From positions 62,001 to 126,000 of the forward strand of contig NZ_FRAA01000010.1 in the NCBI RefSeq assembly GCF_900142205.1: a stretch of 64,000 nt of DNA, written 5' to 3'. Shown piece by piece: positions 1 to 64,000 of this stretch. This DNA is from Reichenbachiella agariperforans (GTDB lineage: Bacteria > Bacteroidota > Bacteroidia > Cytophagales > Cyclobacteriaceae). The stretch's first letter is position 1. Each line of letters starts with the position of its first letter. The position numbers were made by a program, and so were the translations under genes. The notes under the pieces are model-generated. The model did not search any database. It was not told the DNA's origin and saw only the letters and a list, made by a program, of their open reading frames with translations.

Positions 1-366
1 GGCAGCTAGATCTCTACGGCGAGCTTGGACATCCTTGCCACGTTCTAGCACGATAGGTTTCGCGCCCAGTTCGATACAGCGCATCGCTGCAAACAACCCA
101 GCTGGCCCTGCTCCAACGATGATCACCTCTGATTTGTCTGCCACATTGTTTTGTGGCTTTTGATACGCAAAAGGCCTTGGATCTTCACCTGCCTCGGATA
201 GTGCTATCTCTACATTGACCTGTACACGACGACTCCTCGCATCGATGGAGCGCTTGAGCAATTTCCAGTGAGCCTCTGCACCTAGTTTGTTGGTCACAAA
301 AGCAGCAAAATTCGCCTCGTCCAGCGCGATTTCTGGCTTGAGTCTATAGTTTAAAATCTTCGTCAT
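1..366 (-). CDS. NAD(P)/FAD-dependent dehydrogenase, N-terminal part
   Basis: The first 122 residues are present and the gene runs off the left edge of the window. It starts at ATG 366. Residues about 1-75 form a short alpha/beta leader domain rich in basic residues. A Rossmann FAD-binding motif follows at about residues 79-100 (VIIVGAGPAGLFAA), and an Arg-rich stretch (LERGKDVQARRRDL) continues the nucleotide fold. This leader-plus-FAD layout is typical of the COG2509-type 'uncharacterised FAD-dependent dehydrogenase' family; its substrate is not known. The gene lies 6 bp downstream of the MORN-repeat gene's stop, on the same strand, so the two probably share a transcript. Family assignment is fairly secure; function is open. 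Confidence 0.8.
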   Translation of the reverse strand, partial: MTKILNYRLKPEIALDEANFAAFVTNKLGAEAHWKLLKRSIDARSRRVQVNVEIALSEAGEDPRPFAYQKPQNNVADKSEVIIVGAGPAGLFAAMRCIELGAKPIVLERGKDVQARRRDLAA

Positions 367-372
367 GTTTCC

Positions 373-2223
373 TTATCTAACTGGCCCGTTGGTTTGGTAT
401 TTTTTGAATCCTAAGTATCCGATATTAATCCCAAAAAAAATTGGCACGTACACTCCCTCTTTCCCCTGATTAGAAAAGACATCGTCAAAACTAGGGTCTG
501 TATATTTTTTATCAATATTTCGATAGCCTATTCCGAGCCCAAAATACGCATCAATGGTAAAACCAGCGTTACCAGGATTTACCATCCAGCGATCTCCCAC
601 TTGCAGACCATAGTAGTATTTTTCTTCATTCAAAACCGTGGTTTCCCGTCCTCCGCTCGTAGGGTTAGCGGACTGAGTACTGTGTCTATCCCATTCGAAT
701 CCTATCAAATGACCAAAATAAATCATCCCGTGTTTTTGATCCAGACGGTAAAACTTTTGTTTGAACTGAATACGATGACCAGAAGTAAATACGTCTTCGT
801 TTTCCACGCCATCAAAAGAGGAATAAAAAGGGCTGCGGTGATAGGCGTAGAGCAGTTCGTACCCCAGTCGCTCCTGTATGTAGTACTCCACCGAAAACGG
901 CGCATACCCCACAAAAGTCAGCAATGGATTGGTCGCTAAGATCACTCCTTTGTACTCATTGACCACTGGGGTAAAATTCCTCGGTGCTTTCTTTTTGTGT
1001 CGGTATTCTGGTTTATCATAGTCCTCATCATTGCGACCATCATTTAGTTTTTCTTCGGTAAGGAAAACCGGATTATCGTCCTGATAGACTGGATGGTACT
1101 TCCCCGCTATCTCTCCATTTTTCTTGTACAAGGTCCACTCTCCGACTCTGCGTCCCCCTGCAATCTTACCCGTCATCTTCAAATTTCCATCCAGATAATA
1201 CCCCTGATAATCCCCAAGACCATCCAAGAACTGCGCTTCACCTTCTATATTCCCTTCTTCATCAAAATAGGTCCAACGCCCATCGTTTACACCATCCCTA
1301 AAATGCCCATTGACTTTGAGTTTTCCGCTTAGATAGTACTCATTGTACTCACCTGTCCCCTCATCGAACTCCCCGATCCCCTTCATCTCACCAGACTCAT
1401 AGAACATCTTCCAGTATCCATCCTTCTGACTATTCTTTTGCAATCCCTCAGCACTCTTTTCACCATTTTCATAGTAGTAGATCCAGTTTCCGATTGTTTT
1501 TCCTCCCTCATACCCGCCTTGCGCAGAGATTTCTCCATTCTTGAAATAGTACTTCCATGGACCTGTTTTCACCCCTTGCTTGTAATACCCCTCGGCCATC
1601 ATCTCACCTGATTCGAAGTAATACACCCACAGGCTGTCGCTCTTCCCCTCACGATTGAGCCCCTCCATTTTCAGGTTTCCGGAGACATAAAATTCTTTGT
1701 ACTGTCCTCTGCCGTTTTTGAATATGGCCTGAGCCTTCAGCGAACCACCCTCGTAGTAGAAGTTCCAAATTCCATCTTTCTTGCCATTGATGTACACCCC
1801 TTCGCTTTTGAGTCCTCCATCTTCGTAGTAGAACGTCCATGAACCCGCACGCTGATTGTCTTCAAGAATCCCCTCTGACCGCTTGTTGCCATTCTCAAAA
1901 TAATAAGTCCAAATCCCTACAGACTTGCCTAGATAAAAAGACCCCGTATTTCGGATATTGCCATTCTCAAAGTAATACACCCAGTCCCCCGTCGCGAGGT
2001 TATAAAGATACTCGCCTTCTGATTTGACTTTACCAGAGAGGTAGTAGGACTGATAGGGTCCTTTGAGTTTATTTTCTATCGTATCGTTGACGAAGAACAC
2101 CTCCTTGACAGCCGTCTTGGATTGGTCATAGTAGGTCTTTCGCTCGACCTCCTGGCCCAAACCTCGGAGCGCCAGCAGCAGCCCAACGCCCATCAATACC
2201 TGATATTTCCACTTTTCGCTCAC
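373..2223 (-). CDS. Secreted MORN/YwqK-like repeat protein with C-terminal barrel-like domain
   Basis: 616 residues. A short hydrophobic N-terminus (MGVGLLLALRGLG) suggests export. Residues about 40-400 are some 14 degenerate 22-24-residue repeats of the pattern 'GxWxYYFENGxxxxEGxY', the MORN-variant repeat of the YwqK antitoxin-like family common in Bacteroidota. From about residue 440 the character changes: alternating aromatic/polar strands (GYELLYAYHRSPFYSS, YYYGLQVGDRWMV, FTIDAYFGLGIGYR, FFGINIGYLGF) resemble outer-membrane beta-barrel strands of DUF3575-like proteins. The combination suggests an exported or outer-membrane protein with a long repeat domain. It starts 9 bp after the tryptophan 2,3-dioxygenase stop and is followed closely by the FAD dehydrogenase. 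No catalytic residues are evident; function is unknown. Confidence 0.75.
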   Translation of the reverse strand: MSEKWKYQVLMGVGLLLALRGLGQEVERKTYYDQSKTAVKEVFFVNDTIENKLKGPYQSYYLSGKVKSEGEYLYNLATGDWVYYFENGNIRNTGSFYLGKSVGIWTYYFENGNKRSEGILEDNQRAGSWTFYYEDGGLKSEGVYINGKKDGIWNFYYEGGSLKAQAIFKNGRGQYKEFYVSGNLKMEGLNREGKSDSLWVYYFESGEMMAEGYYKQGVKTGPWKYYFKNGEISAQGGYEGGKTIGNWIYYYENGEKSAEGLQKNSQKDGYWKMFYESGEMKGIGEFDEGTGEYNEYYLSGKLKVNGHFRDGVNDGRWTYFDEEGNIEGEAQFLDGLGDYQGYYLDGNLKMTGKIAGGRRVGEWTLYKKNGEIAGKYHPVYQDDNPVFLTEEKLNDGRNDEDYDKPEYRHKKKAPRNFTPVVNEYKGVILATNPLLTFVGYAPFSVEYYIQERLGYELLYAYHRSPFYSSFDGVENEDVFTSGHRIQFKQKFYRLDQKHGMIYFGHLIGFEWDRHSTQSANPTSGGRETTVLNEEKYYYGLQVGDRWMVNPGNAGFTIDAYFGLGIGYRNIDKKYTDPSFDDVFSNQGKEGVYVPIFFGINIGYLGFKKYQTNGPVR

Positions 2224-2232
2224 TCGTATAAT

Positions 2233-3198
2233 TTACTTGGATTTGAAAACCGTCCCCTCTACCCAGCTCTTGCCCCAGTCTTCTATTTCGTCTTCAGACC
2301 AAAGCTCTGGATAAAAGATAACTTTCTGAAATCTCGGTGGCAAATACTGCTGCCAGTTGGTACCACCCGTCGCAGCGATGATGTCTGGATCACGCTGTAG
2401 ATAGCGCACCGCAGATTTATAGTGCGCCAAGCGCCAGTTGACATTGGCCAGTAAGTCAAGCTGCTTCAGCAAGTCCTTAATCTCTTCACTCGTTGTACAT
2501 CCTTCATAGTCCGACTTGTATTTTGACCATATATTCTTGAATTGATAGTTGGAGGCGTGTTTCACGAACTGCTCGGCATATTTCTCCTCGAACTGGCGTA
2601 GCGTCAGGGTCTTTTTGCCCGTAGCAAGTTCGGTCGCTCCCTTCTTCCAGTACAGATGCGGGTACATCGCTTCTATGTTATTGGGATCCAAAGTGGCTCT
2701 TTGGGTTTGCTCCACCAAGTGAATCATAGAGGTACACGACAACTCGATCAAGCGCAATTGCCCCGACTGAAAACCACTCGCAGGCAATAGAGACATCCTA
2801 AACTGCAAAAATTGCTGCTGATCCATCCCGTCGATCATCACATCAAAAGAATCCACCAAATGCAGCAAATAACGATTGATACGCTTGAGTCGCATGGCAA
2901 ACCACTTTTCGTCTGGCGTGTCCAATTCTGCTATCTGCTCGATCTCGTTGAGGATCAACTGGAAATACAACTCTGTGATCTGGTGATAGATGATAAAAAT
3001 CTTTTCGTCAGGAAAATGCGTCTTCGGGTTTTGAAGGCTCAACAGTGTATCCAGATGAATGTAATCCCAGTAAGTCAAGTAATCCGCATGTAGCAGACCG
3101 TCCAAATAAGACGATAGATCCTGTCCCATGGCATCATACTTTTGCTCCAGTTTTTTGACTTGTGCTAAGATTTTAGGGTCTATAGGTTCTGCACTCAT
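2233..3198 (-). CDS. kynA: Tryptophan 2,3-dioxygenase family protein
   Basis: A 321-residue, all-helical cytoplasmic haem dioxygenase that opens the indole ring of L-tryptophan to N-formylkynurenine, first step of the kynurenine route. The N-terminal signature is visible (IFIIYHQITELYFQLILNEI, residues 67-86; His72 matches the substrate-contacting His of the family). The likely proximal haem ligand is His in NWRLAHYKSAVRYLQRD. The C-terminus carries the Gly-Thr substrate loop ATGGTNWQQYLP. Length is slightly above the usual ~280 residues. The gene is divergent from a glutaryl-CoA dehydrogenase gene, which fits breakdown of tryptophan/lysine-derived glutaryl-CoA, and it heads the operon with the MORN protein and FAD dehydrogenase. 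Confidence 0.9.
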   Translation of the reverse strand: MSAEPIDPKILAQVKKLEQKYDAMGQDLSSYLDGLLHADYLTYWDYIHLDTLLSLQNPKTHFPDEKIFIIYHQITELYFQLILNEIEQIAELDTPDEKWFAMRLKRINRYLLHLVDSFDVMIDGMDQQQFLQFRMSLLPASGFQSGQLRLIELSCTSMIHLVEQTQRATLDPNNIEAMYPHLYWKKGATELATGKKTLTLRQFEEKYAEQFVKHASNYQFKNIWSKYKSDYEGCTTSEEIKDLLKQLDLLANVNWRLAHYKSAVRYLQRDPDIIAATGGTNWQQYLPPRFQKVIFYPELWSEDEIEDWGKSWVEGTVFKSK

Positions 3199-3360
3199 TT
3201 TGGGTAGTTATTTAATGTTGCGGCTGTAAATTTGATAAGAATACATGGAAACCATCAGATAATTACACAAATTAGTCCTACATCGCCACAAGCGGTAAGA
3301 CTAGCGCTCATATCACTTTTTAACGCCAAAGAAACTCCACCCCGACAAAATAACAGCCTC

Positions 3361-4548
3361 ATGAAAAGCAACAAAACCGATTCTTTTGAATCCCCCGACT
3401 TCTACCAACTCGACGACCTACTGACCGAAGAGCACCACATGATCCGCCAGAGTATCCGAGACTTTGTCAAAAAAGAAATTAGTCCCTACATAGAGGATTG
3501 GGCTGAGCGAAACCACTTTCCCTACGAGATCGTCAAAAAGTTCGGAGAAATCGGGGCTTTCGGCCCACAACTCCCTGCGGAGTATGGAGGTGGCGGATTG
3601 GATTACATCGCCTATGGTCTGATCATGCAGGAGATCGAGCGGGGTGACTCGGGCATGCGCTCCACGGCATCCGTGCAGGGCTCATTGGTGATGTATCCCA
3701 TTTACAAATTTGGCTCAGAGGAGCAAAAACAAAAGTACCTCCCCAAACTAGGTTCGGGAGAGATGCTGGGCTGCTTTGGACTGACCGAGCCTGATCACGG
3801 CTCCAACCCTAGTGGTATGGTCTCGCACTACAAGGATATGGGTGACCACTACCTGCTCAATGGTGCCAAGATGTGGATATCCAATGCCCCCAAGGCGGAC
3901 ATAGCTGTCGTCTGGGCCAAAAACGAAGAAGGCCGCATCCATGGCCTGATCGTAGAGCGCGGTATGGAGGGTTTCAGCACACCAGAAACCCACGGCAAGT
4001 GGTCACTACGTGCCAGCTGCACAGGCGAACTCGTATTTGACAATGTCAAAATCCCGAAAGAGAACCTACTCCCCGGCAAGTCAGGTCTCGGCGCACCGAT
4101 GATGTGTCTCGACTCAGCCCGCTATGGGATCGCCTGGGGCGCTATCGGTGCTGCGATGGACTGCTACGACTCGGCGCGACGCTATGCGCTGGAGCGTCAT
4201 CAGTTTGGTAAACCGATTGGTTCCTTCCAACTGATCCAAAAAAAGCTCGCAGAGATGCTCACCGAGATCACCAAAGCCCAACTCCTCAACTGGCGCTTAG
4301 GCTCCCTGATGAACGAAGGCAAAGCGACCACCGCACAAATCTCCCTCGCCAAAAGAAACGCTGTAGCCACGGCGCTAGACATAGCGCGAGAAGCCCGACA
4401 AATCCACGGCGGCATGGGCATCACAGGAGAGTACCCCATGATGCGCCACATGATGAACCTAGAATCCGTCGTGACCTACGAAGGCACCCACGACATTCAT
4501 CTGCTGATACTGGGACATGAGATTACGGGGATCTCGGCGGTAAAGTGA
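3361..4548 (+). CDS. gcdH: Acyl-CoA dehydrogenase, probably glutaryl-CoA dehydrogenase
   Basis: 395 residues from ATG 3361 (MKSNKTDSFESPDFY). An upstream in-frame extension to 3232 exists but is not conserved-looking. The acyl-CoA dehydrogenase fold is complete: N-terminal helical domain (RDFVKKEISPYIEDWAER), FAD/substrate beta domain (CFGLTEPDHGSNPSGM, KMWISNAPKAD), and C-terminal helices (ERHQFGKPIGSFQLIQ, ARQIHGGMGITGEYP). The catalytic base is Glu374 in TYEGTHDIH. The early EERGDSGMRSTASVQGSL-like stretch (here QEIERGDSGMRS) and catalytic-Glu context resemble glutaryl-CoA dehydrogenases, which oxidatively decarboxylate glutaryl-CoA to crotonyl-CoA. Its divergent neighbour kynA supports that role. 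A TAAATTTG element at 3227-3234, with TTTG at 3199-3202, is a candidate promoter although the 24-nt spacing is long. Confidence 0.88.
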   Translation: MKSNKTDSFESPDFYQLDDLLTEEHHMIRQSIRDFVKKEISPYIEDWAERNHFPYEIVKKFGEIGAFGPQLPAEYGGGGLDYIAYGLIMQEIERGDSGMRSTASVQGSLVMYPIYKFGSEEQKQKYLPKLGSGEMLGCFGLTEPDHGSNPSGMVSHYKDMGDHYLLNGAKMWISNAPKADIAVVWAKNEEGRIHGLIVERGMEGFSTPETHGKWSLRASCTGELVFDNVKIPKENLLPGKSGLGAPMMCLDSARYGIAWGAIGAAMDCYDSARRYALERHQFGKPIGSFQLIQKKLAEMLTEITKAQLLNWRLGSLMNEGKATTAQISLAKRNAVATALDIAREARQIHGGMGITGEYPMMRHMMNLESVVTYEGTHDIHLLILGHEITGISAVK

Positions 4549-4569
4549 CTCAATCTAACTAACTACATT

Positions 4570-5682
4570 ATGACAGATATTTTTACTTATCTAATAGGAG
4601 CTGGAGCCAGTGCAGAAAAGATTCCTGTAGTTTCTCAATTCCATAGCAAACTCATAGAGTACAGAAATTTTTTCGAAAATAAAAACATTGACTGGGAGAA
4701 CCCATCTACCGATTCTCTCCAAACATCCCGAAAAATCAAACAAAGAGTTATCGAAGAATTAAATAAACTCATCGTTTTAGTTAACGGGCATTTTTCAATT
4801 GACACAATAGCAAAAAAATACTACTTCGCAGGGTTAGAAAATGAATACAAAACTCTTAAGTTTTTAATCAATGAGTTTCTGACCTACACGGAAATAACCA
4901 AAGGAGTTGATAGAAGATATGACCCTTTCTTAGCTTCCATCCTATCTAAAAGTAATGATGGACAAATTCATTTCCCTTCAAATATCCGAATATTAAGCTG
5001 GAACTATGATCGGCAATTTGAATATGCTAGCTCTCAATTCTTGAATGATTTTGATAATAGATCTGTTCAAGAGAAAATCAATGTATTTCCTGGGCCTGAC
5101 CCTCATAAAGTTGCTACTGATGACTTTTCAGTATTTAAGTTAAATGGGACAATTGGAAATTTAACAGATGATAAAGGAGTCAATACTTATAGAAGCCATA
5201 TACTTGATTTAAGCTTTATTGGAAACAAACTCCAAGAAGAAGATTTAGATCGAATTTTCACAAAAACATTAGAACGATATTCTCAATTATCCTCAGCATC
5301 TAATTTTTTCAACGACAATATTGAATACTCATGGGAAGATAAACCACATGTTGAAAATGTAAGAAAACAAGCAGTAGCAGCTACGAAAAACACCAAACAC
5401 CTAACAATAATTGGTTACTCATTCCCTACTTTCAACAGACAAGTAGACAGAGAAATTCTTTCATCAATGAGTAATCTCAAAAAAATATTCATTCAAGCTC
5501 TCCCAGATCATATTGCAGGAATTGAAGAACGACTTAGAGCTACAATTGGTGAAAATAGAATCAAAAACAAAAGGATAGAGATTCATCAGATTCAAGATGT
5601 GAGTGAATTTCATATTCCCTTCGAGTATGATTTTGGGGAAGATAAACGAAGGTCAATTACAGGAACTGTTATTACTTTCTAA
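4570..5682 (+). CDS. SIR2-like NAD-binding fold protein, His-less variant
   Basis: 370 residues. The N-terminus has the SIR2 nucleotide-binding loop (YLIGAGASAEKIPV, residues 7-20). ILSWNYDRQFE (141-151) matches the T/S-x-N-Y-D motif of bacterial SIR2-like proteins. FKLNGTIGN (189-197) sits where those proteins carry the catalytic His (KLHG); here it is Asn192. A late TIIGYSFPTFNRQVD segment matches the second nucleotide-contact region. Bacterial SIR2-like proteins of this kind include NAD-depleting anti-phage effectors, so a defence role is possible, but loss of the His argues against ordinary NADase activity. The gene is clearly more AT-rich than gcdH before it and murA after it, suggesting acquisition. 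No partner defence gene is adjacent; yciI starts 16 bp later. Confidence 0.65.
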   Translation: MTDIFTYLIGAGASAEKIPVVSQFHSKLIEYRNFFENKNIDWENPSTDSLQTSRKIKQRVIEELNKLIVLVNGHFSIDTIAKKYYFAGLENEYKTLKFLINEFLTYTEITKGVDRRYDPFLASILSKSNDGQIHFPSNIRILSWNYDRQFEYASSQFLNDFDNRSVQEKINVFPGPDPHKVATDDFSVFKLNGTIGNLTDDKGVNTYRSHILDLSFIGNKLQEEDLDRIFTKTLERYSQLSSASNFFNDNIEYSWEDKPHVENVRKQAVAATKNTKHLTIIGYSFPTFNRQVDREILSSMSNLKKIFIQALPDHIAGIEERLRATIGENRIKNKRIEIHQIQDVSEFHIPFEYDFGEDKRRSITGTVITF

Positions 5683-5698
5683 CACTAATTTCAAATCA

Positions 5699-5986
5699 AT
5701 GCACATCATTTCTCTGACTTACAAAGTGCCGCTGGAGCAAGTAGACCAACATCTCAACGAGCACATCGACTACCTCAGCGAGCAGTATAGATTGGGACAT
5801 TTTCATGCGTCTGGAAGGAAAGTCCCAAGGACAGGTGGCATCATCCTATCCATGCTGTCTGACAAAGCCCAATTGCTCCGTATCATCGAGCAAGACCCGT
5901 TCAAGATTCACGGTCTAGCCGATTATGAGCTTACCGAATTTGTAGCCAGCAAAACCTGCAAAGAATTGAGATTCTTGGTGGAGTAA
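5699..5986 (+). CDS. YciI-family protein
   Basis: 95 residues from ATG 5699. The ferredoxin-like YciI/YCII fold is recognisable: first strand HIISLTYKVPLEQVD, the helix HLNEHIDYLSEQYRLGHFHASGRK, then GGIILSMLSDKAQLLRIIEQDPFKIHGLADYELTEF. YciI proteins have a conserved His/Asp pair and are suspected small hydrolases or ligand binders; the substrate is unknown. In base composition it resembles the chromosome rather than the SIR2 gene before it. The last 43 bp are repeated at 6652-6694 beyond the toxin-antitoxin pair with two mismatches, a pattern expected if an element integrated at the 3' end of this gene while keeping it intact. Confidence 0.85.
   Translation: MHIISLTYKVPLEQVDQHLNEHIDYLSEQYRLGHFHASGRKVPRTGGIILSMLSDKAQLLRIIEQDPFKIHGLADYELTEFVASKTCKELRFLVE
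5944..5986 (+). repeat. 43-bp direct repeat, copy A (3' end of yciI)
   Basis: This is the terminal part of the yciI coding region including the stop codon. It matches 6652-6694 at 41 of 43 positions. The two copies bracket the toxin-antitoxin pair. Copy A is part of a functional gene, so it is the probable ancestral copy. Confidence 0.85.
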
Positions 5987-5992
5987 TCATTA

Positions 5993-6025
5993 ATTGATGC
6001 TAAGTGTTCAGCATCAATAAATTTT
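5993..6025. terminator. Stem-loop between convergent yciI and toxin gene
   Basis: ATTGATGCT (5993-6001) pairs perfectly with AGCATCAAT (6010-6018) around an 8-nt loop and is followed on the plus strand by AAATTTTT. It overlaps the toxin gene's stop codon and can serve as a terminator for the plus-strand yciI transcript; whether it also ends the toxin transcript is less clear. Confidence 0.6.
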
Positions 6026-6316
6026 TGGCTCTTGTTTTACATGCCGAACCCGCAGGATTCTGATTTGCTTTTCTGTAACTCTATAAGCCACACGACAGGA
6101 GTGTTTCTCAAAAGCTCTATGATCGCCTTGATTTTGCTCCTTAAACTTATCTAAAGCATACTTCTCGGGATGATCAGCGAGTTGACGAGCGATGGCAAAA
6201 ATCTCATCTCTTACTTTTTCCGCACTTTGGGGAGAATCTTCTTTGATATACTGATATATTCTTTTGAGGGATGACTCTGCGGATTTGTTCCATACCACAG
6301 CTGGTTTATTTACCAT
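6014..6316 (-). CDS. RelE/ParE-family toxin
   Basis: 100 residues. The pattern VVWNKSAESSLKRIYQYIKED (paraphrased by its key residues W9, S12, L16, I19) followed by SAEKVRDEIFAIARQLADHPEKYALD and a C-terminal RAFEKHSCRVAYRVTEKQIRILRVRHV is the ParE/RelE fold. ParE toxins poison DNA gyrase and RelE toxins cut mRNA; the sequence alone does not say which. The gene overlaps the upstream antitoxin gene by 7 bp, the usual translationally coupled order. The pair lies between two 43-bp direct repeats, so it looks like a recently inserted cassette. Confidence 0.85.
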   Translation of the reverse strand: MVNKPAVVWNKSAESSLKRIYQYIKEDSPQSAEKVRDEIFAIARQLADHPEKYALDKFKEQNQGDHRAFEKHSCRVAYRVTEKQIRILRVRHVKQEPKIY

Positions 6317-6525
6317 GATTTGGATCTACTTTCTACTTCTTGCTGAGTATAGTATTCCCCTTTATCAATGGCAGCATCCGCCTCGTCCAGTTCCTTGTTA
6401 TATTGTTGGATACTGACACGCTGATGTTCCTCTTTCCACTTAGCTAGTTCTTTGATTATTTCTTGATCATGAACAGTAGCCAGCCACTCCAATAATTCCA
6501 GTTTTAAAGCTTGTGCAGTACTCAT
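6310..6525 (-). CDS. Antitoxin of the ParE-type module
   Basis: 71 residues, acidic, helical. The N-terminal part (ALKLELLEWLATVHDQEIIKEL) is a helix pair seen in many Bacteroidota addiction-module antitoxins. The C-terminal part (ELDEADAAIDKGEYYTQQEV) is the segment that would wrap the toxin. It precedes and overlaps the toxin gene by 7 bp. Such antitoxins usually repress their own promoter; no clear operator is visible in the AT-rich DNA before the ATG at 6525. Confidence 0.8.
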   Translation of the reverse strand: MSTAQALKLELLEWLATVHDQEIIKELAKWKEEHQRVSIQQYNKELDEADAAIDKGEYYTQQEVESRSKSW

Positions 6526-6651
6526 TTCAAAAATGTTTTTCTACAAAGTAACGATTTTTTTAGTGTATTTAAAGAGGAGAGCAGAGCAATCGCATATAAA
6601 CTTGTCATCTCCTGAATTAGCTTACATCAAATGCATGACAGACTCTATAAA

Positions 6652-6694
6652 AGCCAGCTAAACCTGCAAAGAATTGAGGTTCTTGGTGGAGTAA
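6652..6694 (+). repeat. 43-bp direct repeat, copy B (orphan yciI 3' end)
   Basis: This matches the end of yciI (5944-5986) at 41 of 43 positions, including the stop codon, but has no yciI reading frame in front of it. It marks the right boundary of a 708-bp segment (5987-6694) holding the toxin-antitoxin pair. Confidence 0.85.
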
Positions 6695-6787
6695 GAGGTA
6701 TAACCTTCCCCCTGAAGCCTTTTGATTATATAAAACAGAATATTATTCTGCTACGAAAGCATTTCAACCTTCCTGACAAATTTTATT

Positions 6788-6940
6788 TCGTACCGGAAGA
6801 CTTTTGTACGTCCCGGCACTGTCGAGGGTCTTCCCGGGAGACTTTGCCCCCTTCCCGGAGGACTTGTGACCCTTCCCGGGAGAGCTTGACCCCTTCCCGG
6901 GAGACTTTGACCCCTTCCCGGAGGACTTTCACCCCATCCT
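6788..6940. repeat. 21-bp-period tandem repeat array
   Basis: Five clear units start at 6830, 6851, 6872, 6893 and 6914, each beginning CTTCCCGG(G/A)(A/G)GA and ending near TTGACC. Degenerate units flank them on both sides (about 6788-6829 and 6935-6940). The core contains the self-complementary CCCGGG. It is markedly more GC-rich than its surroundings. The units are contiguous, with no spacers. It lies just after the orphan repeat copy B and before a terminator-like hairpin. Confidence 0.85.
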
Positions 6941-6979
6941 GCATCGATTTTCGGCAGTTTTTGTAGTATCCTAAAACAC

Positions 6980-7019
6980 AAAAACCCTGATTCCAAACAT
7001 ATAAGAAATCAGGGTTTTA
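6980..7019. terminator. Strong stem-loop, probable bidirectional terminator
   Basis: AAAACCCTGATT (6981-6992) pairs perfectly with AATCAGGGTTTT (7007-7018) over a 14-nt loop. A-rich before and T-rich after, it can work in both directions. On the minus strand it would end transcription coming from the DUF2911 gene. Confidence 0.7.
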
Positions 7020-7141
7020 CGTTTCGACCTTAGGGTCAGGTTTGATTTATGAGGATTCTACATTCATGTAAATAAACCTTTCATCTCTATGATGCTGTTT
7101 ATCCATGAATAGTTGCATTCGCTCAAATATTTTTTCCTCTA

Positions 7142-7672
7142 TCAACTCGTGATGGGCACTTTGACTTGGACGTCATCCCATATCAAAACCATCTCCGTCC
7201 CCTGCTCTGTCTGAGGAAACTGAATCACAAACTGCTCCTGACAGCAGGGGTAGGCCTCACTAGGCACTTCGACACGCAGCACGTCCAGCGCAGGATCAGG
7301 CTCCCAGTAGCCCCATTTTTCCAATTCCGAATTGAGAACGACTGTCCACATCTCTTGACCAGGCACAGTATAGAGTCTATAGCTCCCAGCCTTCACCATC
7401 TCTCCTCCGAACACTACATCCTGACCAAAAGAAATGATCGTCGGTTCGTTGGCACCTGTTCGCCAGTAGGTATCGTAGGGCAAAAGATCACCAAACACGT
7501 CGCGTCCTTTTTTGAAAGGTCGGCAATAGTCTACTTTGATGTTCAAGTCGTTTTGTGTGAAAGTCGCCAAACCTGGAGGGCTATGCTGCTTGGTAGTCAG
7601 GATTCCATACATCACGAAGGTTCCAAATAAGATCACAACAGACCCCAGCACCCATAGAATTTTCTTTAGCAT
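7142..7672 (-). CDS. DUF2911 domain protein, membrane-anchored
   Basis: 176 residues. One N-terminal membrane segment (residues 4-26) anchors it to the inner membrane or directs export. The rest is the DUF2911 domain: VDYCRPFKKGRDVFG, YDTYWRTGANEPTIISF, VKAGSYRLYTVPGQEMWTVVLN. This family is common in Bacteroidota, is predicted to be an all-beta periplasmic domain, and has no established biochemical role. Two cysteines near the C-terminus (PCCQEQ) are adjacent. The gene stands alone; about 200 bp of AT-rich DNA separates its start from DUF4290. Confidence 0.85.
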   Translation of the reverse strand: MLKKILWVLGSVVILFGTFVMYGILTTKQHSPPGLATFTQNDLNIKVDYCRPFKKGRDVFGDLLPYDTYWRTGANEPTIISFGQDVVFGGEMVKAGSYRLYTVPGQEMWTVVLNSELEKWGYWEPDPALDVLRVEVPSEAYPCCQEQFVIQFPQTEQGTEMVLIWDDVQVKVPITS

Positions 7673-7872
7673 AATCAGATATTAATCGTTAAGTCTCAAC
7701 ACAAACTAGGTTAATGTCGCAAAGGTTGCAATTCCATCAAAGATTGCTAGGATTAATTCCAAATGCACTTCTACTCCGAGTTTGTTTGTCCTCAAAATGC
7801 ATATTAATTTGATTCTCCTATATTATTTGGGTTAAAAGATTAATTTTGGCTCTTTGATATATCATAACACAC

Positions 7873-8556
7873 ATGCACGAGTATAACACAGTCCAGGAGC
7901 ACCTTACGCTCAAAGAATACGGAAGAAACGTACAAAAATTGGTCGATCACCTACTGACCATAGAGGACAAAGAGGAGCGCAACAAAAAAGCACTCACTAT
8001 GGTGGATCTCATGAAGCAGATCAACCCTACCGCTAAAGAAACAACAGAGTCCAATCAGAAATTTTGGGATGACCTACACATCATCTCTGGATTCAAACTA
8101 GACATAGAGGGACCATTCCCTACGCCAGAGAAGGAGACTTTGGAGAAAAAACCAGATCGTGTCCCTTACTCTGCCAACGACATCACCTTCAAGCATTTCG
8201 GTAAAAACATCGAGCTACTCGTAGACAAAGCCATCACACTAGAAGACCCCGAAGAACAAGAAGCTGCCATTATTCACATTGGCAAATTGATGAAGACCTT
8301 CTTCTACTCGTACAACCAAGATGTGATGGAAGACAATGTCGTCTATACCAACATCAGACGTCTATCCAAAAACCAATTGGATATCGACATGGACAAAGTC
8401 AAAGAAGGTGATCTCTTCGAACCACAGAAAAAAGAAAGACGCAACAACCGACTACAACAGGGAGCGAACAACAACAGCGGCGGCAATAACAACAGAAGAT
8501 CTAATAACAACAGAAGGTCTAACAACAATAACAACAACCGAAGAAGAAGAAATTAA
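7873..8556 (+). CDS. DUF4290 domain protein with Asn/Arg-rich tail
   Basis: 227 residues. The DUF4290 domain covers about residues 1-180 in two similar halves, each opening with a KEYGRNVQKLVDHLLTIED-like helix (also FKHFGKNIELLVDKAITLED), an internal duplication. From about residue 185 the chain is a low-complexity Asn/Arg/Gly tail with a very positive charge, which could bind nucleic acid or cell-wall polymer. The stop codon overlaps murA's ATG by one base (TAATG), so the two are translationally coupled; this neighbour pair is conserved in Bacteroidota. TAATTTTG at 7841-7848 is a candidate -7 element. The function is unknown. Confidence 0.85.
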   Translation: MHEYNTVQEHLTLKEYGRNVQKLVDHLLTIEDKEERNKKALTMVDLMKQINPTAKETTESNQKFWDDLHIISGFKLDIEGPFPTPEKETLEKKPDRVPYSANDITFKHFGKNIELLVDKAITLEDPEEQEAAIIHIGKLMKTFFYSYNQDVMEDNVVYTNIRRLSKNQLDIDMDKVKEGDLFEPQKKERRNNRLQQGANNNSGGNNNRRSNNNRRSNNNNNNRRRRN

Positions 8557-9860
8557 TGGCGTCTTTTCATGTGACTGGTGGCACGCAGCTCAAGGGAGAA
8601 TTAGTCCCTCAAGGTGCCAAAAATGAAGCTCTTCAGATCCTATCGGCCGTACTCCTCACAGAGGAAGAAATGGTCATCAACAATGTCCCGAACATCAGAG
8701 ATGTCAACAAGCTGATCGATCTACTGAATGAAATGGGCGTACGGGTCACCAAAAACAATCCTGAATCCTATACATTCAAAGCTGATCAAATAGACATTGA
8801 CTTCTTAGAATCTGACCGATACAAACAAATGGCCTCTTCGCTCAGAGGGTCCATCATGCTACTCGGTCCGCTACTCGCTAGATTCAAGAAAGGAAGAATA
8901 CCTCAGCCAGGAGGAGACAAAATCGGTAGAAGAAGACTTGACACACACTTCACAGGTTTTCAAAAACTAGGTGCTAAATTTCAGTACGACAAAAAAACAG
9001 GCTACTACAACATAGACGCCTCGCACCTCACAGGTACCTACATGCTACTCGACGAAGCGTCCGTAACCGGTACCGCTAACATCGTGATGGCTGCAGTCCT
9101 TGCCAAAGGCAAAACCACGATCTATAATGCGGCCTGTGAACCGTACCTGCAGCAGCTATGCAGCATGCTCAACCGTATGGGGGCTAAGATCACAGGTATA
9201 GGTTCCAACCTACTGAACATCGAAGGAGTGGAGTCGCTAGGAGGTACAGAACACGCCATGCTACCGGACATGATAGAGATTGGCAGTTTCATAGGCATGG
9301 CCGCCATGACTCAGTCAGAGATCACCATCAAAAACGCTGGTATTCCGCACTTGGGCATCATCCCAGACATCTTTCAGAGACTGGGAATCAAAATGGAATT
9401 TCGAGGAGATGACATCTTCATTCCAGAACAGGATCGCTATGAGATCGAGACATTCATCGATGGCTCTATCATGACGATTGCTGATGCGATCTGGCCGGGT
9501 TTCACACCTGACCTACTAAGCATCGCACTAGTAGTCGCCACACAAGCCAAAGGAACCATACTCATTCATCAGAAGATGTTCGAAAGCAGACTGTTCTTCG
9601 TGGACAAACTGATCGAAATGGGGGCACAAGTGATCCTATGTGACCCACACCGTGCGACCGTCATCGGGCTGGACAAACAGGTAGCACTGAAAGGAATCAC
9701 CATGACCTCTCCGGATATCAGAGCTGGAGTATCGTTACTCATCGCTGCTATGTCTGCCGAGGGTGATAGCATCATCCACAACGTAGAGCAGATCGATCGG
9801 GGCTACCAAAACATCGACGGCCGACTCAACGCCATCGGTGCTAAAATCGAACGAATCTAG
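8556..9860 (+). CDS. murA: UDP-N-acetylglucosamine 1-carboxyvinyltransferase, Asp-type active site
   Basis: 434 residues. MurA transfers enolpyruvate from PEP to UDP-GlcNAc, the first committed step of peptidoglycan synthesis in the cytoplasm. Family landmarks: GGTQLKGELVPQGAKNEAL (substrate-binding Lys/Asn), SLRGSIMLLGPLLARF, the active loop PGGDKIGRRRLD, SVTGTANIVMAA, LPDMIEIGSFIGMAA, and TSPDIRAGVSLLIAAM. The loop residue that is Cys115 in E. coli is Asp121 here (GAC, 8916-8918). Cys-to-Asp is known to keep activity and confer fosfomycin insensitivity. It follows the DUF4290 gene with a one-base overlap. Confidence 0.97.
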   Translation: MASFHVTGGTQLKGELVPQGAKNEALQILSAVLLTEEEMVINNVPNIRDVNKLIDLLNEMGVRVTKNNPESYTFKADQIDIDFLESDRYKQMASSLRGSIMLLGPLLARFKKGRIPQPGGDKIGRRRLDTHFTGFQKLGAKFQYDKKTGYYNIDASHLTGTYMLLDEASVTGTANIVMAAVLAKGKTTIYNAACEPYLQQLCSMLNRMGAKITGIGSNLLNIEGVESLGGTEHAMLPDMIEIGSFIGMAAMTQSEITIKNAGIPHLGIIPDIFQRLGIKMEFRGDDIFIPEQDRYEIETFIDGSIMTIADAIWPGFTPDLLSIALVVATQAKGTILIHQKMFESRLFFVDKLIEMGAQVILCDPHRATVIGLDKQVALKGITMTSPDIRAGVSLLIAAMSAEGDSIIHNVEQIDRGYQNIDGRLNAIGAKIERI

Positions 9861-9871
9861 AAACCCAAGCC

Positions 9872-10765
9872 ATGAGGACAGTACTTCTCACACTATTGGC
9901 TTTCACACTATCTAATCTCAGCATGGCGCAGCAGCGCTATGCACCGTTGGATTTGATTGGTATTCATCAGTTGCAGACGAGCGATTCCTTACAGTTTGAC
10001 CTCAGTGGGATCGTAGCTACCGGCGGCAACTACTACGTCATTGGAGACAAACACTGGAACAATTCTCTCTATCAGGTCACTTTTGCTGACAGTCTATTCT
10101 CGATCAGTAAAACACCTGCATTTTCTATCCCCAGTAACCCCGACTTAGAAGCAATTGACTACTACGAGGGTTTATTCTATTTGGCTAGTGAAAAAGATGG
10201 TAAAGTCTACACCCTTGATCGACAAGTACTCACTCACTCCACCAATGCAAAGGAGATGCTAATCGATTTTGAATCCGCTGGCCTCACCCCGAGCAAATGG
10301 GGCAACGCTGGATGGGAAGGTCTAGCATTAGATTCAGAAAACCAAACGCTATATCTCTGCAAAGAACGCCAACCCAGATGGATAGTGGCTATCAATTTAA
10401 ACTCTGGAGCGATCAATCAATTCAATATCCCAGAGACCGAAAGCAATGATTTTTCTGACGCCAAATTCGAAAACGGTTTCCTCTACGTTCTGGAGCGAAA
10501 CGGGAATTACATCACTAAAATAGACCCAGTCAGTCAGCAGGTCACCGACAAGGTCAGCTACCACCACATAGCCAGCCACCCCGACGGAAAACTCTACGGT
10601 CCAGAGAAGTACGGCATGGCCGAAGCACTCTTACTCACTGAAGATGAAATCTGGATAGGGCTAGACAATAATGGGAAATCCGTCACTGAACATGCCAAAA
10701 ACACCCACAAGCTCTCTGGCAAGACACCAGTCATCCTCAAATTCAGGAGACCCAAAGGATTTTAA
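9872..10765 (+). CDS. Secreted phytase-like / SdiA-regulated-type beta-propeller protein
   Basis: 297 residues with a signal peptide (MRTVLLTLLAFTLSNLSMAQ). Repeated blade-like segments follow: DLSGIVATGGNYYVIGD, LEAIDYYEGLFYLASEKDGKVY, WGNAGWEGLALDSENQTLYL, DAKFENGFLYVLERNGNYI. The GWEGLALD motif is characteristic of the 'esterase-like activity of phytase' and SdiA-regulated propeller families. It is probably periplasmic or extracellular; neither ligand nor activity can be read from the sequence. It lies 11 bp after murA and 16 bp before the methyltransferase gene, suggesting one transcript. Confidence 0.7.
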   Translation: MRTVLLTLLAFTLSNLSMAQQRYAPLDLIGIHQLQTSDSLQFDLSGIVATGGNYYVIGDKHWNNSLYQVTFADSLFSISKTPAFSIPSNPDLEAIDYYEGLFYLASEKDGKVYTLDRQVLTHSTNAKEMLIDFESAGLTPSKWGNAGWEGLALDSENQTLYLCKERQPRWIVAINLNSGAINQFNIPETESNDFSDAKFENGFLYVLERNGNYITKIDPVSQQVTDKVSYHHIASHPDGKLYGPEKYGMAEALLLTEDEIWIGLDNNGKSVTEHAKNTHKLSGKTPVILKFRRPKGF

Positions 10766-10781
10766 TCGATAACTTTGTGCC

Positions 10782-11936
10782 ATGAGTACAAAGGAAGATT
10801 TTTTGGAGCAAATCAAAGCGAGTCTAGAACTGCATTCGCTAGTCAAACTAACACTGAGCAAGCCGACCGACAAAGACAGCACACTTCACAACATCTTCGT
10901 GAGACCTGTAGAAATCAAGTCTGAAAGACACTACTCGTTCACCTACCGCTACAAAACCAACGACGAAACCAAAAATCATAAGGTAGAGGCAGCATACCAA
11001 GAAATCATGATGCAGATCGAGGAGCATTTCAAAAATGCTACACTCTGTACACCCGATGAAGATATCGCACTCCTGACCAGCAAAAAAGGAAAAATTACAG
11101 TACAGAAAAGTAAAGCCAACCGGTCAACTGCCACAGTAGCACATGACAAAATCAAAACCAAACGAGCACAGCCAGACGCCAACTACCTCACCCTACTAGG
11201 TGTCACCGATCATGCGGGCAACATCATCCCCAAGATGGCAGACAAGTACCGCCAGATCAATAAATTTCTGGAAATCATGGAGAGCCTCATCGCTACCGCG
11301 CAGCTACCCAAAAACCCTAAAATTGTAGACATGGGCTCAGGCAAAGGATACCTTACTTTTGCACTATATGAATACATGAGACAGAAAGGATACGAAGTGA
11401 GTGTGACAGGTATAGAGCTCCGAAAAGAGCTCGTAGACTTCTGCAACGAAACGGCAAAGCAGTTGAGTTTTGAAGGTCTTCAGTTCGTAGATCAACCCAT
11501 CGAGGAGTACGAAAACAAGGATATTGATATCTTGATCGCACTACATGCCTGTGATACAGCCACCGATGATGCACTAGCCAAAGGACTCGCTTCAGATGCT
11601 GCACTGATCGTCACCGCTCCTTGCTGTCACAAACAAGTCCGCCAGCAACTCAAAGGAAAAGCAGTCTCCAGCCCTATCCTCAAATATGGCATCTTCAAAG
11701 AACGCCAGTATGAAATGGTCACTGATACCATCCGTGCCCTAATCCTAGAGCGTGAAGGCTATGAGTCCAAGATATTTGAGTTCGTCTCTAACGAACATAC
11801 GCGTAAAAACGTGATGCTCGTCGGAATCAACCACCACCGCACCAAAAACGAACAGGGAGCCAACGACAAGATTTCGGCCATCAAATCAGAATTTGGACTG
11901 GACTATCAGCAACTAGAGCGACTGATTGACGGGTAG
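10782..11936 (+). CDS. Class I SAM-dependent methyltransferase with PCCHK motif
   Basis: 384 residues. Residues about 1-150 form an N-terminal domain rich in Lys/Thr (possible RNA binding). The SAM-binding motif I is KIVDMGSGKGYLTFALYEYM, motif II GIELRKELVDFCN, and a LHACDTATDDAL motif and TAPCCHKQVR follow. The HACD...PCCHK pair is typical of the METTL25/Trm13-like group of RNA-directed methyltransferases, so RNA is a reasonable substrate guess but not shown. Its 3' end overlaps that of the convergent DinB gene by 24 bp. Confidence 0.75.
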   Translation: MSTKEDFLEQIKASLELHSLVKLTLSKPTDKDSTLHNIFVRPVEIKSERHYSFTYRYKTNDETKNHKVEAAYQEIMMQIEEHFKNATLCTPDEDIALLTSKKGKITVQKSKANRSTATVAHDKIKTKRAQPDANYLTLLGVTDHAGNIIPKMADKYRQINKFLEIMESLIATAQLPKNPKIVDMGSGKGYLTFALYEYMRQKGYEVSVTGIELRKELVDFCNETAKQLSFEGLQFVDQPIEEYENKDIDILIALHACDTATDDALAKGLASDAALIVTAPCCHKQVRQQLKGKAVSSPILKYGIFKERQYEMVTDTIRALILEREGYESKIFEFVSNEHTRKNVMLVGINHHRTKNEQGANDKISAIKSEFGLDYQQLERLIDG

Positions 11937-12497
11937 GTCTGTCTCCACACCTAACTCCTTCAGCACATTATTCGCCTGAATGATATGGCGTTGGTTGTGC
12001 CCAATCAAAAAGCGCAGTGCGTCCCCCAGTCTGAAAGTCACTATCGCTCCGATAGCAGAGGGAATTTTAATCTTCTGTAAATCGAGTGTTTTGCATAGGC
12101 TCAAGTAGCCCAGTATTTCCTCCTGGTCTTCCAAAAACTTCGAGATCGTATCACGCTGCACTTTCACCTCAGGATCAAACTTCCGCATCGTTTTCATCGG
12201 AGAAGGAATACCACCGTCAGCCTTTGGTTTGATCATTTTGACAAAGTAGTTTCCTAACCATCCCGGCTTGTAAGATTCACGGTCACAAGGCTTAGCCGAT
12301 GACAGCTTCCTATCAAACTGAATCAAATAGTGTGCATCAGCGATATTGAGATGCTCTAAGCACTCTATGGCACTCCATCGATCGGGATTAGATCTACGAG
12401 CAATCAACTCCTCCTCTAGTGAGGCGATGTGTTTTACCTCTTCGATAATTCTATACGTGTCTGCCATTAGGCTTTCGATTAGTTCTGACCGCTTCAT
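11913..12497 (-). CDS. DinB-superfamily protein
   Basis: 194 residues in a four-helix DinB-like arrangement: helix 1 LIESLMADTYRIIEEVKHI, then the SAIECLEHLNIADAHYLIQF helix with the first metal-site His, and a late RFLIGHNQRHIIQANNVL helix with the HNxRH pattern. The three His positions characteristic of metal-binding DinB proteins are present. Known members include thiol-S-transferases and stress-induced proteins; the substrate here is unknown. It overlaps the methyltransferase gene tail to tail and lies 62 bp downstream of the start of nothing but a short spacer after the Crp/Fnr gene's 3' end. Confidence 0.8.
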   Translation of the reverse strand: MKRSELIESLMADTYRIIEEVKHIASLEEELIARRSNPDRWSAIECLEHLNIADAHYLIQFDRKLSSAKPCDRESYKPGWLGNYFVKMIKPKADGGIPSPMKTMRKFDPEVKVQRDTISKFLEDQEEILGYLSLCKTLDLQKIKIPSAIGAIVTFRLGDALRFLIGHNQRHIIQANNVLKELGVETDLPVNQSL

Positions 12498-12559
12498 AAG
12501 TTCTTGGTTATTTGATGCTCAAAATTACACTTTGTCAGGGAAAGCAATCTTGATCTATA

Positions 12560-13159
12560 TCAAGTTCGCATTGACTTTGATTTTTCTAAACTGACTTTAC
12601 GCAGACGGCTAAAAGTCTCTGGACTCATCCCCAGATAGGACGCTAGATACTTCTGCGGCACTTTCTGCAAGATATGCGGGCTATCCTTCATCAGACGTTC
12701 AAATCGATCTTCTGCCGAAAAATTCCTCACCTCCACCTGTCGTCTACCTATTCCTATCAAGATTTTGGCATTGAATACACGCCCCCATCGCTCCATAGAC
12801 TTGTAGGCATCATACATCGCCATGAGGTTCTCATAGCTGATCTTCAACCCACGAACCGACGACAAAGCATCTATACTCCATTCGGATGGAGCCTGATCCA
12901 AAAACGAATCATAGGCTCCAGAAAAATCTCCCTCATAAGAAAAACCCAAAACAGACTCCTGCCCACCGTTTCTAACAAAAGCACGTAACACGCCTTCATG
13001 AACAAAATAAAAGTAGCGTTCTGTTTTCCCTTCGCGAATTAAAAACTCTCCCTTGGACAACTCAAAGCTTGACCAACGCGGCACAAAATCCTCCCACGCC
13101 TCCTCTCCTAAAGGAGAAAAACTATCCATTCGCTGTCTGAGATGTGTAAACTCATTCAT
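12560..13159 (-). CDS. Crp/Fnr-family transcription regulator
   Basis: 199 residues. The N-terminal cyclic-nucleotide-binding-like beta roll covers residues about 25-115 (SKGEFLIREGKTERYFYFVHEGVLRAF). The C-terminal HTH is LQKVPQKYLASYLGMSPETFSRLRK. The Arg and Glu needed for cAMP binding are not evident, so its ligand is probably something else. No Cys cluster suggests it is not an oxygen-sensing Fe-S Fnr. It is followed 62 bp later by the DinB gene, which may be co-transcribed, and is divergent from the amino-acid symporter. Targets are unknown. Confidence 0.88.
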   Translation of the reverse strand: MNEFTHLRQRMDSFSPLGEEAWEDFVPRWSSFELSKGEFLIREGKTERYFYFVHEGVLRAFVRNGGQESVLGFSYEGDFSGAYDSFLDQAPSEWSIDALSSVRGLKISYENLMAMYDAYKSMERWGRVFNAKILIGIGRRQVEVRNFSAEDRFERLMKDSPHILQKVPQKYLASYLGMSPETFSRLRKVSLEKSKSMRT

Positions 13160-13271
13160 TCAAAAACCTGTTTTTTAGCTTGATGACTGAGATAAATATA
13201 ATGTAGCCCTACCGAAAGTGATCGGTTTGTATAGATTTGTTGTTACTGAATTCATAAAACAACAATCCATT

Positions 13272-14948
13272 ATGCAAGAGTTAAACGACATCTTGATTCT
13301 AATCGATAGCTACATTGGCAGCTCCTTTTGGTTTCCTTATGTACTAATCGGGACCGGCCTATTCTTCACTATTTACCTCAAGTTTCCACAAGTTAGATAT
13401 TTCCGTTTCGCGCTCAGTGTCGTCAAAGGAAAGTTTGACAAAAGTGATGACGAAGGAGACACCTCACATTTTCAAGCTTTGGCAACTGCCCTATCCGGAA
13501 CTGTGGGTACTGGCAACATAGCAGGCGTAGCATTAGCAATCCATATCGGCGGACCAGCAGCATTATTTTGGATGCTAGTCACTGCAGCAGTAGGCATGTG
13601 TACCAAATTCGTCGAAGTAACTCTCTCTCATAAATACCGTGAAAAAACCACTGACGGTACCATGGCAGGTGGTCCAATGTATTTCATGAAGAACAAAATG
13701 AACATGAAGTGGCTCGCCGCAGCTTTTGCTGTAGCGACGGTTCTATCGTCTTTTGGTACGGGGAGTTTGCCTCAGATCAACAGTATCTCCAACACACTGA
13801 ATGCGACATTCGGGATCAATCACATGCTAACAGGCGGCGTATTGGCTGTACTATTAGGCTTTGTGATCATCGGAGGGATCAAAAGAATCGCTGCGGTGAC
13901 CGAAAAACTCGTTCCTTCTATGGCGGTCATCTACTTTATCGGAGCTTTTGGCGTGATATTTTACAACTACGACCAGATTCTCCCGTCATTTGCCTCCATC
14001 TTTTCTGACCTATTCACGGGCTCTTCAGCGACTGGAGGCTTCCTAGGTGCATCCATCGCATTTGCCTTCAACAAGGGCGTAGGTCGTGGACTATTCTCTA
14101 ACGAAGCAGGCCAAGGTAGTGCCCCCATCGCTCATGCCTCTGCCAAGGGACATGAACCTGTCTCAGAAGGCATGGTAGCGATCTTAGAGCCATTCATTGA
14201 TACTATCGTAATATGTACCATTACGGGTCTGGTGCTTTTGTCATCTGGCGTATGGAGTGAAAAACATGAAAACGAATTTCAGGTTTCTGACTTGAGCATT
14301 TTAGAGCAAATCGACATCTCGGACGAGACAAAAGAAGGTTCAGCCGCACTTTATGGTCACGTATCAGGCAAAGCACCACTCCCTGTCTTCTCAGGAGAAC
14401 TAGCTGCTACAGATGGAAAAATCACCACGCCAGCAACCTTCATCCACGCCAGGTCACTAGCAGAGGACGTTACGCTTTACAAGAACGGCTCGCCCTATAC
14501 GGGAAGTACCCAAATCCTAGACGGCAACCCTATTGATCCTGAAGTCACATTTATAGGCAAGTCTCTGGTTCATAGTGCTCCGCTGACGGCTCTTGCTTTT
14601 AGCAGAGGATTCTTTGGTGCTTATGGATCTTACATCGTCTCTATCGGTATCTTGTTATTTGCCTTTAGCACAGCGATTTCATGGTCATACTACGGAGACC
14701 GAGCGATGACTTTCCTTTTTGGTAGCGGTTCGGTGATTTACTTTAGGATCGTATATGTGATTGGTTTCTTTGTAGCGTCATTCACTGACACGACCATCAT
14801 TTGGTCACTGGCTGGGATAGCTATTGCCGTGATGACCTTGCCTAACCTATTTGGCTTACTCTATCTACGCAAGGATATGAAACAGACGGTAGATGATTTT
14901 TGGAAGGGGTTCAAAAAAGAATATCCTGAGGAGAAAACACCAGAATAG
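13272..14948 (+). CDS. AGCS-family sodium/amino-acid (alanine/glycine) symporter with large insertion
   Basis: 558 residues from ATG 13272 ([16 protein letters not shown]). An upstream frame to 13218 lacks support. AGCS landmarks are [36 protein letters not shown] (Na+/substrate site), and [24 protein letters not shown]. About eleven membrane segments are visible. Typical members have ~450 residues; here a ~110-residue hydrophilic stretch (about residues 330-440, nt 14260-14590) interrupts the chain between two membrane segments, with no similarity I recognise. The transporter would import small neutral amino acids with Na+, consistent with a sodium-using organism (NqrF). A terminator follows. 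Confidence 0.9.
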
Positions 14949-14957
14949 ACAAAAAAC

Positions 14958-14988
14958 AAGAGGCTGCCCATACGGACAGCCTCTTTTG
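14958..14988. terminator. Intrinsic terminator between convergent genes
   Basis: AAGAGGCTGCCC (14958-14969) pairs with GGACAGCCTCTT (14974-14985), 11 of 12 positions, with a 4-nt loop and T-run. It ends the symporter transcript and, read on the minus strand, could serve the DUF4251 gene. Confidence 0.8.
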
Positions 14989-15006
14989 TAATAGGTGTAT
15001 GTATTT

Positions 15007-15546
15007 TTATTTCTTTTTTTCATCAGGCAGCGCAGCAATTGTGCCATCATAGCTGATCTGGTTCCTAGCACTGCTCCTCACACTGAGCGCGGCACTGCTA
15101 TTCGAATTGATAGTAAACTGACATTGATAGACTTCATTCCCTGTGGACGACTTCACTTCGAAACTAACCATAGACCTCATCTTTTTATCATTGTGCTCTA
15201 TCTTCAAGTCTTGTGCTGTACCTTCAAAATTAATTCCTCCTTCACCACTCATATCATACATCTGCACCACACCAAAATACGGCAAATAAGCAGATGTCAA
15301 AGTATCTTCTAGTGTCAACTGATTACTATTTCCAATCAAATTGATTCGACGACCTTTCTGAGTAGTCGCCCATGTAGCAGTGAAACTAAAAGCTCCAGAA
15401 TCCAAGAGCATTTTAGTCTCCATGTATTCTTGACGCTGCTTTTCCTTTTTGGCTTCCTTTCTGGATTTTTTATCCTGACCAAACACAACCGCCACGGTCA
15501 GGAGCAAAAACGCGAGTATTAACAATAAGCTCTTCATCTGTATCAT
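15007..15546 (-). CDS. DUF4251 domain lipoprotein-like/exported protein
   Basis: 179 residues (a second ATG four codons in, at 15537, is equally good). The signal peptide LLLILAFLLLTVAVVFG ends in GQ, with no lipobox Cys. A Lys/Glu-rich linker follows. Residues about 55-170 are the beta-rich DUF4251 domain (SGAFSFTATWATTQKGRRIN, YLPYFGVVQMYDMSGEGGIN, SFEVKSSTGNEVYQCQFTI). The domain is largely restricted to Bacteroidota and its function is unknown; the protein is probably periplasmic. Confidence 0.85.
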   Translation of the reverse strand: MIQMKSLLLILAFLLLTVAVVFGQDKKSRKEAKKEKQRQEYMETKMLLDSGAFSFTATWATTQKGRRINLIGNSNQLTLEDTLTSAYLPYFGVVQMYDMSGEGGINFEGTAQDLKIEHNDKKMRSMVSFEVKSSTGNEVYQCQFTINSNSSAALSVRSSARNQISYDGTIAALPDEKKK

Positions 15547-15586
15547 TCTTTAGTTATTTAGAATTTAACCAATACTGTGCCAAAAC

Positions 15587-17287
15587 TTATTTGAGAGAGT
15601 TGGACTGAAACGGAAGATCAGATTCTTGCCCGCTATTGATCGCTGCTGCGATCGATTCATGGATATTCTCCAAACCAATCTGATCCGCCAAACCACAGCG
15701 ATACAACTTATCACGCACTGGACCTATAATCGAAGTTAACTTCAAGGTGATTCCTCGATTTTGCATATCCACATGAATGTCTCGCAAAGCACTAATCGCT
15801 GTAGAATCAATATCACTAATACTCTGCGCGTCGATCACAAACAACTTCATCTCTGGTTTCTTCGCCAAAATCGTCCTTATAGTCTCTTGCAGTGCACTCA
15901 CATTGGCAAAAAACAAACGCGCATCGAACCGAATAATCCCAACATCTGGGCGATCATAAGCTTGATCAAATCGCTTGATATTGCGAAAAAAACGCGTCCC
16001 CTCTATCTGTCCCAGTTCAGCAATATGAGGAATGGATGCTTTATAGATCAAAACCACTAACGATAGCAATACACCGAACAAAATCCCCCACTCGATCCCA
16101 AACATAATCGTCCCTACGAAAGACACCATCAGCATCGCAAAATCATACTTATCGGTATGCCACAAGGTTTTAACCTCCTCTATATCTATCAACCCCAAGA
16201 CACTCACAATAATAATAGATGCCAAAATCGCACTAGGTAGATAATAAAAAAGTGGCGTCAAGAATAACAAAACCAATAACACGACTAGTGCACTAAAAAA
16301 AAGTGCCACAGTAGTTTTTGCTCCAGCAGCATCATTGACCGCTGAACGACTAAAACTACCTGTAGTAGGAAAACTACTAAATAGAGACCCTATCATATTG
16401 CCCAGTCCAAGTGCTATTAGCTCCTTGTTGGCTTTGACTTCATATTCATTTTTATGTTTGTACTGGAGCGTCCTACCAATAGAATACGCCTCTATGAACC
16501 CTATAAATGCCAAAGTCAACGCCATCGGTGCAAGCGCTCGCACCTGCTCTAAATCCCAAGTTGGAATAGCTACAGATGGCAATCCCTCAGGCACATAGCC
16601 TACGATTGCTACGCCTAGTGTGTCTAGACGGAACCCATAAACCACGCCAGCACTAACGACCACCAGAATCAAACCTGTAGGTAATTTGGGACTCCACCGT
16701 TTCAATACCACGATCAACACCATCCCCGTCAAACCAATCAGTAATGTCCAGCCATTGATCTCATCAATCCTAAACATCAAATCAATCACTATGTCATGTA
16801 GATACTTTCCGCTTATAAGTTCGACTCCCGTCAAATGCTTGAGATGGTTGATTGCGATGACAAACACCGCTGCACTGGTAAACCCAGCAATCACAGGGCG
16901 TGACAAAAAATTGGTCAAGAAGCCCAAACGAAATACACCCATAGCCAGCTGAAGCAAACCAATCATCAAAGCCAAGAGTATAGCCAGACCGATGTAATCA
17001 GACGTCCCAGCCACCGCTAATGCGGAAATCCCCGTCGCAACGAGCAAAGAATCCATGGCGACTGGCCCTACTGAAAGCTGACGTGAAGTACCGAACCATG
17101 CATAGACTACCTGAGGAAATATCGCAGCATAGAGTCCATACACAGGAGGCAGGCCTGCTATCATCGCATAAGCCATCCCCTGCGGCACCATCATGACACC
17201 AGCCGTCACCCCTGCCACAGCGTCTCCTTTGAGGCCAGACACGTCGTAGTTGCGTAACACATCAATAATGGGTAAAATTTTGCGCAT
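15587..17287 (-). CDS. SulP-family anion transporter with STAS domain
   Basis: 566 residues. The membrane part (residues ~1-420) shows SulP signatures: GDAVAGVTAGVMMVPQGMAY at the start, LPPVYGLYAAIFPQVVYAWF, and SFPTTGSFSRSAVNDAAGAK. The C-terminal STAS domain (~430-550) contains FVIDAQSISDIDSTAISAL, the nucleotide-binding/regulatory loop. Members carry sulfate, bicarbonate, or other anions; no carbonic anhydrase fusion or adjacent sulfate-assimilation gene helps choose. It lies 61 bp downstream of a Crp/Fnr gene on the same strand, with a strong palindrome in between that may be its operator. Confidence 0.92.
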   Translation of the reverse strand: MRKILPIIDVLRNYDVSGLKGDAVAGVTAGVMMVPQGMAYAMIAGLPPVYGLYAAIFPQVVYAWFGTSRQLSVGPVAMDSLLVATGISALAVAGTSDYIGLAILLALMIGLLQLAMGVFRLGFLTNFLSRPVIAGFTSAAVFVIAINHLKHLTGVELISGKYLHDIVIDLMFRIDEINGWTLLIGLTGMVLIVVLKRWSPKLPTGLILVVVSAGVVYGFRLDTLGVAIVGYVPEGLPSVAIPTWDLEQVRALAPMALTLAFIGFIEAYSIGRTLQYKHKNEYEVKANKELIALGLGNMIGSLFSSFPTTGSFSRSAVNDAAGAKTTVALFFSALVVLLVLLFLTPLFYYLPSAILASIIIVSVLGLIDIEEVKTLWHTDKYDFAMLMVSFVGTIMFGIEWGILFGVLLSLVVLIYKASIPHIAELGQIEGTRFFRNIKRFDQAYDRPDVGIIRFDARLFFANVSALQETIRTILAKKPEMKLFVIDAQSISDIDSTAISALRDIHVDMQNRGITLKLTSIIGPVRDKLYRCGLADQIGLENIHESIAAAINSGQESDLPFQSNSLK

Positions 17288-17332
17288 GGCTTAATTTAAT
17301 CAGAGTGGTAAAATTACCTGCTGATCTCAAAG

Positions 17333-17358
17333 GATATTGTAACAATAGTTACAATATC
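17333..17358. promoter_or_regulatory. Perfect 11-bp palindrome, candidate Crp/Fnr operator for the SulP gene
   Basis: GATATTGTAAC (17333-17343), AATA, GTTACAATATC (17348-17358). It overlaps the Crp/Fnr gene's stop codon and lies 46 bp upstream of the SulP start. The half-site TTGTAAC with a 4-bp centre resembles Crp/Fnr-superfamily sites in layout. A weak terminator is the alternative, but no T-run follows on the minus strand. Confidence 0.5.
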
Positions 17359-17978
17359 TCAATCTTGTTGCGGTGCAGCTCGATCTGATCCTCGTCCGCC
17401 AATCTTTTTAGCAAACGAGAAATCACCACACGAGACGTCCCTAAGTCATTGGCGATCTCTTGGTGCGTGCGTTTAATCTCGAAACTACCCGTATTGGCTT
17501 TGATATCGAGTAGATAGTTGAGCAAGCGTTCGTCCAACTTCATAAAAGCTACAGCATCCAGTGCACTGAGCATCTCATCGAAACGAGCATTGTACGAAGC
17601 AAATACAAACTGCCGCCAGCTCGAAAAACGCATCCACTCATCCATATACTGTAGTGGAACCATGACTATCACAGCATCTGACTCTACGATAGCTTTAATT
17701 TCACTTTTCTTCTGACTCGTACAGCAAGTAAGTGACATGGCACAGGTATCTCCTCCCCGCAGATAATATAGGAACAATTCATTCCCTTTGTCGTCTTCTC
17801 GGACAATCTTAATCGTTCCTGTCATGACTAGTGGGATAGACTTGATATATTTGCCGTAATCTATCAGAGCAGTTCCTGCCTCTAGCGTCTTTAATACGCC
17901 TTTGGCTTCAATCTCGTCGACAAGTTCTTTTTGAAAAATACGACCAAACTGGGCCTGCAGTAACTCTCTCATAGTCAT
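17349..17978 (-). CDS. Crp/Fnr-family transcription regulator
   Basis: 209 residues. The beta-roll sensor domain spans about 25-125 (EAGTALIDYGKYIKSIPLVMTGTIKIV, GNELFLYYLRGGDTCAMSL). The C-terminal winged HTH is RTHQEIANDLGTSRVVISRLLKRLAD. CAMSLTCCTS in the sensor domain carries three Cys, a feature worth noting for redox or metal sensing, although no 4Fe-4S spacing is clear. This regulator type sits next to anion or sulfur transport genes in several Bacteroidota. It probably controls the downstream SulP gene through the palindrome at its own 3' end. Confidence 0.88.
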   Translation of the reverse strand: MTMRELLQAQFGRIFQKELVDEIEAKGVLKTLEAGTALIDYGKYIKSIPLVMTGTIKIVREDDKGNELFLYYLRGGDTCAMSLTCCTSQKKSEIKAIVESDAVIVMVPLQYMDEWMRFSSWRQFVFASYNARFDEMLSALDAVAFMKLDERLLNYLLDIKANTGSFEIKRTHQEIANDLGTSRVVISRLLKRLADEDQIELHRNKIEIL

Positions 17979-18048
17979 GGTTTAATAGTAGAACTATAAT
18001 AAGTAGCCAAAATTCAGAAATTGTTTTTAAATATTAAATTATAATCTC

Positions 18049-18056
18049 TAAATTTG
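18049..18056 (+). promoter_or_regulatory. Candidate -7 promoter element for the DUF177-rpmF operon
   Basis: TAAATTTG matches the Bacteroidota TAnnTTTG -7 consensus and is followed by a GC dinucleotide. TTG at 18021-18023 could be the -33 element, though the 25-nt spacing is a little long. It lies 25 bp before ATG 18081, which favours that start over an upstream one. Confidence 0.45.
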
Positions 18057-18080
18057 CGCACTTATTTTCTGACAAGAAAG

Positions 18081-18632
18081 ATGAAAGGGAATAAACACTT
18101 CAAGATTGATATTTTCGGACTCAAACTGGGTTCGCATGATTTTAGTTTTGAGTTTGATAAGTCGCTCTTTGAGAAAAATGAAGATAGTGTAATCGAAGCA
18201 GGCCAAGGTCGCTGCGATATCCAACTGATCAAAAAGGAAAGATTGATAGAGGTCAATTTTGACATTAGTGGTACAATCGTACTGCTATGCGATCGAAGTT
18301 TAGAGTCGTTTGACTACCCTATTGACATACAAGAGCAGCTCATCCTCAAGTATGGTGAAGAGTTTGACGATAGTCAAGATGACATATGGACGATCCCAGA
18401 TGGTCAGCAAAGTATCAATGTTGAAAAAAACATTTTTGATTACCTGACTTTGGCAGTCCCAATGAAAAAGATTCACCCAAAATTCGAAGAGGAAGGGGAC
18501 GAAGATGATGAGTACGAGTTGGAGTTGGTTTACTCGTCTGACGTAGAGGAAGAAGAAACCGAATCGACTCCTGAAGAAGAAATAGATCCCAGATGGGCTC
18601 TATTGAAAAATATTAAGAATAAGGAAAATTAA
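18081..18632 (+). CDS. DUF177 / YceD-family protein
   Basis: 183 residues from ATG 18081; the frame is open to 18054 but that would lie on the promoter element. The domain pattern is FKIDIFGLKLGSHDFSFEFD, then GRCDIQLIKKERLIEVNFDISGTIVLLCDRSLESF and the C-terminal ILKYGEE...YLTLAVPMKKIHP. The last 45 residues are strongly acidic (EEEETESTPEEE). YceD/DUF177 genes precede rpmF in most bacteria and the protein is linked to 23S rRNA accumulation in plants and E. coli. The spacing to rpmF is 12 bp. Confidence 0.9.
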   Translation: MKGNKHFKIDIFGLKLGSHDFSFEFDKSLFEKNEDSVIEAGQGRCDIQLIKKERLIEVNFDISGTIVLLCDRSLESFDYPIDIQEQLILKYGEEFDDSQDDIWTIPDGQQSINVEKNIFDYLTLAVPMKKIHPKFEEEGDEDDEYELELVYSSDVEEEETESTPEEEIDPRWALLKNIKNKEN

Positions 18633-18644
18633 AAGAATAAGAAA

Positions 18645-18836
18645 ATGGCGCATCCAAAACGCAAAATCTCGAAAACAAGAAGAGACAAAAGAAGAACTCA
18701 CTACAAGTCAGAGGCAAAAAACTATGTAGTTTGTGCGACGACTGGAGAGGCACATTTACCTCACAGAGCTTACTGGCACGAAGGTAACCTTTACTACAAA
18801 GGGAAAGTAGTTATTGAAAAAGAAGCAGTAGCATAA
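18645..18836 (+). CDS. rpmF: 50S ribosomal protein L32
   Basis: 63 residues with the universal L32 start [19 protein letters not shown] and a Cys-poor zinc-ribbon remnant ([18 protein letters not shown]): only one Cys is left, so it is the zinc-independent form. It lies 12 bp after DUF177 and is followed by a terminator. Confidence 0.97.
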
Positions 18837-18866
18837 GCTATTGACACATTCTGGTAAAATATTAGG

Positions 18867-18893
18867 AGTCTGCTTACAGAGCAGACTTTCTGT
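18867..18893 (+). terminator. Stem-loop after rpmF
   Basis: AGTCTGCT (18867-18874) and AGCAGACT (18880-18887) form a perfect 8-bp stem with a 5-nt loop, followed by a weak T-rich tail. It separates the DUF177-rpmF transcript from fabH, whose own start is 150 bp further. The rest of the 206-bp gap shows no gene. Confidence 0.6.
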
Positions 18894-19042
18894 GTTTATA
18901 TGAATTATGCATGCATACCTTTCATTCTTTTGAGCAAAGTAGTATCTGCTTTCAAAACTGAAATAATTGCGTAAATTGCCGACTCATATTGACCTAGACC
19001 TTCTAATCTTTCAACCAGATTTACCAAATAGAACATCTGCAA

Positions 19043-20041
19043 ATGAGTAAGATAACAGCTGCAATAACGGGCGTACAGGGCTATGTGCCAGATTACGTAT
19101 TGACCAATGCAGAACTAGAAACGATCGTAGAGACCAGCGATGAGTGGATCACTACGCGTACCGGTATCAAAGAGAGAAGGATACTGAAAGGAGAAGGTCA
19201 AGGCACCTCTGTGATAGGTATAGAAGCCTGCAAAGGGCTCCTAGAAAAAACGGGGACTGACCCGAAAGACATTGATTTAATCATCTGCGCGACGGTCACA
19301 CCTGACATGCCTTTCCCTGCCACTGCGAATATTGTAGCAGACAAAATCGGCGCTACTAATTCGTTTAGCTACGACATGTCAGCAGCTTGCTCTGGCTTTT
19401 TGTTTGCCCTCTCTACTGGAGCCCAATTCATCGAGGCAGGCACATACAAGAAAGTCATCGTGATCGGAGCAGACAAGATGTCCTCTATCATCAATTACAA
19501 AGACCGTACAACTTGCATCATCTTTGGTGACGGAGGTGGAGCCGTTCTCTTAGAACCCAACGAAGAAGGAAATGGCATACAAGATGCTATCCTAAAAACT
19601 GACGGGTCTGGAGCTGAGTATCTGGGTATGAAAGGAGGCGGTAGCCGCATGCCCGCGACACTAGAAAGCGTAGCAGCCGACCAACACTACGCCTTTCAAG
19701 AAGGAGCTACAGTATTCAAATTCGCGGTAACCAATATGGCAGATGTCTCTGCCGAAATCATGGAAAGAAACAACCTGACAGGCGAGGACATCTCATGGCT
19801 CGTGCCGCATCAGGCCAATAAACGCATCATCGATGCGACTGCAAACCGAATGGGAATTGATGACAGCAAAGTCATGATCAATATCCAGAAGTACGGAAAC
19901 ACCACGGCAGGAACACTACCACTATGTCTCTGGGACTATGAAAATCAGCTCAAAAAAGGTGATAACATCATCTTAGCTGCATTTGGTGGAGGCTTCACGT
20001 GGGGTTCTCTATATTTAAAATGGGCTTACGACCCGAAGTAA
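19043..20041 (+). CDS. fabH: Beta-ketoacyl-ACP synthase III
   Basis: 332 residues. FabH condenses acetyl-CoA (or a branched starter) with malonyl-ACP to begin fatty-acid synthesis. The catalytic triad is visible: Cys116 in [12 protein letters not shown], His256 in [11 protein letters not shown], and Asn286 in [12 protein letters not shown]. The starter-binding TRTGIKERR and DGGGAVLL motifs are present. It is grouped with efp, accB and accC, so starter condensation and malonyl-CoA supply are co-located. plsX, commonly placed between rpmF and fabH, is absent here. Confidence 0.96.
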
Positions 20042-20068
20042 CTTGAAATATTAAAATTCGAATTCAGA

Positions 20069-20635
20069 ATGGCTAGTACCGCAGATTTTAAAAACGGAAT
20101 GTGTATCGAGTACAATCATGGATTGTACTTCATCATCGATTTCCAGCACGTAAAACCTGGAAAAGGACCTGCTTTTGTTAGAACAAAGCTTAAAAATGTC
20201 AAGACAGGAAAAGTACTCGACAATACTTTCACCGCTGGACACAAAGTCAACACTGCACGAATAGAGCGTAGAGACTTTCAGTATTTATATAAGGACGACA
20301 TGGGGTACAACTTCATGAACACCGAAACCTACGATCAGATTTCTCTCGAAGAGACACTGATCGATGCTCCTCAATTTTTAAAAGATGGTGATCCTGCTAC
20401 GATCATCTTCCATGCAGAAGAAGAATTGATCCTAGGATGTGAACTACCTCAGCATGTTGAGCTAGAGGTCACTTATACTGAACCAGGGCTAAAAGGTGAT
20501 ACCGCTACCAATGCAAGTAAACCAGCTACCCTCGAAACAGGCGCAGAGATTCAGGTACCTTTGTTTGTCAATGAAGGAGACTTGCTAAAAATAGAAAGTA
20601 AGACAGGTTCTTACGTCGAAAGAGTAAAGAAGTAA
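20069..20635 (+). CDS. efp: Elongation factor P
   Basis: 188 residues, three-domain EF-P that relieves ribosome stalling at polyproline. The tip residue is Lys32 in [14 protein letters not shown], the site modified in EpmA- or DHS-type organisms; no modification enzyme is adjacent. Domain II/III motifs [19 protein letters not shown] and [19 protein letters not shown]...[15 protein letters not shown] are intact. It lies 27 bp after fabH. Confidence 0.97.
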
Positions 20636-20651
20636 TTCCTTACTCTTTTTT
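20620..20651 (+). terminator. Intrinsic terminator overlapping the efp stop
   Basis: AAGAGTAA (20620-20627) pairs with TTACTCTT (20640-20647), followed by TTTT. It would end the fabH-efp transcript; accB begins 123 bp after efp and so probably has its own promoter. Confidence 0.65.
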
Positions 20652-20758
20652 ATGCCCAGATTTTCCAATTTTATAATTGTAAGATTCTAGTAAATTTGTA
20701 CAAAACTTCCCCGGAAGGCAGCAGCTCACGGGAAACCAAATAATTAAACATCTATCAA

Positions 20759-21238
20759 ATGAAGGTTAAAGAAATTAGAGATTTGATTGACTTCCTGTCT
20801 AACTCCGGTTTGGAAGAAGTAAACATCGAAACGGAAGAGTTCAAGATAAAAGTGAAACGAAGCAACGAAACACAGATCATTGAGAAATCTGTTGCTTCTA
20901 TGCCAGCAGCCGTCGCTGCACCAGCACCTGTAGCTGCTGCTCTTGCTCCTGCCGCAGCACCAGCAGCCGCTCCTGCGCCAGCACCTGCTGCCAACAACTA
21001 CATCGAAATCAAATCACCTATGATTGGTACATTCTACAGATCAGCTAACCCTGAATCACCAGAGTTCGTCAGCGTGGGTGACAAAGTAGACGTAGGAAAT
21101 CCTGTGTGTATCATAGAAGCCATGAAACTATTCAACGAAATCGAATCTGAAGTATCAGGCACGATCGTGAAAGTTTTGGTAGAAAATGCACAACCAGTAG
21201 AGTACGATCAGCCATTATTCTTGGTAGATCCATCTTAA
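20759..21238 (+). CDS. accB: Acetyl-CoA carboxylase biotin carboxyl carrier protein
   Basis: 159 residues. The N-terminal helix ([20 protein letters not shown]) is followed by an Ala/Pro-rich flexible linker at about 48-78 and the biotinyl domain. The biotin attachment site is Lys123 in [12 protein letters not shown]. It carries CO2 between biotin carboxylase and carboxyltransferase when malonyl-CoA is made. accC begins 28 bp later. The Ala-rich linker creates a long mirror-image frame on the other strand that is not a gene. Confidence 0.97.
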
Positions 21239-21266
21239 TTTTTCCTTTAAATTAAATACCTCAATA

Positions 21267-22616
21267 GTGTTTAAGAAAATATTAATTGCAAACAGGGGAG
21301 AAATTGCTCTGAGAGTCATCAGGACTTGTAAAGAAATGGGAATCAAAACTGTCGCAGTTTACTCGACAGCTGATGCAGAAAGCTTGCACGTCAGATTTGC
21401 TGACGAAGCAGTATGCATAGGCCCGCCTCCGAGCAACCAATCTTACCTCGATATCAAAAAAATCGTATCTGCTGCGGAAATCACCAATGCAGATGCCATA
21501 CACCCAGGATACGGATTCTTATCTGAAAATGCAGAATTCTCTCGTGTGTGTGAAGAATACAACATCAAATTCATCGGCGCAAGTTCGGAAATGATCAACC
21601 GCATGGGAGACAAAGCCACTGCGAAAGAAACGATGAAAAAAGCAGGTGTCCCTACTATCCCTGGGTCTGAAGGACTCCTAGAGTCTGTCGCACAAGGAAA
21701 AGAGATCGCTAAACAAATCAAATACCCTGTCATCATCAAAGCAACAGCTGGTGGTGGTGGACGTGGTATGCGTATCATCAAAGACGAAAGCGGATTCCAA
21801 AAAGCATGGGATGATGCTAGAACCGAGTCTAAGGCTGCCTTCGGTAACGACGGCATGTACCTAGAAAAATTCGTCGAAGAGCCGCGTCACGTTGAAATTC
21901 AAATCATCGGTGATAGCAATGGCAAAGCATGCCACCTATCCGAAAGAGATTGTTCGGTACAGCGTAGACACCAGAAACTAACAGAGGAGACGCCCTGCCC
22001 AGCATCGGTAATGACCCAAGAACTCCGAGAAAAAATGGGAGCTGCAGCCATCGCAGGTGCAGAAGCCATCAAGTACGAAGGAGCAGGTACAGTAGAATTC
22101 CTGTTGGACAAACACGGTGAATTCTTCTTCATGGAAATGAATACCCGTATCCAAGTGGAGCACCCGATCACAGAAGAAGTAACTGATTTTGATTTAATCA
22201 AAGAACAGATCAAAGTAGCCGCAGGGATTCCAATCTCTGGCAAAAATTACTTCCCGCAGCTACATGCTATCGAGTGTAGAATCAATGCTGAGGATCCTAC
22301 GAAGGACTTTAGACCTTCTCCAGGCAAGATCACTAACCTTCACCTGCCTGGTGGACACGGTGTTCGTGTAGATAGCCACGTATATGCAGGCTATACGATC
22401 CCTCCTAACTACGATTCGATGATTGCCAAACTCATCATTTCTGCTCAGTCAAGAGAAGAAGCCTTGGTAAGAATGAAACGTGCATTGGAAGAGTTCGTGA
22501 TCGAAGGTGTCAAAACAACGATCCCATTCCATATTAAATTGATGGAAGACGAGATTTTCAAGTCTGGACAATTCACAACTGCCTTCATGGAATCATTTGA
22601 CACGTCTGATTTATAA
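21267..22616 (+). CDS. accC: Acetyl-CoA carboxylase biotin carboxylase
   Basis: 449 residues from GTG 21267 ([21 protein letters not shown]). It carboxylates the biotin of AccB using ATP and bicarbonate. ATP-grasp landmarks: [49 protein letters not shown], and [19 protein letters not shown] with the catalytic Arg/Glu. The carboxyltransferase subunits are not in the window. A stem-loop terminator follows. Confidence 0.97.
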
Positions 22617-22648
22617 TTGGATTTCTGGATTTACAATATTTAATTCGT

Positions 22649-22680
22649 AACCGAGTATCTTGATGCTCGGTTATTTTTTT
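22649..22680 (+). terminator. Intrinsic terminator after accC
   Basis: AACCGAG(T)AT (22649-22657) pairs with AT-GCTCGGTT (22663-22672), followed by A and seven T. The 5' end of the next reading frame (ATG 22663) lies inside the right arm, which argues for the later TTG 22684 as that gene's start or for read-through coupling. Confidence 0.7.
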
Positions 22681-23379
22681 GCTTTGAAACAACGACAACT
22701 CTATATCATCCTTTTGCTTTTTCTACTCGGAAAACAAGTCACCGCACAAGACAGTACAGCCGTGGTGAAAGCAAAAGAAATCGTCATAGGGCTAGGCTCG
22801 TCTCACTACAGTGGCGATCTAGGATCAGGATATGGCAGTGGGCAAATAATGGGATCAATTGGCCTTGCAATCAATGAAAACAAGCGACTCAATAGCCACA
22901 TTATCCTCCAAGCGGGAGCTATACGAGCCAATGAACTCGACTATAGCTACGATGATGGAACTGGCACGAACACTACGCCAAACGAAAGTTTTAACACAGC
23001 CTACTTCTCACTCAATTTCGCACTACATCTAAATCTGATAGACAGAGATAAGTTCAAGTTATACCTATCACAAGGCATAGGTTTCATTCGCTACACGCCA
23101 AAAGATGAAAATGGGAAAGCACTCTCTGATCAATCCACAACGCGTGCGCTAGGTGAAACATATCGTAACATGAGTATTATGATCCCCTCCCAGTTGGGTT
23201 TCAAATACTATCTCCCCAATGGTTATGCTGTCGGCGTACAAACCGGTTTTGCAAATAGCCTCACAGACTACCTTGACAACATTTCACAGTGGGGCAAAAA
23301 AGATGGAAACGATAATATTTTCATCACACAGATTCAACTCAATATACCTATCCAGTTTGACGCTCATGAAAACAACTAA
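22663..23379 (+). CDS. Outer-membrane beta-barrel protein (first of three)
   Basis: About 238 residues from ATG 22663; a TTG at 22684 gives a cleaner signal peptide (KQRQLYIILLLFLLGKQVTAQ) and avoids the terminator, so the start is uncertain. The mature part is alternating beta strands: EIVIGLGSSHYSGDLG, FNTAYFSLNFALHLNLI, FKLYLSQGIGFIRY, LGFKYYLPNGYAVGVQTGF, ending in a strand (FITQIQLNIPIQF). This resembles OmpA-like/PorT-like eight-strand barrels of Bacteroidota. The 3' end overlaps the next gene by 14 bp. Function unknown. Confidence 0.7.
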   Translation: MLGYFFALKQRQLYIILLLFLLGKQVTAQDSTAVVKAKEIVIGLGSSHYSGDLGSGYGSGQIMGSIGLAINENKRLNSHIILQAGAIRANELDYSYDDGTGTNTTPNESFNTAYFSLNFALHLNLIDRDKFKLYLSQGIGFIRYTPKDENGKALSDQSTTRALGETYRNMSIMIPSQLGFKYYLPNGYAVGVQTGFANSLTDYLDNISQWGKKDGNDNIFITQIQLNIPIQFDAHENN

Positions 23380-24070
23380 AACGCGGGCCGCTATCTGTAT
23401 CGTCACACTTGTGCTAACGGTGATAGGATCTGCTGCTGGCCAGAACCGGTCCAACTGGGGTATATCCGTAGGTAGTGTTAGCAACAAATTCACTGGAGAC
23501 GACCCGTCTTCCCTTTCAGAATACCGTTTCAGCATTTATACATCCTATCAAGTAGGTGCTCTTTATGAATACGCGATTAGTTCGGATGTCTACCTGACTA
23601 GCACCCCTTCTTACAAGCAAACTGGCGGCACACTATGGCGTGAAAATGATGCTTTCGATCCAAATGATGAAGACAGTGAAAAGCTCATCAAAACTGCCAA
23701 GTTGAAACTTCATTATCTCTCTATACCTGTATATTTCAAAGTCATAAGTGACAATACCAAATGGCAATACTCCGTAGGTTTGGTGTATGAATACCTAATT
23801 CACCATCATGGCAAAAATATTCAGACACAACAGGACATCCAGCTGTCCAACTACATCCATAACTACAATTTGTCTGCATCCGTGAGTCTTGGGTACAGAT
23901 TTCACATCAAGCAGCAGCATTTCACCATTGACCTCATCTATGCACAAGGTCTCGTCAACATCACACAGGATTTATCTCAAAACAATAACAACGAACTGCC
24001 CCGCTTAAAGACTACTTCCGCAGAAACTAGGTTCACATGGCTATTGCCTCACAAAAACTTGCAACCATGA
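23366..24070 (+). CDS. Outer-membrane beta-barrel protein (second of three)
   Basis: 234 residues from ATG 23366 (MKTTKTRAAICIVTLVLTVIG, a clear signal peptide ending AAGQ). Barrel-like strands include NWGISVGSVSNKFTGD, FSIYTSYQVGALYEYAI, LHYLSIPVYFKV, WQYSVGLVYEYLI and SVSLGYRFHI. It matches the PorT/OmpA-like 'outer membrane beta-barrel' group by pattern. It overlaps the upstream gene by 14 bp and the next by 4 bp (ATGA), so translation is coupled. No partner of known function is adjacent. Confidence 0.72.
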   Translation: MKTTKTRAAICIVTLVLTVIGSAAGQNRSNWGISVGSVSNKFTGDDPSSLSEYRFSIYTSYQVGALYEYAISSDVYLTSTPSYKQTGGTLWRENDAFDPNDEDSEKLIKTAKLKLHYLSIPVYFKVISDNTKWQYSVGLVYEYLIHHHGKNIQTQQDIQLSNYIHNYNLSASVSLGYRFHIKQQHFTIDLIYAQGLVNITQDLSQNNNNELPRLKTTSAETRFTWLLPHKNLQP

Positions 24071-24999
24071 AATGGCTAACGACCCTTAACCTACTCTTAT
24101 GCTTGAATTGCAGTCTGTTCGCTCAGGAAGTAGAGACTAAAAAAGTCCCCTATCTCAACGGTCATGTCGTCAATACACTAGAGAGTATGCGTTCTCCGTT
24201 TATCCGCACCAATTTCAACTTCAATATGGGACTGGCTAATTCATCCGTTTTCGTGACCGAATCGGTAGCTGTCGGAGATAGCACACTCGTCAATCTCGAC
24301 AATTCCCTGCTCTACGTAGGGTTAAATATGAACTACGCACAACGAGTCAAAGACTGGGCAAGTTTTTTCGTGCGCCTGGACTACTCCGCGAGACTAGGCA
24401 CAGGAGTAGAATCTATTTTGACACAGGGAATCAACTCTATTACCACTACAGAGATGGGAGTCAAATTCAGGTTATCAAGTGGCCCAAAACACCGCCTATC
24501 GATGTACTACTCCCTCACCAATACCATCGCAAGTTACATCAACGTAGCAGACTACATCAACGACATCATCAATGACAACCCAACCCCCAGTGTCACTAGC
24601 AAAATCCCTTCACTCGTAAGTGGTGGTGGATTGTCATTTTCCTATGCTCCCAATAACTGGTTTGCTTTCAATACGGATGGAAAATTAGCATACGGTGAAA
24701 CCCTAGAACGGTCACACCCTAAACTACAATATTTCACAGGCGGCAATCTAGACTTCTATTTTGGTGAGCTCATTCATCTCCCAGTATCTCTAGTATTAGG
24801 AGGTACAGTCAACACCCTTGTGAACACCTTTTCGACACAGGGAGATGTTACCACTAACCTCTATTTCAAACTAGCCTACTCAGGATCAGATGCCTTTTTC
24901 ATTTCCCTATCGACCTACTATGGTCGCACGCCGATAGAAAACCGCAACCGCCACGTCGGTGTACGTGGAGTGCAGTTTACTACCTCACTATTCTTTTGA
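24067..24999 (+). CDS. Outer-membrane beta-barrel protein (third of three)
   Basis: 310 residues from ATG 24067 (MKWLTTLNLLLCLNCSLFAQE). The second signal-peptide Cys (LNCSLFAQ) could be a lipobox but the SLFAQ cut fits signal peptidase I better. Strands such as SPFIRTNFNFNMGLANSSVF, LLYVGLNMNYAQRV, SFFVRLDYSARLGTG, HRLSMYYSLTN, GGGLSFSYAPNNWFAF, YFKLAYSGSDAFFISLSTYYG end in an aromatic C-terminus (QFTTSLFF), typical of an outer-membrane insertion signal. It ends the three-gene set, convergent with the aldo/keto reductase gene 7 bp away. Confidence 0.72.
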   Translation: MKWLTTLNLLLCLNCSLFAQEVETKKVPYLNGHVVNTLESMRSPFIRTNFNFNMGLANSSVFVTESVAVGDSTLVNLDNSLLYVGLNMNYAQRVKDWASFFVRLDYSARLGTGVESILTQGINSITTTEMGVKFRLSSGPKHRLSMYYSLTNTIASYINVADYINDIINDNPTPSVTSKIPSLVSGGGLSFSYAPNNWFAFNTDGKLAYGETLERSHPKLQYFTGGNLDFYFGELIHLPVSLVLGGTVNTLVNTFSTQGDVTTNLYFKLAYSGSDAFFISLSTYYGRTPIENRNRHVGVRGVQFTTSLFF

Positions 25000-25006
25000 T
25001 TCTTGT

Positions 25007-25990
25007 TTACCAGGCCTGGTGAACGAAAGCTTTAATTTGCTCATCATAGACACGAGCAATAGTCTCTAGCTGCTTTGGGGTAAGCTCTGGAGCCGACACT
25101 GCAGCCAAATTAGATAACAACTGATCTCGTCTAGAAGCGCCTGGAATGACACAGCTCACCTCTGATCTTCTCAATATCCATTTCAAAGCAGCATGTGTCA
25201 GACTAGCGTCTCCAAACTCTGCTTTCAAATCCTCCACTGCATCGAGTCCCTTTTCGTAAGGAATCCCTGCAAAAGTCTCCCCTTTGTCGAAAATTGCTCC
25301 ATCTCGATTGAACTGGCGATGATCGTCCGCCGCAAACTGACTATCTCGACCAAACTTTCCTGTCAATAGTCCACTAGCCAAAGGGACTCGTACGATTACT
25401 CCTACATTTCTTTTAGCAGCCTGCTCAAAAAACAACTCCTGTGGACGTTGACGAAACATGTTATAGATGATCTGCACAGTGGTGACATTGTCAAATTCGA
25501 TGGCTTTCATCGCTTCCTCGACCTTCTCAACACTCACCCCTAGGTTTAGAATTTTACCCTCCTGCTTGAGTTTATCAAATTCTTCAAAAATTTCTGATCG
25601 ATAAAACACCTGAGTCGGGGGACAGTGCAGTTGGATCAAATCTATACAGTCCAGCTGAAGGCGCTTTAGCGAACCCTCCACATATGCGCGGAGTACCTTA
25701 GGCGTATAGCCTTCATTGACATGTGGACTCACCTGACGACCACATTTGGTGGCGACAAATATTCGTTTATTGGCATTTTTGATCGCACGACCTACAGCGA
25801 TTTCACTTTCACCATCCTCATACACATCTGCTGTATCGATGAAATTGACTCCCTGATCTATGGCCTCCGCCAAAATATTTTGTGCCAATTTATGATCAAA
25901 ACCAGAACCCCATTTCCCTCCGACTTGCCATGTTCCTAGAGACACTTCTGATATTTCAAACCCCGTTTTACCTAACTTTCTATAATTCAT
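25007..25990 (-). CDS. Aldo/keto reductase
   Basis: 327 residues, TIM-barrel NADPH-dependent oxidoreductase. The AKR tetrad is present: Asp and Tyr in NFIDTADVYEDGESE, Lys in VATKCGR, His in DLIQLHCPP. The C-terminal cofactor region SCVIPGASRRDQLLSNLAA matches the family. Start MNYRKLGKTGFEISEVSLGTW is standard for the class that includes YajO and YghZ. The physiological carbonyl substrate is not predictable. It is monocistronic. Confidence 0.9.
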   Translation of the reverse strand: MNYRKLGKTGFEISEVSLGTWQVGGKWGSGFDHKLAQNILAEAIDQGVNFIDTADVYEDGESEIAVGRAIKNANKRIFVATKCGRQVSPHVNEGYTPKVLRAYVEGSLKRLQLDCIDLIQLHCPPTQVFYRSEIFEEFDKLKQEGKILNLGVSVEKVEEAMKAIEFDNVTTVQIIYNMFRQRPQELFFEQAAKRNVGVIVRVPLASGLLTGKFGRDSQFAADDHRQFNRDGAIFDKGETFAGIPYEKGLDAVEDLKAEFGDASLTHAALKWILRRSEVSCVIPGASRRDQLLSNLAAVSAPELTPKQLETIARVYDEQIKAFVHQAW

Positions 25991-26152
25991 TTTCTCTCTT
26001 TTTGAAATTTTAGACGCTGCAATTTAATACTTTCATTCCCTGATGACAGTCGACAATTGAACCATCTTTACTCCTGATATTTCACATTTGACGACAAACA
26101 GCAGCCACAAGGCACTATCTTGCGAAGAGTTAAAACCAAGGAAGGAAAAATC

Positions 26153-26437
26153 ATGGAAGACGGACAAAAAAAAGGAATACCTGGTGATCAAATCAACAAC
26201 CCGCTACATGGTGTCAAACTGGCTGAGATACTCGAATTTCTAGTCGATTTGTACGGCTGGGACATGTTGAGCAAACATATTAGCATTAACTGTTTCAAAA
26301 ACAACCAGACGATCAAGTCAAGTCTTAAATTTCTCCGACGCACGCTATGGGCTCGTGAGCAAGTGGAACAACTCTACCTCCGATCACTCAAGAAAAAAGT
26401 ACCGCACGTCAGTGATCGCCTTTCAAAAAATAAATAA
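26153..26437 (+). CDS. VF530-family (DUF2132) protein
   Basis: 94 residues from ATG 26153 ([12 protein letters not shown]), with GGAAGG shortly upstream. The VF530 signature is clear: [23 protein letters not shown], then [35 protein letters not shown]. The small helical fold, solved for Vibrio fischeri VF530, is suspected to bind DNA; the role is unknown. The gene stands alone, convergent with the MBL-fold gene. Confidence 0.9.
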
Positions 26438-26460
26438 GACGGACTGACACACTTCATCAA

Positions 26461-27213
26461 TCAAGGGTACCAATTGAGCAACATGACTCTCACATTCGTA
26501 CCAGACTCTTCTACTATTGTTTTAAAGCGCTTGATGTCACTCAAACCATTTTTGCCGCGGTAGTGGTAAGGAACAACCATCCTAGGCCGAAACGCAATGA
26601 CCGCATCTGCAGCTGCATCCACATCCATCGTATAGGGTAGGTTCATACAGACAAACGCCAAATCTATCTTTTTTAGCTCCCGCATTTCGTTGATATCTTC
26701 AGTATCTCCTGAGATATAAATCCGCTTCTTATCCATCGTCAGTATGTATCCGTTGCCTCGCCCCTTAGGGTGTCTTGAAGTCTCATCATCTGGTAGATTG
26801 TACATAGGAATAGCCTCTAAGTTCACACCTTGAACTTCCAGCGCATCACCATTAGCCATCACAGTCACTTCCTTAAAATCCCCTCCAAGTTTCTTCGCTA
26901 CGGCATCCGGTGCTATGATCGCTATATTCTCTGCGCCGATAGCGCGAAGTGTCTCTATGTTGAAGTGGTCTCCATGAATATCCGTGATCAAAATTAAGCT
27001 TGGCTTAGGTAGTCCCTCGAAAGCACCAGCCCCTCCATTAGGATCTGTAAAGATGACCTTGTCTCCATGCTGCAGCATCATCGTGGCATGTTGGATAGGC
27101 GTTATGGTGATCTTTCCATTAGCAGACAAAAGATCCAGTGTATTGTCCTGAGCGACTATGATAGTCGAAAAACTCATTAGGCACCAAAAGAAAATGACAG
27201 GTAGGTATTTCAT
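26461..27213 (-). CDS. Exported MBL-fold metallo-hydrolase
   Basis: 250 residues. It has a signal peptide (VIFFWCLMSFSTIIVAQ). The metallo-beta-lactamase fold follows: ITPIQHATMMLQHGDKVIFTDP, TDIHGDHFN (the HxHxDH motif reads DIHGDHF with one His fewer before it), ISGDTEDI and PYHYRGKNG. This pattern is that of the UPF0173/YtkL-like branch with the H-x-G-D-H core. Export is unusual for the branch but common in Bacteroidota. Substrate unknown. Confidence 0.85.
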   Translation of the reverse strand: MKYLPVIFFWCLMSFSTIIVAQDNTLDLLSANGKITITPIQHATMMLQHGDKVIFTDPNGGAGAFEGLPKPSLILITDIHGDHFNIETLRAIGAENIAIIAPDAVAKKLGGDFKEVTVMANGDALEVQGVNLEAIPMYNLPDDETSRHPKGRGNGYILTMDKKRIYISGDTEDINEMRELKKIDLAFVCMNLPYTMDVDAAADAVIAFRPRMVVPYHYRGKNGLSDIKRFKTIVEESGTNVRVMLLNWYP

Positions 27214-27250
27214 GTTTTTTTAGAAAGTTAATCAGATCGGAGCTTTCCTG

Positions 27251-28315
27251 CTAAAACAAACTCAACTGACTATCTCCTGCACGACGAAACAATGAGCTAT
27301 CTAACTCTGTACGCTCACGTATCAGTCCATACTTTTTCCTTGCTAGAACAAACATCTTGGCAATATGATCAGCATACTCCCCTTCCCCTCGCATTCGTGT
27401 TTTGAAACGGCTATCATTTAATTCTCCACCATGGAGATCTTTGATTTGATTAAGCACCTTTTCCTTACGATCAGGATAATGCTCCTCTAGCCACTCTTCG
27501 AAAAGTTGGCCAATCACGCCGTTGAGGCGAACGATGGTGTGGTTGAGACTCTGCGCACCATTTTCCGCTGCCTTTTCTGCGATCTTCATAATCTCGGCAC
27601 TATTGATGGCAGGAATCACTGGCGCCATCATTACTGAGACAGGCACACCGCATTCGGACAACCGCCGGACAGCATTGAACCGTAAACCAGAGGTAGACGT
27701 TCGTGGTTCGAGCTTCTCTCGCAGCTTTTCGTTGAGCGAGGTAATGGAGAGCACCACATGCACCAGATTCATCTCAGCCATCTCTTTTAGAATATCAAGA
27801 TCACGCAAAATCATGGCATTTTTGGTAATAATCCCGACAGGATTACGGTATTCCAAACAGACTTGTAGTATGCTTCGGGTAATTTCTAGTTTTCGTTCGA
27901 CTGGCTGATAGCAGTCCGTATTGCCAGACAACAGAATAGGATGTCCTGTCCAACCCTTACTATCAAACTTTTTTCTCAGGAGTGTCGCTGCATTATTTTT
28001 AACTAGGATTTTGCTCTCAAAATCACTCCCAGCACTATACCCCCAATACTCGTGAGAATTGCGCGCATAGCAATAGATGCAACCATGCTCACATCCTTGA
28101 TAAGGGTTCATCGAATAACCAAAAGGCAGGTCTGGACTCGATACTTTATTGACAATGGTTTTGGGCGACACCTTCTGGAAGGTGGTTTTCTTCTTGAGTG
28201 TCTCCCCACTCAAGTGCAGATGCTCATAGAACTCCACATCGCTTTCTACCTGCTGTGCAGTATATTGATTAGTAGGATTGCTTTGTGCGCCTCTTCCGTG
28301 ATTTTGATCTAGCAT
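27251..28315 (-). CDS. PA0069-family radical SAM protein
   Basis: 354 residues from ATG 28315 (MLDQNHGRGAQSNPTNQY). An earlier TTG at 28339 lies inside a palindrome and is less likely. The radical SAM cluster motif is YQGCEHGCIYCYARN (CxxxCxxC). Other landmarks: ILLSGNTDCYQPVERKLEITR, NPVGIITKNAMILRD, and EPRTSTSGLRFNAVRRLSECG. These resemble spore-photoproduct-lyase-like proteins, but the true substrate of this widespread family is unknown. It is downstream of rmuC on the same strand, with a 13-bp inverted repeat immediately before its ATG. Confidence 0.9.
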   Translation of the reverse strand: MLDQNHGRGAQSNPTNQYTAQQVESDVEFYEHLHLSGETLKKKTTFQKVSPKTIVNKVSSPDLPFGYSMNPYQGCEHGCIYCYARNSHEYWGYSAGSDFESKILVKNNAATLLRKKFDSKGWTGHPILLSGNTDCYQPVERKLEITRSILQVCLEYRNPVGIITKNAMILRDLDILKEMAEMNLVHVVLSITSLNEKLREKLEPRTSTSGLRFNAVRRLSECGVPVSVMMAPVIPAINSAEIMKIAEKAAENGAQSLNHTIVRLNGVIGQLFEEWLEEHYPDRKEKVLNQIKDLHGGELNDSRFKTRMRGEGEYADHIAKMFVLARKKYGLIRERTELDSSLFRRAGDSQLSLF

Positions 28316-28346
28316 AGCATTTTTGAATCTGGAATTCAAAAATGCT
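28316..28346. promoter_or_regulatory. Perfect 13-bp inverted repeat abutting the radical SAM start codon
   Basis: AGCATTTTTGAAT (28316-28328), loop CTGGA, ATTCAAAAATGCT (28334-28346). On the minus strand it lies 33 bp after the rmuC stop and directly before ATG 28315. It may be a terminator for rmuC, a translational hairpin, or an operator; no T-run follows. Confidence 0.55.
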
Positions 28347-28378
28347 AATTATTTTAGTTTAATCTAAATATTATAGTG

Positions 28379-29713
28379 TCAATCTTCAGATCTTTCAATT
28401 AATTTCTGATCCATCGTCTTGGCTGTCTTTGCTCCTAGCTTTTTCATTTTCTCTGCTCGGCTCACTAGGTTCCCTGTCCCTTCATAGAGTTTCTTAGCAG
28501 ATTCTTGGTAAACCTTTTGCGTCAGATCTATCTGACGACCGATTCCTTTGATATCCTCCACAAAAGCCACGAATTTATCATAGAGTGCACCACCCTGACG
28601 AGCGATCTCTATAGCGTTTCGGTTCTGGTACTCCTGCTTCCAGATACTAGCAATCGTCCGCAGCGTAGCAATCAACGTCGCTGGACTTACGATCACGATA
28701 TTCTTGGCATATGCATCGTTGAACAACTCCGGATCATGCTGCACTGCGATCGAAAATGCAGGTTCCACAGGGATGAACATCAGTACAAAATCCAAGCCCT
28801 CCACACCATAGAGGTTTTGATAGTTCTTCTCACTCAGGCCTTTGATATGAGCGCGTAGAGAGAGTAAATGCGCTTTGATGTACGACTCACGCTCTGCTTT
28901 GTCATCAGTGTTGGTAAATCGCTCATAGGCAATCAGCGACACCTTAGAGTCTACGATCACACTCTTGGCATCTGGTAAATTGACCACCACATCTGGCTGG
29001 TAACGGTTCCCTTCTTCGTCTTTTAGGGAGAGTTGAATAAAATACTCTCGCCCTTTTTCCAACCCTGACTTTTCGAGGATACTTTCGAGGATAAACTCGC
29101 CCCAATTACCTTGCGCTTTGGTATCTCCTTTGAGAGCTTTAACTAGGTTTTCGGCTTCTTTGGTGATCTTCTGGTTCAGCTCTTTGAATCCAGCGATCTG
29201 CTCTTTAAGTGCCGAATTGCGTTCGATACTTTCTTTGTTGGTCTGCTCAACCTTACGTTCGAACTCCACGATCTTGTCCCCTAGCGGCTTGAGCAATTCA
29301 CCCACCTGCAGTTTGTTCTGATCGGTAAATTTCTTGCTCTTTTCTTCAAAGATTTCATTGGCCAGGTTTTTAAACTCTGCGGAGAACTTCTCACGAATTT
29401 GGTTCAACTCGTCTTTTTGTGTCTTGAGGGTTTCTTGCAAGTTTTTATAATCTGCCCCCAGTCGAGCATACTGATTGTTGAGATGCATGGCCTTGTCTCG
29501 TTCGCTACGTAACTCAGTATTGATGGATATGATGTCTTTGCCCAAGGATACAGAACGCTCTTTCTCAGCGGTGAGCTGATATTCTAGTTCTTTTAACCTG
29601 AACTGATCCTTATTATTCTCTTCGGATTGAAACTTGGATTTGGCAAAAAGCCAAGTAATCACACTGCCCAAAAACAAGCCCGTCAATAGATAAATAAAAT
29701 GATACGTTTCCAT
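28379..29713 (-). CDS. rmuC: DNA recombination protein RmuC
   Basis: 444 residues. An N-terminal membrane anchor (YLLTGLFLGSVITWLFA) is followed by a long coiled coil (residues ~30-190). The RmuC nuclease-like domain includes GDTKAQGNWGEFILESILEKSGL, YQPDVVVNLPDAKSVIVDSKVSL, and FVLMFIPVEPAFSIAV, ATLRTIASIWKQEYQNRNA. RmuC limits inversions at short repeats. The position of PDVVV...DSKV matches a PD-(D/E)xK core. Standard length. It is upstream of the PA0069 radical SAM gene. Confidence 0.95.
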   Translation of the reverse strand: METYHFIYLLTGLFLGSVITWLFAKSKFQSEENNKDQFRLKELEYQLTAEKERSVSLGKDIISINTELRSERDKAMHLNNQYARLGADYKNLQETLKTQKDELNQIREKFSAEFKNLANEIFEEKSKKFTDQNKLQVGELLKPLGDKIVEFERKVEQTNKESIERNSALKEQIAGFKELNQKITKEAENLVKALKGDTKAQGNWGEFILESILEKSGLEKGREYFIQLSLKDEEGNRYQPDVVVNLPDAKSVIVDSKVSLIAYERFTNTDDKAERESYIKAHLLSLRAHIKGLSEKNYQNLYGVEGLDFVLMFIPVEPAFSIAVQHDPELFNDAYAKNIVIVSPATLIATLRTIASIWKQEYQNRNAIEIARQGGALYDKFVAFVEDIKGIGRQIDLTQKVYQESAKKLYEGTGNLVSRAEKMKKLGAKTAKTMDQKLIERSED

Positions 29714-29796
29714 GAAACAAATCTAGATCAAGCCATGCACTTTGGTCAAGAGCCCCCAGAGTTTCTTTTGAACCAAATCAACCTACTAAGCCAAAA

Positions 29797-30129
29797 TCAG
29801 GCATCATAGTTATCATTCTCGGATAGGTAGTCAACATCTGAATACTTGTCCTCATAGTCATCTCTAATGTCCTCTTTGAGATAGCCATCTTCATCATAGT
29901 CACTGTCATCGGCTATGATCTGCTCAGCCTCATGGGCAGACATACGGATGAGGTAGATTTTAGTATCTGTCTCAAAACGGATCGCACTGGTGCGTGCGCC
30001 GTCCTTGTTGGTATATTGAAACAAAAACTGGCTGTACCCCTCTGGATATACAAGTTTCATCTGCTCCTTTATCTCCTCACTTAACTTGCTGTAATCTTGC
30101 GATACTCTTACTTTTTCGTTGTTTTCCAT
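29797..30129 (-). CDS. Conserved acidic hypothetical protein
   Basis: 110 residues, soluble, no signal peptide. The first 75 residues look folded (SKLSEEIKEQMKLVYPEGYSQFLFQYTNKDG, then SAIRFETDTKIYLIRMSAHEAEQII). The last 35 are strongly acidic (DDSDYDEDGYLKEDIRDDYEDKYSD). I do not recognise a family with certainty; similar short acidic proteins occur across Cytophagales. About 200 bp of AT-rich DNA precedes it with no other gene; its short spacing to rmuC (83 bp) leaves co-transcription possible. Confidence 0.65.
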   Translation of the reverse strand: MENNEKVRVSQDYSKLSEEIKEQMKLVYPEGYSQFLFQYTNKDGARTSAIRFETDTKIYLIRMSAHEAEQIIADDSDYDEDGYLKEDIRDDYEDKYSDVDYLSENDNYDA

Positions 30130-30331
30130 GGTACCTTCTTTCTATTCCAAGCCCAAATTGAAGTCTGTTTTTCTATTCGAATAAAGATCGAAAAAATCAC
30201 TTTTTTACCAAGTAATATGAAAAATAATTTCACGCAGAAAAAGAAAAAATATTGAAAGCTACCAGCTAAAATATAGACCGAACTGGAATATGATTTTATC
30301 ATACCAAATCAAGACCAAAACCTAGACAGTG

Positions 30332-31285
30332 CTAGTTATTATAAATCTTCTGTAATCCCGCAAAGAGTTCCATGAACCAAGCCAACGCAACATGCAATAC
30401 GACTCCTCCCCAAATATGGCGTGAATAATAAGCCAATATTCCAATCAAATAGCCTCCGAATGCCGAGCTGACACACTCAGATATAGGCTTACCAAAATGC
30501 AAGAACACATACGGCCCTACCATCGCTAATACTGCATAACCTCCCAAAACACGTGCAAAACCAATAACCAAAAAACCACGAAAGAAAAACTCAACGCCCA
30601 AAAAGCTCAATCCATAAACACTCTCATAGATCAGAACTGCTACCCACTCAGCCAGTCCATGGTGTGAGGCAAAATGATCACCTCCTGTCCTAGCATAGCG
30701 TGGGTAATAATTCGTCAGATCCCCCATGAAAGAAGCTACCGCAATCCCGACAAAGACGACCAGAATCAGCACCGCATAGGGTCGAAAATCAAAGGGCTTA
30801 AAATTCAACCCATACCAACTCCTTTGATCATCCCGGTGACGCTCATACAAATAGTAGAATAGCAGTATTGGCAGGACCGTCAATACAATGGGACGCAGCT
30901 TGACCAGTACTCGTCGGATATATTTGGCATCCACATACTGTAAATCCTCGGTCAAATAATCCTGAAGTGTAAAAGAACGCTGACACGAAATCACCAAAAA
31001 ACCAAAGACAAAAAGCAACCAAAATTCTCCAGAGTACAACCAACTGCGCTGCAACCCAAAAAAGTAGAGCATCGCACACGTCACCAAAAATGGAAAGCCC
31101 ATCAGCGCAAAGTACATCGGCCAGCGCCAAAACGAACCATAATAGCTATCCACAATCCCGTTCTCAAAATTGTAACTATAGTTGACCACAATACAAACCG
31201 CTAAAAAAACCGCTATACTCAGATAGACTTTGAGATGAAAATACGCTGCGAGATAACTACGGATATAAAACTGGAGCTGCTTCAT
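30332..31285 (-). CDS. CPBP-family intramembrane protease-like protein
   Basis: 317 residues with about eight membrane segments. The C-terminal third carries the CPBP (Abi/Rce1) motifs: Glu232 and Arg236 in VEFFFRGFLVIG, His263 in YVFLHFGKP, and His298 in GVVLHVALAW. The usual E-E-x-x-x-R has only one Glu here (VEFFFR), a variant worth noting. Such proteases process membrane or secreted peptides; the substrate is unknown. The gene begins just after a terminator-like hairpin and is followed by a 200-bp spacer. Confidence 0.82.
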   Translation of the reverse strand: MKQLQFYIRSYLAAYFHLKVYLSIAVFLAVCIVVNYSYNFENGIVDSYYGSFWRWPMYFALMGFPFLVTCAMLYFFGLQRSWLYSGEFWLLFVFGFLVISCQRSFTLQDYLTEDLQYVDAKYIRRVLVKLRPIVLTVLPILLFYYLYERHRDDQRSWYGLNFKPFDFRPYAVLILVVFVGIAVASFMGDLTNYYPRYARTGGDHFASHHGLAEWVAVLIYESVYGLSFLGVEFFFRGFLVIGFARVLGGYAVLAMVGPYVFLHFGKPISECVSSAFGGYLIGILAYYSRHIWGGVVLHVALAWFMELFAGLQKIYNN

Positions 31286-31299
31286 AAATACAGGGGCAT

Positions 31300-31326
31300 A
31301 AAAAAATCAGCCTCTGTGGGCTGATT
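31300..31326 (-). terminator. Intrinsic terminator for the upstream minus-strand gene
   Basis: AATCAGCC (31305-31312) pairs with GGCTGATT (31319-31326); on the minus strand the stem is followed by a run of T. It lies after the stop of the secreted hypothetical (31349) and 15 bp before the CPBP start. Confidence 0.7.
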
Positions 31327-31348
31327 CGATTACATAGGAATGAACCTT

Positions 31349-31837
31349 TTATTCGCTCTTCGAGAAACTAGAAAAAAGCTCAATCGCATCTTCGATCACA
31401 TCTGCTTTATCTTCCTCAAATGCCACAAATGCATAAAAATTATTGTCAGAATTGGGATCGATGAGACCCAATACGATATACATCAATCCATCCTTTTCGC
31501 CTGTAATGAAACCACCACTCATTTCTTCAAACTCAATCAACTCCAACTCATCAATCTCACTGAGGTTCAAATCCGTCTCTGCCATCTTCACTACGAACCC
31601 CGCTAGGTCGTTAGCCTCCAACTGCTCGTCCTGATACGGATACAGCGCAAAGCGAATCCCCTCACCAGTGGCCTCCAAAGCATCCGAAGTATTGGTCGTC
31701 ACTTCAAAATCCGAAGGCAACTCAAAATCCAAATTATAATAGGGCCAACTATACTGAACCCATCCTTCTTGGGCTGTAGCAGTCTGGTAAAACGCTGATA
31801 AAATGAGAGTCAATGACAGCAGTGCAAACCGTTTCAT
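31349..31837 (-). CDS. Secreted hypothetical protein
   Basis: 162 residues with a signal peptide (MKRFALLSLTLILSAFYQTATAQ). The mature protein starts with an aromatic-rich strand (GWVQYSWPYYNLDFELPSDFEV). Then come alternating strands and a helix (IELFSSF), a compact alpha/beta fold of about 140 residues. It resembles short periplasmic 'DUF1795-like' lipid-barrel proteins in layout, but I cannot name a family. It is divergent from the hybrid kinase gene. Confidence 0.65.
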   Translation of the reverse strand: MKRFALLSLTLILSAFYQTATAQEGWVQYSWPYYNLDFELPSDFEVTTNTSDALEATGEGIRFALYPYQDEQLEANDLAGFVVKMAETDLNLSEIDELELIEFEEMSGGFITGEKDGLMYIVLGLIDPNSDNNFYAFVAFEEDKADVIEDAIELFSSFSKSE

Positions 31838-31945
31838 ACGATGTAGTTTTGTTTTTCAGCTAATATATGTACAATCCGACCTAGGCGCAATTTTCAATAT
31901 GATTTAAAATACCTATCTTATCTTCCTAATAATCCGACATTCCCT

Positions 31946-34432
31946 GTGAGTAGACTTTTAATTAAATGGTTGCTAATTGTGCTCCTGCTACTGGGCTGCT
32001 ATGCTGCTCCAGCACAGCGCCCTGCTGAATTAGGCCAAATTTTAGACGGTAATCAGTCAATACACACCTACCTAACAGTCTACTCGGACAGCAGCAAAGC
32101 TCTCGGTATAGATGACATACTACAGCCTCTCTATCAACAGCAGTTTTCCGTACCGACTCACCTAGCTTATGAGCAAGCCCACTGGGGCAAGATCAGTATC
32201 AGAAATGAACACAAAAAGGTAAAATTCTACTTTCTCTATGTAGGGCAGAATGATTACATAGACGCCTACTATGTCCGCAATGGAGAAGTTGTAAATCACG
32301 TCAAAAGTGGATACCTCTATGCTGGCAATGAGAAATATCTAGAAAAAGGCTCCTATTACATCCCCATAGAGATCGGACCTGAAACCACCCAAGACCTCTA
32401 CATCAGAATCGAGGAGTCGCTACACCACGACCCTGATTTTGATCTACAGCTATACTCCAGTGATGGGTGGACCAAAAAAATCATCAACAAACAAGTCTCC
32501 GACCTCATCTTTCAGGCCATCTTTTGGGTCATGTTACTCTACAACTTGTTTTTGTACTTCAATACACGCATTAGATCCTACCTAGACTACTCCCTTTATT
32601 TGTTTACTGTCTCTACTTCCTACCTTTTTTTATCAGGACTGCTTAGAGAGATCGTACTACAAAACACCCCTGAGATGACGCCATATTTCATGCCCATCAT
32701 CAGTCTGACACTTTTTATGTATTGGCGATTTGTACTTCATTTTCTGGATTTCAAACACAAATTCCCCAACTTCCTAAAGTACCTACAGCCATTCATGAAT
32801 CTCAACGGTGTACTGGCAATCCTGCTACTGATTTATCTTGCTGTCACCATGGAGCTCAAACTCCCAGTACTGATCATGCGCTATCAGATCATACTGAATG
32901 TCATAACAATTTTCGCACTCATCTATCTACTACGAGGTTCCAAGTTCCCTCTCAATAAATACTTTATTGTCGGAACTTTTCTACTTATGACTTTTTCTTT
33001 AGTAGAAGCCATCACATGGGATCCCAATATCTCCACAGCTATCCTCGTCAAATATGGCATACTCTTCGAGATGATCGTGTTTTCTGTGGGACTATCCCAA
33101 AAGAAAAAAATCATAGACGAAGAACGAGCCATCAAACTAAAACAAGAGATACAGCAGTTCAAAAACAACGAAACCCTCGCTCAGTGGCAAAAGGAAGAAT
33201 TAGAAAAAATCATAGATAGCCGTACCGAAAAACTCAACCAAAAAAACGAAGTACTCAAAGAAGCATTTCGCAGAGCAGAAGAGGCCGCCAATGCCAAATC
33301 TGAATTTCTCTCCATCATGAGTCATGAGATTCGCACGCCGATGAATGCCGTAATCGGCACGATTCACCTGCTGCTCTCCGAAAACCCAAAAAAATCACAA
33401 ATGGACAACCTGAAAACGCTCAAGTTCTCCGCCGAAAACCTCCTTATTTTGATCAACGACATATTAGACTATAGCAAAGTTGAAGCTGGAAAAATCAAAT
33501 TGGAAAGCATACCTTTTGACATCCGTGAACTCACCAAAGGAATAGGCAATGCCCATGAGATCAAAGCTGCGGACAATGGCATCACCTTTAGTATCCTCAT
33601 CGATCACAAAATCCCATCGTCTCTCCAAGGCGATCCCGCTCGCATCTCCCAAATCCTCAACAACCTGATCGGCAATGCCATCAAATTCACTCCAAAAGGA
33701 GAAGTAAGACTCCTAATCAATCTAAAAGAAAGGAAGAGAAACAAAGTCAAACTACAATTTGCCGTAGAAGATACAGGCATCGGAATATCCAAAGACAAGC
33801 TAGAGATTATCTTCGAACGATTCACGCAGGCACATGCCGACACAGCTCGTAAATTTGGAGGAACAGGACTAGGCCTAGCGATCACCAAACGTCTACTCGC
33901 CCTATTCGAGAGTCAAATCTATGTCGAAAGCGAGCAGGGACAAGGAACCAAATTCTTCTTCACGCTAGAGCTAGCAGAAGCGACCAGCCCTACAACCATC
34001 GTCGACATAGATCCAAAAGACCTCACGCCTTACGTCAAAGACAAACGAGTCCTCATCGTCGACGACAATGAAATCAACCTGCTCATGGCAGAAAAATTCG
34101 TCACCAAATGGGGTATGCTATGCACTTCCGTCAGATCTGGTCAGGCAGCTATCGCTGCGTTATTCGACCAAGACTTTGATCTAATCCTACTTGATCTACA
34201 GATGCCCGAGATGGATGGCTATGAAACTGCTCGCACCATCCGTGCACTAGAGAATGAAGCGCTCAGCAGCATCCCTATCATCGCTATATCTGCAGACACG
34301 ATAGACAATGTCCAACAAAGCGTTTTCCAGTCTGGAATAAATGACTTTATATCCAAGCCCTTTAACCCTCCAGACCTACTCTCACGCATCCATCAACACA
34401 CCTCAGAGATAAAAAAAACTAACAAGGCCTAA
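31946..34432 (+). CDS. 7TMR-DISM hybrid sensor histidine kinase/response regulator
   Basis: 828 residues from GTG 31946. Signal peptide residues 1-24. A periplasmic 7TMR-DISMED2-type beta domain (about 25-170) is followed by a seven-helix 7TMR-DISM membrane region (about 180-385) and a coiled coil (395-440). HisKA has phospho-acceptor His460 in SIMSHEIRTPMNAVIG. The ATPase domain has NLIGNAIKFTPKG and DTGIGISKDKL, and GGTGLGLAITKRL. A C-terminal receiver has Asp750 in LILLDLQMPEMDGYE. It senses an external ligand, possibly a carbohydrate-like molecule, through DISMED2. No output regulator is adjacent. Confidence 0.93.
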   Translation: MSRLLIKWLLIVLLLLGCYAAPAQRPAELGQILDGNQSIHTYLTVYSDSSKALGIDDILQPLYQQQFSVPTHLAYEQAHWGKISIRNEHKKVKFYFLYVGQNDYIDAYYVRNGEVVNHVKSGYLYAGNEKYLEKGSYYIPIEIGPETTQDLYIRIEESLHHDPDFDLQLYSSDGWTKKIINKQVSDLIFQAIFWVMLLYNLFLYFNTRIRSYLDYSLYLFTVSTSYLFLSGLLREIVLQNTPEMTPYFMPIISLTLFMYWRFVLHFLDFKHKFPNFLKYLQPFMNLNGVLAILLLIYLAVTMELKLPVLIMRYQIILNVITIFALIYLLRGSKFPLNKYFIVGTFLLMTFSLVEAITWDPNISTAILVKYGILFEMIVFSVGLSQKKKIIDEERAIKLKQEIQQFKNNETLAQWQKEELEKIIDSRTEKLNQKNEVLKEAFRRAEEAANAKSEFLSIMSHEIRTPMNAVIGTIHLLLSENPKKSQMDNLKTLKFSAENLLILINDILDYSKVEAGKIKLESIPFDIRELTKGIGNAHEIKAADNGITFSILIDHKIPSSLQGDPARISQILNNLIGNAIKFTPKGEVRLLINLKERKRNKVKLQFAVEDTGIGISKDKLEIIFERFTQAHADTARKFGGTGLGLAITKRLLALFESQIYVESEQGQGTKFFFTLELAEATSPTTIVDIDPKDLTPYVKDKRVLIVDDNEINLLMAEKFVTKWGMLCTSVRSGQAAIAALFDQDFDLILLDLQMPEMDGYETARTIRALENEALSSIPIIAISADTIDNVQQSVFQSGINDFISKPFNPPDLLSRIHQHTSEIKKTNKA

Positions 34433-34508
34433 TTGCACCTATATTCTTCAAATGCCTTTGAAGCTATTTCGAATTAGTTAATTTTATCCATCGACTAAAG
34501 TAGCAACC

Positions 34509-35393
34509 GTGAAGCACAGTATTGAGAACGAAAAATTCAGAGTGGAGGTAAAAGAAGCAGGTGCAGAACTCTGTAGTATCAAGTCGCTGACCAGCGACAA
34601 AGAATATATATGGCAAGCAGATCCAGAGATATGGGGCAGTTCGGCTCCCGTACTATTCCCCAATATCGGCGCGCTCAAAGAGGGCTGTTACAAGTTCGAA
34701 GGAGAGACCTATCAGCTCCCAAAACATGGCATCATCCGTAACAATCCAAAGGTAAAACTCGCCAACCATACGCCTAGCAGAATGTCTTTTATGCTGACTC
34801 ATGACGAAGACACTCTGAAACAATATCCATTTGAATTTGAATTCAAAATCAACTTTCTTCTGATGGATAATAAACTACAGGTGTTTCACGAAATCACGAA
34901 CATAGGCAGGAACCCGATGTACTTTTCCCTAGGAGGACATCCAGCTTTCAACTGTATTTGGGAAGAAGAGGAGACGCTGGCAGACTACTATATAGAGTTC
35001 GAAAAGAAAGAAACTGCTGGTATATCGGTTCTCTCCGATCGAGGGTTGTTATTGAAAGAAGAGATTCCATTTTTGGTCAATACCAACAAGATTCCATTGA
35101 CCAAAAACCTATTTGATAACGACGCTCTTATTTTCACTGATTTGCACTCCTCAGAGGTTAGTCTCAAGTCTAAAAAGAACAAGACGCAGATCAAGATGAA
35201 CTATCAAGATTTTCCATTTTTAGGAATCTGGTCTAAGCCCAACGCTCCCTATGTGTGCCTAGAGCCATGGAACGGACTGGCAGATTATGAAGACTCTAAT
35301 CAGGAGTGGCTAGCCAAAATTGGAAATCACAAGCTTATGCCTGGCAATACCTACTATGCGTCATATCAAATTCAAGTTATAGAGCCTAAATAA
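34509..35393 (+). CDS. Aldose 1-epimerase family protein
   Basis: 294 residues from GTG 34509. The galactose-mutarotase-like beta-sandwich is complete: VEVKEAGAELCSIKSL, WQADPEIWGSSAPVLFPNIGAL, YQLPKHGIIRN (catalytic His context), YFSLGGHPAFNC, and a late LEPWNGLADYE with the catalytic Glu. It resembles the LacX/YeaD group that acts on aldoses or sugar phosphates rather than classic GalM. It follows the hybrid kinase by about 75 bp and precedes a 73-residue membrane protein by 7 bp. Confidence 0.88.
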   Translation: MKHSIENEKFRVEVKEAGAELCSIKSLTSDKEYIWQADPEIWGSSAPVLFPNIGALKEGCYKFEGETYQLPKHGIIRNNPKVKLANHTPSRMSFMLTHDEDTLKQYPFEFEFKINFLLMDNKLQVFHEITNIGRNPMYFSLGGHPAFNCIWEEEETLADYYIEFEKKETAGISVLSDRGLLLKEEIPFLVNTNKIPLTKNLFDNDALIFTDLHSSEVSLKSKKNKTQIKMNYQDFPFLGIWSKPNAPYVCLEPWNGLADYEDSNQEWLAKIGNHKLMPGNTYYASYQIQVIEPK

Positions 35394-35400
35394 CATCATC

Positions 35401-35622
35401 ATGGGTAAGAATATTCTATTAGCTACACTACTGCTTGTATCTGTGTTTTTTGGTTTTATCTCCAACAGCCGATCCAAAGAAGCCAAACGCCAAGCCGAAA
35501 CCGCACAAGCCAATCTGGAACTGGCCGAAGCAATGACAAAAAAAGCTCTCGAAGAGGCTAGAACTGCAACTGAAAAGGCGGAGAAAACACTCCTTCTTCT
35601 CAAGGAGTGCCAAAACAAATAG
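35401..35622 (+). CDS. Small membrane-anchored coiled-coil protein
   Basis: 73 residues: an N-terminal membrane segment (ILLATLLLVSVFFGFISNS), then a single charged helix (RSKEAKRQAETAQANLELAEAMT...) ending in ECQNK. It looks like a short anchored coiled coil with no catalytic signature. It is 7 bp downstream of the epimerase gene, probably co-transcribed, and convergent with the phosphoesterase gene 9 bp away. Confidence 0.6.
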   Translation: MGKNILLATLLLVSVFFGFISNSRSKEAKRQAETAQANLELAEAMTKKALEEARTATEKAEKTLLLLKECQNK

Positions 35623-35631
35623 TCCAAAAAA

Positions 35632-36138
35632 TCAAGCCAATTGAGCTCTACTACCCAATTTCACAACTTCCAAATTACTGATTTTTCCCTGACTGAGTGT
35701 GAACCGCAGGAGGGTTCGTTCCTTGTGAAAGCCATGTCTACCCGCCGCTCCAGGGTTCATAAATAGCACGCCTTTGTGTTTCGGATCGTGCATGACCGTG
35801 AGTATGTGTGAGTGACCACAAATAAACAGATCTGGCTTCCATTTCTCAATCAATGGTCGCACACGGGGATTATAGCGAGGTGCTTTGCCTCCGATGTGCG
35901 TCATCCAGACCTTCACGCCCTCGCATTCGAATTTTTGATCCTCAGGAAACAACTGACGAACATCCTGGCCATCGATATTGCCATATACGCCAAGTATCGG
36001 CTTGAAAGCCCCGAGCTCCTCTATCAACGAAGCAGTGCCTACATCTCCTGCATGCCAGATCTGATCCACTTCTTTGAAGTAATCAAAGACTTTGGGATCC
36101 AAAAAACCATGTGTATCAGATATCAGGCCTATGCGCAT
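35632..36138 (-). CDS. YfcE/MJ0936-type metallophosphoesterase
   Basis: 168 residues from ATG 36138 (MRIGLISDTHG), where the family normally begins. The two-metal phosphoesterase motifs are all present: LISDTHGF, WHAGDVG, GVYGNIDG, FICGHSHI, and LFMNPGAAGR. YfcE-type enzymes hydrolyse phosphodiesters in vitro and the natural substrate is unknown. It lies 22 bp downstream of the SLC12-like permease gene, probably in one transcript. Confidence 0.93.
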   Translation of the reverse strand: MRIGLISDTHGFLDPKVFDYFKEVDQIWHAGDVGTASLIEELGAFKPILGVYGNIDGQDVRQLFPEDQKFECEGVKVWMTHIGGKAPRYNPRVRPLIEKWKPDLFICGHSHILTVMHDPKHKGVLFMNPGAAGRHGFHKERTLLRFTLSQGKISNLEVVKLGSRAQLA

Positions 36139-36160
36139 ATAGTGAAATAGTATTGTGTAT

Positions 36161-38383
36161 TTACTTAATTTCTTTGGAATGGGTCGAGTTGACGAACAAC
36201 ACATCTCCTACGTCCTCAAACCCCATAAATAGCTCCTCACCACGTTGCTTGACAGCCTCGGACCGGAAACCAACAATGGTCAAGTCCGCATCTCTCGAAT
36301 ACTCATTGATGGACTCTTTGATACTACGACCTTCTTCGCGCTCGATGATATTGATATTATTGGCAGAGATAGGTAGTCGACCTGACTTGATCAACTCTAG
36401 CAATTCGTCTTTTTCCTCCTCCATATCTGACTTGTTCACTATCGTAGAAATTTTAATCTCTGCTTTCTTCCACTGAGGATGCCCCAAAATCACATAACCC
36501 AACAAAATCATCAGGTTAGAATTGTTAAAATCCGAAGGCGTAATCCAAATGTGAATTTCAGTTTTTACCTCCAATCCTCTATCACTACTCGCCAAAATAC
36601 AAGTATCAAAACCAGAAGTCCGAACCATCGAATAATTCTCCATGATCAAACCCAAGTTGACAGGGTTGGCTTTGGAAAACTCGAATAGAATCATATTATT
36701 TTCCTTTCCTGAGACACTAGGCAACTGTAGACATTGGGCAATCGCCGAGGTGTAAGAGGGAGATACCATCGTATCGACATAGACATTGCTATCAGATATA
36801 TCCGCTACTCGAATCAGTCGCTCCAGCTCACTCCTAGACTGCTCGGAAGTCTCCTTCGAAAAGTAGCCCTTGATGAAATGCAAATAAGTACCAAACCCGT
36901 AACGGTGTGATATCCACCGCATCAGTTCGAATGCTGCCGGCCGCTCAAAAGCATCTCCTGAGATACAGATCACAGAAGGTCTCCACGTCTGATCGTCCTT
37001 GTCAGCCTTCTGGATAAAAACCTGAATCTGACGGATCAACTGAAAAATAACACCTTGAAAAATATTGGCCATCCCCGCCTTCTCTTTGTTGAACCGAGAC
37101 AATCCCAAATAAATCAGCACCATGATCGCCAGCGAGAAGAACGCATAAGCTGCATCCATTTTGAAGACTAGAAACAAACACATCACTGCCCCGAGCAAAG
37201 AGATAAACCATTTAGATCGAAAAGCGGGACGATAAGACGGGTCTGCTGCGAAATGTTGAAAAAACGAGATCGTACAGATCGCGCCATAGGTCACCATGAA
37301 AAACATCGAGATCACTTTTGCCACCGAGTTGATATCGCCCATCGCGACGAAGAATAGAGCAATGCCTACAGTCACCAATGTCGAATTGACTGGTTCGTTA
37401 TTTTTCTTTTTCCCTTTGGACAAAAATGCATTCAAGCCTCCACTGGGGAATATTTTATCCATTGCCAAAGCTTGCAAAGTGCGAGGGGCTACCATGATAG
37501 AGCCCAATGCCGATGATATCGTGGCTGCTGCCAAGCCTATCGGAATGATAGGCCCCCAAAGCGCGATCTTAGACATCACGAGCGAGTCACTGACCAAATC
37601 CTCAGGGCTGGCATTGGTCGCCAATTTGTATGCGATAAAAAGATAAATCACCATGCCTATCAATGTCGCAGACACAGTTCCCAGCGGGATGGCTTTCTTC
37701 GGATCTTTGAGGTCCCCCGATAGTCCTACACCAGCAGTCATCCCCGTAAATGCTGGAAATATAATCGCGAATACCATGAAAAAATCATCGTTGGTGGTCA
37801 CATGTGCGAGCATATCAAACGACTCCCCCTGCATCTGGTAATCTGTACTCCCCATGAAAAACATCACCAAAGACACAAATAAGGTAAACACTACGCCATA
37901 CAAAGCCTTCATCCCTAGGTCTGCTCCCTTTGTCAGCATTAGGATGCTGAGTAGAAGTATTGCAGGAACACTAATCATGCGCTTGTCCGTAATATAAATT
38001 CCGTGGGCATCAGCCAGCCATGCTAGCACTGGATCAAATGCCTCTGCAAAAGCAATGACATAAAAAGCCACACTGATCGCCTGAGACAGGTAGAGTGCCA
38101 CGCCAATCGCTGCACCTATATTGATGCCAAACGAACGTGAAATGATGTAATATTCTCCTCCACCTTCGACCTTTTGATTGGTAGCGATCTCAGCAATAGA
38201 CATGGAAGTAGGTACTGTCACGAGGTGTCCGATAAAAACAATCGCCAACGTACCCAAAAAACCCACGCTACCTACCGCATAGCCAAACCTTAGGAACATC
38301 ACTGCCCCCAGAATCGTAGAGATAGCCGTAAAAAAAACAGGAAGTGTACCAAACTTCGACTTAGGTTTTTGCAGTTCGCTCAT
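36161..38383 (-). CDS. SLC12-like (cation-chloride cotransporter-type) permease
   Basis: 740 residues. The N-terminal ~450 residues are a 12-helix APC-fold transporter. Matches to the eukaryotic SLC12 pattern are conspicuous: ISTILGAVMFLRFGYAVGS, MSIAEIATNQKVEGGGEYY, IISRSFGINIGAAIGVAL, and FPAFTGMTAGVGLSGDLKDP. The C-terminal ~290 residues are a soluble regulatory domain like the SLC12 C-terminus, with SVICISGDAFERPAAFELMRW, and a universal-stress-like ending (DADLTIVGFRSEAV). Substrate ions (K+, Na+, Cl-) or amino acids cannot be settled from sequence. It precedes the phosphoesterase and follows the 925-residue anchored protein by 2 bp. Confidence 0.85.
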   Translation of the reverse strand: MSELQKPKSKFGTLPVFFTAISTILGAVMFLRFGYAVGSVGFLGTLAIVFIGHLVTVPTSMSIAEIATNQKVEGGGEYYIISRSFGINIGAAIGVALYLSQAISVAFYVIAFAEAFDPVLAWLADAHGIYITDKRMISVPAILLLSILMLTKGADLGMKALYGVVFTLFVSLVMFFMGSTDYQMQGESFDMLAHVTTNDDFFMVFAIIFPAFTGMTAGVGLSGDLKDPKKAIPLGTVSATLIGMVIYLFIAYKLATNASPEDLVSDSLVMSKIALWGPIIPIGLAAATISSALGSIMVAPRTLQALAMDKIFPSGGLNAFLSKGKKKNNEPVNSTLVTVGIALFFVAMGDINSVAKVISMFFMVTYGAICTISFFQHFAADPSYRPAFRSKWFISLLGAVMCLFLVFKMDAAYAFFSLAIMVLIYLGLSRFNKEKAGMANIFQGVIFQLIRQIQVFIQKADKDDQTWRPSVICISGDAFERPAAFELMRWISHRYGFGTYLHFIKGYFSKETSEQSRSELERLIRVADISDSNVYVDTMVSPSYTSAIAQCLQLPSVSGKENNMILFEFSKANPVNLGLIMENYSMVRTSGFDTCILASSDRGLEVKTEIHIWITPSDFNNSNLMILLGYVILGHPQWKKAEIKISTIVNKSDMEEEKDELLELIKSGRLPISANNINIIEREEGRSIKESINEYSRDADLTIVGFRSEAVKQRGEELFMGFEDVGDVLFVNSTHSKEIK

Positions 38384-38385
38384 AG

Positions 38386-41163
38386 TTACCTTTTTAATCT
38401 CAGGCGTTGAAATTGCTGATCCCCGCTCACAAACAGCTCATATTCATTTGTACTCTCGTGGTACAATATCGCCAATTCCTGACCCGTACGAAGCGGCGTG
38501 TCGTGCAGAATCCTCCCATCCAAGTGATACATAGATGTCCGTTGTGTATCTGGGTCGATCACGATCACAACGCGGTTGTCTTCACTAAATGTGTAATATT
38601 GAAACTGGAGATTTTCGCCTGTAGAGTTAATCTGAAATAGTTTTTCTAATTGCTCATCAAAAAACTCCACACTACCTTGTCGGTTTCGTACGACGATGAA
38701 ATTTTCTCCATCCATCGAACTCACCAGTTTATAATTCTCCATCGAGTGCTCTTTGCGCAACTGTCCCTTTCGTGTCACTGCTCCTAAGAGATTGAACACG
38801 ATCAGTTCACCATTGTCAGTCATGGCAACCACCTCGGTGGTTTTAGGACTAGCTCCCTTTTCTATATGTAGCGGGCTAGAGATCGTTCCCTTCAGATCCA
38901 AAGGAAAACCAGTTTTGGGCTCACCACGTCTGTTCAAACTATAAGCCAAGCCATTGTCCTGCAAGAACATCATATAGTCGTTGACTTTGACACGAAGATG
39001 CTCTGCAGGCATTACAGGTTCTCCTGTGAGTTTCAGTGGATTCCAGCCATCTAACTCCTTCCCTGTCTTATCGATCAAATAGTAGAAGCTCTTTTCGGTT
39101 GCGATCATGATACGGTAGTTTCGTGAATTGTCATAGTCGATCAATGATAGGAATTTAACTGGTTCATTTGATTTTACTTCTTTCGGATATCCCGGGATAT
39201 AGACTCCTGTCCTATCGATCATGTGTACGTGATGTGGGGTAGAGAACAAATACTGCAATTTGCCATTTTTATAATAATCCACTTGATACACAGGACTCGT
39301 CAACTGCTCCTCTATGAGTATATCCAAAACAACCTGATTCGTTGCAGAGATCAAGTGCAAATTCCCCGTACTATCCTGCACCATCATTTCTAGGGTGCGG
39401 TCGTTGTGATTACGCACGGCATAGGGTTTAGAGGTCAGAGGCACTGCAAAATCCATCTCGGCAATCATATCAAATTGCTGTGGTTTTTGATTTTCGATCA
39501 GTCTACCAGGATGTTGAAAATGCACATTGGTATAAAACTTATTGTCTACCCCTGTGAACTGTATCGCTGCGTACTCTATCTGCTTCAGTACTGGCTTGTT
39601 ATCCTCGATATAGCGAGACCAGTCTTCGTTGAGCGTTTGTCCTAATAGCCCCCACAGCCCCGTAGACTTGACGTATATACTGAGATTCGCCCCCTCATTG
39701 GTCGATTCCAAAAAGCCATTCGTTTTGATAGATTTCCTCCAAGTGTTCTCCGTATCGATCTCATCGATCATCACCTCCAGCGCGTGCTGACTATTGCCTA
39801 TGAATACAAAATCACGGTTGACGAAATAGTAGCTCGTCGCAAACCCAGCAAACAAATCACCAAACATACGAGCAGGCAACTCATCTAACAATATCTCACC
39901 AATGATGCGATTGGCATACCTTTCATGATAGAATGAGGTATCTGGTCTAGAATCTCTCGCTAGCTCCTCCATATAGTTTTCGGCACGAATGCGATCTTTA
40001 TGTTTGATACAGAAAATCTTTTCTCGATCAAGATTCTTTTTGGATTCTAACACAAAAAAGCCCATTTCATCTCCTATAAAATCGTAAAACTTCTGTACAT
40101 CGAACTGATACTTGTTCTCTATCTCGCCGATGCGCGTCAACTGACTCGGCTGATGTTTTCTCCAGTAATTTTTGAGGCCATTGTGCCAGGCATTAACATC
40201 CTCAAATGACATGTGCATCACCAATGATGAACGATCTGGGATCACATTTTTCATCTCAAACCCTGTCCCTTTTACTCCAACAAAAGAAGAGAGATAGTTA
40301 ACATTGGCAGTATCAATATAAGAAAACCCCGAAAAATTGATATCATCTTCACCGATATTCAGATCTAAATAGAGCAGATCCGTTAGCCACTCGATGTTGC
40401 TCCCATCTATATCTACAGGATCGACGAAGTGATGAACCAACCGATTGAGTTCCTTCATATTGACATAAAGTCGTCCTTCCCCTACAGCTAACTGTTGGCT
40501 GGTCTTCTCCATGTTAAGGTTGCCAGTGTAGGGATTGTGTTTGCCGCTTTCTAGCGTACGTATCGCATCATCCACTAAAAATGGTGAAAAGCTTAGAATC
40601 AAATAGTTTCGAAAGAAAATATAGGCCAGTTGTGTCCCTGCTTTTTTAAACTCACTGATGGTGTAGCCCTGGTAAACTCTTTCGCTCTGGACAAATCCTT
40701 CCTCTTCGATGAGGTATTTGACCGCTTCCGCTAAAAAATCATGCTGAGACAAGTCTGATACTTCTAAAATATAGAGGTTAGCCAATGAGGCATTGGCTCC
40801 CTGATGTACCGAAATCAAAAGATCATTGGCAGCCACGACACGCTCAATATTATAGCCACCACCGATCAATGAATCCAAAGTATCTAACGATGCAGCGGTA
40901 CGCTGTAGTTCAGGCAAGCTTTTTAGGTTAACCAAGATTTTTCGTTCTTCGTCGCTAGACAGCAGTTTGATCCAGTTGGTAGGCTGAAACACCATGATGG
41001 AATGCTGCGGCACAAAAGACCACTTCGTAAGATTGGCATATTGCCAGTGAAAATAAAAGTAAATACCGGATCCTATCAGTACCAGAAAAACAGGAAGGAG
41101 GATTAGAGTTTTTTTCACACGCGTTGTTTTCTGCAAATTATCCAGTGTACCATACTTATGCAA
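38386..41163 (-). CDS. Large membrane-anchored protein with C-terminal propeller-like region
   Basis: 925 residues. Residues 18-39 form a single membrane anchor (TLILLPVFLVLIGSGIYFYF). About 45-560 are DUF3352-like in appearance: an opening WSFVPQHSIMVFQPTNW, LISVHQGANASLANLYILEV and RNYLILSFSPFLVDDAIRTL, repeated again at about 410-470 (DFVFIGNSQHALEVMIDEID). From about 590 the chain is repeated beta strands with recurring blade-like units (GNLHLISATNQVVLDI, KLQYLFSTPHHVHMIDRTGVYIPG, YMMFLQDNGLAYSLNRRGEP), suggesting a propeller. Probably periplasmic; function unknown. It is followed 2 bp later by the SLC12-like gene, so the two may function together. Confidence 0.65.
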   Translation of the reverse strand: MHKYGTLDNLQKTTRVKKTLILLPVFLVLIGSGIYFYFHWQYANLTKWSFVPQHSIMVFQPTNWIKLLSSDEERKILVNLKSLPELQRTAASLDTLDSLIGGGYNIERVVAANDLLISVHQGANASLANLYILEVSDLSQHDFLAEAVKYLIEEEGFVQSERVYQGYTISEFKKAGTQLAYIFFRNYLILSFSPFLVDDAIRTLESGKHNPYTGNLNMEKTSQQLAVGEGRLYVNMKELNRLVHHFVDPVDIDGSNIEWLTDLLYLDLNIGEDDINFSGFSYIDTANVNYLSSFVGVKGTGFEMKNVIPDRSSLVMHMSFEDVNAWHNGLKNYWRKHQPSQLTRIGEIENKYQFDVQKFYDFIGDEMGFFVLESKKNLDREKIFCIKHKDRIRAENYMEELARDSRPDTSFYHERYANRIIGEILLDELPARMFGDLFAGFATSYYFVNRDFVFIGNSQHALEVMIDEIDTENTWRKSIKTNGFLESTNEGANLSIYVKSTGLWGLLGQTLNEDWSRYIEDNKPVLKQIEYAAIQFTGVDNKFYTNVHFQHPGRLIENQKPQQFDMIAEMDFAVPLTSKPYAVRNHNDRTLEMMVQDSTGNLHLISATNQVVLDILIEEQLTSPVYQVDYYKNGKLQYLFSTPHHVHMIDRTGVYIPGYPKEVKSNEPVKFLSLIDYDNSRNYRIMIATEKSFYYLIDKTGKELDGWNPLKLTGEPVMPAEHLRVKVNDYMMFLQDNGLAYSLNRRGEPKTGFPLDLKGTISSPLHIEKGASPKTTEVVAMTDNGELIVFNLLGAVTRKGQLRKEHSMENYKLVSSMDGENFIVVRNRQGSVEFFDEQLEKLFQINSTGENLQFQYYTFSEDNRVVIVIDPDTQRTSMYHLDGRILHDTPLRTGQELAILYHESTNEYELFVSGDQQFQRLRLKR

Positions 41164-41296
41164 AAATGATTTGGGTTTCCCTATCAGTTATTTTCCAAGT
41201 AAAACAACAGATGTCCTAGAATGGCGATTTGATACAAATCAACTGCTCTTTCACAGGCACTTACTACGCTGCTTTTCGATTGAAAAGGAATCTCAA

Positions 41297-42622
41297 TTAA
41301 TCCTTTTTCTTCTTCAGTCTAGACATCACGTTACTCGGCTTATCTTCTTTTGGTTTCTCTGTCGAAAAACGCTGATCACTTGACTCCCTTGGTCTTTCTA
41401 TCAACTCCTCTTTAGGCTCTTCGACTATAGGTAGTCGTTCCTTTGGTTTCACTTCTCTGGGGGCAGGGCGTTCTTCATCAGGACGTTTACTACCATCATA
41501 CAGTTCGTACTCTAGCAATCGACAGTCGATCTTCGCATTTTGAAACTCCGTACGACTTTTGGTTCGTAAGCCAATGGACTTGGCCAAACGAGAGTTTCCC
41601 GTAAAGATGTAGCCCATCTTACCCTTGCAGGACTGCTTGAAGAAATCTCCAATGTCGCTGTACACGGACTTGAGCATTTCCTCTTCACCGAGTCGCTCTC
41701 CATACTCAGGATTGAGCATCACTAGCCCTGGCCCCTCTGGAACCTGAGATTGTTCAAAAGGCACTTTCTCGAACTCGATCATGTGCTCCACACCTGCCGT
41801 TCTGGCATTTTGGCGTGCCGCCTCGATCGCGTCACCATTCCAGTCCGTAGCGACAATCTTTGACTTGATCTTATCCTTCATTTTCACTTTGGCCAGCGCA
41901 TCTTTCCACAACTGGTTGTCATAGCCTAAGATGTGCATGAAACCAAAATTGCGACGCTTGAGACCCGGAGGCACATCTGCCGCCATCAAAGCTGCCTCGA
42001 TTGCCAGTGTACCACTTCCGCACATCGGATTGATAAAGCTACCCTTGTCATCATTCCAGTCCGCTGATACGAGACATGCACTCGCTAATGCCTCTATCAT
42101 CGGTGCTTTGAACGGGATCTTTCGATACCCGTGCTTGGCGATCGTCTCTCCAGATGTATCGATGTAGACATGCACCTTGTCCAAATACCAATAAAGATAA
42201 ACGACGGTTCTATCTCGTTCCTTACCCGAATCTGGACGCTCACCATTCTCCTCCTGCATACGATCCACGATGGCATCTTTCAGTTTCAGATTGGCAAAAC
42301 GCACATCTAGTATATAGTCGTTCTTCACAAAAGACTGTATAGACACATAGCCCTTGCCCGGAATGATCTTGTGCCACGGTATCTTCTTCGCCTCCTCATA
42401 CAGTTTATCCGGGGTGTTCGCATCGAAAGACTTGATCAACCACAGCACACGCGAAGCGGTGCGCAGGTGCAAATTAAGATCAACGACCTCTTTCCAGCCT
42501 CCCTCAACGGTAACACCGCTCTTGTCAGCTCTGAGGATACGATAGCCACGCCCTTCTACTTCCTTTTTGAGAAACGGTGCTATGCTCGGCTGACAGTTGA
42601 TGACTAATTTGGATTGACGCAT
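41297..42622 (-). CDS. THUMP-domain RNA methyltransferase (RlmL/RlmKL N-terminal type)
   Basis: 441 residues. The N-terminal THUMP domain (~40-165, ASRVLWLIKSFDANTPDKLYEEA...) binds RNA. The SAM-dependent N2-guanine methyltransferase domain follows: FINPMCGSGTLAIEAALMA (motif I), KIVATDWNGDAIEAARQNA, and the catalytic LNPEYGERLG. Bacteroidota carry NPEYG where E. coli RlmL has NPPYG. The last ~70 residues are a Pro/Glu/Lys-rich tail, likely disordered. It probably modifies 23S rRNA (the G2445 type), inferred from family. Confidence 0.9.
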   Translation of the reverse strand: MRQSKLVINCQPSIAPFLKKEVEGRGYRILRADKSGVTVEGGWKEVVDLNLHLRTASRVLWLIKSFDANTPDKLYEEAKKIPWHKIIPGKGYVSIQSFVKNDYILDVRFANLKLKDAIVDRMQEENGERPDSGKERDRTVVYLYWYLDKVHVYIDTSGETIAKHGYRKIPFKAPMIEALASACLVSADWNDDKGSFINPMCGSGTLAIEAALMAADVPPGLKRRNFGFMHILGYDNQLWKDALAKVKMKDKIKSKIVATDWNGDAIEAARQNARTAGVEHMIEFEKVPFEQSQVPEGPGLVMLNPEYGERLGEEEMLKSVYSDIGDFFKQSCKGKMGYIFTGNSRLAKSIGLRTKSRTEFQNAKIDCRLLEYELYDGSKRPDEERPAPREVKPKERLPIVEEPKEELIERPRESSDQRFSTEKPKEDKPSNVMSRLKKKKD

Positions 42623-42745
42623 GAATGCTTGAGTTAAAAATGAGAATAAAGAGTTCGAAAGTAAAAAGTGATAAAGTTGAAAGTCGCGAGTAAAAAACTA
42701 GTCTGTCCCTCAGTACACTTTGCCACTTTATACTTTCAAGTCCTT

Positions 42746-44104
42746 TTACTTAGAAAAATACTGATGAAACCAAGCGATCGTTTCGATACCCTTGTAATAG
42801 TTGAATAGACCATAACTCTCGTTTGGAGAGTGGATCGCATCCTCGTCCAAGCCCATACCAAGTAAGACTGTATCAACCTTGAGTACTTCTGAAAAGAGCG
42901 CCACGATCGGAATACTGCCTCCATCTCTGGTTGGTATTGGAATTTTGCCCCAAGCCTTCTCTATCGCTTCGCTCGCTGCTTTGTAGCCTTTGGCATCAGT
43001 AGGCGTCACGGCAGGGTTACCTCCGTGATGTGGAGTCACTTTCACTTTGACATAGTCTGGCGCGATGCTTTCGATATGATTTTTGATCAATTCCGTAATC
43101 TCGGTGTGCTCTTGATTGGGTACGAGACGCGTAGATATTTTGGCGTAAGCTTTCGAAGGCAAAACCGTCTTGGCTCCTTCTCCTATATATCCACCCCAAA
43201 TGCCGTTGACATCCAGTGTCGGACGAATCCCCACGCGCTCTAGCGTCGTGTACCCATCTTCTCCTTTGACTGCTTCGATACCCAAATCCTTCTTGTACGC
43301 ATCGAGACTAAAAGGCGCTTTGTTCAAATCCTCTCTCTCTGCCTGCGTGAGTTCTACGACCTTGTCATAAAAGCCAGGTATCGTCACCTTGCCCGTTTCG
43401 TCCATCAGAGACGAAATCATCGTACAAAGTGTATTGATCGGGTTGGCGACTCCTCCTCCATATACTCCAGAGTGGAGGTCACGATTTGGACCCGTCACTT
43501 CTACCTCTAGGTAACTAAGACCTTTGAGTCCTACAGTGATCGACGGGTGTTCATTGCTGATGATGCTCGTATCTGAAATCAAAATCACATCCGACTTGAG
43601 TTTCTCGGTATTCGCTTTTACAAAATCGCCGAGATTATCAGATCCTACTTCTTCCTCTCCCTCGATCATGAACTTGATATTGCATGGGAGTTCGTTACAC
43701 GCCACCATCGCCTCAAATGCCTTGACATGCATATACATCTGGCCTTTGTCATCGCAAGCTCCCCGCGCATAGATACGCTCGTCCTTGATCACAGGCTCGA
43801 AAGGAGGAGAATCCCATAGTTCATACGGATCAGCAGGCTGCACATCGTAGTGGCCATAGACCAGCACTGTAGGTTTGGCTGCATCGATAATTTTCTCTGC
43901 ATAGACGATTGGGTGACCCGGCGTCTCACAGATTTCGACATTGTCCGCTCCGATCTTCTCAAAATTCGCTTTGAGATACTCCGCTGCTTTACGCACATCG
44001 CCTTTGAATTTGGAGTCCGCACTCACGGATGGTATTCTGAGCAAATCAAATAGCTCATCCAAAAACCGCTGCTTATTTTCTTCTAAATATTGTATTGATT
44101 TCAT
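42746..44104 (-). CDS. M20-family dipeptidase
   Basis: 452 residues. Di-zinc M20 peptidase: metal motif VYGHYDVQPADPYELW (His and Asp), RGACDDKGQMYMH, catalytic pair in IEGEEEVGSDNLGD, and a C-terminal His in ALDEDAIHSPNESYG. The inserted dimerisation/lid domain (VANPINTLCTMISSL...) is intact. It resembles CNDP-type dipeptidases that cut a broad range of dipeptides. Cytoplasmic (no signal peptide). A short spacer separates it from pyrF on the same strand. Confidence 0.94.
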   Translation of the reverse strand: MKSIQYLEENKQRFLDELFDLLRIPSVSADSKFKGDVRKAAEYLKANFEKIGADNVEICETPGHPIVYAEKIIDAAKPTVLVYGHYDVQPADPYELWDSPPFEPVIKDERIYARGACDDKGQMYMHVKAFEAMVACNELPCNIKFMIEGEEEVGSDNLGDFVKANTEKLKSDVILISDTSIISNEHPSITVGLKGLSYLEVEVTGPNRDLHSGVYGGGVANPINTLCTMISSLMDETGKVTIPGFYDKVVELTQAEREDLNKAPFSLDAYKKDLGIEAVKGEDGYTTLERVGIRPTLDVNGIWGGYIGEGAKTVLPSKAYAKISTRLVPNQEHTEITELIKNHIESIAPDYVKVKVTPHHGGNPAVTPTDAKGYKAASEAIEKAWGKIPIPTRDGGSIPIVALFSEVLKVDTVLLGMGLDEDAIHSPNESYGLFNYYKGIETIAWFHQYFSK

Positions 44105-44151
44105 ATCGGGAATATTTGTTGTTTAATTTCTGTTTGTCTCAATGCTAGACA

Positions 44152-44961
44152 CTAGATACTCTGTACTAATAAAGACATTTCCTGTTGCAGCTTCAGTGCT
44201 TCTTCTCTTGCCTTCTCGGCAAAGTCCACACCATTGGATGCGTAGATGATACCGCGAGTAGAGTTAATCAACAATCCACATTGGCTATTCATGCCGTACT
44301 TGCAGACCTCTTGCAAGTCTCCACCTTGCGCACCGACTCCAGGCACTAGCAAAAAGTGATCGGGTATCGTCTTTCGAATATCCGTCAGATACTCTGGCCG
44401 AGTTGCTCCCACGACATACATCATGTTTTGATCGCTCCCCCATGCTTTGGAAGTCGCCATCACATGCTGATAAAGAGGCTTACCGTCAGCTTCGAGAAAC
44501 TGAAAATCTTTTCCTCCCTCATTGGAGGTCACTCCGAGCAAAATCACCCATTTGTCCTTGAACTGAAGGAATGGCTTGACCGAATCTGACCCCATGTAGG
44601 GCGCGACGGTCACCGAATCAAAATCCATATTCTCAAAAAAGGCTCGCGCGTAGAGCGCCGATGTATTGCCAATATCACCTCGTTTCGCATCCGCAATCGT
44701 GAAAATCTCTTTCGGAATATAATCAATTGTCTTTTCGAGGGACTCCCAGCCCTTTGCACCCATTGCTTCATAGAAAGCAATATTAGGCTTGTAGGCTACT
44801 GCCAAATCCTTCGTGGCATCTACAATCTGTTTATTGAATTCAAAAATCGGGTCTTCCAACTCCAAAAGGTGAACGGGGATTTTATTGATATCCGTATCCA
44901 GCCCTACGCACAAAAAGGATTGCTTCTGCTGAATCTGCTCGAAAAGAAATTCTTTGGTCAT
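44152..44961 (-). CDS. pyrF: Orotidine-5'-phosphate decarboxylase, type 2
   Basis: 269 residues. Last step of UMP synthesis. The catalytic set Asp-Lys-Asp is in [17 protein letters not shown]; other landmarks are [15 protein letters not shown] and [15 protein letters not shown]. The length and GVGAQGGD ending are the type 2 (mycobacterial/Bacteroidota) form. It lies 47 bp upstream of the dipeptidase on the minus strand and is divergent from the 45-kb toxin-antitoxin-like pair. Confidence 0.96.
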
Positions 44962-45170
44962 GCGGCAAAAATAAGAATACCAAAATCAAAAATTAGGGAT
45001 TCCCTGTTCTAAATAAATCATCCATGGGGCAAACCACGAAGTGTAAACTTTCTAGTCAGCCAATTACTTCCTCCCAAGGGTCTAGGAACTCGTCCGCCGT
45101 AGCGGAACGCGAAGGAGAATTAAACCCAAAAGGCTACCGCACTGCGATTAAAATAAGTAATTTTGCCCCG

Positions 45171-45473
45171 ATGGATTCGATACTCATACAGCCAAAAGAT
45201 GATGATGAACACAACTACATTCTAGAGTTGCTACAAAACATAGGTGCACTCCACAAGACCATCAGTGAGGAAGAGACAGAAGAGTTTGAGATGGCCATGA
45301 TGATGAAGGCATCTATTAGCACTACTGGAATCCTACGAGACGAACAAGAAGCAAGTATCCTGACCAAAGAGCAGATGAACGTCCTCAGAAGGAGCGAGCT
45401 AGACATCCAAGAAAAACTCATCATCACCGAATTAAAAATCCAAACCGAAGAAGCAGAATGGTTAAAGGCATAA
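45171..45473 (+). CDS. Putative antitoxin paired with RelE/ParE-like protein
   Basis: 100 residues from ATG 45171 (MDSILIQPKDDDEHNYI). The open frame extends back to 45024 but that part is low in conserved character and lies over a promoter-like TAATTTTG (45158-45165). The protein is acidic and helical (LQNIGALHKTISEEETEEFEMAMMMKA, LDIQEKLIITELKIQTEEAEW). I recognise no antitoxin family with confidence; the assignment rests on its size and its 16-bp overlap with a RelE-like gene. Confidence 0.5.
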   Translation: MDSILIQPKDDDEHNYILELLQNIGALHKTISEEETEEFEMAMMMKASISTTGILRDEQEASILTKEQMNVLRRSELDIQEKLIITELKIQTEEAEWLKA

Positions 45474-45733
45474 TCTGGACTCTAACCGCCAGACAAGCCC
45501 GTCAGGCGATTCTAGAAGATATCTACGCAGCAACAGGCGACAAAAATGAGTGCCGAAAATTTACCCTTCTCCTCAAGGTTCATTTGAAATATATCTCTAA
45601 ATACAATTTTGCAGGGATAGAGTCCAACTATATCGCCATGCGCGAAACCAACTGTGGTGATTACAAAATCTTCTACAAAATCCGATCTGGCTCTATCAAC
45701 ATCACTGGGTTATTTAAAACCAATCAAGTATAG
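45458..45733 (+). CDS. RelE/ParE-like toxin family protein
   Basis: 91 residues. The arrangement WTLTARQARQAILEDIYAAT (helix 1), IAMRETNCGDYKIFYKIRSGSINITGLFKTNQ (last strands) is the RelE/ParE fold: basic residues and the DYKIFYKI strand are typical. A catalytic activity cannot be assigned. It overlaps the upstream candidate antitoxin and lies 3 bp before the radical SAM gene, so the three are a single transcript. Confidence 0.55.
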   Translation: MVKGIIWTLTARQARQAILEDIYAATGDKNECRKFTLLLKVHLKYISKYNFAGIESNYIAMRETNCGDYKIFYKIRSGSINITGLFKTNQV

Positions 45734-45736
45734 ATA

Positions 45737-46714
45737 GTGCGCCTCATCCAGCACCCCATACTGTGCAACTACTACGTCACCTACCGTTGCAATGCCAAGT
45801 GTGGCTTTTGCGACATTTGGGAGCGACCTTCTCCCTATGTCACCATAGAGCAAGTCGAAACCAACCTGATATCACTCAAAAAACTAGGCATCAAAGTCAT
45901 CGATTTTACCGGAGGCGAACCGCTGCTGCATAGAGATATCGATCATTTTTTCGCATTCGCTAAAAAGCTGGGTTTCATCACCACACTCACCACCAACGGG
46001 CTGCTTTACCCCAAACATGCAGAGGGATTAAAAGGCAAAGTCGATATGCTACATTTCAGTCTCGATACGGCTCACAAGGAGAAACATGACACGATGCGCG
46101 GAGTAGCCTGCTACGATCACGTCATGGAGTCCATCCAGATCGCCAAATCACTCGGCGAAAGACCCGATATTCTCATGACAGTCTTTGAAGATAATATCGG
46201 CGAAATCGAAAAACTGTACACAGACGTGTGCCTCCCCAATGATCTTATCCTAATCCTCAACCCTTCCTTCGAGTACAACGAAGTGGAAACAGGTTCAGAG
46301 CTTTCGAATCAATCACTAGAAACTTTGACACGCTGGGGCAAAAAGAAAAACATCTATCTCAATCAAGCATTTATCCAGCTCCGCCGAGACGGTGGCAACC
46401 AAACCGAAAAACCCGTCTGCAAAGCTGCTAGCACCACTCTCGTCATCAGCCCAGAAAACGAACTACTACTGCCCTGCTACCACCTAGGCACCAAAGGATT
46501 CGCTATAGATGGAGATTTAGAAAAAGTATACCACTCAACAGAAGCACAAAAACTAATCAAACTAGAAGGCCGCCTACCCGAGTGTCAAGGCTGCACCATC
46601 AACTGCTACATGCAGCCCTCTTTTGCTGTAGAGATGAACAAATACTTTTGGCTCGCCCTGCCTAGTACCTTCAAATACAATTGGATCAAAGGTACTTGGA
46701 GACAGTTAGTCTAA
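45737..46714 (+). CDS. Radical SAM protein with C-terminal Cys-rich extension
   Basis: 325 residues from GTG 45737. The cluster motif is Cys18/Cys22/Cys25 in YRCNAKCGFCDIW. SAM contacts: FTGGEPLLHRDI and LTTNGLLYP. The C-terminus has further Cys (PVCKAA, LLPCYHLGTK, CQGCTINCYMQPSF), suggesting a SPASM-type auxiliary cluster as in peptide- or carbohydrate-modifying enzymes. Its direct 3-bp junction with a RelE-like gene is unusual and could mean the RelE-like protein is not a toxin or that the radical SAM enzyme is regulated with it. Product unknown. Confidence 0.85.
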   Translation: MRLIQHPILCNYYVTYRCNAKCGFCDIWERPSPYVTIEQVETNLISLKKLGIKVIDFTGGEPLLHRDIDHFFAFAKKLGFITTLTTNGLLYPKHAEGLKGKVDMLHFSLDTAHKEKHDTMRGVACYDHVMESIQIAKSLGERPDILMTVFEDNIGEIEKLYTDVCLPNDLILILNPSFEYNEVETGSELSNQSLETLTRWGKKKNIYLNQAFIQLRRDGGNQTEKPVCKAASTTLVISPENELLLPCYHLGTKGFAIDGDLEKVYHSTEAQKLIKLEGRLPECQGCTINCYMQPSFAVEMNKYFWLALPSTFKYNWIKGTWRQLV

Positions 46715-46958
46715 CTACTTCTTGGGCTTCCAAATCCAAATAAATCACCTCATTTGGAACCTTCCATTGTATCCATAGCATCTTCAATACGATCCTCTCA
46801 TTCTCCATAACGAAGAGAATGTCCTATGAAGACAAAATCATTTACTCGGGAATCCCATTTCACTACTTACTTTTAGGATTTATCTCTTAACTATTCGGTA
46901 TTAATTCATTTATATTTGTGCCCATAAAAATTGTGACGGAAAATTTAATTTACAAACA

Positions 46959-48266
46959 ATGTCCTTTATCATATTTACTTCAATAGTCGCCTTCACCTTA
47001 GTGATTTTGCTATTGGTTTTTGTACTACTTTTTGCCCAATCTAAATTGGTGCAATCAGGTGATGTCAACATCACCATCAATGGTGACACGTCTAACCCTA
47101 TCGTCACCGCTGCAGGATCTACTCTATTGAGTACGCTTTCTGGACAAAAGATCTTCCTCCCATCTGCATGTGGTGGTGGTGGTACTTGTGCCATGTGTAA
47201 GTGTGCCGTACTAGATGGCGGTGGAGACGTACTCCCTACAGAAGTAGGTCACCTCAACCGCACCGAGCAAAAAGAACACGTCAGACTCGCTTGTCAAGTC
47301 AAAGTAAAGCAGGACATGAACATCGAGATTCCAGAAGAAATCTTCGGGATCAAAAAATGGGAATGTGAAGTAGTATCCAACTACAACGTAGCAACATTCA
47401 TCAAAGCCTTTATTGTAAGATTGCCAGAAGGTGAAACACTAAACTTCGAAGCAGGCGGATATATCCAAGTCGATGTACCTAAGTGTGAAGTAGACTTCAG
47501 TACTGATATAGACATAGCTCCAGAACCAAATGACCCAGCTGGACCAGACAAGTTCAAAGAAGACTGGGACAAATTCGGTATCTGGGATTTGAAAATGAAA
47601 AATGACGAGGAGATCTTTAGAGCTTACTCGATGGCTAACCACCCTGCAGAGGGGAACATCGTCATGCTAACGATCCGTATCGCTACCCCACCATGGGATA
47701 GAGCCAAAAATGCATGGATGGATGTAAATCCAGGTATTTGTTCTTCTTATGTATTCTCTAGAAAACCAGGAGACAAAGTAACGATATCTGGACCTTATGG
47801 AGAATTCTTCATCAAAGAGACCGAAGCAGAAATGATATACGTCGGTGGTGGTGCAGGAATGGCACCAATGAGATCTCACCTATTCCACTTGTTCCACACC
47901 TTGAAAACAGGTAGAAAAGTAACTTATTGGTATGGTGGACGATCTAAAAGAGAATTATTCTACGAAGAAGATTTCAGACAAATCGAAAAAGAATTCCCTA
48001 ACTTCCAATTCGAAATCGTACTCTCTGATCCACTACCAGAAGACAACTGGGTAGAGAAAAAAGACATGGATGACACGGAAGGTGACGGTTTCTTGGGATT
48101 CGTTCACAATGCAGTAATCGACCAACAGTTGAAAAAGCATGAATCTCCAGAAGATATTGAATTCTACTTCTGCGGACCTCCGATGATGAACCAAGCAGTT
48201 CTCAAAATGTGTGACGACTGGGGTGTTCCAGATGAGAATGTATCCTTCGATGATTTCGGTGGGTAA
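46959..48266 (+). CDS. nqrF: Na+-translocating NADH-quinone reductase subunit F
   Basis: 435 residues. NqrF is the NADH-oxidising, FAD- and 2Fe-2S-containing entry subunit of the Na+-pumping NQR complex in the inner membrane. An N-terminal membrane segment (residues 4-27), Cys71/Cys77/Cys80/Cys112 of a plant-type ferredoxin cluster (SACGGGGTCAMCKC, RLACQV), the FAD-binding region FRAYSMANHP, the NADH region YVGGGAGMAPMRSH, and the ending FYFCGPPMMNQ...FDDFGG are all present. nqrA-E are not in the window. TATATTTG at 46911-46918 is a candidate promoter element. A terminator follows. Confidence 0.95.
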   Translation: MSFIIFTSIVAFTLVILLLVFVLLFAQSKLVQSGDVNITINGDTSNPIVTAAGSTLLSTLSGQKIFLPSACGGGGTCAMCKCAVLDGGGDVLPTEVGHLNRTEQKEHVRLACQVKVKQDMNIEIPEEIFGIKKWECEVVSNYNVATFIKAFIVRLPEGETLNFEAGGYIQVDVPKCEVDFSTDIDIAPEPNDPAGPDKFKEDWDKFGIWDLKMKNDEEIFRAYSMANHPAEGNIVMLTIRIATPPWDRAKNAWMDVNPGICSSYVFSRKPGDKVTISGPYGEFFIKETEAEMIYVGGGAGMAPMRSHLFHLFHTLKTGRKVTYWYGGRSKRELFYEEDFRQIEKEFPNFQFEIVLSDPLPEDNWVEKKDMDDTEGDGFLGFVHNAVIDQQLKKHESPEDIEFYFCGPPMMNQAVLKMCDDWGVPDENVSFDDFGG

Positions 48267-48287
48267 GCTTACCGAATAAAGATTTTC

Positions 48288-48321
48288 AAAGCCCAGACAT
48301 TAAGTTGTCTGGGCTTTTTTT
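48288..48321 (+). terminator. Intrinsic terminator after nqrF
   Basis: AAAGCCCAGACA (48288-48299) and TGTCTGGGCTTT (48306-48317) form a perfect 12-bp stem with a T-run of 7 at the 3' end. The structure ends nqrF; the ureohydrolase gene starts 36 bp later. Confidence 0.88.
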
Positions 48322-48356
48322 GTAGCTTTGATTCGACCATTAACATTATCTAACAC

Positions 48357-49508
48357 ATGGATCTCAAACTCTTTTTCAATCCCATAGACGCTAGCCTCAA
48401 ATCAGAACAATTCGATAGCGATTCGCTAATACAGTCGATCTATATCAACGAGAGCAAAATCCCGAGTCTGGAATCTATAGATATAGCCATCATAGGCTTG
48501 AGCGAGACCAGCGGCAGTGAGAGCATTGCTGACTCGGGACTGAAACACATCCGTCAAAAACTCTATGGATTAAAAAAAGGACAAGGAAGCTGTAACATCG
48601 TAGATCTGGGCAATCTAAGAAATGGCACGGAGCTAGAAGAGACCTACAAACGCATTCAAGTAGTGTGTCAACGTCTCATCGAAAAAAGAATACTTCCTAT
48701 CCTAATCGGAGGATCACATGATTTAGATATCGGGCAATACCTCGCCTATCAAGAGGAAGAAAAAATGGTCAGTGTCCTCAATATTGATTCTCGCTTTGAT
48801 ATTACCAACAAACAAGAGCAAGCGCCCAACCTGAGTCATTTCCATAAGATATTCACACACGAGCCCAATTACCTCTTTAATTTTACACAACTCGGACATC
48901 AATCTTATTTGGTCAATCCCTCTGCAGAACAGGTGCTAACCCAACTCGGCTTTCATAGCCTCAGGCTAGGAGCCATGCGGGATGATTTCAGAAGAGTCGA
49001 ACCTTTGATTAGAGAGGCAGACATGATCTCTTTTGATCTCTCAGCCATACAAAAAACATACTGTCCAGGCGGTGACCAATCGGTCGTATTTGGGTTGACG
49101 GGTGAAGAAGCGTGTCAAATCATGTGGTATGCTGGCATGAATGACAAATTGAGTTCCGTGGGGATCTACGAATACAACCACGAAAAAGACACCTCAGATC
49201 ACCAGTCTGCCATGATCGTTGCTACGATGGTGTGGTATTTCATAGAAGGGTTCAAAAACAGAAAGGGAGAGAAAGGGTTTCAAACCAATGACTATGTCAA
49301 GTACGTCGTGGCACTGGATGTCAACCCTGAGACTATCGTGTTCTACAAAAGCAGACTGTCTGACAAATGGTGGATGGAAGTGCCGAACATGAATCATACG
49401 GGGGTTTATGACAGAAACTATATCATACCATGTGATCATTCAGATTACGAACTAGCTACCAAGGGAGAAATACCCGAACGCTGGATTCAAATATTCTCTA
49501 AGCTATAA
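48357..49508 (+). CDS. Arginase/formimidoglutamase-family protein with altered metal site
   Basis: 383 residues. The ureohydrolase fold is recognised by LPILIGGSHDLDIGQYLA (normally GGDH), NIDSRFDI (normally DAHxD), and ISFDLSAIQ (normally SxDxDxxDP). Asp144, Asp148 and Asp122 remain, but the DAH His is Arg146 and the first catalytic Asp of GGDH is Ser120. In Bacteroidota this divergent group is annotated as formimidoglutamase or arginase; with these changes, ordinary di-Mn hydrolysis is not assured. It is convergent with the MCP, 13 bp away. Confidence 0.75.
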   Translation: MDLKLFFNPIDASLKSEQFDSDSLIQSIYINESKIPSLESIDIAIIGLSETSGSESIADSGLKHIRQKLYGLKKGQGSCNIVDLGNLRNGTELEETYKRIQVVCQRLIEKRILPILIGGSHDLDIGQYLAYQEEEKMVSVLNIDSRFDITNKQEQAPNLSHFHKIFTHEPNYLFNFTQLGHQSYLVNPSAEQVLTQLGFHSLRLGAMRDDFRRVEPLIREADMISFDLSAIQKTYCPGGDQSVVFGLTGEEACQIMWYAGMNDKLSSVGIYEYNHEKDTSDHQSAMIVATMVWYFIEGFKNRKGEKGFQTNDYVKYVVALDVNPETIVFYKSRLSDKWWMEVPNMNHTGVYDRNYIIPCDHSDYELATKGEIPERWIQIFSKL

Positions 49509-49521
49509 TGCTGTCTGGAGA

Positions 49522-51327
49522 TTATGATTCTATATCTTCATTTATTTCTGTCTCTACTCCCCCTTTATCCTCTACATCGCTATGCAGTAGCGTAAAACGT
49601 TCCAAGCCACTCTTCAGCTCCTGCGAAACATCATTGAGCCAGTTTGATTTAAGAATATAGTTATTCATCCCTGCTGATAGTTCTGTTGCCGAACTGGATA
49701 TCTCCTCTGTTCCTGCCGCAGTTTGCTCTGCTATGACCACTACTTCCTCCGTGATGTTAACCACTTTATTTATGCTTTCGCTTTGTGAATTCGTAGCTCC
49801 CAGAATCATCTCAGAAAAACTCAAAGTCTCTGTTGAGGATAATTCAATCTCTTCGAAAACAGATGCAGCTTTGCCAGAAGCCTCCACACTGGACTTAACG
49901 ACTCCATTCATAGCCTCTATGACATCCGCCGCCTCTAATGTATCCCGCTGTACATCGGTCACTAGTTTTTCGATTTCACTCGCAGATTTTCTTGACCCCT
50001 CGGCTAACTTCCTAATCTCTTCCGCTACGACAGCAAAACCACGACCTGCATCACCAGCCTGAGCTGCTTCGATCGCAGCATTTAACGCAAGTAAATTCGT
50101 CTGAGAAGCAATGTCAGTAATCACGCCCAGCACACGAGAGATCTCTTTGGATCGCTCAGTCAACACACGCATCGAATCAGTCGTCTTTCCAGAATAAACA
50201 GATATCTCCGTCACACTATCTACGACGTACTTTGCAATCTTAGCCCCCTCTTCACTATTCTTTACACCTTTCTTAGCTGCTTCATTGATAGATTGAGATT
50301 TTGATCCCATTTCAGTAGAATTTTGCATCATAACCTCCACCAAAGTAGAAGACTCATCCACACGCGACACTTGTGTTTGCGCACCATGACTCATTTGCTC
50401 AATGGCACTGGCAATTTCACGTGTACTCGAATTCATTTCTTCTCCCGAACTCAGCATTTCATAAGATGAATCCCCTATATCTTGGGCATTTTTTGCAATC
50501 TTCACCAAAAACACGTTCAAATTGTCTAAAGCGACATTTAGGTTATTGGTCATTTGCAGAATTTGACCTTTCGCTTCCAGCCTATAGCGCTGAGTCAAAT
50601 CACCTTCCGCCATAGCATTCACTATTTTGTTGACTTCTAATACCGGTGTCACTATAGAAGACAAGAGTCCATTCACTGACTCACTTAATTCGCGCCACAC
50701 ACCTTGCTTCTCTCCCAAGACAATCTTGGCCTCTAAATTCCCTACTTCTCCTGCCTCTTTTACCACATATTTGGTTTCTGACACTACATTGGTAAGCTTT
50801 TCTCTTAACATCAATAGTGAATTACCCAAGCGGTCATTATCACTCAGTGCAGTAAACTTTACCGAAAGGTCTCCATCCCCCATGGCAGATGAAAAATTAG
50901 CAGCTTCTTTCAACTTCTCTAAAAAGAGATTAAGAGATTTAAAAAAGCCTCCTACTTCATCATTTCTACTAAGGTCACGGGAGTCTATCTCCAAATCTAT
51001 CTCTCCACTACGCAATTGGTCAAACACCCCATTAATACGAGACATTGGCCGCTCTATACTATTGCGTAAGACCCGAAAAGTTAAAAACACAGATAAAGTA
51101 CCTATAGGAACACTGTATGTAAGGTGAATTAACCCAAAAGACCCGGTAACATAGGCCTCTGTAACTACGACAAACATCGTAGCGATAATCCATATTCCCG
51201 CTTTGTAAATGAATGATTTTCTGAATATCCACCAATTGATTGTGAGCAAAACTGGGAGGACACCAAAATAGATAACACAAAGAAAATAAATTAGTTCTTC
51301 CATTTGTAAATAGCTTGATTGAAACAA
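49522..51327 (-). CDS. Methyl-accepting chemotaxis protein, no periplasmic sensor
   Basis: 601 residues. Residues ~10-90 contain membrane segments ([40 protein letters not shown]) with little periplasmic loop. A HAMP-like region (~95-150) is followed by a second HAMP-like stretch (~230-290). The MCP signalling domain covers ~310-570 with the hairpin tip [24 protein letters not shown] and [24 protein letters not shown]. It appears to sense a cytoplasmic or membrane signal. No che genes are adjacent. It is divergent from the PKS gene with a 687-bp gap between starts. Confidence 0.93.
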
Positions 51328-51364
51328 ATGTGACCAGTGGCATCACACTCAAAAATCAGTATAT

Positions 51365-51410
51365 ATATTAGAAATACAATAAATAATAAGCTTTATTGTA
51401 TTTCTAATAT
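51365..51410. promoter_or_regulatory. Perfect 19-bp inverted repeat upstream of the PKS and MCP
   Basis: ATATTAGAAATACAATAAA (51365-51383), an 8-nt loop, and its exact reverse complement (51392-51410). The stem is AT-rich with no T-run suited to simple termination, and it lies upstream of both divergent genes, 38 bp from the MCP start. A regulator operator or a 5'-UTR hairpin are possible. Confidence 0.6.
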
Positions 51411-51794
51411 CATGAATAAAATATTGAATAGTAGTAGCCACCTACATTATTTGTGTATTAAACACCTAATATACCGATAAATAGGGATTGGAACTCAGTG
51501 TCTTTATTACCAACTTTAATTTGAGATGAATTACGCTAGCCATAGGTTCTCCCTGTAATGGTTGCGTTATAACCACTTACTTAAAAGTTAATTATTGCAC
51601 ATAACTATAGGAGACAAAAAAAACAACACTTACTATACACGTAGCGTTATATGCAATATTTACAGTCACTCCTTTGATTAATTAAAAATAAACCCTAATT
51701 TGTACCAAACAACATCAACACAACAACCTAATGTGATTCATACCATTTAAGTACTACAATCAAAATTTAACTACGCAAATCCTAATTGAATGGA

Positions 51795-51823
51795 TTGAAG
51801 CGACCAAAGCCAATTTACTTTTG
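51795..51823 (+). promoter_or_regulatory. Candidate promoter for the PKS gene
   Basis: TTG at 51795-51797 and TACTTTTG at 51816-51823 match the Bacteroidota TTG-N17..23-TAnnTTTG layout with an 18-nt spacer. It would give a ~185-nt leader before ATG 52015. Consensus-like matches are common in AT-rich DNA, so this is tentative. Confidence 0.4.
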
Positions 51824-52014
51824 GTAAAAGACTAACCGATCACACCTCCACCTAATAGTGTTCGAACTCGCTCATTGGTCATGATACTGCCAATACTGAT
51901 TAGAAAGACATTCTACTATTGCTAACAGCTATAGTTAGTACCTACTGATAGAAGACTGACTATAGCACAGATTACTTTCATGAATTTATAACTCTTTATA
52001 TAAATCAATTAGCT

Positions 52015-55000
52015 ATGAAAAAAACAGATATCGCCATTGTAGGGATTGGGTGTCACGTACCAGGACAAATCCATGGTCCCGATAGTTTTTGGGAGCAACT
52101 AACCAACGGCATCAATGGAATCACCGAAGTGCCCAAAGACCGATGGAGTCACGAGGAATTCTATGACCCTAATCCAGACAAGGCAGGAAAAATCAAAACC
52201 AACAAAGGTGGTTTTATAGAAAGAATAGATCAGTTTGACAATGAATTTTTTAAGATATTCCCCAAAGAAGCTGAAAGAATAGACCCACAACAGCGTCTAC
52301 TACTCCAGACCACTTTCGAATCCATAGAGGACTCAGGAGACCGATTGGATCAATTCAAAGGCTCAAACACTGCGGTATTCATGAGTATGTTTACCAATGA
52401 CTACTGGGATATGCAAGTAGACCAGAAGAGCAGATATGAAATTAGCCCTCACGTACCGATGGGGTCCTCTCTCACTGCGATCGCCAACAGAGTATCCTAT
52501 TTCTATGATCTAAAAGGCCCCAGCGTTTCGATCGATACTGCCTGCTCCGGCTCTCTCGTATCTATACATTTAGCATGTCAGGCGATATGGGATCAAACTG
52601 CCGACTCAGCTGTAGCTGGAGGTGTCAATATCATCATCAATCCTGAATCAACCATCATGATGTCCAAGGGCAATTTCTTGAGTCCTGATGGTCACTGCAA
52701 GTCCTTTGATGAAAAAGCCAATGGATATGTCCGAAGTGAAGGAGTAGGAGTTGTATACCTCAAACCAGTAGACCAAGCCGTTGCAGACAACAATAAAATA
52801 TATGGCATCATCAAAAGTACTGCTTGCAACTCTGACGGGCATACTAGCGAAGGTTTCACTGTACCTAGCGAATCCTCGCAAACACGAATGCTTCGCAATG
52901 CATACGCTCTAGCAGGTGTAGACGTGGACAAACTCCAATATATAGAAGCGCACGGCACAGGCACCCCTGTAGGAGATCCTATCGAGACCAAGTCATTTGC
53001 CAATGTATTCGGTAAAAGAAGCACAGATCACCCACTGATGATTGGATCTGTCAAAACGAACATCGGTCACTTAGAAGGCGCGGCAGGAGTAGCTGGTTTG
53101 ATTAAGCTTGCACTTTCGATCAAAAACAAAAAAATACCTGGCAATCTCCATTTCAATAAAATCAATCCAAAAATAGATTTACAGAATTGGAAGCTTAAAG
53201 TCGTCAGTAAAAACACGGATTGGCCTGCACAACCCGATGGTGGCCCTCGCATAGGGGGAGTCAACTCATTTGGAGCAGGAGGCACTAATGCGCATTTGGT
53301 CCTTCAAGAATACATCCCATCGGATGATTCCCTAACTCAAACCAATATTGACACAGAAGAGAATCAATACCTCTTCCACACCAGTGCCGAAACGACCCTT
53401 TCATTGAACAACCTCCTACGTGAGTACAAAGACTACCTCTCAACGTCTAAAAACAGCCTGAGAGACATCTGCTACAACATAGGGAAACACCGGTCTGACC
53501 TCAAGCACCGCATCGCGATAGCGGGTAGTGACAAGGGTGATATCATCACCAAAATCGACGCGTACCTAGATGGAAATACACTCGCTGGTGTCGTAGTAGA
53601 TGAAGTAGACACTCCTGCCCAAAAAATCGCATTCGTGTTCACTGGACAAGGTCCACAGTGGTATGCAATGGGACAAGAACTTATCGCTAACGAACCCCTT
53701 TTCAAATCCGTCATTCAAAAGATCGAAACCTATTTTCTAGAAATAGCAGGTTGGTCTTTGTTAGAGGAAATGAACAAGGATGAAGAAAACTCCAGAGTCA
53801 ATGACACCCGAATCGCACAACCAGCCATCATGGCGATACAAATCGCACTGGTAGAACTTTGGAAAAAACATGGTGTCATACCAGAAGCAGTCGTAGGACA
53901 CTCGATTGGCGAAGTAGCGGCAGCTTACACTGCTGGCTCACTAACCTTAGAGCAAGCGGTACAAGTGATCTTTCATCGAAGTAGAGGCCAACACGCCGCT
54001 ACGGGCAAAGGGAAAATGCTAGCGGTCAGCCTCACGCAAAAAGAAGCCGAAGATGCCATTAAAAGTGTATCAGATGTAGTATCCATCGGAGCGGTCAACG
54101 GCCCAGCCATGACGGTGCTATCTGGAGATGAAGCACCACTGATCAAAATCGCCGAAGAGCTTGAGAAAAAGGATATTTTCAACAAGTTTCTAAGAGTAAC
54201 GGTACCGTTTCATTCCCATCACATGGAGCCGCTCAAAGACGAACTCATCAGTTCTCTCGCCTCACTGAAACCGAGTCTATCCAAAACAGCACTTTATTCA
54301 ACAGTGACAGGCCAACAAGAAGATGGCTCACACCTAGTCAGCAAATACTGGTATGACAATGTTCGAGAACCTGTCTACTTCTCCAATGCACTAAGTGCTA
54401 TGGTAGATGATGGATACGACCTATTTATCGAAATAGGTCCTCACCCCGCTCTGTCAGGCGGAGCTGAAGAACTATTTGAATCCAAAAACATTACCGCCTC
54501 TATCTTCCCTTCTATCAAAAGAAAGGAAAATGAGAAACTAAGGTTTCTTCAAACCTTAGGGTCACTATATACCAAAGGCTTTGCTCTCAATTGGGATATG
54601 ATATACCCTGAGTCAAAACAGGTTTTAGATCTCCCAAGATACCAATGGGACATGAAATCATTCTGGTATGAAAACCTAGAACACAAGGCCAGAAGAATAG
54701 GAAAAAAAACGCACCCTTTGTTGAATGGAAGTATACAGTCCGGAGCGCAAAAAGATCTTTTCAGCTTCGACTTGCTCCTAGACAGACGAGTAGATCCATA
54801 CATCGACGATCATCGGGTGGATGATGTCATTATCTTCCCCGCGACGGGTCATTTGGAAATGGCTACTGCTGCTGCCAAAGAAGCCTTTGGTAGTGACTTT
54901 GGATTCCTAGAGGACGTGAATTTCGAAAACGCACTATTCCTGCCTGAGGATGGACATTTTCAAGAAGTCAAAATTGAAATGTACTCTGATGAAGAAAAAT

Positions 55001-58000
55001 ACTGGATACTCAGTCGGGATCGAAATAACCCCGACGCTGAATGGATCAAGCACTCTAACGGAAAAATGAACACCCTCGGAGATACTTTTAACTCCATGCC
55101 TGTAGATTTAGAAGCGATCAAAGAGAGAGTAAATGACCGACTCCCGGTACAACCCATGTATTTGGAATTGAAAAAAAGTGGGTTATTCTACGGCCCTACG
55201 TTCAAAGCCATCAAAAACATGTGGGTGATCGAGGGGGAGATTCTGAGTAAAGTAGAACTGCACGAGTCACTCAGCTACGGGATCGAGGACTACTACCTAC
55301 ATCCTTCTATTTTGGACGCATGTCTCCACACGATTTTCGCAGCGAAGATGAGTGATGATGACGAAGAACGAGGTGTCTACTTACCAGTACATATAGACAG
55401 ATATAAACTCCACTCCAAGCCAACTACTCAAACGGTATTCAGCTATGTAAAAGTACATGAAAGCAGCTCCGAGTATCTCAAAGGTGATTTTTGGATCATT
55501 GATGAAGCAGGCGTTTTAATCGCTGAAATCCAAGGGTTAGATTGTAAATACATCGAAGGGTCAAGAAGCCAAGAAGGAGAAGTAGCTTATACGGGGTGCT
55601 ACGAGTACGAGTGGATTCCAGTACCAGATACCCAATACAAATCAGCCAACAACGAAGTGCTATTCGTAGGGGAAGCCGACTGTAACACAAAAGCACTCGA
55701 AGAGCAGTTAGTGCAAAATGGATCAAAAATCACCCATGCGCCGATCAAGGATTTTTCTAATCGAGAAGAACTAAAAGCGGTCATGGTGCAAATCAAGAAA
55801 GACCATCCTACGCTAAATAGAATAGTGGTCACACTACCTCTATCTGCTAAAGGTCAAGCACTGGAGACAGGCATGAAAGACATGAGTTGGAAAACGCTCA
55901 ATGTATTCAATGCCATCATAGAAGCAGAAATGCAATTATCTATATGGCTGCTCAACCAACAGGCAGATCTGGTAATCGCTTCAGATACAGAGATAGATTT
56001 ATCTCAAGCCCCTTCTTATGGGCTGGGTCGGGTCATGTTCAACGAATACCCATTGGTAACGGTCAAAATCGCTGATCTGTCGAGCTTAGAGAACGAAAAC
56101 GAAATAGCACATTTGGCAAAAATCATCTCCTCTACCTCCAACGGCGGTGAAGAGACTGATTATGCATTTCGTGATCAAGAAATCCTAGTCAAAAGGCTAC
56201 TCGCAATCGATAAGTCCAAAGCACAGGAAGACGCCTCTATCAATCTACTCGCTTCTGGATCATACTATCAGACGATCTTGAGAGAAAAAGGCATCCTCGA
56301 CTCTATAGGATTCAGACAAATAGCTCCGTTCCAATTGGGTGCTCATGATGTAGAAATCGATGTGAAAGCATCAGGGCTTAACTTTAAAGATGTCCTAAAT
56401 CTAAACGGTCTACTGACTGAGGAAAGTGTAGCAGGTGGGCTAGTCGGGGCACAGCTCGGGCTAGAGTGTAGTGGTGTAGTTGCCCGTGTAGGCAAGTCCG
56501 TAACTCACCTCAAAATTGGAGACCCTGTATTGGCTTTTGCGCCAAATACATTCGCAGGAAAAGTCATCGCACCAGATCACTGTGTAGTTCCTAAACCCGA
56601 ACACATTTCGTTCAAAGAGGCCGCCACGATCACTTTAGTATATTTGACAGCCTATCACTGTATGTTTAACCTCGGACAAATGGACGAAGGCGAACGTCTA
56701 CTGATCCACTCGGCAACAGGTGGTGTAGGTATGGCAGCAGTAGCGCTGGCTCAGCACTTCGGTATAGAGATCTATGCGACCGCTGGTACCGAAGAAAAAA
56801 GAACGCTACTTCGTGAGATGGGCGTAACACACATCTACAACAGTCGTAGCACGGCATTTCACGATGAGATCATGCAAGACACCCACGGAGAAGGAGTCGA
56901 TCTGGTACTGAACTCACTCAGTGGGAAAGCCATCATACAAAGTATCAAATGCCTACGTCCATTTGGACGATTTGTAGAGATCGGCAAAACGGACATCTAC
57001 AACGACATGAGTTTGCATCTCAAAAGATTTGGTGACAACCTCAGTTACTTCGCAGTGGATATCGATCGCCTCATGGGACAAAAGCCTAAAAAGGCGAGTA
57101 AACTATTCGGGGATGTCATTCGACTGTTCGAAGACAAAGTACTGAAGCCACATCCATACAAGCAGTTTTCGATCAACGAAATCGGTGAAGCCATTGACTT
57201 CATAGCCAAAGGCAAACACATCGGCAAAGTCATCGTCTCTATGGACGGAGAGCATGTCAATGCCTTGCCCGCCGAAACACTGACCTTATCCGCTGACCAC
57301 AGTTATTTGATCACTGGGGGTGCAAGTGGCTTTGGGCTAGAGTTGGCTAAATGGTTAGCCAACAAAGGCGCTAGGCATCTCGCGCTAGTGAGTCGAAGTG
57401 GACCAAAATCCGAATATGATCACAGCTGGATAGAAAAGCTCAGAGGAGATGGGATTAATATCATGATCGAAAATGTAAATCTATCATCTACCAACCAAGT
57501 AAATGATATGGTCTCAAGAGTGAACCAAACCGCACCATTAGCCGGTATCATACATGGTGCTGCAGTACTACAGGATTCGACGATTCAGCGAATGGATCAA
57601 GAGATATTCGACAGGGTATTTACCCCCAAAGCTATGGGAGCTTGGAACCTCCATCTCGCTACGACAAAAATGCAATTGGACTTCTTCTTGTCATTGTCGT
57701 CCATCTCTGCGGTATTTGGTCTACCGGGACAAGCCAACTATTCGTCTGCCAACAACTTCCTAGACAAATTAGTCAACTACCGAAAATCATTAGGCCTCCA
57801 CGCGCAAAGCGTCAACCTAGGAGTACTCGGTCAGTATGCAGGGATGTCCAAAGAAGGTGGAAACGTCCTCAACGTATTGGAGAATCAAGGCTGGCTACCA
57901 CTAACCATGAATCAGGTCACCAGCAAAATCGAACGGATATTGCTCGAAGGTGATATCGTACGAATGGCCGCCAATATCGATTGGTTGAGATTCAGAGAGT

Positions 58001-59178
58001 TTTTCAGTCACTTGAGAAATGATGCCAAATTTAAGGATCTCCTTTCAGACGACACGTTGAAAGTAGGTTCGGCCAAAGCCGGCAATGACAGCTTGCGTGA
58101 CAAGCTCATCCAAGCCAACGGAGAAGGAATCACACTGCTCACTGGGCACCTCAAAGAAGCACTTGCTAGAATACTCGGCACGACTCCTGACAAGCTGGAC
58201 GAAAGCAAATCTGTATCAGCAATCGGTCTAGACTCTCTCATGATGAATCAACTGAGAAACTGGATTCTACAAAAACTAGAGTTCAACTATCCGCTCATGA
58301 AGCTATCCAAAGGGCCTAGTATCGTAGAAATATCCGCTCATATTTTGGAGAGTATCAAAACAGCTACTAGCGAAGTAGAACAAGATGAGTCGGGTATCAC
58401 TTCAGAAAGCGATATTGAAGTGATCAACGAGTGGTTCGTGCACAAAAAGTCTGATGACAATGAGTCCCTTGGCAAAACCAAACTCTTCATGTTTCACTCC
58501 ATGGGAGCTGGCGCATCGATGTTCAACGACTTCCTCTACGACGCACCAGAAGGCACTGATGTCTACGCAGTACAACTACCAGGGCGCGAAAACAGAAAAG
58601 ACGAACCGATCTATTCTGACTTTAATCAGCTACTGTTAGATATAGAGACAGCTATGCTACCCCTGCTGGATGGACCGTTTGTAATCTACGGACACAGTTT
58701 TGGAGGGATAGTAGCCTTCGAGTTGACTCGTGCACTGCGCAACAAGCATGGCAAAGAGCCGCTGCACTTCTTTAGTTCAGCGACCATGGCACCACAGATG
58801 ACCACCACTTGGAAAAATCGTGATGTCCTAAAACAATCAGCCATCTCCGCTAACTCGGAGCAAAAACTGATAGGGCTGATGACCTACATCGATGATTTAG
58901 ACTATGTCAAAAAAATCCTTCCGATTTTGAGGCTTGACATGGCTCTACTCGTGGACTATGACTATGCCGATGATGCGAAGTTCAACTGTCCGATCACTGT
59001 TTTCTCAGCGATTGAAGATGAAGTCACCTTGCCTGAAGAGATGGCTCCTTGGGAGGAGCATACGGCATCTGAGTTTAGACAAGAGCTCGTACATGGTGAT
59101 CACTGGTTTGTGAGTCGAAACAAAGACTTCATTCGCCAGCAAATCACGCAGGACTTGAGTCTTTCATTGCAAGAGTAA
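52015..59178 (+). CDS. Single-module type I polyketide/fatty-acid synthase, KS-AT-DH-ER-KR-ACP-TE
   Basis: 2387 residues, a complete reducing synthase in animal-FAS domain order. KS (~1-430): Cys177 (DTACSGSL), His313 (EAHGTGTP), His352 (KTNIGHLEG). AT (~538-850): Ser630 (GHSIGE), His733 in VPFHSHHM, the malonyl-type position rather than the methylmalonyl YASH. DH (~890-1185): His933 in DDHRVDD, Asp1101/His1105. A structural region ~1190-1410. ER (~1415-1745): HSATGGVGMAA (1565-1575). KR (~1760-1985): TGGASGFG, Tyr1909 in QANYSSANNF; B-type-like LQD. ACP (~2030-2115): Ser2074. TE (~2155-2385): Ser2228 in GHSFGG, His2363, type-II-thioesterase-like. No methyltransferase or loading module. Iterative chain growth is inferred; product unknown. 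Confidence 0.95.
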   Translation: MKKTDIAIVGIGCHVPGQIHGPDSFWEQLTNGINGITEVPKDRWSHEEFYDPNPDKAGKIKTNKGGFIERIDQFDNEFFKIFPKEAERIDPQQRLLLQTTFESIEDSGDRLDQFKGSNTAVFMSMFTNDYWDMQVDQKSRYEISPHVPMGSSLTAIANRVSYFYDLKGPSVSIDTACSGSLVSIHLACQAIWDQTADSAVAGGVNIIINPESTIMMSKGNFLSPDGHCKSFDEKANGYVRSEGVGVVYLKPVDQAVADNNKIYGIIKSTACNSDGHTSEGFTVPSESSQTRMLRNAYALAGVDVDKLQYIEAHGTGTPVGDPIETKSFANVFGKRSTDHPLMIGSVKTNIGHLEGAAGVAGLIKLALSIKNKKIPGNLHFNKINPKIDLQNWKLKVVSKNTDWPAQPDGGPRIGGVNSFGAGGTNAHLVLQEYIPSDDSLTQTNIDTEENQYLFHTSAETTLSLNNLLREYKDYLSTSKNSLRDICYNIGKHRSDLKHRIAIAGSDKGDIITKIDAYLDGNTLAGVVVDEVDTPAQKIAFVFTGQGPQWYAMGQELIANEPLFKSVIQKIETYFLEIAGWSLLEEMNKDEENSRVNDTRIAQPAIMAIQIALVELWKKHGVIPEAVVGHSIGEVAAAYTAGSLTLEQAVQVIFHRSRGQHAATGKGKMLAVSLTQKEAEDAIKSVSDVVSIGAVNGPAMTVLSGDEAPLIKIAEELEKKDIFNKFLRVTVPFHSHHMEPLKDELISSLASLKPSLSKTALYSTVTGQQEDGSHLVSKYWYDNVREPVYFSNALSAMVDDGYDLFIEIGPHPALSGGAEELFESKNITASIFPSIKRKENEKLRFLQTLGSLYTKGFALNWDMIYPESKQVLDLPRYQWDMKSFWYENLEHKARRIGKKTHPLLNGSIQSGAQKDLFSFDLLLDRRVDPYIDDHRVDDVIIFPATGHLEMATAAAKEAFGSDFGFLEDVNFENALFLPEDGHFQEVKIEMYSDEEKYWILSRDRNNPDAEWIKHSNGKMNTLGDTFNSMPVDLEAIKERVNDRLPVQPMYLELKKSGLFYGPTFKAIKNMWVIEGEILSKVELHESLSYGIEDYYLHPSILDACLHTIFAAKMSDDDEERGVYLPVHIDRYKLHSKPTTQTVFSYVKVHESSSEYLKGDFWIIDEAGVLIAEIQGLDCKYIEGSRSQEGEVAYTGCYEYEWIPVPDTQYKSANNEVLFVGEADCNTKALEEQLVQNGSKITHAPIKDFSNREELKAVMVQIKKDHPTLNRIVVTLPLSAKGQALETGMKDMSWKTLNVFNAIIEAEMQLSIWLLNQQADLVIASDTEIDLSQAPSYGLGRVMFNEYPLVTVKIADLSSLENENEIAHLAKIISSTSNGGEETDYAFRDQEILVKRLLAIDKSKAQEDASINLLASGSYYQTILREKGILDSIGFRQIAPFQLGAHDVEIDVKASGLNFKDVLNLNGLLTEESVAGGLVGAQLGLECSGVVARVGKSVTHLKIGDPVLAFAPNTFAGKVIAPDHCVVPKPEHISFKEAATITLVYLTAYHCMFNLGQMDEGERLLIHSATGGVGMAAVALAQHFGIEIYATAGTEEKRTLLREMGVTHIYNSRSTAFHDEIMQDTHGEGVDLVLNSLSGKAIIQSIKCLRPFGRFVEIGKTDIYNDMSLHLKRFGDNLSYFAVDIDRLMGQKPKKASKLFGDVIRLFEDKVLKPHPYKQFSINEIGEAIDFIAKGKHIGKVIVSMDGEHVNALPAETLTLSADHSYLITGGASGFGLELAKWLANKGARHLALVSRSGPKSEYDHSWIEKLRGDGINIMIENVNLSSTNQVNDMVSRVNQTAPLAGIIHGAAVLQDSTIQRMDQEIFDRVFTPKAMGAWNLHLATTKMQLDFFLSLSSISAVFGLPGQANYSSANNFLDKLVNYRKSLGLHAQSVNLGVLGQYAGMSKEGGNVLNVLENQGWLPLTMNQVTSKIERILLEGDIVRMAANIDWLRFREFFSHLRNDAKFKDLLSDDTLKVGSAKAGNDSLRDKLIQANGEGITLLTGHLKEALARILGTTPDKLDESKSVSAIGLDSLMMNQLRNWILQKLEFNYPLMKLSKGPSIVEISAHILESIKTATSEVEQDESGITSESDIEVINEWFVHKKSDDNESLGKTKLFMFHSMGAGASMFNDFLYDAPEGTDVYAVQLPGRENRKDEPIYSDFNQLLLDIETAMLPLLDGPFVIYGHSFGGIVAFELTRALRNKHGKEPLHFFSSATMAPQMTTTWKNRDVLKQSAISANSEQKLIGLMTYIDDLDYVKKILPILRLDMALLVDYDYADDAKFNCPITVFSAIEDEVTLPEEMAPWEEHTASEFRQELVHGDHWFVSRNKDFIRQQITQDLSLSLQE

Positions 59179-59186
59179 CAAGAAGA

Positions 59187-59219
59187 AGCCTGCACATTTC
59201 ATCCGAAACCGTGCAGGCT
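59187..59219 (+). terminator. First of three stem-loops after the PKS
   Basis: AGCCTGCAC (59187-59195) pairs perfectly with GTGCAGGCT (59211-59219); 15-nt loop. No strong T-run follows, so it may protect the mRNA 3' end or weaken read-through rather than terminate alone. Confidence 0.6.
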
Positions 59220-59231
59220 ATACTGTAAACC

Positions 59232-59268
59232 ACTTCCTTCCCCCTATGACAGGAGAGAAGGAAGTTTT
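59232..59268 (+). terminator. Second of three stem-loops after the PKS
   Basis: ACTTCCTTC (59232-59240) pairs with GAAGGAAGT (59257-59265), followed by TTT. A moderate intrinsic terminator. Confidence 0.55.
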
Positions 59269-59288
59269 CAATCACATTAATCTGTCCT

Positions 59289-59328
59289 AGGGCTCTTTCT
59301 AATAACACATTAGAACAGAGCCCTTTTT
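59289..59328 (+). terminator. Third stem-loop, 16 bp before the PPTase start
   Basis: AGGGCTCT (59289-59296) pairs with AGAGCCCT (59317-59324), extended by TTCTAAT/ATTAGAA inside with one bulge, and followed by TTTT. The best terminator of the three. It ends just before the PPTase start, which implies an attenuating arrangement or a promoter within this segment. Confidence 0.7.
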
Positions 59329-59344
59329 ACCAGCTATCTTTTTC

Positions 59345-60007
59345 ATGATCAACCTCTCTCTTCCAGAAGGTGTACATTCCTCATTTTCTGATTTATCACA
59401 TACAATAGATGTACTATTCGAATCAGAAAAACATATTACTCAAGACTATGACCCCAAAAGACTTCAGGAATTTTGTAGCGGTAGGTATTGTGCACATCAG
59501 TGTCTAGACCGTTTAGACACACGAAAACCAATACTAAAAACAAAAGAGGGAGTTCCTATCTGGCCCAAAGCAGTCACTGGCTCTATCAGTCACTCAACAA
59601 AGCTATCAGGTGCCATAGCGTCCTCTACCAACACCATAGAAGGTATTGGCCTAGACATAGAAACCATAGGACGTATCTCCCCAGACATGTGGGCAATACT
59701 TTATACCAATAATGAAATTGATTTACTCAAGCGTACAGCTATGCCCGAAGTTGATTTTTTAAGCACGCTAATATTCTCTATGAAAGAAGCATTCTACAAA
59801 ATGCAATTTCCAATCAGCGGACTCTTCATGGATTTTCAAGATTGCGAGATAACACTCCTAAACGAAAAATGTCATATCCAACCTCTCGTCAGTTTGTGTT
59901 CTCCACTCACTGACCCAGCTCAATATGACATTGGATACCTTAGACTGGAAACAGAGGTAATAACCTACGTACTGCTCCGCCCACTCGAAGAAATTAGGAT
60001 CTCATAA
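59345..60007 (+). CDS. 4'-phosphopantetheinyl transferase (EntD/Sfp type)
   Basis: 220 residues from ATG 59345. The enzyme attaches phosphopantetheine from CoA to the ACP serine. Family motifs: KRLQEFCSGRYCAHQCLDRL (N-terminal), GSISHSTKLSGAIAS, GIGLDIETIGRI (metal-binding Asp/Glu), and FSMKEAFYKMQFPISG (the KEA-x-x-K motif). The pattern is closer to EntD/PcpS than to AcpS. It lies 166 bp after the PKS, the obvious candidate to activate Ser2074, but three stem-loops separate the two, so expression may be tuned separately. Confidence 0.92.
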   Translation: MINLSLPEGVHSSFSDLSHTIDVLFESEKHITQDYDPKRLQEFCSGRYCAHQCLDRLDTRKPILKTKEGVPIWPKAVTGSISHSTKLSGAIASSTNTIEGIGLDIETIGRISPDMWAILYTNNEIDLLKRTAMPEVDFLSTLIFSMKEAFYKMQFPISGLFMDFQDCEITLLNEKCHIQPLVSLCSPLTDPAQYDIGYLRLETEVITYVLLRPLEEIRIS

Positions 60008-60132
60008 AAAAGGGATTGGTTCAAAATGTTTGCTATCAAGGCATACGAAAGGGAAAAGCGGCGTTTCCTTTCGGAAATGAGCATCCTTCCGATCAACATG
60101 ACGCTAAAAGCGGACAGTATGGACGAGCCCAA

Positions 60133-60315
60133 TTAATCAGGCATGATGAACCAAAGCACTAGATATACTATCACCCCAGGAAACCCTATGGACATGATAG
60201 AAAGTAAAACATATGCTAATCTGACCAAGGTATGATCCCATCCTAAGTAGTCTGCTACTCCACCTAATACGCCTCCTAATACTCTATCGCTTGATTTTTT
60301 CAAAATACGTGTCAT
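60133..60315 (-). CDS. PspC-domain protein
   Basis: 60 residues, essentially a single PspC domain: VLGGVLGGVADYLGWDHTLVRLAYVLLSI then a second membrane segment (GFPGVIVYLVLWFIMPD). PspC partners sense envelope stress in the phage-shock response; in Bacteroidota small stand-alone copies are common and of unknown role. Its ATG overlaps the stop of the upstream 75-residue gene (ATGA), so the two are translationally coupled. Confidence 0.92.
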   Translation of the reverse strand: MTRILKKSSDRVLGGVLGGVADYLGWDHTLVRLAYVLLSIMSIGFPGVIVYLVLWFIMPD

Positions 60316-60539
60316 TTTGTAAGTGTTTTTAAAGTTAATAATGAATTGGCTGAGTAGCCCATGATATGACTGGCTAAATTCGAGCTGCTACTTAACGAAC
60401 GAGAAGGCGGCACTAACTTACCTGAACTATACTCCTCCAAACCTGTCCCTGTCGCATTGTATCCGATCACTACTGCTGCTAGGATGCCTAGCAGGATCAA
60501 CAGGACTCGGTTTTTACGGATGTTAAGTTTGGTTATCAT
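60312..60539 (-). CDS. Small membrane protein upstream of pspC
   Basis: 75 residues with one N-terminal membrane segment (RVLLILLGILAAVVIGYNATG) and a Ser/Leu-rich tail of about 50 residues. No family recognised. It overlaps the PspC gene by 4 bp and so is probably a real gene and a functional partner, although its tail has little conserved-looking structure. Confidence 0.5.
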   Translation of the reverse strand: MITKLNIRKNRVLLILLGILAAVVIGYNATGTGLEEYSSGKLVPPSRSLSSSSNLASHIMGYSANSLLTLKTLTK

Positions 60540-60699
60540 GGTCTCAGTGTTTATTTATTTTTAGTTTTGACCTTGATACTAAATTGACAAAGGTTATGCC
60601 AAAACACATAAAACACTGATAACCTAACAGTTACGCAAAAACCACTTTAACAACATGTCCAATAATGTACACTCCCCCCTCTAAAAGTGTCCGCTTTGA

Positions 60700-62595
60700 T
60701 CAACCTGCGATTTCGGATAGCTCTAGCCAGCGCATCTCCTTTTCGTCGACCGTATCATTGATCGTCTGAATCTCCGAAGACCACTCAGTTAAGATCACAT
60801 GATCGGACTCTCCAGAGTTCAAGAGTTCTTCCAGCTCAGCCTTTCTAGCATTTAGCTTGGCGATATCCTTCTCCAGCAGGCCAAACTCCTCTTTTTCGCT
60901 ATAGGTCAACTTCCGCTTACCTTCTTGCTTTTGCGTGTTAGCAGGTTCAGGTGATGGAGTAATCGACGGCACTTTCTTGGCCGATTTCCCTGATTTTTTC
61001 TCATCCTGAATCTCCCTAAAGTCCGTATAGTTGCCCGGATAGTCCTGAATCTCATCCGTCTGATCAAACACAAACAAATGATCCACTAACCTATCCATGA
61101 AATAGCGATCATGCGACACCACCAACAGACAGCCAGGGAAGTTATCCAAATAATCCTCCAGTACGTTGAGCGTGACAATATCCAGATCATTGGTAGGCTC
61201 ATCGAGGATCAAGAAGTTAGGATTGGCCATCAGTACCTTTAGCAACTGTAGGCGGCGCTTCTCCCCCCCACTCAGCTTCGACACCTGCGAGTATTGCGTT
61301 TTAGGAGGAAACAAAAATTGATTGAGTAGCTGAGAAGCGGTGATCTGACTCCCGTCATCTAGTTCTATCGCATCGGCGATCTCAGAGATCACATCGATGA
61401 CCTTTTTGCCAGGGTCTTCTTCTATGGTATGCTGATGATAGTACCCAAAAGCGGTATTAAGCCCCTGATCAATCTCTCCAGTGTCTGGCGCTATTTCACC
61501 AGTAAGTACGTTTAGGAATGTAGATTTTCCGGTACCATTCTGACCAACGACCCCTATTTTTTCTCCACGGGCAAACACATGCGAAAACTTAGTAAAGATC
61601 GCTTCTCCTCCCCATGACTTTGAGATATTCTTTAGCTCCAGAATCTTCTTGCCCTGTCTACGTCCAGCCAATTTGATCTCCATATTAGCCTTACTCAAAT
61701 CGACTTTTGCCTTCTTCTCCGTTTCGTAGAATGCATCCACGCGATACTTCGCTTTCGTCCCCCTTGCCTTAGGTTGTCGCCTCATCCAATCCAGCTCTTT
61801 GCTCAGGAGGTTCTTAGCCTTTGCTTTCTCAGCATGCTGGATTTCTTCCTGTTCGGATTTTTTCTCTAGGTAGTAGGCATAGTTCCCTTTATACTTGAAT
61901 ATCTGTCCACGGTCGATCTCGATGATCTCATTGCAGACACGATCGAGAAAGTACCTGTCGTGCGTCACCATCAGGATTGATAGATTTTGCGAAGCGAGGT
62001 ACTCTTCGAGCCATTCGATGATATCTAGATCGAGGTGGTTAGTTGGCTCATCTAGGATGAGAAACTCAGGCTCGTCGAGCAGTGCCTTTGCTAGTGCGAT
62101 ACGCTTTTGCTGTCCTCCAGACATACTGGAGATGGTCTGGTTGAGGTCATTAATTCCTAGTTTGCCTAAAATCTCTTTGAGCTTATACTCATAGTCCCAC
62201 GCATTCCTCTCATCTATCGCTGAGACCAGATCTTGCACCCGTAGCTGATCATCCATCGTAGGGTCTTCTTTCTCTACCAGATCCCAGTATTCTCCCAGCA
62301 GCCTGGATTCAGGATGTGTGGGATCAAAAATAGAATCCAATACAGTCTCAAAACCGCTCAAGTCGGGCGACTGAGCAAGGTAGGATACTTTGATGTCCTT
62401 TTGGAATGAAACGCGGCCTTCGTCTTGCTGATCCTTGCCCGCGATGATATTGAGCAACGTGGATTTACCACAGCCATTGACACCTACGAGCGCCACTTTC
62501 TGACCTTGGTCTATTCCGAAAGTGATCTCTTCGAATAGTTGCTTTTCGTTAAAACTCCGGGTTAATTTCTCTACGGATACGGCAATTGGAGGCAT
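60700..62595 (-). CDS. ABC-F family ATPase (Uup-like)
   Basis: 631 residues, no membrane part. Two ABC domains: Walker A GVNGCGKSTLL and GQNGTGKSTFL, signatures MSGGQQKRIALAKAL and LSGGEKRRLQLLKVL, Walker B LDEPTNHLDLD and LDEPTNDLDIV. Between them is the P-site tRNA-interaction linker (KSEQEEIQHAEKAKAKNLL...RQPKARGTKAKYRVD). A C-terminal coiled coil (~545-630) marks the Uup type. Such proteins act on the ribosome or on DNA-replication intermediates. The gene lies alone, with a perfect 9-bp hairpin upstream. Confidence 0.94.
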   Translation of the reverse strand: MPPIAVSVEKLTRSFNEKQLFEEITFGIDQGQKVALVGVNGCGKSTLLNIIAGKDQQDEGRVSFQKDIKVSYLAQSPDLSGFETVLDSIFDPTHPESRLLGEYWDLVEKEDPTMDDQLRVQDLVSAIDERNAWDYEYKLKEILGKLGINDLNQTISSMSGGQQKRIALAKALLDEPEFLILDEPTNHLDLDIIEWLEEYLASQNLSILMVTHDRYFLDRVCNEIIEIDRGQIFKYKGNYAYYLEKKSEQEEIQHAEKAKAKNLLSKELDWMRRQPKARGTKAKYRVDAFYETEKKAKVDLSKANMEIKLAGRRQGKKILELKNISKSWGGEAIFTKFSHVFARGEKIGVVGQNGTGKSTFLNVLTGEIAPDTGEIDQGLNTAFGYYHQHTIEEDPGKKVIDVISEIADAIELDDGSQITASQLLNQFLFPPKTQYSQVSKLSGGEKRRLQLLKVLMANPNFLILDEPTNDLDIVTLNVLEDYLDNFPGCLLVVSHDRYFMDRLVDHLFVFDQTDEIQDYPGNYTDFREIQDEKKSGKSAKKVPSITPSPEPANTQKQEGKRKLTYSEKEEFGLLEKDIAKLNARKAELEELLNSGESDHVILTEWSSEIQTINDTVDEKEMRWLELSEIAG

Positions 62596-62622
62596 AGCTT
62601 ACTTTTTAGAACTGTGATATGA

Positions 62623-62644
62623 CCCCAACGAAGGCTCGTTGGGG
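62623..62644. promoter_or_regulatory. Perfect 9-bp stem, 4-nt loop hairpin
   Basis: CCCCAACGA (62623-62631), AGGC, TCGTTGGGG (62636-62644), 28 bp upstream of the ABC-F start and downstream of the coiled-coil gene. No T-run follows on either strand, so a 5'-UTR structure of the ABC-F mRNA is as likely as a terminator. Confidence 0.5.
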
Positions 62645-62707
62645 AGGCAAATGTATGCTAAGTTCCGAACAGCACAACGTGTACTCCTGACTATATAGAG
62701 AGTAGAT

Positions 62708-62989
62708 TTATCCTTTTTTCTTGAAGGCAGCCTCTGCAGCCAACTTGATTTCGTCTGCAGCACTAGAAAGATGGTTTTTGATCTCCACCCACTTGCCTTC
62801 GTTCTTTTCTTTAAACTCCGAATACTCTGTCTCTAAGTTCTCCTTTTTACTCTTCAGGTCGCGAATTTTATCTTCCACCTCATCTCGGATCTCATCTTTG
62901 GCTCCTCTAGCCTCTACGATCAAATCATCGATTCTTTTTCCCAGTTCCTTTAAAATTTTTTCTACTTGACCTTGGTGTTCTGCGCTCAT
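62708..62989 (-). CDS. Small coiled-coil protein
   Basis: 93 residues, almost entirely charged helix with heptad character (LKELGKRIDDLIVEARGAKDEI, RDLKSKKENLETEYSEFKEK) and an Ala-rich, Lys-terminated end (LAAEAAFKKKG). No signal peptide. It resembles the small 'sll1863-like' or stress-related coiled-coil proteins in Bacteroidota, but no family is certain. It is divergent from udk. Confidence 0.7.
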   Translation of the reverse strand: MSAEHQGQVEKILKELGKRIDDLIVEARGAKDEIRDEVEDKIRDLKSKKENLETEYSEFKEKNEGKWVEIKNHLSSAADEIKLAAEAAFKKKG

Positions 62990-63113
62990 AATACGGTTTT
63001 TAGATATTTTGATTAAATATAAAGACTAAGAAGGAGTTAATATAGTGAACTGGGATAGCATTCTCGGATTAGAAAGTTAATTTTGCGATTTCAAAATCAA
63101 AATCTCTTGTGAT

Positions 63114-63755
63114 TTGAAGATTTCAAACAACACCCCATACATTATCGGCATCTGCGGCGGCAGTGCATCTGGCAAGACCAAGTTCCTCTGCGACCTTAGA
63201 AACTCATTTAGCGATGAGCAAATAAGTGTCCTGTCATTAGACAACTATTACCGTCCCTATGAAGAACAGTTCATCGACGAGAATGGCGTGGAAAATTTTG
63301 ATATCCCTAGCTCGATTGACTTGATCGCGTTTGCCAAAGATTTGGAAAAGCTCAGAAACGGCGAAACCATCTCCAAACCAGAGTACACTTTCAACAATCC
63401 TAACATCATCCCAAAAGAGATCATCACCAAACCTGCGCCGATCATCTTGGTAGAGGGGATTTTCATTTTCCATCAAAAAGAAATCACTGATCAGCTAGAC
63501 CTACGCATCTTCGTAGAAGCCAAGGCACATTTGATGATCAAGCGCCGGATCAAACGAGATGCTATCGAACGCAACTACGACATGGATGATGTGCTCTACC
63601 GATTCGAATATCACGTGATGCCTGCCTACGAAAAGTATATCCTGCCCCATCGGGACACCTCGGACATCGTCATCCCTAACAACGGCACCACCTTCGAAAA
63701 AGGACTAGCAGTCGTCAAAGCCCATTGTAAAAACACGCTCCCCTCTATCAACTAA
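63114..63755 (+). CDS. udk: Uridine kinase
   Basis: 213 residues from TTG 63114 (MKISNNTPYIIGICGGSASGK). It phosphorylates uridine/cytidine in the pyrimidine salvage route. P-loop IGICGGSASGKTKF, DNYYRPYEEQF, NFDIPSSIDLI, ILVEGIFIFHQKEI, and the RIKRDAIERNYDMD lid are all present. It is slightly different from E. coli Udk but is of family length. TAATTTTG at 63078-63085 is a candidate -7 element. A 41-bp repeat array starts 78 bp downstream. Confidence 0.92.
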   Translation: MKISNNTPYIIGICGGSASGKTKFLCDLRNSFSDEQISVLSLDNYYRPYEEQFIDENGVENFDIPSSIDLIAFAKDLEKLRNGETISKPEYTFNNPNIIPKEIITKPAPIILVEGIFIFHQKEITDQLDLRIFVEAKAHLMIKRRIKRDAIERNYDMDDVLYRFEYHVMPAYEKYILPHRDTSDIVIPNNGTTFEKGLAVVKAHCKNTLPSIN

Positions 63756-63832
63756 ACCTCGGCCAGAAGAAAATGAGGACAGCCGACAAGAAAAGGACAG
63801 CCTCTCGCCAAAAAACGTATGATAAAACTGAT

Positions 63833-63996
63833 GCGACGAGCCGCTGCAACTTGCAGGAAGCTTTCGCACCCATGCGATGAGCCGCTGCAACCTGCAGGAA
63901 GCCGTCGCACCCATGCGATGAGTCACTGCAACCTGCGGGAAGCCATCGCGCCCATGCGATGAGTCCCAGCAATCTGCGGGAAGCTTTCGCACCGAT
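63833..63996. repeat. 41-bp tandem repeat, four units at the window end
   Basis: Units start at 63833, 63874, 63915 and 63956; each begins GCGA(T/C)GAG and ends (C/G)AT. The shared core reads (C/A)TGCAA(C/T)(C/T)TGC(A/G)GGAAGC. The 5' GCGA and internal TCGC and the TGCA..TGCAGG segment can form small stems. Units differ by a few bases and have no spacers. 41 is not a multiple of three, so this is not a coding repeat. The array may continue beyond the window. Confidence 0.85.
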
Positions 63997-64000
63997 ACGG

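Follow-up and report, generated by a model that had tools for sequence, protein, structure and literature searches.

The stretch of DNA analysed here (64,000 nucleotides of contig NZ_FRAA01000010.1 of Reichenbachiella agariperforans, referred to as the window) contains on its forward strand, at positions 52015-59178, the gene for a type I reducing polyketide synthase (PKS) of 2387 amino acids. The gene is a single uninterrupted frame with an ATG start and no internal stops. A Pfam search, which had been proposed when the locus was read from its letters alone (the sequence-only reading), recovers all seven domain types in the order KS-AT-DH-ER-KR-ACP-TE, with every match above its curated cut-off. 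Together with the alignment of motifs, this bears out the earlier description of one 2387-residue chain with all active sites intact, that is, a single-chain reducing type I synthase provided with its own thioesterase. Since a single chain carries KS, AT and ACP, and their active sites are intact, the protein corresponds to a type I (cis-AT) PKS.

The KS domain (residues 4-430; 52024-53304), defined by Pfam, residue alignment and its place in the KS tree described below, carries C177, H313 and H352; its Pfam matches cover residues 4-255 (281.7 bits) and 263-380 (132.7 bits) and are followed by a KS extension at 384-499. The AT domain (540-853; 53632-54573; 257.6 bits) shows, by Pfam and alignment, a GHSIG sequence (GHS630) and the malonyl-type motif VPFHSHHM. 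Thus, it reads PFHS where the aligned DEBS AT has YASH, and we follow the usual assumption that motifs of the PFHS type are malonyl-specific, which agrees with the malonyl substrate predicted by the sequence-only reading. The DH domain (900-1185; 54712-55569), supported by Pfam matches at 900-993 and 1029-1185 and by residue alignment, contains H933 and D1101. The canonical motif of these domains is HxxxGxxxxP, and the synthase has a D in the place of its G. The ER domain (1442-1741; 56338-57237), identified by Pfam matches at 1442-1506, 1570-1669 and 1602-1741, by motif alignment and by identities to its relatives, keeps an intact NADPH motif, HSATGGVG. It is followed by the KR domain (1763-1938; 57301-57828; 201.9 bits by Pfam, with Lys1872, Ser1896, Tyr1909 and Asn1913 located by residue alignment) and by a single ACP (2046-2110; 58150-58344), with one PP-binding match of 33.9 bits and an LDS2074 motif whose S2074 is confirmed by residue alignment. 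The C-terminal thioesterase (2156-2368; 58480-59118; 97.7 bits by Pfam) resembles OLAH and RifR in a search against sequences of solved structures and contains GHS2228, Asp2335 and His2363. These motifs are presumed here to have the catalytic meaning assigned to them in KS, AT, DH, ER, KR, ACP and TE domains.

The gene located 166 bp downstream, at 59345-60007 on the same strand, was not mentioned in the sequence-only reading. By Pfam and NCBIfam it encodes a Sfp/PptT-like 4'-phosphopantetheinyl transferase (PPTase) of 220 amino acids, one of three matches to the ACPS family in the genome. Fold prediction places three hairpins in the gap (59179-59344, read on the forward strand), the last of them followed by a run of T, as in a terminator; the fold has a z value of -7.87 and none of 200 shuffles was as good. 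A simple hairpin scan does not list this terminator-like hairpin, whose stem has a bulge. Taking its position into account, synthase and PPTase may be separately transcribed in this genome.

On the other side of the synthase, and diverging from it, a gene also absent from the earlier reading encodes a chemoreceptor of the MCP type (49522-51327, reverse strand), in which Pfam recognises HAMP_2 and MCPsignal behind a membrane N-terminus, and whose start is probably an ATG lying 8 codons inside the listed TTG. The divergent intergenic region measures 687 bp (51328-52014), and the counts of promoter motifs in it are at chance level. In its N-terminal part, 192 residues of this receptor are 66% identical to those of an MCP that lies, in a different gene order, behind the PPTase of Marinoscillum. 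When it was compared with seven other MCPs of its own genome, five were 27-34% identical over 108-198 residues, one was 44% identical over 25 residues and one gave no match. The genome has 12 MCP and six CheW matches, so a pathway that the receptor could feed exists. Assuming 1.1 kb per gene, the chance of an MCP being among the two nearest genes is about 0.5%. In one of the two congeners examined, the MCP beside the synthase (L033; G124:C1:2169147-2170755) is split into two frames, covering residues 9-135 and 128-544, which may reflect either a decayed gene or a sequencing error.

The sequence-only reading had set the synthase apart from the type II fatty-acid genes and had emphasised that its domain order is that of animal fatty acid synthase (KS-MAT-DH-ER-KR-ACP-TE). 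The separation is confirmed, fabH, accB and accC being present in the window apart from the synthase gene. The shared order is likewise real, and it is here that the likeness ends. Among solved structures, the whole protein scores best with MAS (979 bits, over residues 3-1955), followed by Pks16 (867) and mammalian FAS (641), while the KS alone gives 424 bits with CurL, 373 with Pks13, 364 with MAS, 342 with LovB and 266-269 with mammalian FAS. The TE finds its nearest solved relatives in OLAH (89 bits) and RifR (82 bits), both free-standing thioesterases, and FASN thioesterase does not appear among the 11 sequences of solved structures matching this TE at 1e-5. As whole-protein, KS and TE scores all favour PKSs, OLAH or RifR, the protein is best described as a PKS with animal-FAS domain order, for which these scores give no support to a kinship by descent with FAS. 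Kinship with animal FAS was thus discarded on the KS and TE scores against solved structures, FASN not being among the rows of the KS tree. A further difference from FASN is that some members of the bacterial family considered below have a degenerate ER or none at all.

Other known systems offer partial parallels. MAS is an iterative, single-module KS-AT-DH-ER-KR-ACP enzyme that is not known to carry a C-terminal TE and uses methylmalonyl. MAS and the MAS-like mycobacterial PKSs give the best whole-protein match, whereas the synthase carries a C-terminal TE and a malonyl-type AT motif: it has PFHS rather than a methylmalonyl-type AT sequence such as the YASH of DEBS, and its 1172.3 bits with the Pks2 model of NCBIfam lie below the cut-off of 2400. 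It also stays below the NCBIfam cut-offs for Pks13, PKS_plus_SDR and PfaA; in this last case, corresponding to the PUFA synthases, it reaches 375.1 bits against 1010.1 and has one ACP instead of a tandem. Fungal highly reducing PKSs (the LovB type) are also reducing single modules and usually have no TE, while the window synthase has one and, by Pfam, no methyltransferase. A bacterial type I PKS with which the synthase can be compared by description is PfSgaA of Pseudomonas fluorescens, which is presented as an iterative enzyme building a lipid chain and acting with the PLP enzyme PfSgaB, which forms 3-keto-sphinganine (PMC12134224). The window synthase differs from PfSgaA, as described there, in its fused TE and in having no PLP-enzyme gene among the near neighbours scanned.

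The synthase is not a chance find. In a sample of 148 genomes of its family, 28 match it at 1e-200, and in 16, the source genome included, the match extends to the TE (G000, G068, G124, G029, G010, G113, G049, G147, G012, G090, G025, G134, G125, G016, G002 and G052); 12 of the 15 other carriers were aligned and are 41-71% identical to it. At the order level, 13 of 291 genomes match at 1e-250, and a sample of the phylum yields 3 matches in 395, the two besides the source genome being 35-36% identical, with matches that end before the TE. Genome contigs were also scanned with two peptide patterns, which gave 276 relatives, the best 80 of which were retained. Among these best 80, by domain order and KS score, the family is present in Cytophagales, Saccharicrinis, Yersiniaceae (Serratia grimesii, Serratia sp. 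PL17, Yersinia alsatica, Y. pekkanenii and Fukatsuia), Planctomycetes and Acidobacteria, and in bins labelled Rickettsiales and Bdellovibrionaceae. Of the named carriers found, the closest to the window is Marinoscillum pacificum. A relative is encoded in none of 48 pattern stretches of viral contigs, and a viral origin was discarded.

The KS tree contains 82 rows, 49 from the family (KS score of at least 480 bits, duplicates removed) and 33 references, without FASN, MAS or fungal highly reducing PKS rows. A branch supported at 100/99 sets all 49 bacterial family rows apart, and none of the 33 references lies among them. As judged from this tree, the synthase belongs to a discrete bacterial family. 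No grouping with a modular PKS of known product is seen in the tree, which is a weak test, as the reference rows carry no assigned products. The claim that no characterised Bacteroidota system has this architecture agrees with the open-licence papers searched, where neither such a system nor a description of the family was found; subscription journals may hold one. With 49 rows in its KS clade, the synthase is not an isolated case.

Within the tree, one clade (100/99) unites the window with both congeners, with Marinoscillum pacificum and with a Rickettsiales-binned contig. The Yersiniaceae rows (100/100) are sister to it, and their nesting in a mostly Bacteroidota part of the tree suggests a transfer of the synthase from Bacteroidota into Yersiniaceae. 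The binned contig (L084, isolate NP5) encodes a synthase 92.5% identical to that of M. pacificum, with a similar MCP adjoining, and is probably a misbinned Cytophagales. The window synthase is 76% identical to that of Marinoscillum and 71% to those of the two congeners (L032, L033 and L052 were compared), while its flanking genes, unlike the synthase itself, match the congeners; either replacement of the cassette or the way in which the genus is delimited could lie behind this. In Aureibacter tunicatorum (L158) and Persicobacter psychrovividus (L159) the synthase gene lies on a megaplasmid, 615 kb and 1069 kb in size, respectively. In L079 (7911-15176) the synthase frame ends before a complete TE, and the remainder of a thioesterase domain is encoded by a 188-aa frame that follows.

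A neighbouring KS clade, from Crocinitomix, a spirochaete and deltaproteobacteria, has an extra stretch of about 395 residues between DH and ER, in which a methyltransferase-like motif, LEIGAGTGG, was recognised by eye and not by Pfam; in this the clade is reminiscent of fungal highly reducing PKSs. TE-terminated bacterial PKSs of about 2800 amino acids form a separate clade (L119, L085, L122, L099, L103, L110, L114 and L092); its five aligned members (L119, L085, L114, L092 and L099) have a methyltransferase-like stretch between DH and ER, and a gene resembling acyl-CoA ligases (L085, L119) or GH3 proteins (L099, L114) was seen by eye near some of them.

Conservation was analysed in 43 sequences, the window and 42 near-complete loci (several of them near-duplicates), broken or short ones being excluded. 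The catalytic residues of KS, AT, DH, KR and ACP are invariant in all 43, as is the TE serine; the TE aspartate and histidine are present in 42 of 43, the exception being L059, truncated by the end of its contig. At position 732, which is the discriminating one in the AT, 32 sequences have F and 11 have Y. The ER behaves differently. Its NADPH motif (GGxG type), judged by eye from aligned strings, is kept in 29 of 43 and degenerate in 12, and the domain is absent in the other two, which requires at least 7 changes of state on the KS tree. Both congeners (G068 and G124) have degenerate motifs, TDEVG and TDDVG for TGGVG, and their ER is 52-61% identical to that of the window, against 82% in Marinoscillum. 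Most members with a degenerate motif also show drifted ER sequence: in L064, L068 and L071 the ER is 33-36% identical to the window and the KS 58-61%, whereas L088 has a degenerate motif without so clear a drift (ER 46%, KS 54%, KR 42%). DH identity is low too in several of these rows. Between window and Marinoscillum, ER (82%) and KS (81%) are equally conserved. In the window species the sequences thus point to constraint on the ER, which other members have abandoned several times, and the steps of condensation, ketoreduction, dehydration and release are retained.

This has consequences for the product. With the ER degenerate in 12 and absent in 2 of 43 members, a saturated acid is unlikely to be common to the family, and the 14 cases count against a saturated C16/C18 acid as its general product; an unsaturated acid, further saturated in some species, would suit the family better. 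As a shared role, the special lipid with a reduced acid that was proposed earlier is therefore doubtful. It may yet hold for this species, since the window ER is intact.

The surroundings of the synthase were surveyed in 41 family loci, taking the first gene of at least 180 aa on each side and setting PPTases aside. A signalling gene, encoding an MCP, a multi-TM GAF sensor, a histidine kinase or a Ser/Thr kinase, is a near neighbour in 29. The first downstream gene contains GAF in 16 of 41 and HisKA in 8, and the first upstream gene MCPsignal in 3 and GAF in 2. In a background of 86 genes located four or five places away, HATPase_c is found in 2 and GAF in at most 2, a bound given by its absence from the 25 commonest families there. 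Fisher tests, ignoring kinship, give p = 1.2e-7 for GAF and p = 0.002 for histidine kinases (0.011 if four far kinases are counted); as the loci are not independent, these values serve only as guides. Signalling genes thus adjoin the synthase more often than the background, with the same reservation about independence, and they do not do so throughout the family: 12 of 41 loci have none as first neighbour, namely 3 of 4 in Yersiniaceae, 4 of 4 in Acidobacteria, and those of Splendidivirga, Saccharicrinis, two Persicobacter and Flammeovirga. No sensor or kinase domain was found in the upstream genes of the loci without a signalling neighbour, and two Serratia loci have a LacI-type regulator upstream.

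In Bacteroidota, 4 of 24 loci have an MCP (L051, which is the window, L032, L033 and L052), 15 a GAF sensor and 5 no signalling neighbour. Eleven of the GAF sensors are encoded first downstream, all on the strand of the synthase, and two upstream (L158, L088); another two follow the PPTase, preceded by one or two further frames (L079, L100). Pfam identified GAF in L053, L071 and L158, the other GAF sensors being 31-51% identical to L071 over at least 449 residues, and L066, L082, L083 and L101 are 61-67% identical to L062, also read by Pfam. Both loci from bins labelled Rickettsiales have a hybrid histidine kinase directly behind the PPTase. All seven loci of Planctomycetes have a Ser/Thr kinase, on the synthase strand in 6, and in 5 GAF and histidine kinase parts accompany it; the second kinase of L106 is truncated where the stretch ends. 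In Yersiniaceae, a 228-aa histidine kinase piece lies on the opposite strand beside the synthase of Fukatsuia (1 of 4), and in Acidobacteria 0 of 4 loci have a signalling neighbour. A PPTase gene is found near the synthase in 24 of 24 Bacteroidota, 2 of 2 Rickettsiales bins and 3 of 4 Acidobacteria; none was found beside it in any of the four loci of Yersiniaceae, the seven of Planctomycetes or the remaining acidobacterial locus.

GAF sensors are a large family, with 3-30 matches at 1e-20 per genome in the 20 genomes, out of 23, that have any. The closest sensor type (above 390 bits, a limit set after viewing the list) occurs in 7 of 148 genomes, 6 of which carry the synthase, against 16 carriers in the whole sample; without the query genome, 5 of 6 carry it (p = 3e-5, kinship ignored). 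At 1e-20, the three genomes of the window's genus have no match to a GAF sensor, and the MCP stands in its place. A single clade of receptors linked to the synthase was considered and rejected, since 6 changes are required on the tree of the GAF sensors to account for those that adjoin the synthase, and 58 of 500 shuffles are as low; 10 adjacent and 3 other rows do share one clade (98/96). As the adjacent receptors are not one clade, they have probably been exchanged over time. A simple hydropathy count gives 2-3 membrane segments in two MCPs and 5-6 in twelve GAF sensors, and Pfam detects no extracellular domain in the receptors scanned, which would suit a lipophilic ligand.

From these data a mechanism can be proposed. 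The neighbouring PPTase would arm the single ACP, as its adjacency indicates; the AT, according to its motif, would load malonyl; KS, KR and DH would extend the chain over several rounds, with the ER, presumably active in this species, saturating some or all double bonds; and the fused TE would release a linear free acid. The steps from arming to release are those we regard as highly probable. The source genome, 98.8% complete, has eight KS matches, and only that of the synthase is in a long frame, the others being in frames of 378-426 aa, so the single module is likely to be reused iteratively; against this, a single module could serve once. Our main reading, to which we give a probability of roughly 70%, is thus that of a monomodular, iterative, malonyl-using and self-releasing PKS that would produce a linear free acid, reduced to a greater or lesser degree, and work with the adjacent sensor. 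The acid would then be the ligand of the neighbouring receptor, or be made under its control, rather than a bulk membrane lipid. Since family genes often adjoin a membrane sensor or a signalling kinase, the product may be a signal and not an ordinary fat. That the acid is itself the ligand is proposed only tentatively. An equally speculative extension sees synthase, PPTase and membrane receptor or kinase as a self-contained polyketide signalling cassette, exchanged between phyla, in which the receptor type (MCP, multi-TM GAF protein, hybrid histidine kinase or Ser/Thr-histidine kinase) would have been swapped and the synthase kept, the ER being repeatedly switched off to alter the message. Against the main reading stand the 12 of 41 loci without a signalling neighbour, the groups in which no PPTase gene was found beside the synthase, the dispersed ancestry of the GAF sensors and the hairpin before the PPTase.

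Other explanations have to be weighed against this one. The synthase could be an orphan extension module, with the rest of its assembly line encoded elsewhere, and in architecture it matches standard terminal reducing modules that end in a TE; as no other KS match of the nearly complete genome lies in a frame longer than 426 aa, and a stand-alone protein with the same domain order occurs in many loci of several phyla, this is very improbable and was rejected. The view of the sequence-only reading, in which a FAS-like synthase makes the saturated acid of a specialised lipid of the membrane or envelope, draws on the full reducing loop with an ER as conserved as the KS with respect to Marinoscillum, on the malonyl-type AT and on a TE closest to OLAH, which is named a medium-chain fatty acid synthase thioesterase. 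We consider it unlikely, given the decay of the ER in the family, including both congeners, the KS nearer to PKSs than to FAS, and the near neighbours scanned in the window, among which there is no acyl-CoA ligase, acyltransferase or glycolipid gene.

A secondary metabolite, such as a protective polyene, an antibiotic or a surfactant acid, is a more serious contender, and we consider it quite possible while not preferring it. The sensor would here control the output of the synthase and perceive the environment instead of the product, which fits sensor types that vary while the synthase is conserved, a scattered distribution with apparent transfer between phyla, and copies on megaplasmids. Exporter-like genes point in the same direction, with MacB/FtsX (3 of 41), MatE (2 of 41) or an HlyD-type protein (L074) encoded by the first upstream gene and an MFS protein by the first downstream gene in L061, but no single exporter family is linked to the synthase beyond a few loci, and the MCP and GAF sensors scanned are without a DNA-binding domain. 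If the link with the sensor is functional, the locus would exemplify a class of signals that bacteria make with a single reducing PKS, and this is open to testing because synthase, activator and receptor sit together. Without that link, the third of aligned members in which the ER is degenerate or absent would still constitute a natural experiment on reductive programming, in a one-protein, TE-terminated reducing PKS that spans Cytophagales, Planctomycetes, Acidobacteria and Yersiniaceae and could provide a small, self-releasing chassis for acids of varied saturation.

Two further observations concern other parts of the genome. Three KS-type matches lie within 6 kb at G000:C15:115787-121555, possibly an aryl-polyene or flexirubin cluster. 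Near the end of the window, at 63831-63994, there is a tandem 41-bp repeat, with three overlapping 82-nt copies that are spaced by 41 bp and 80-100% alike.
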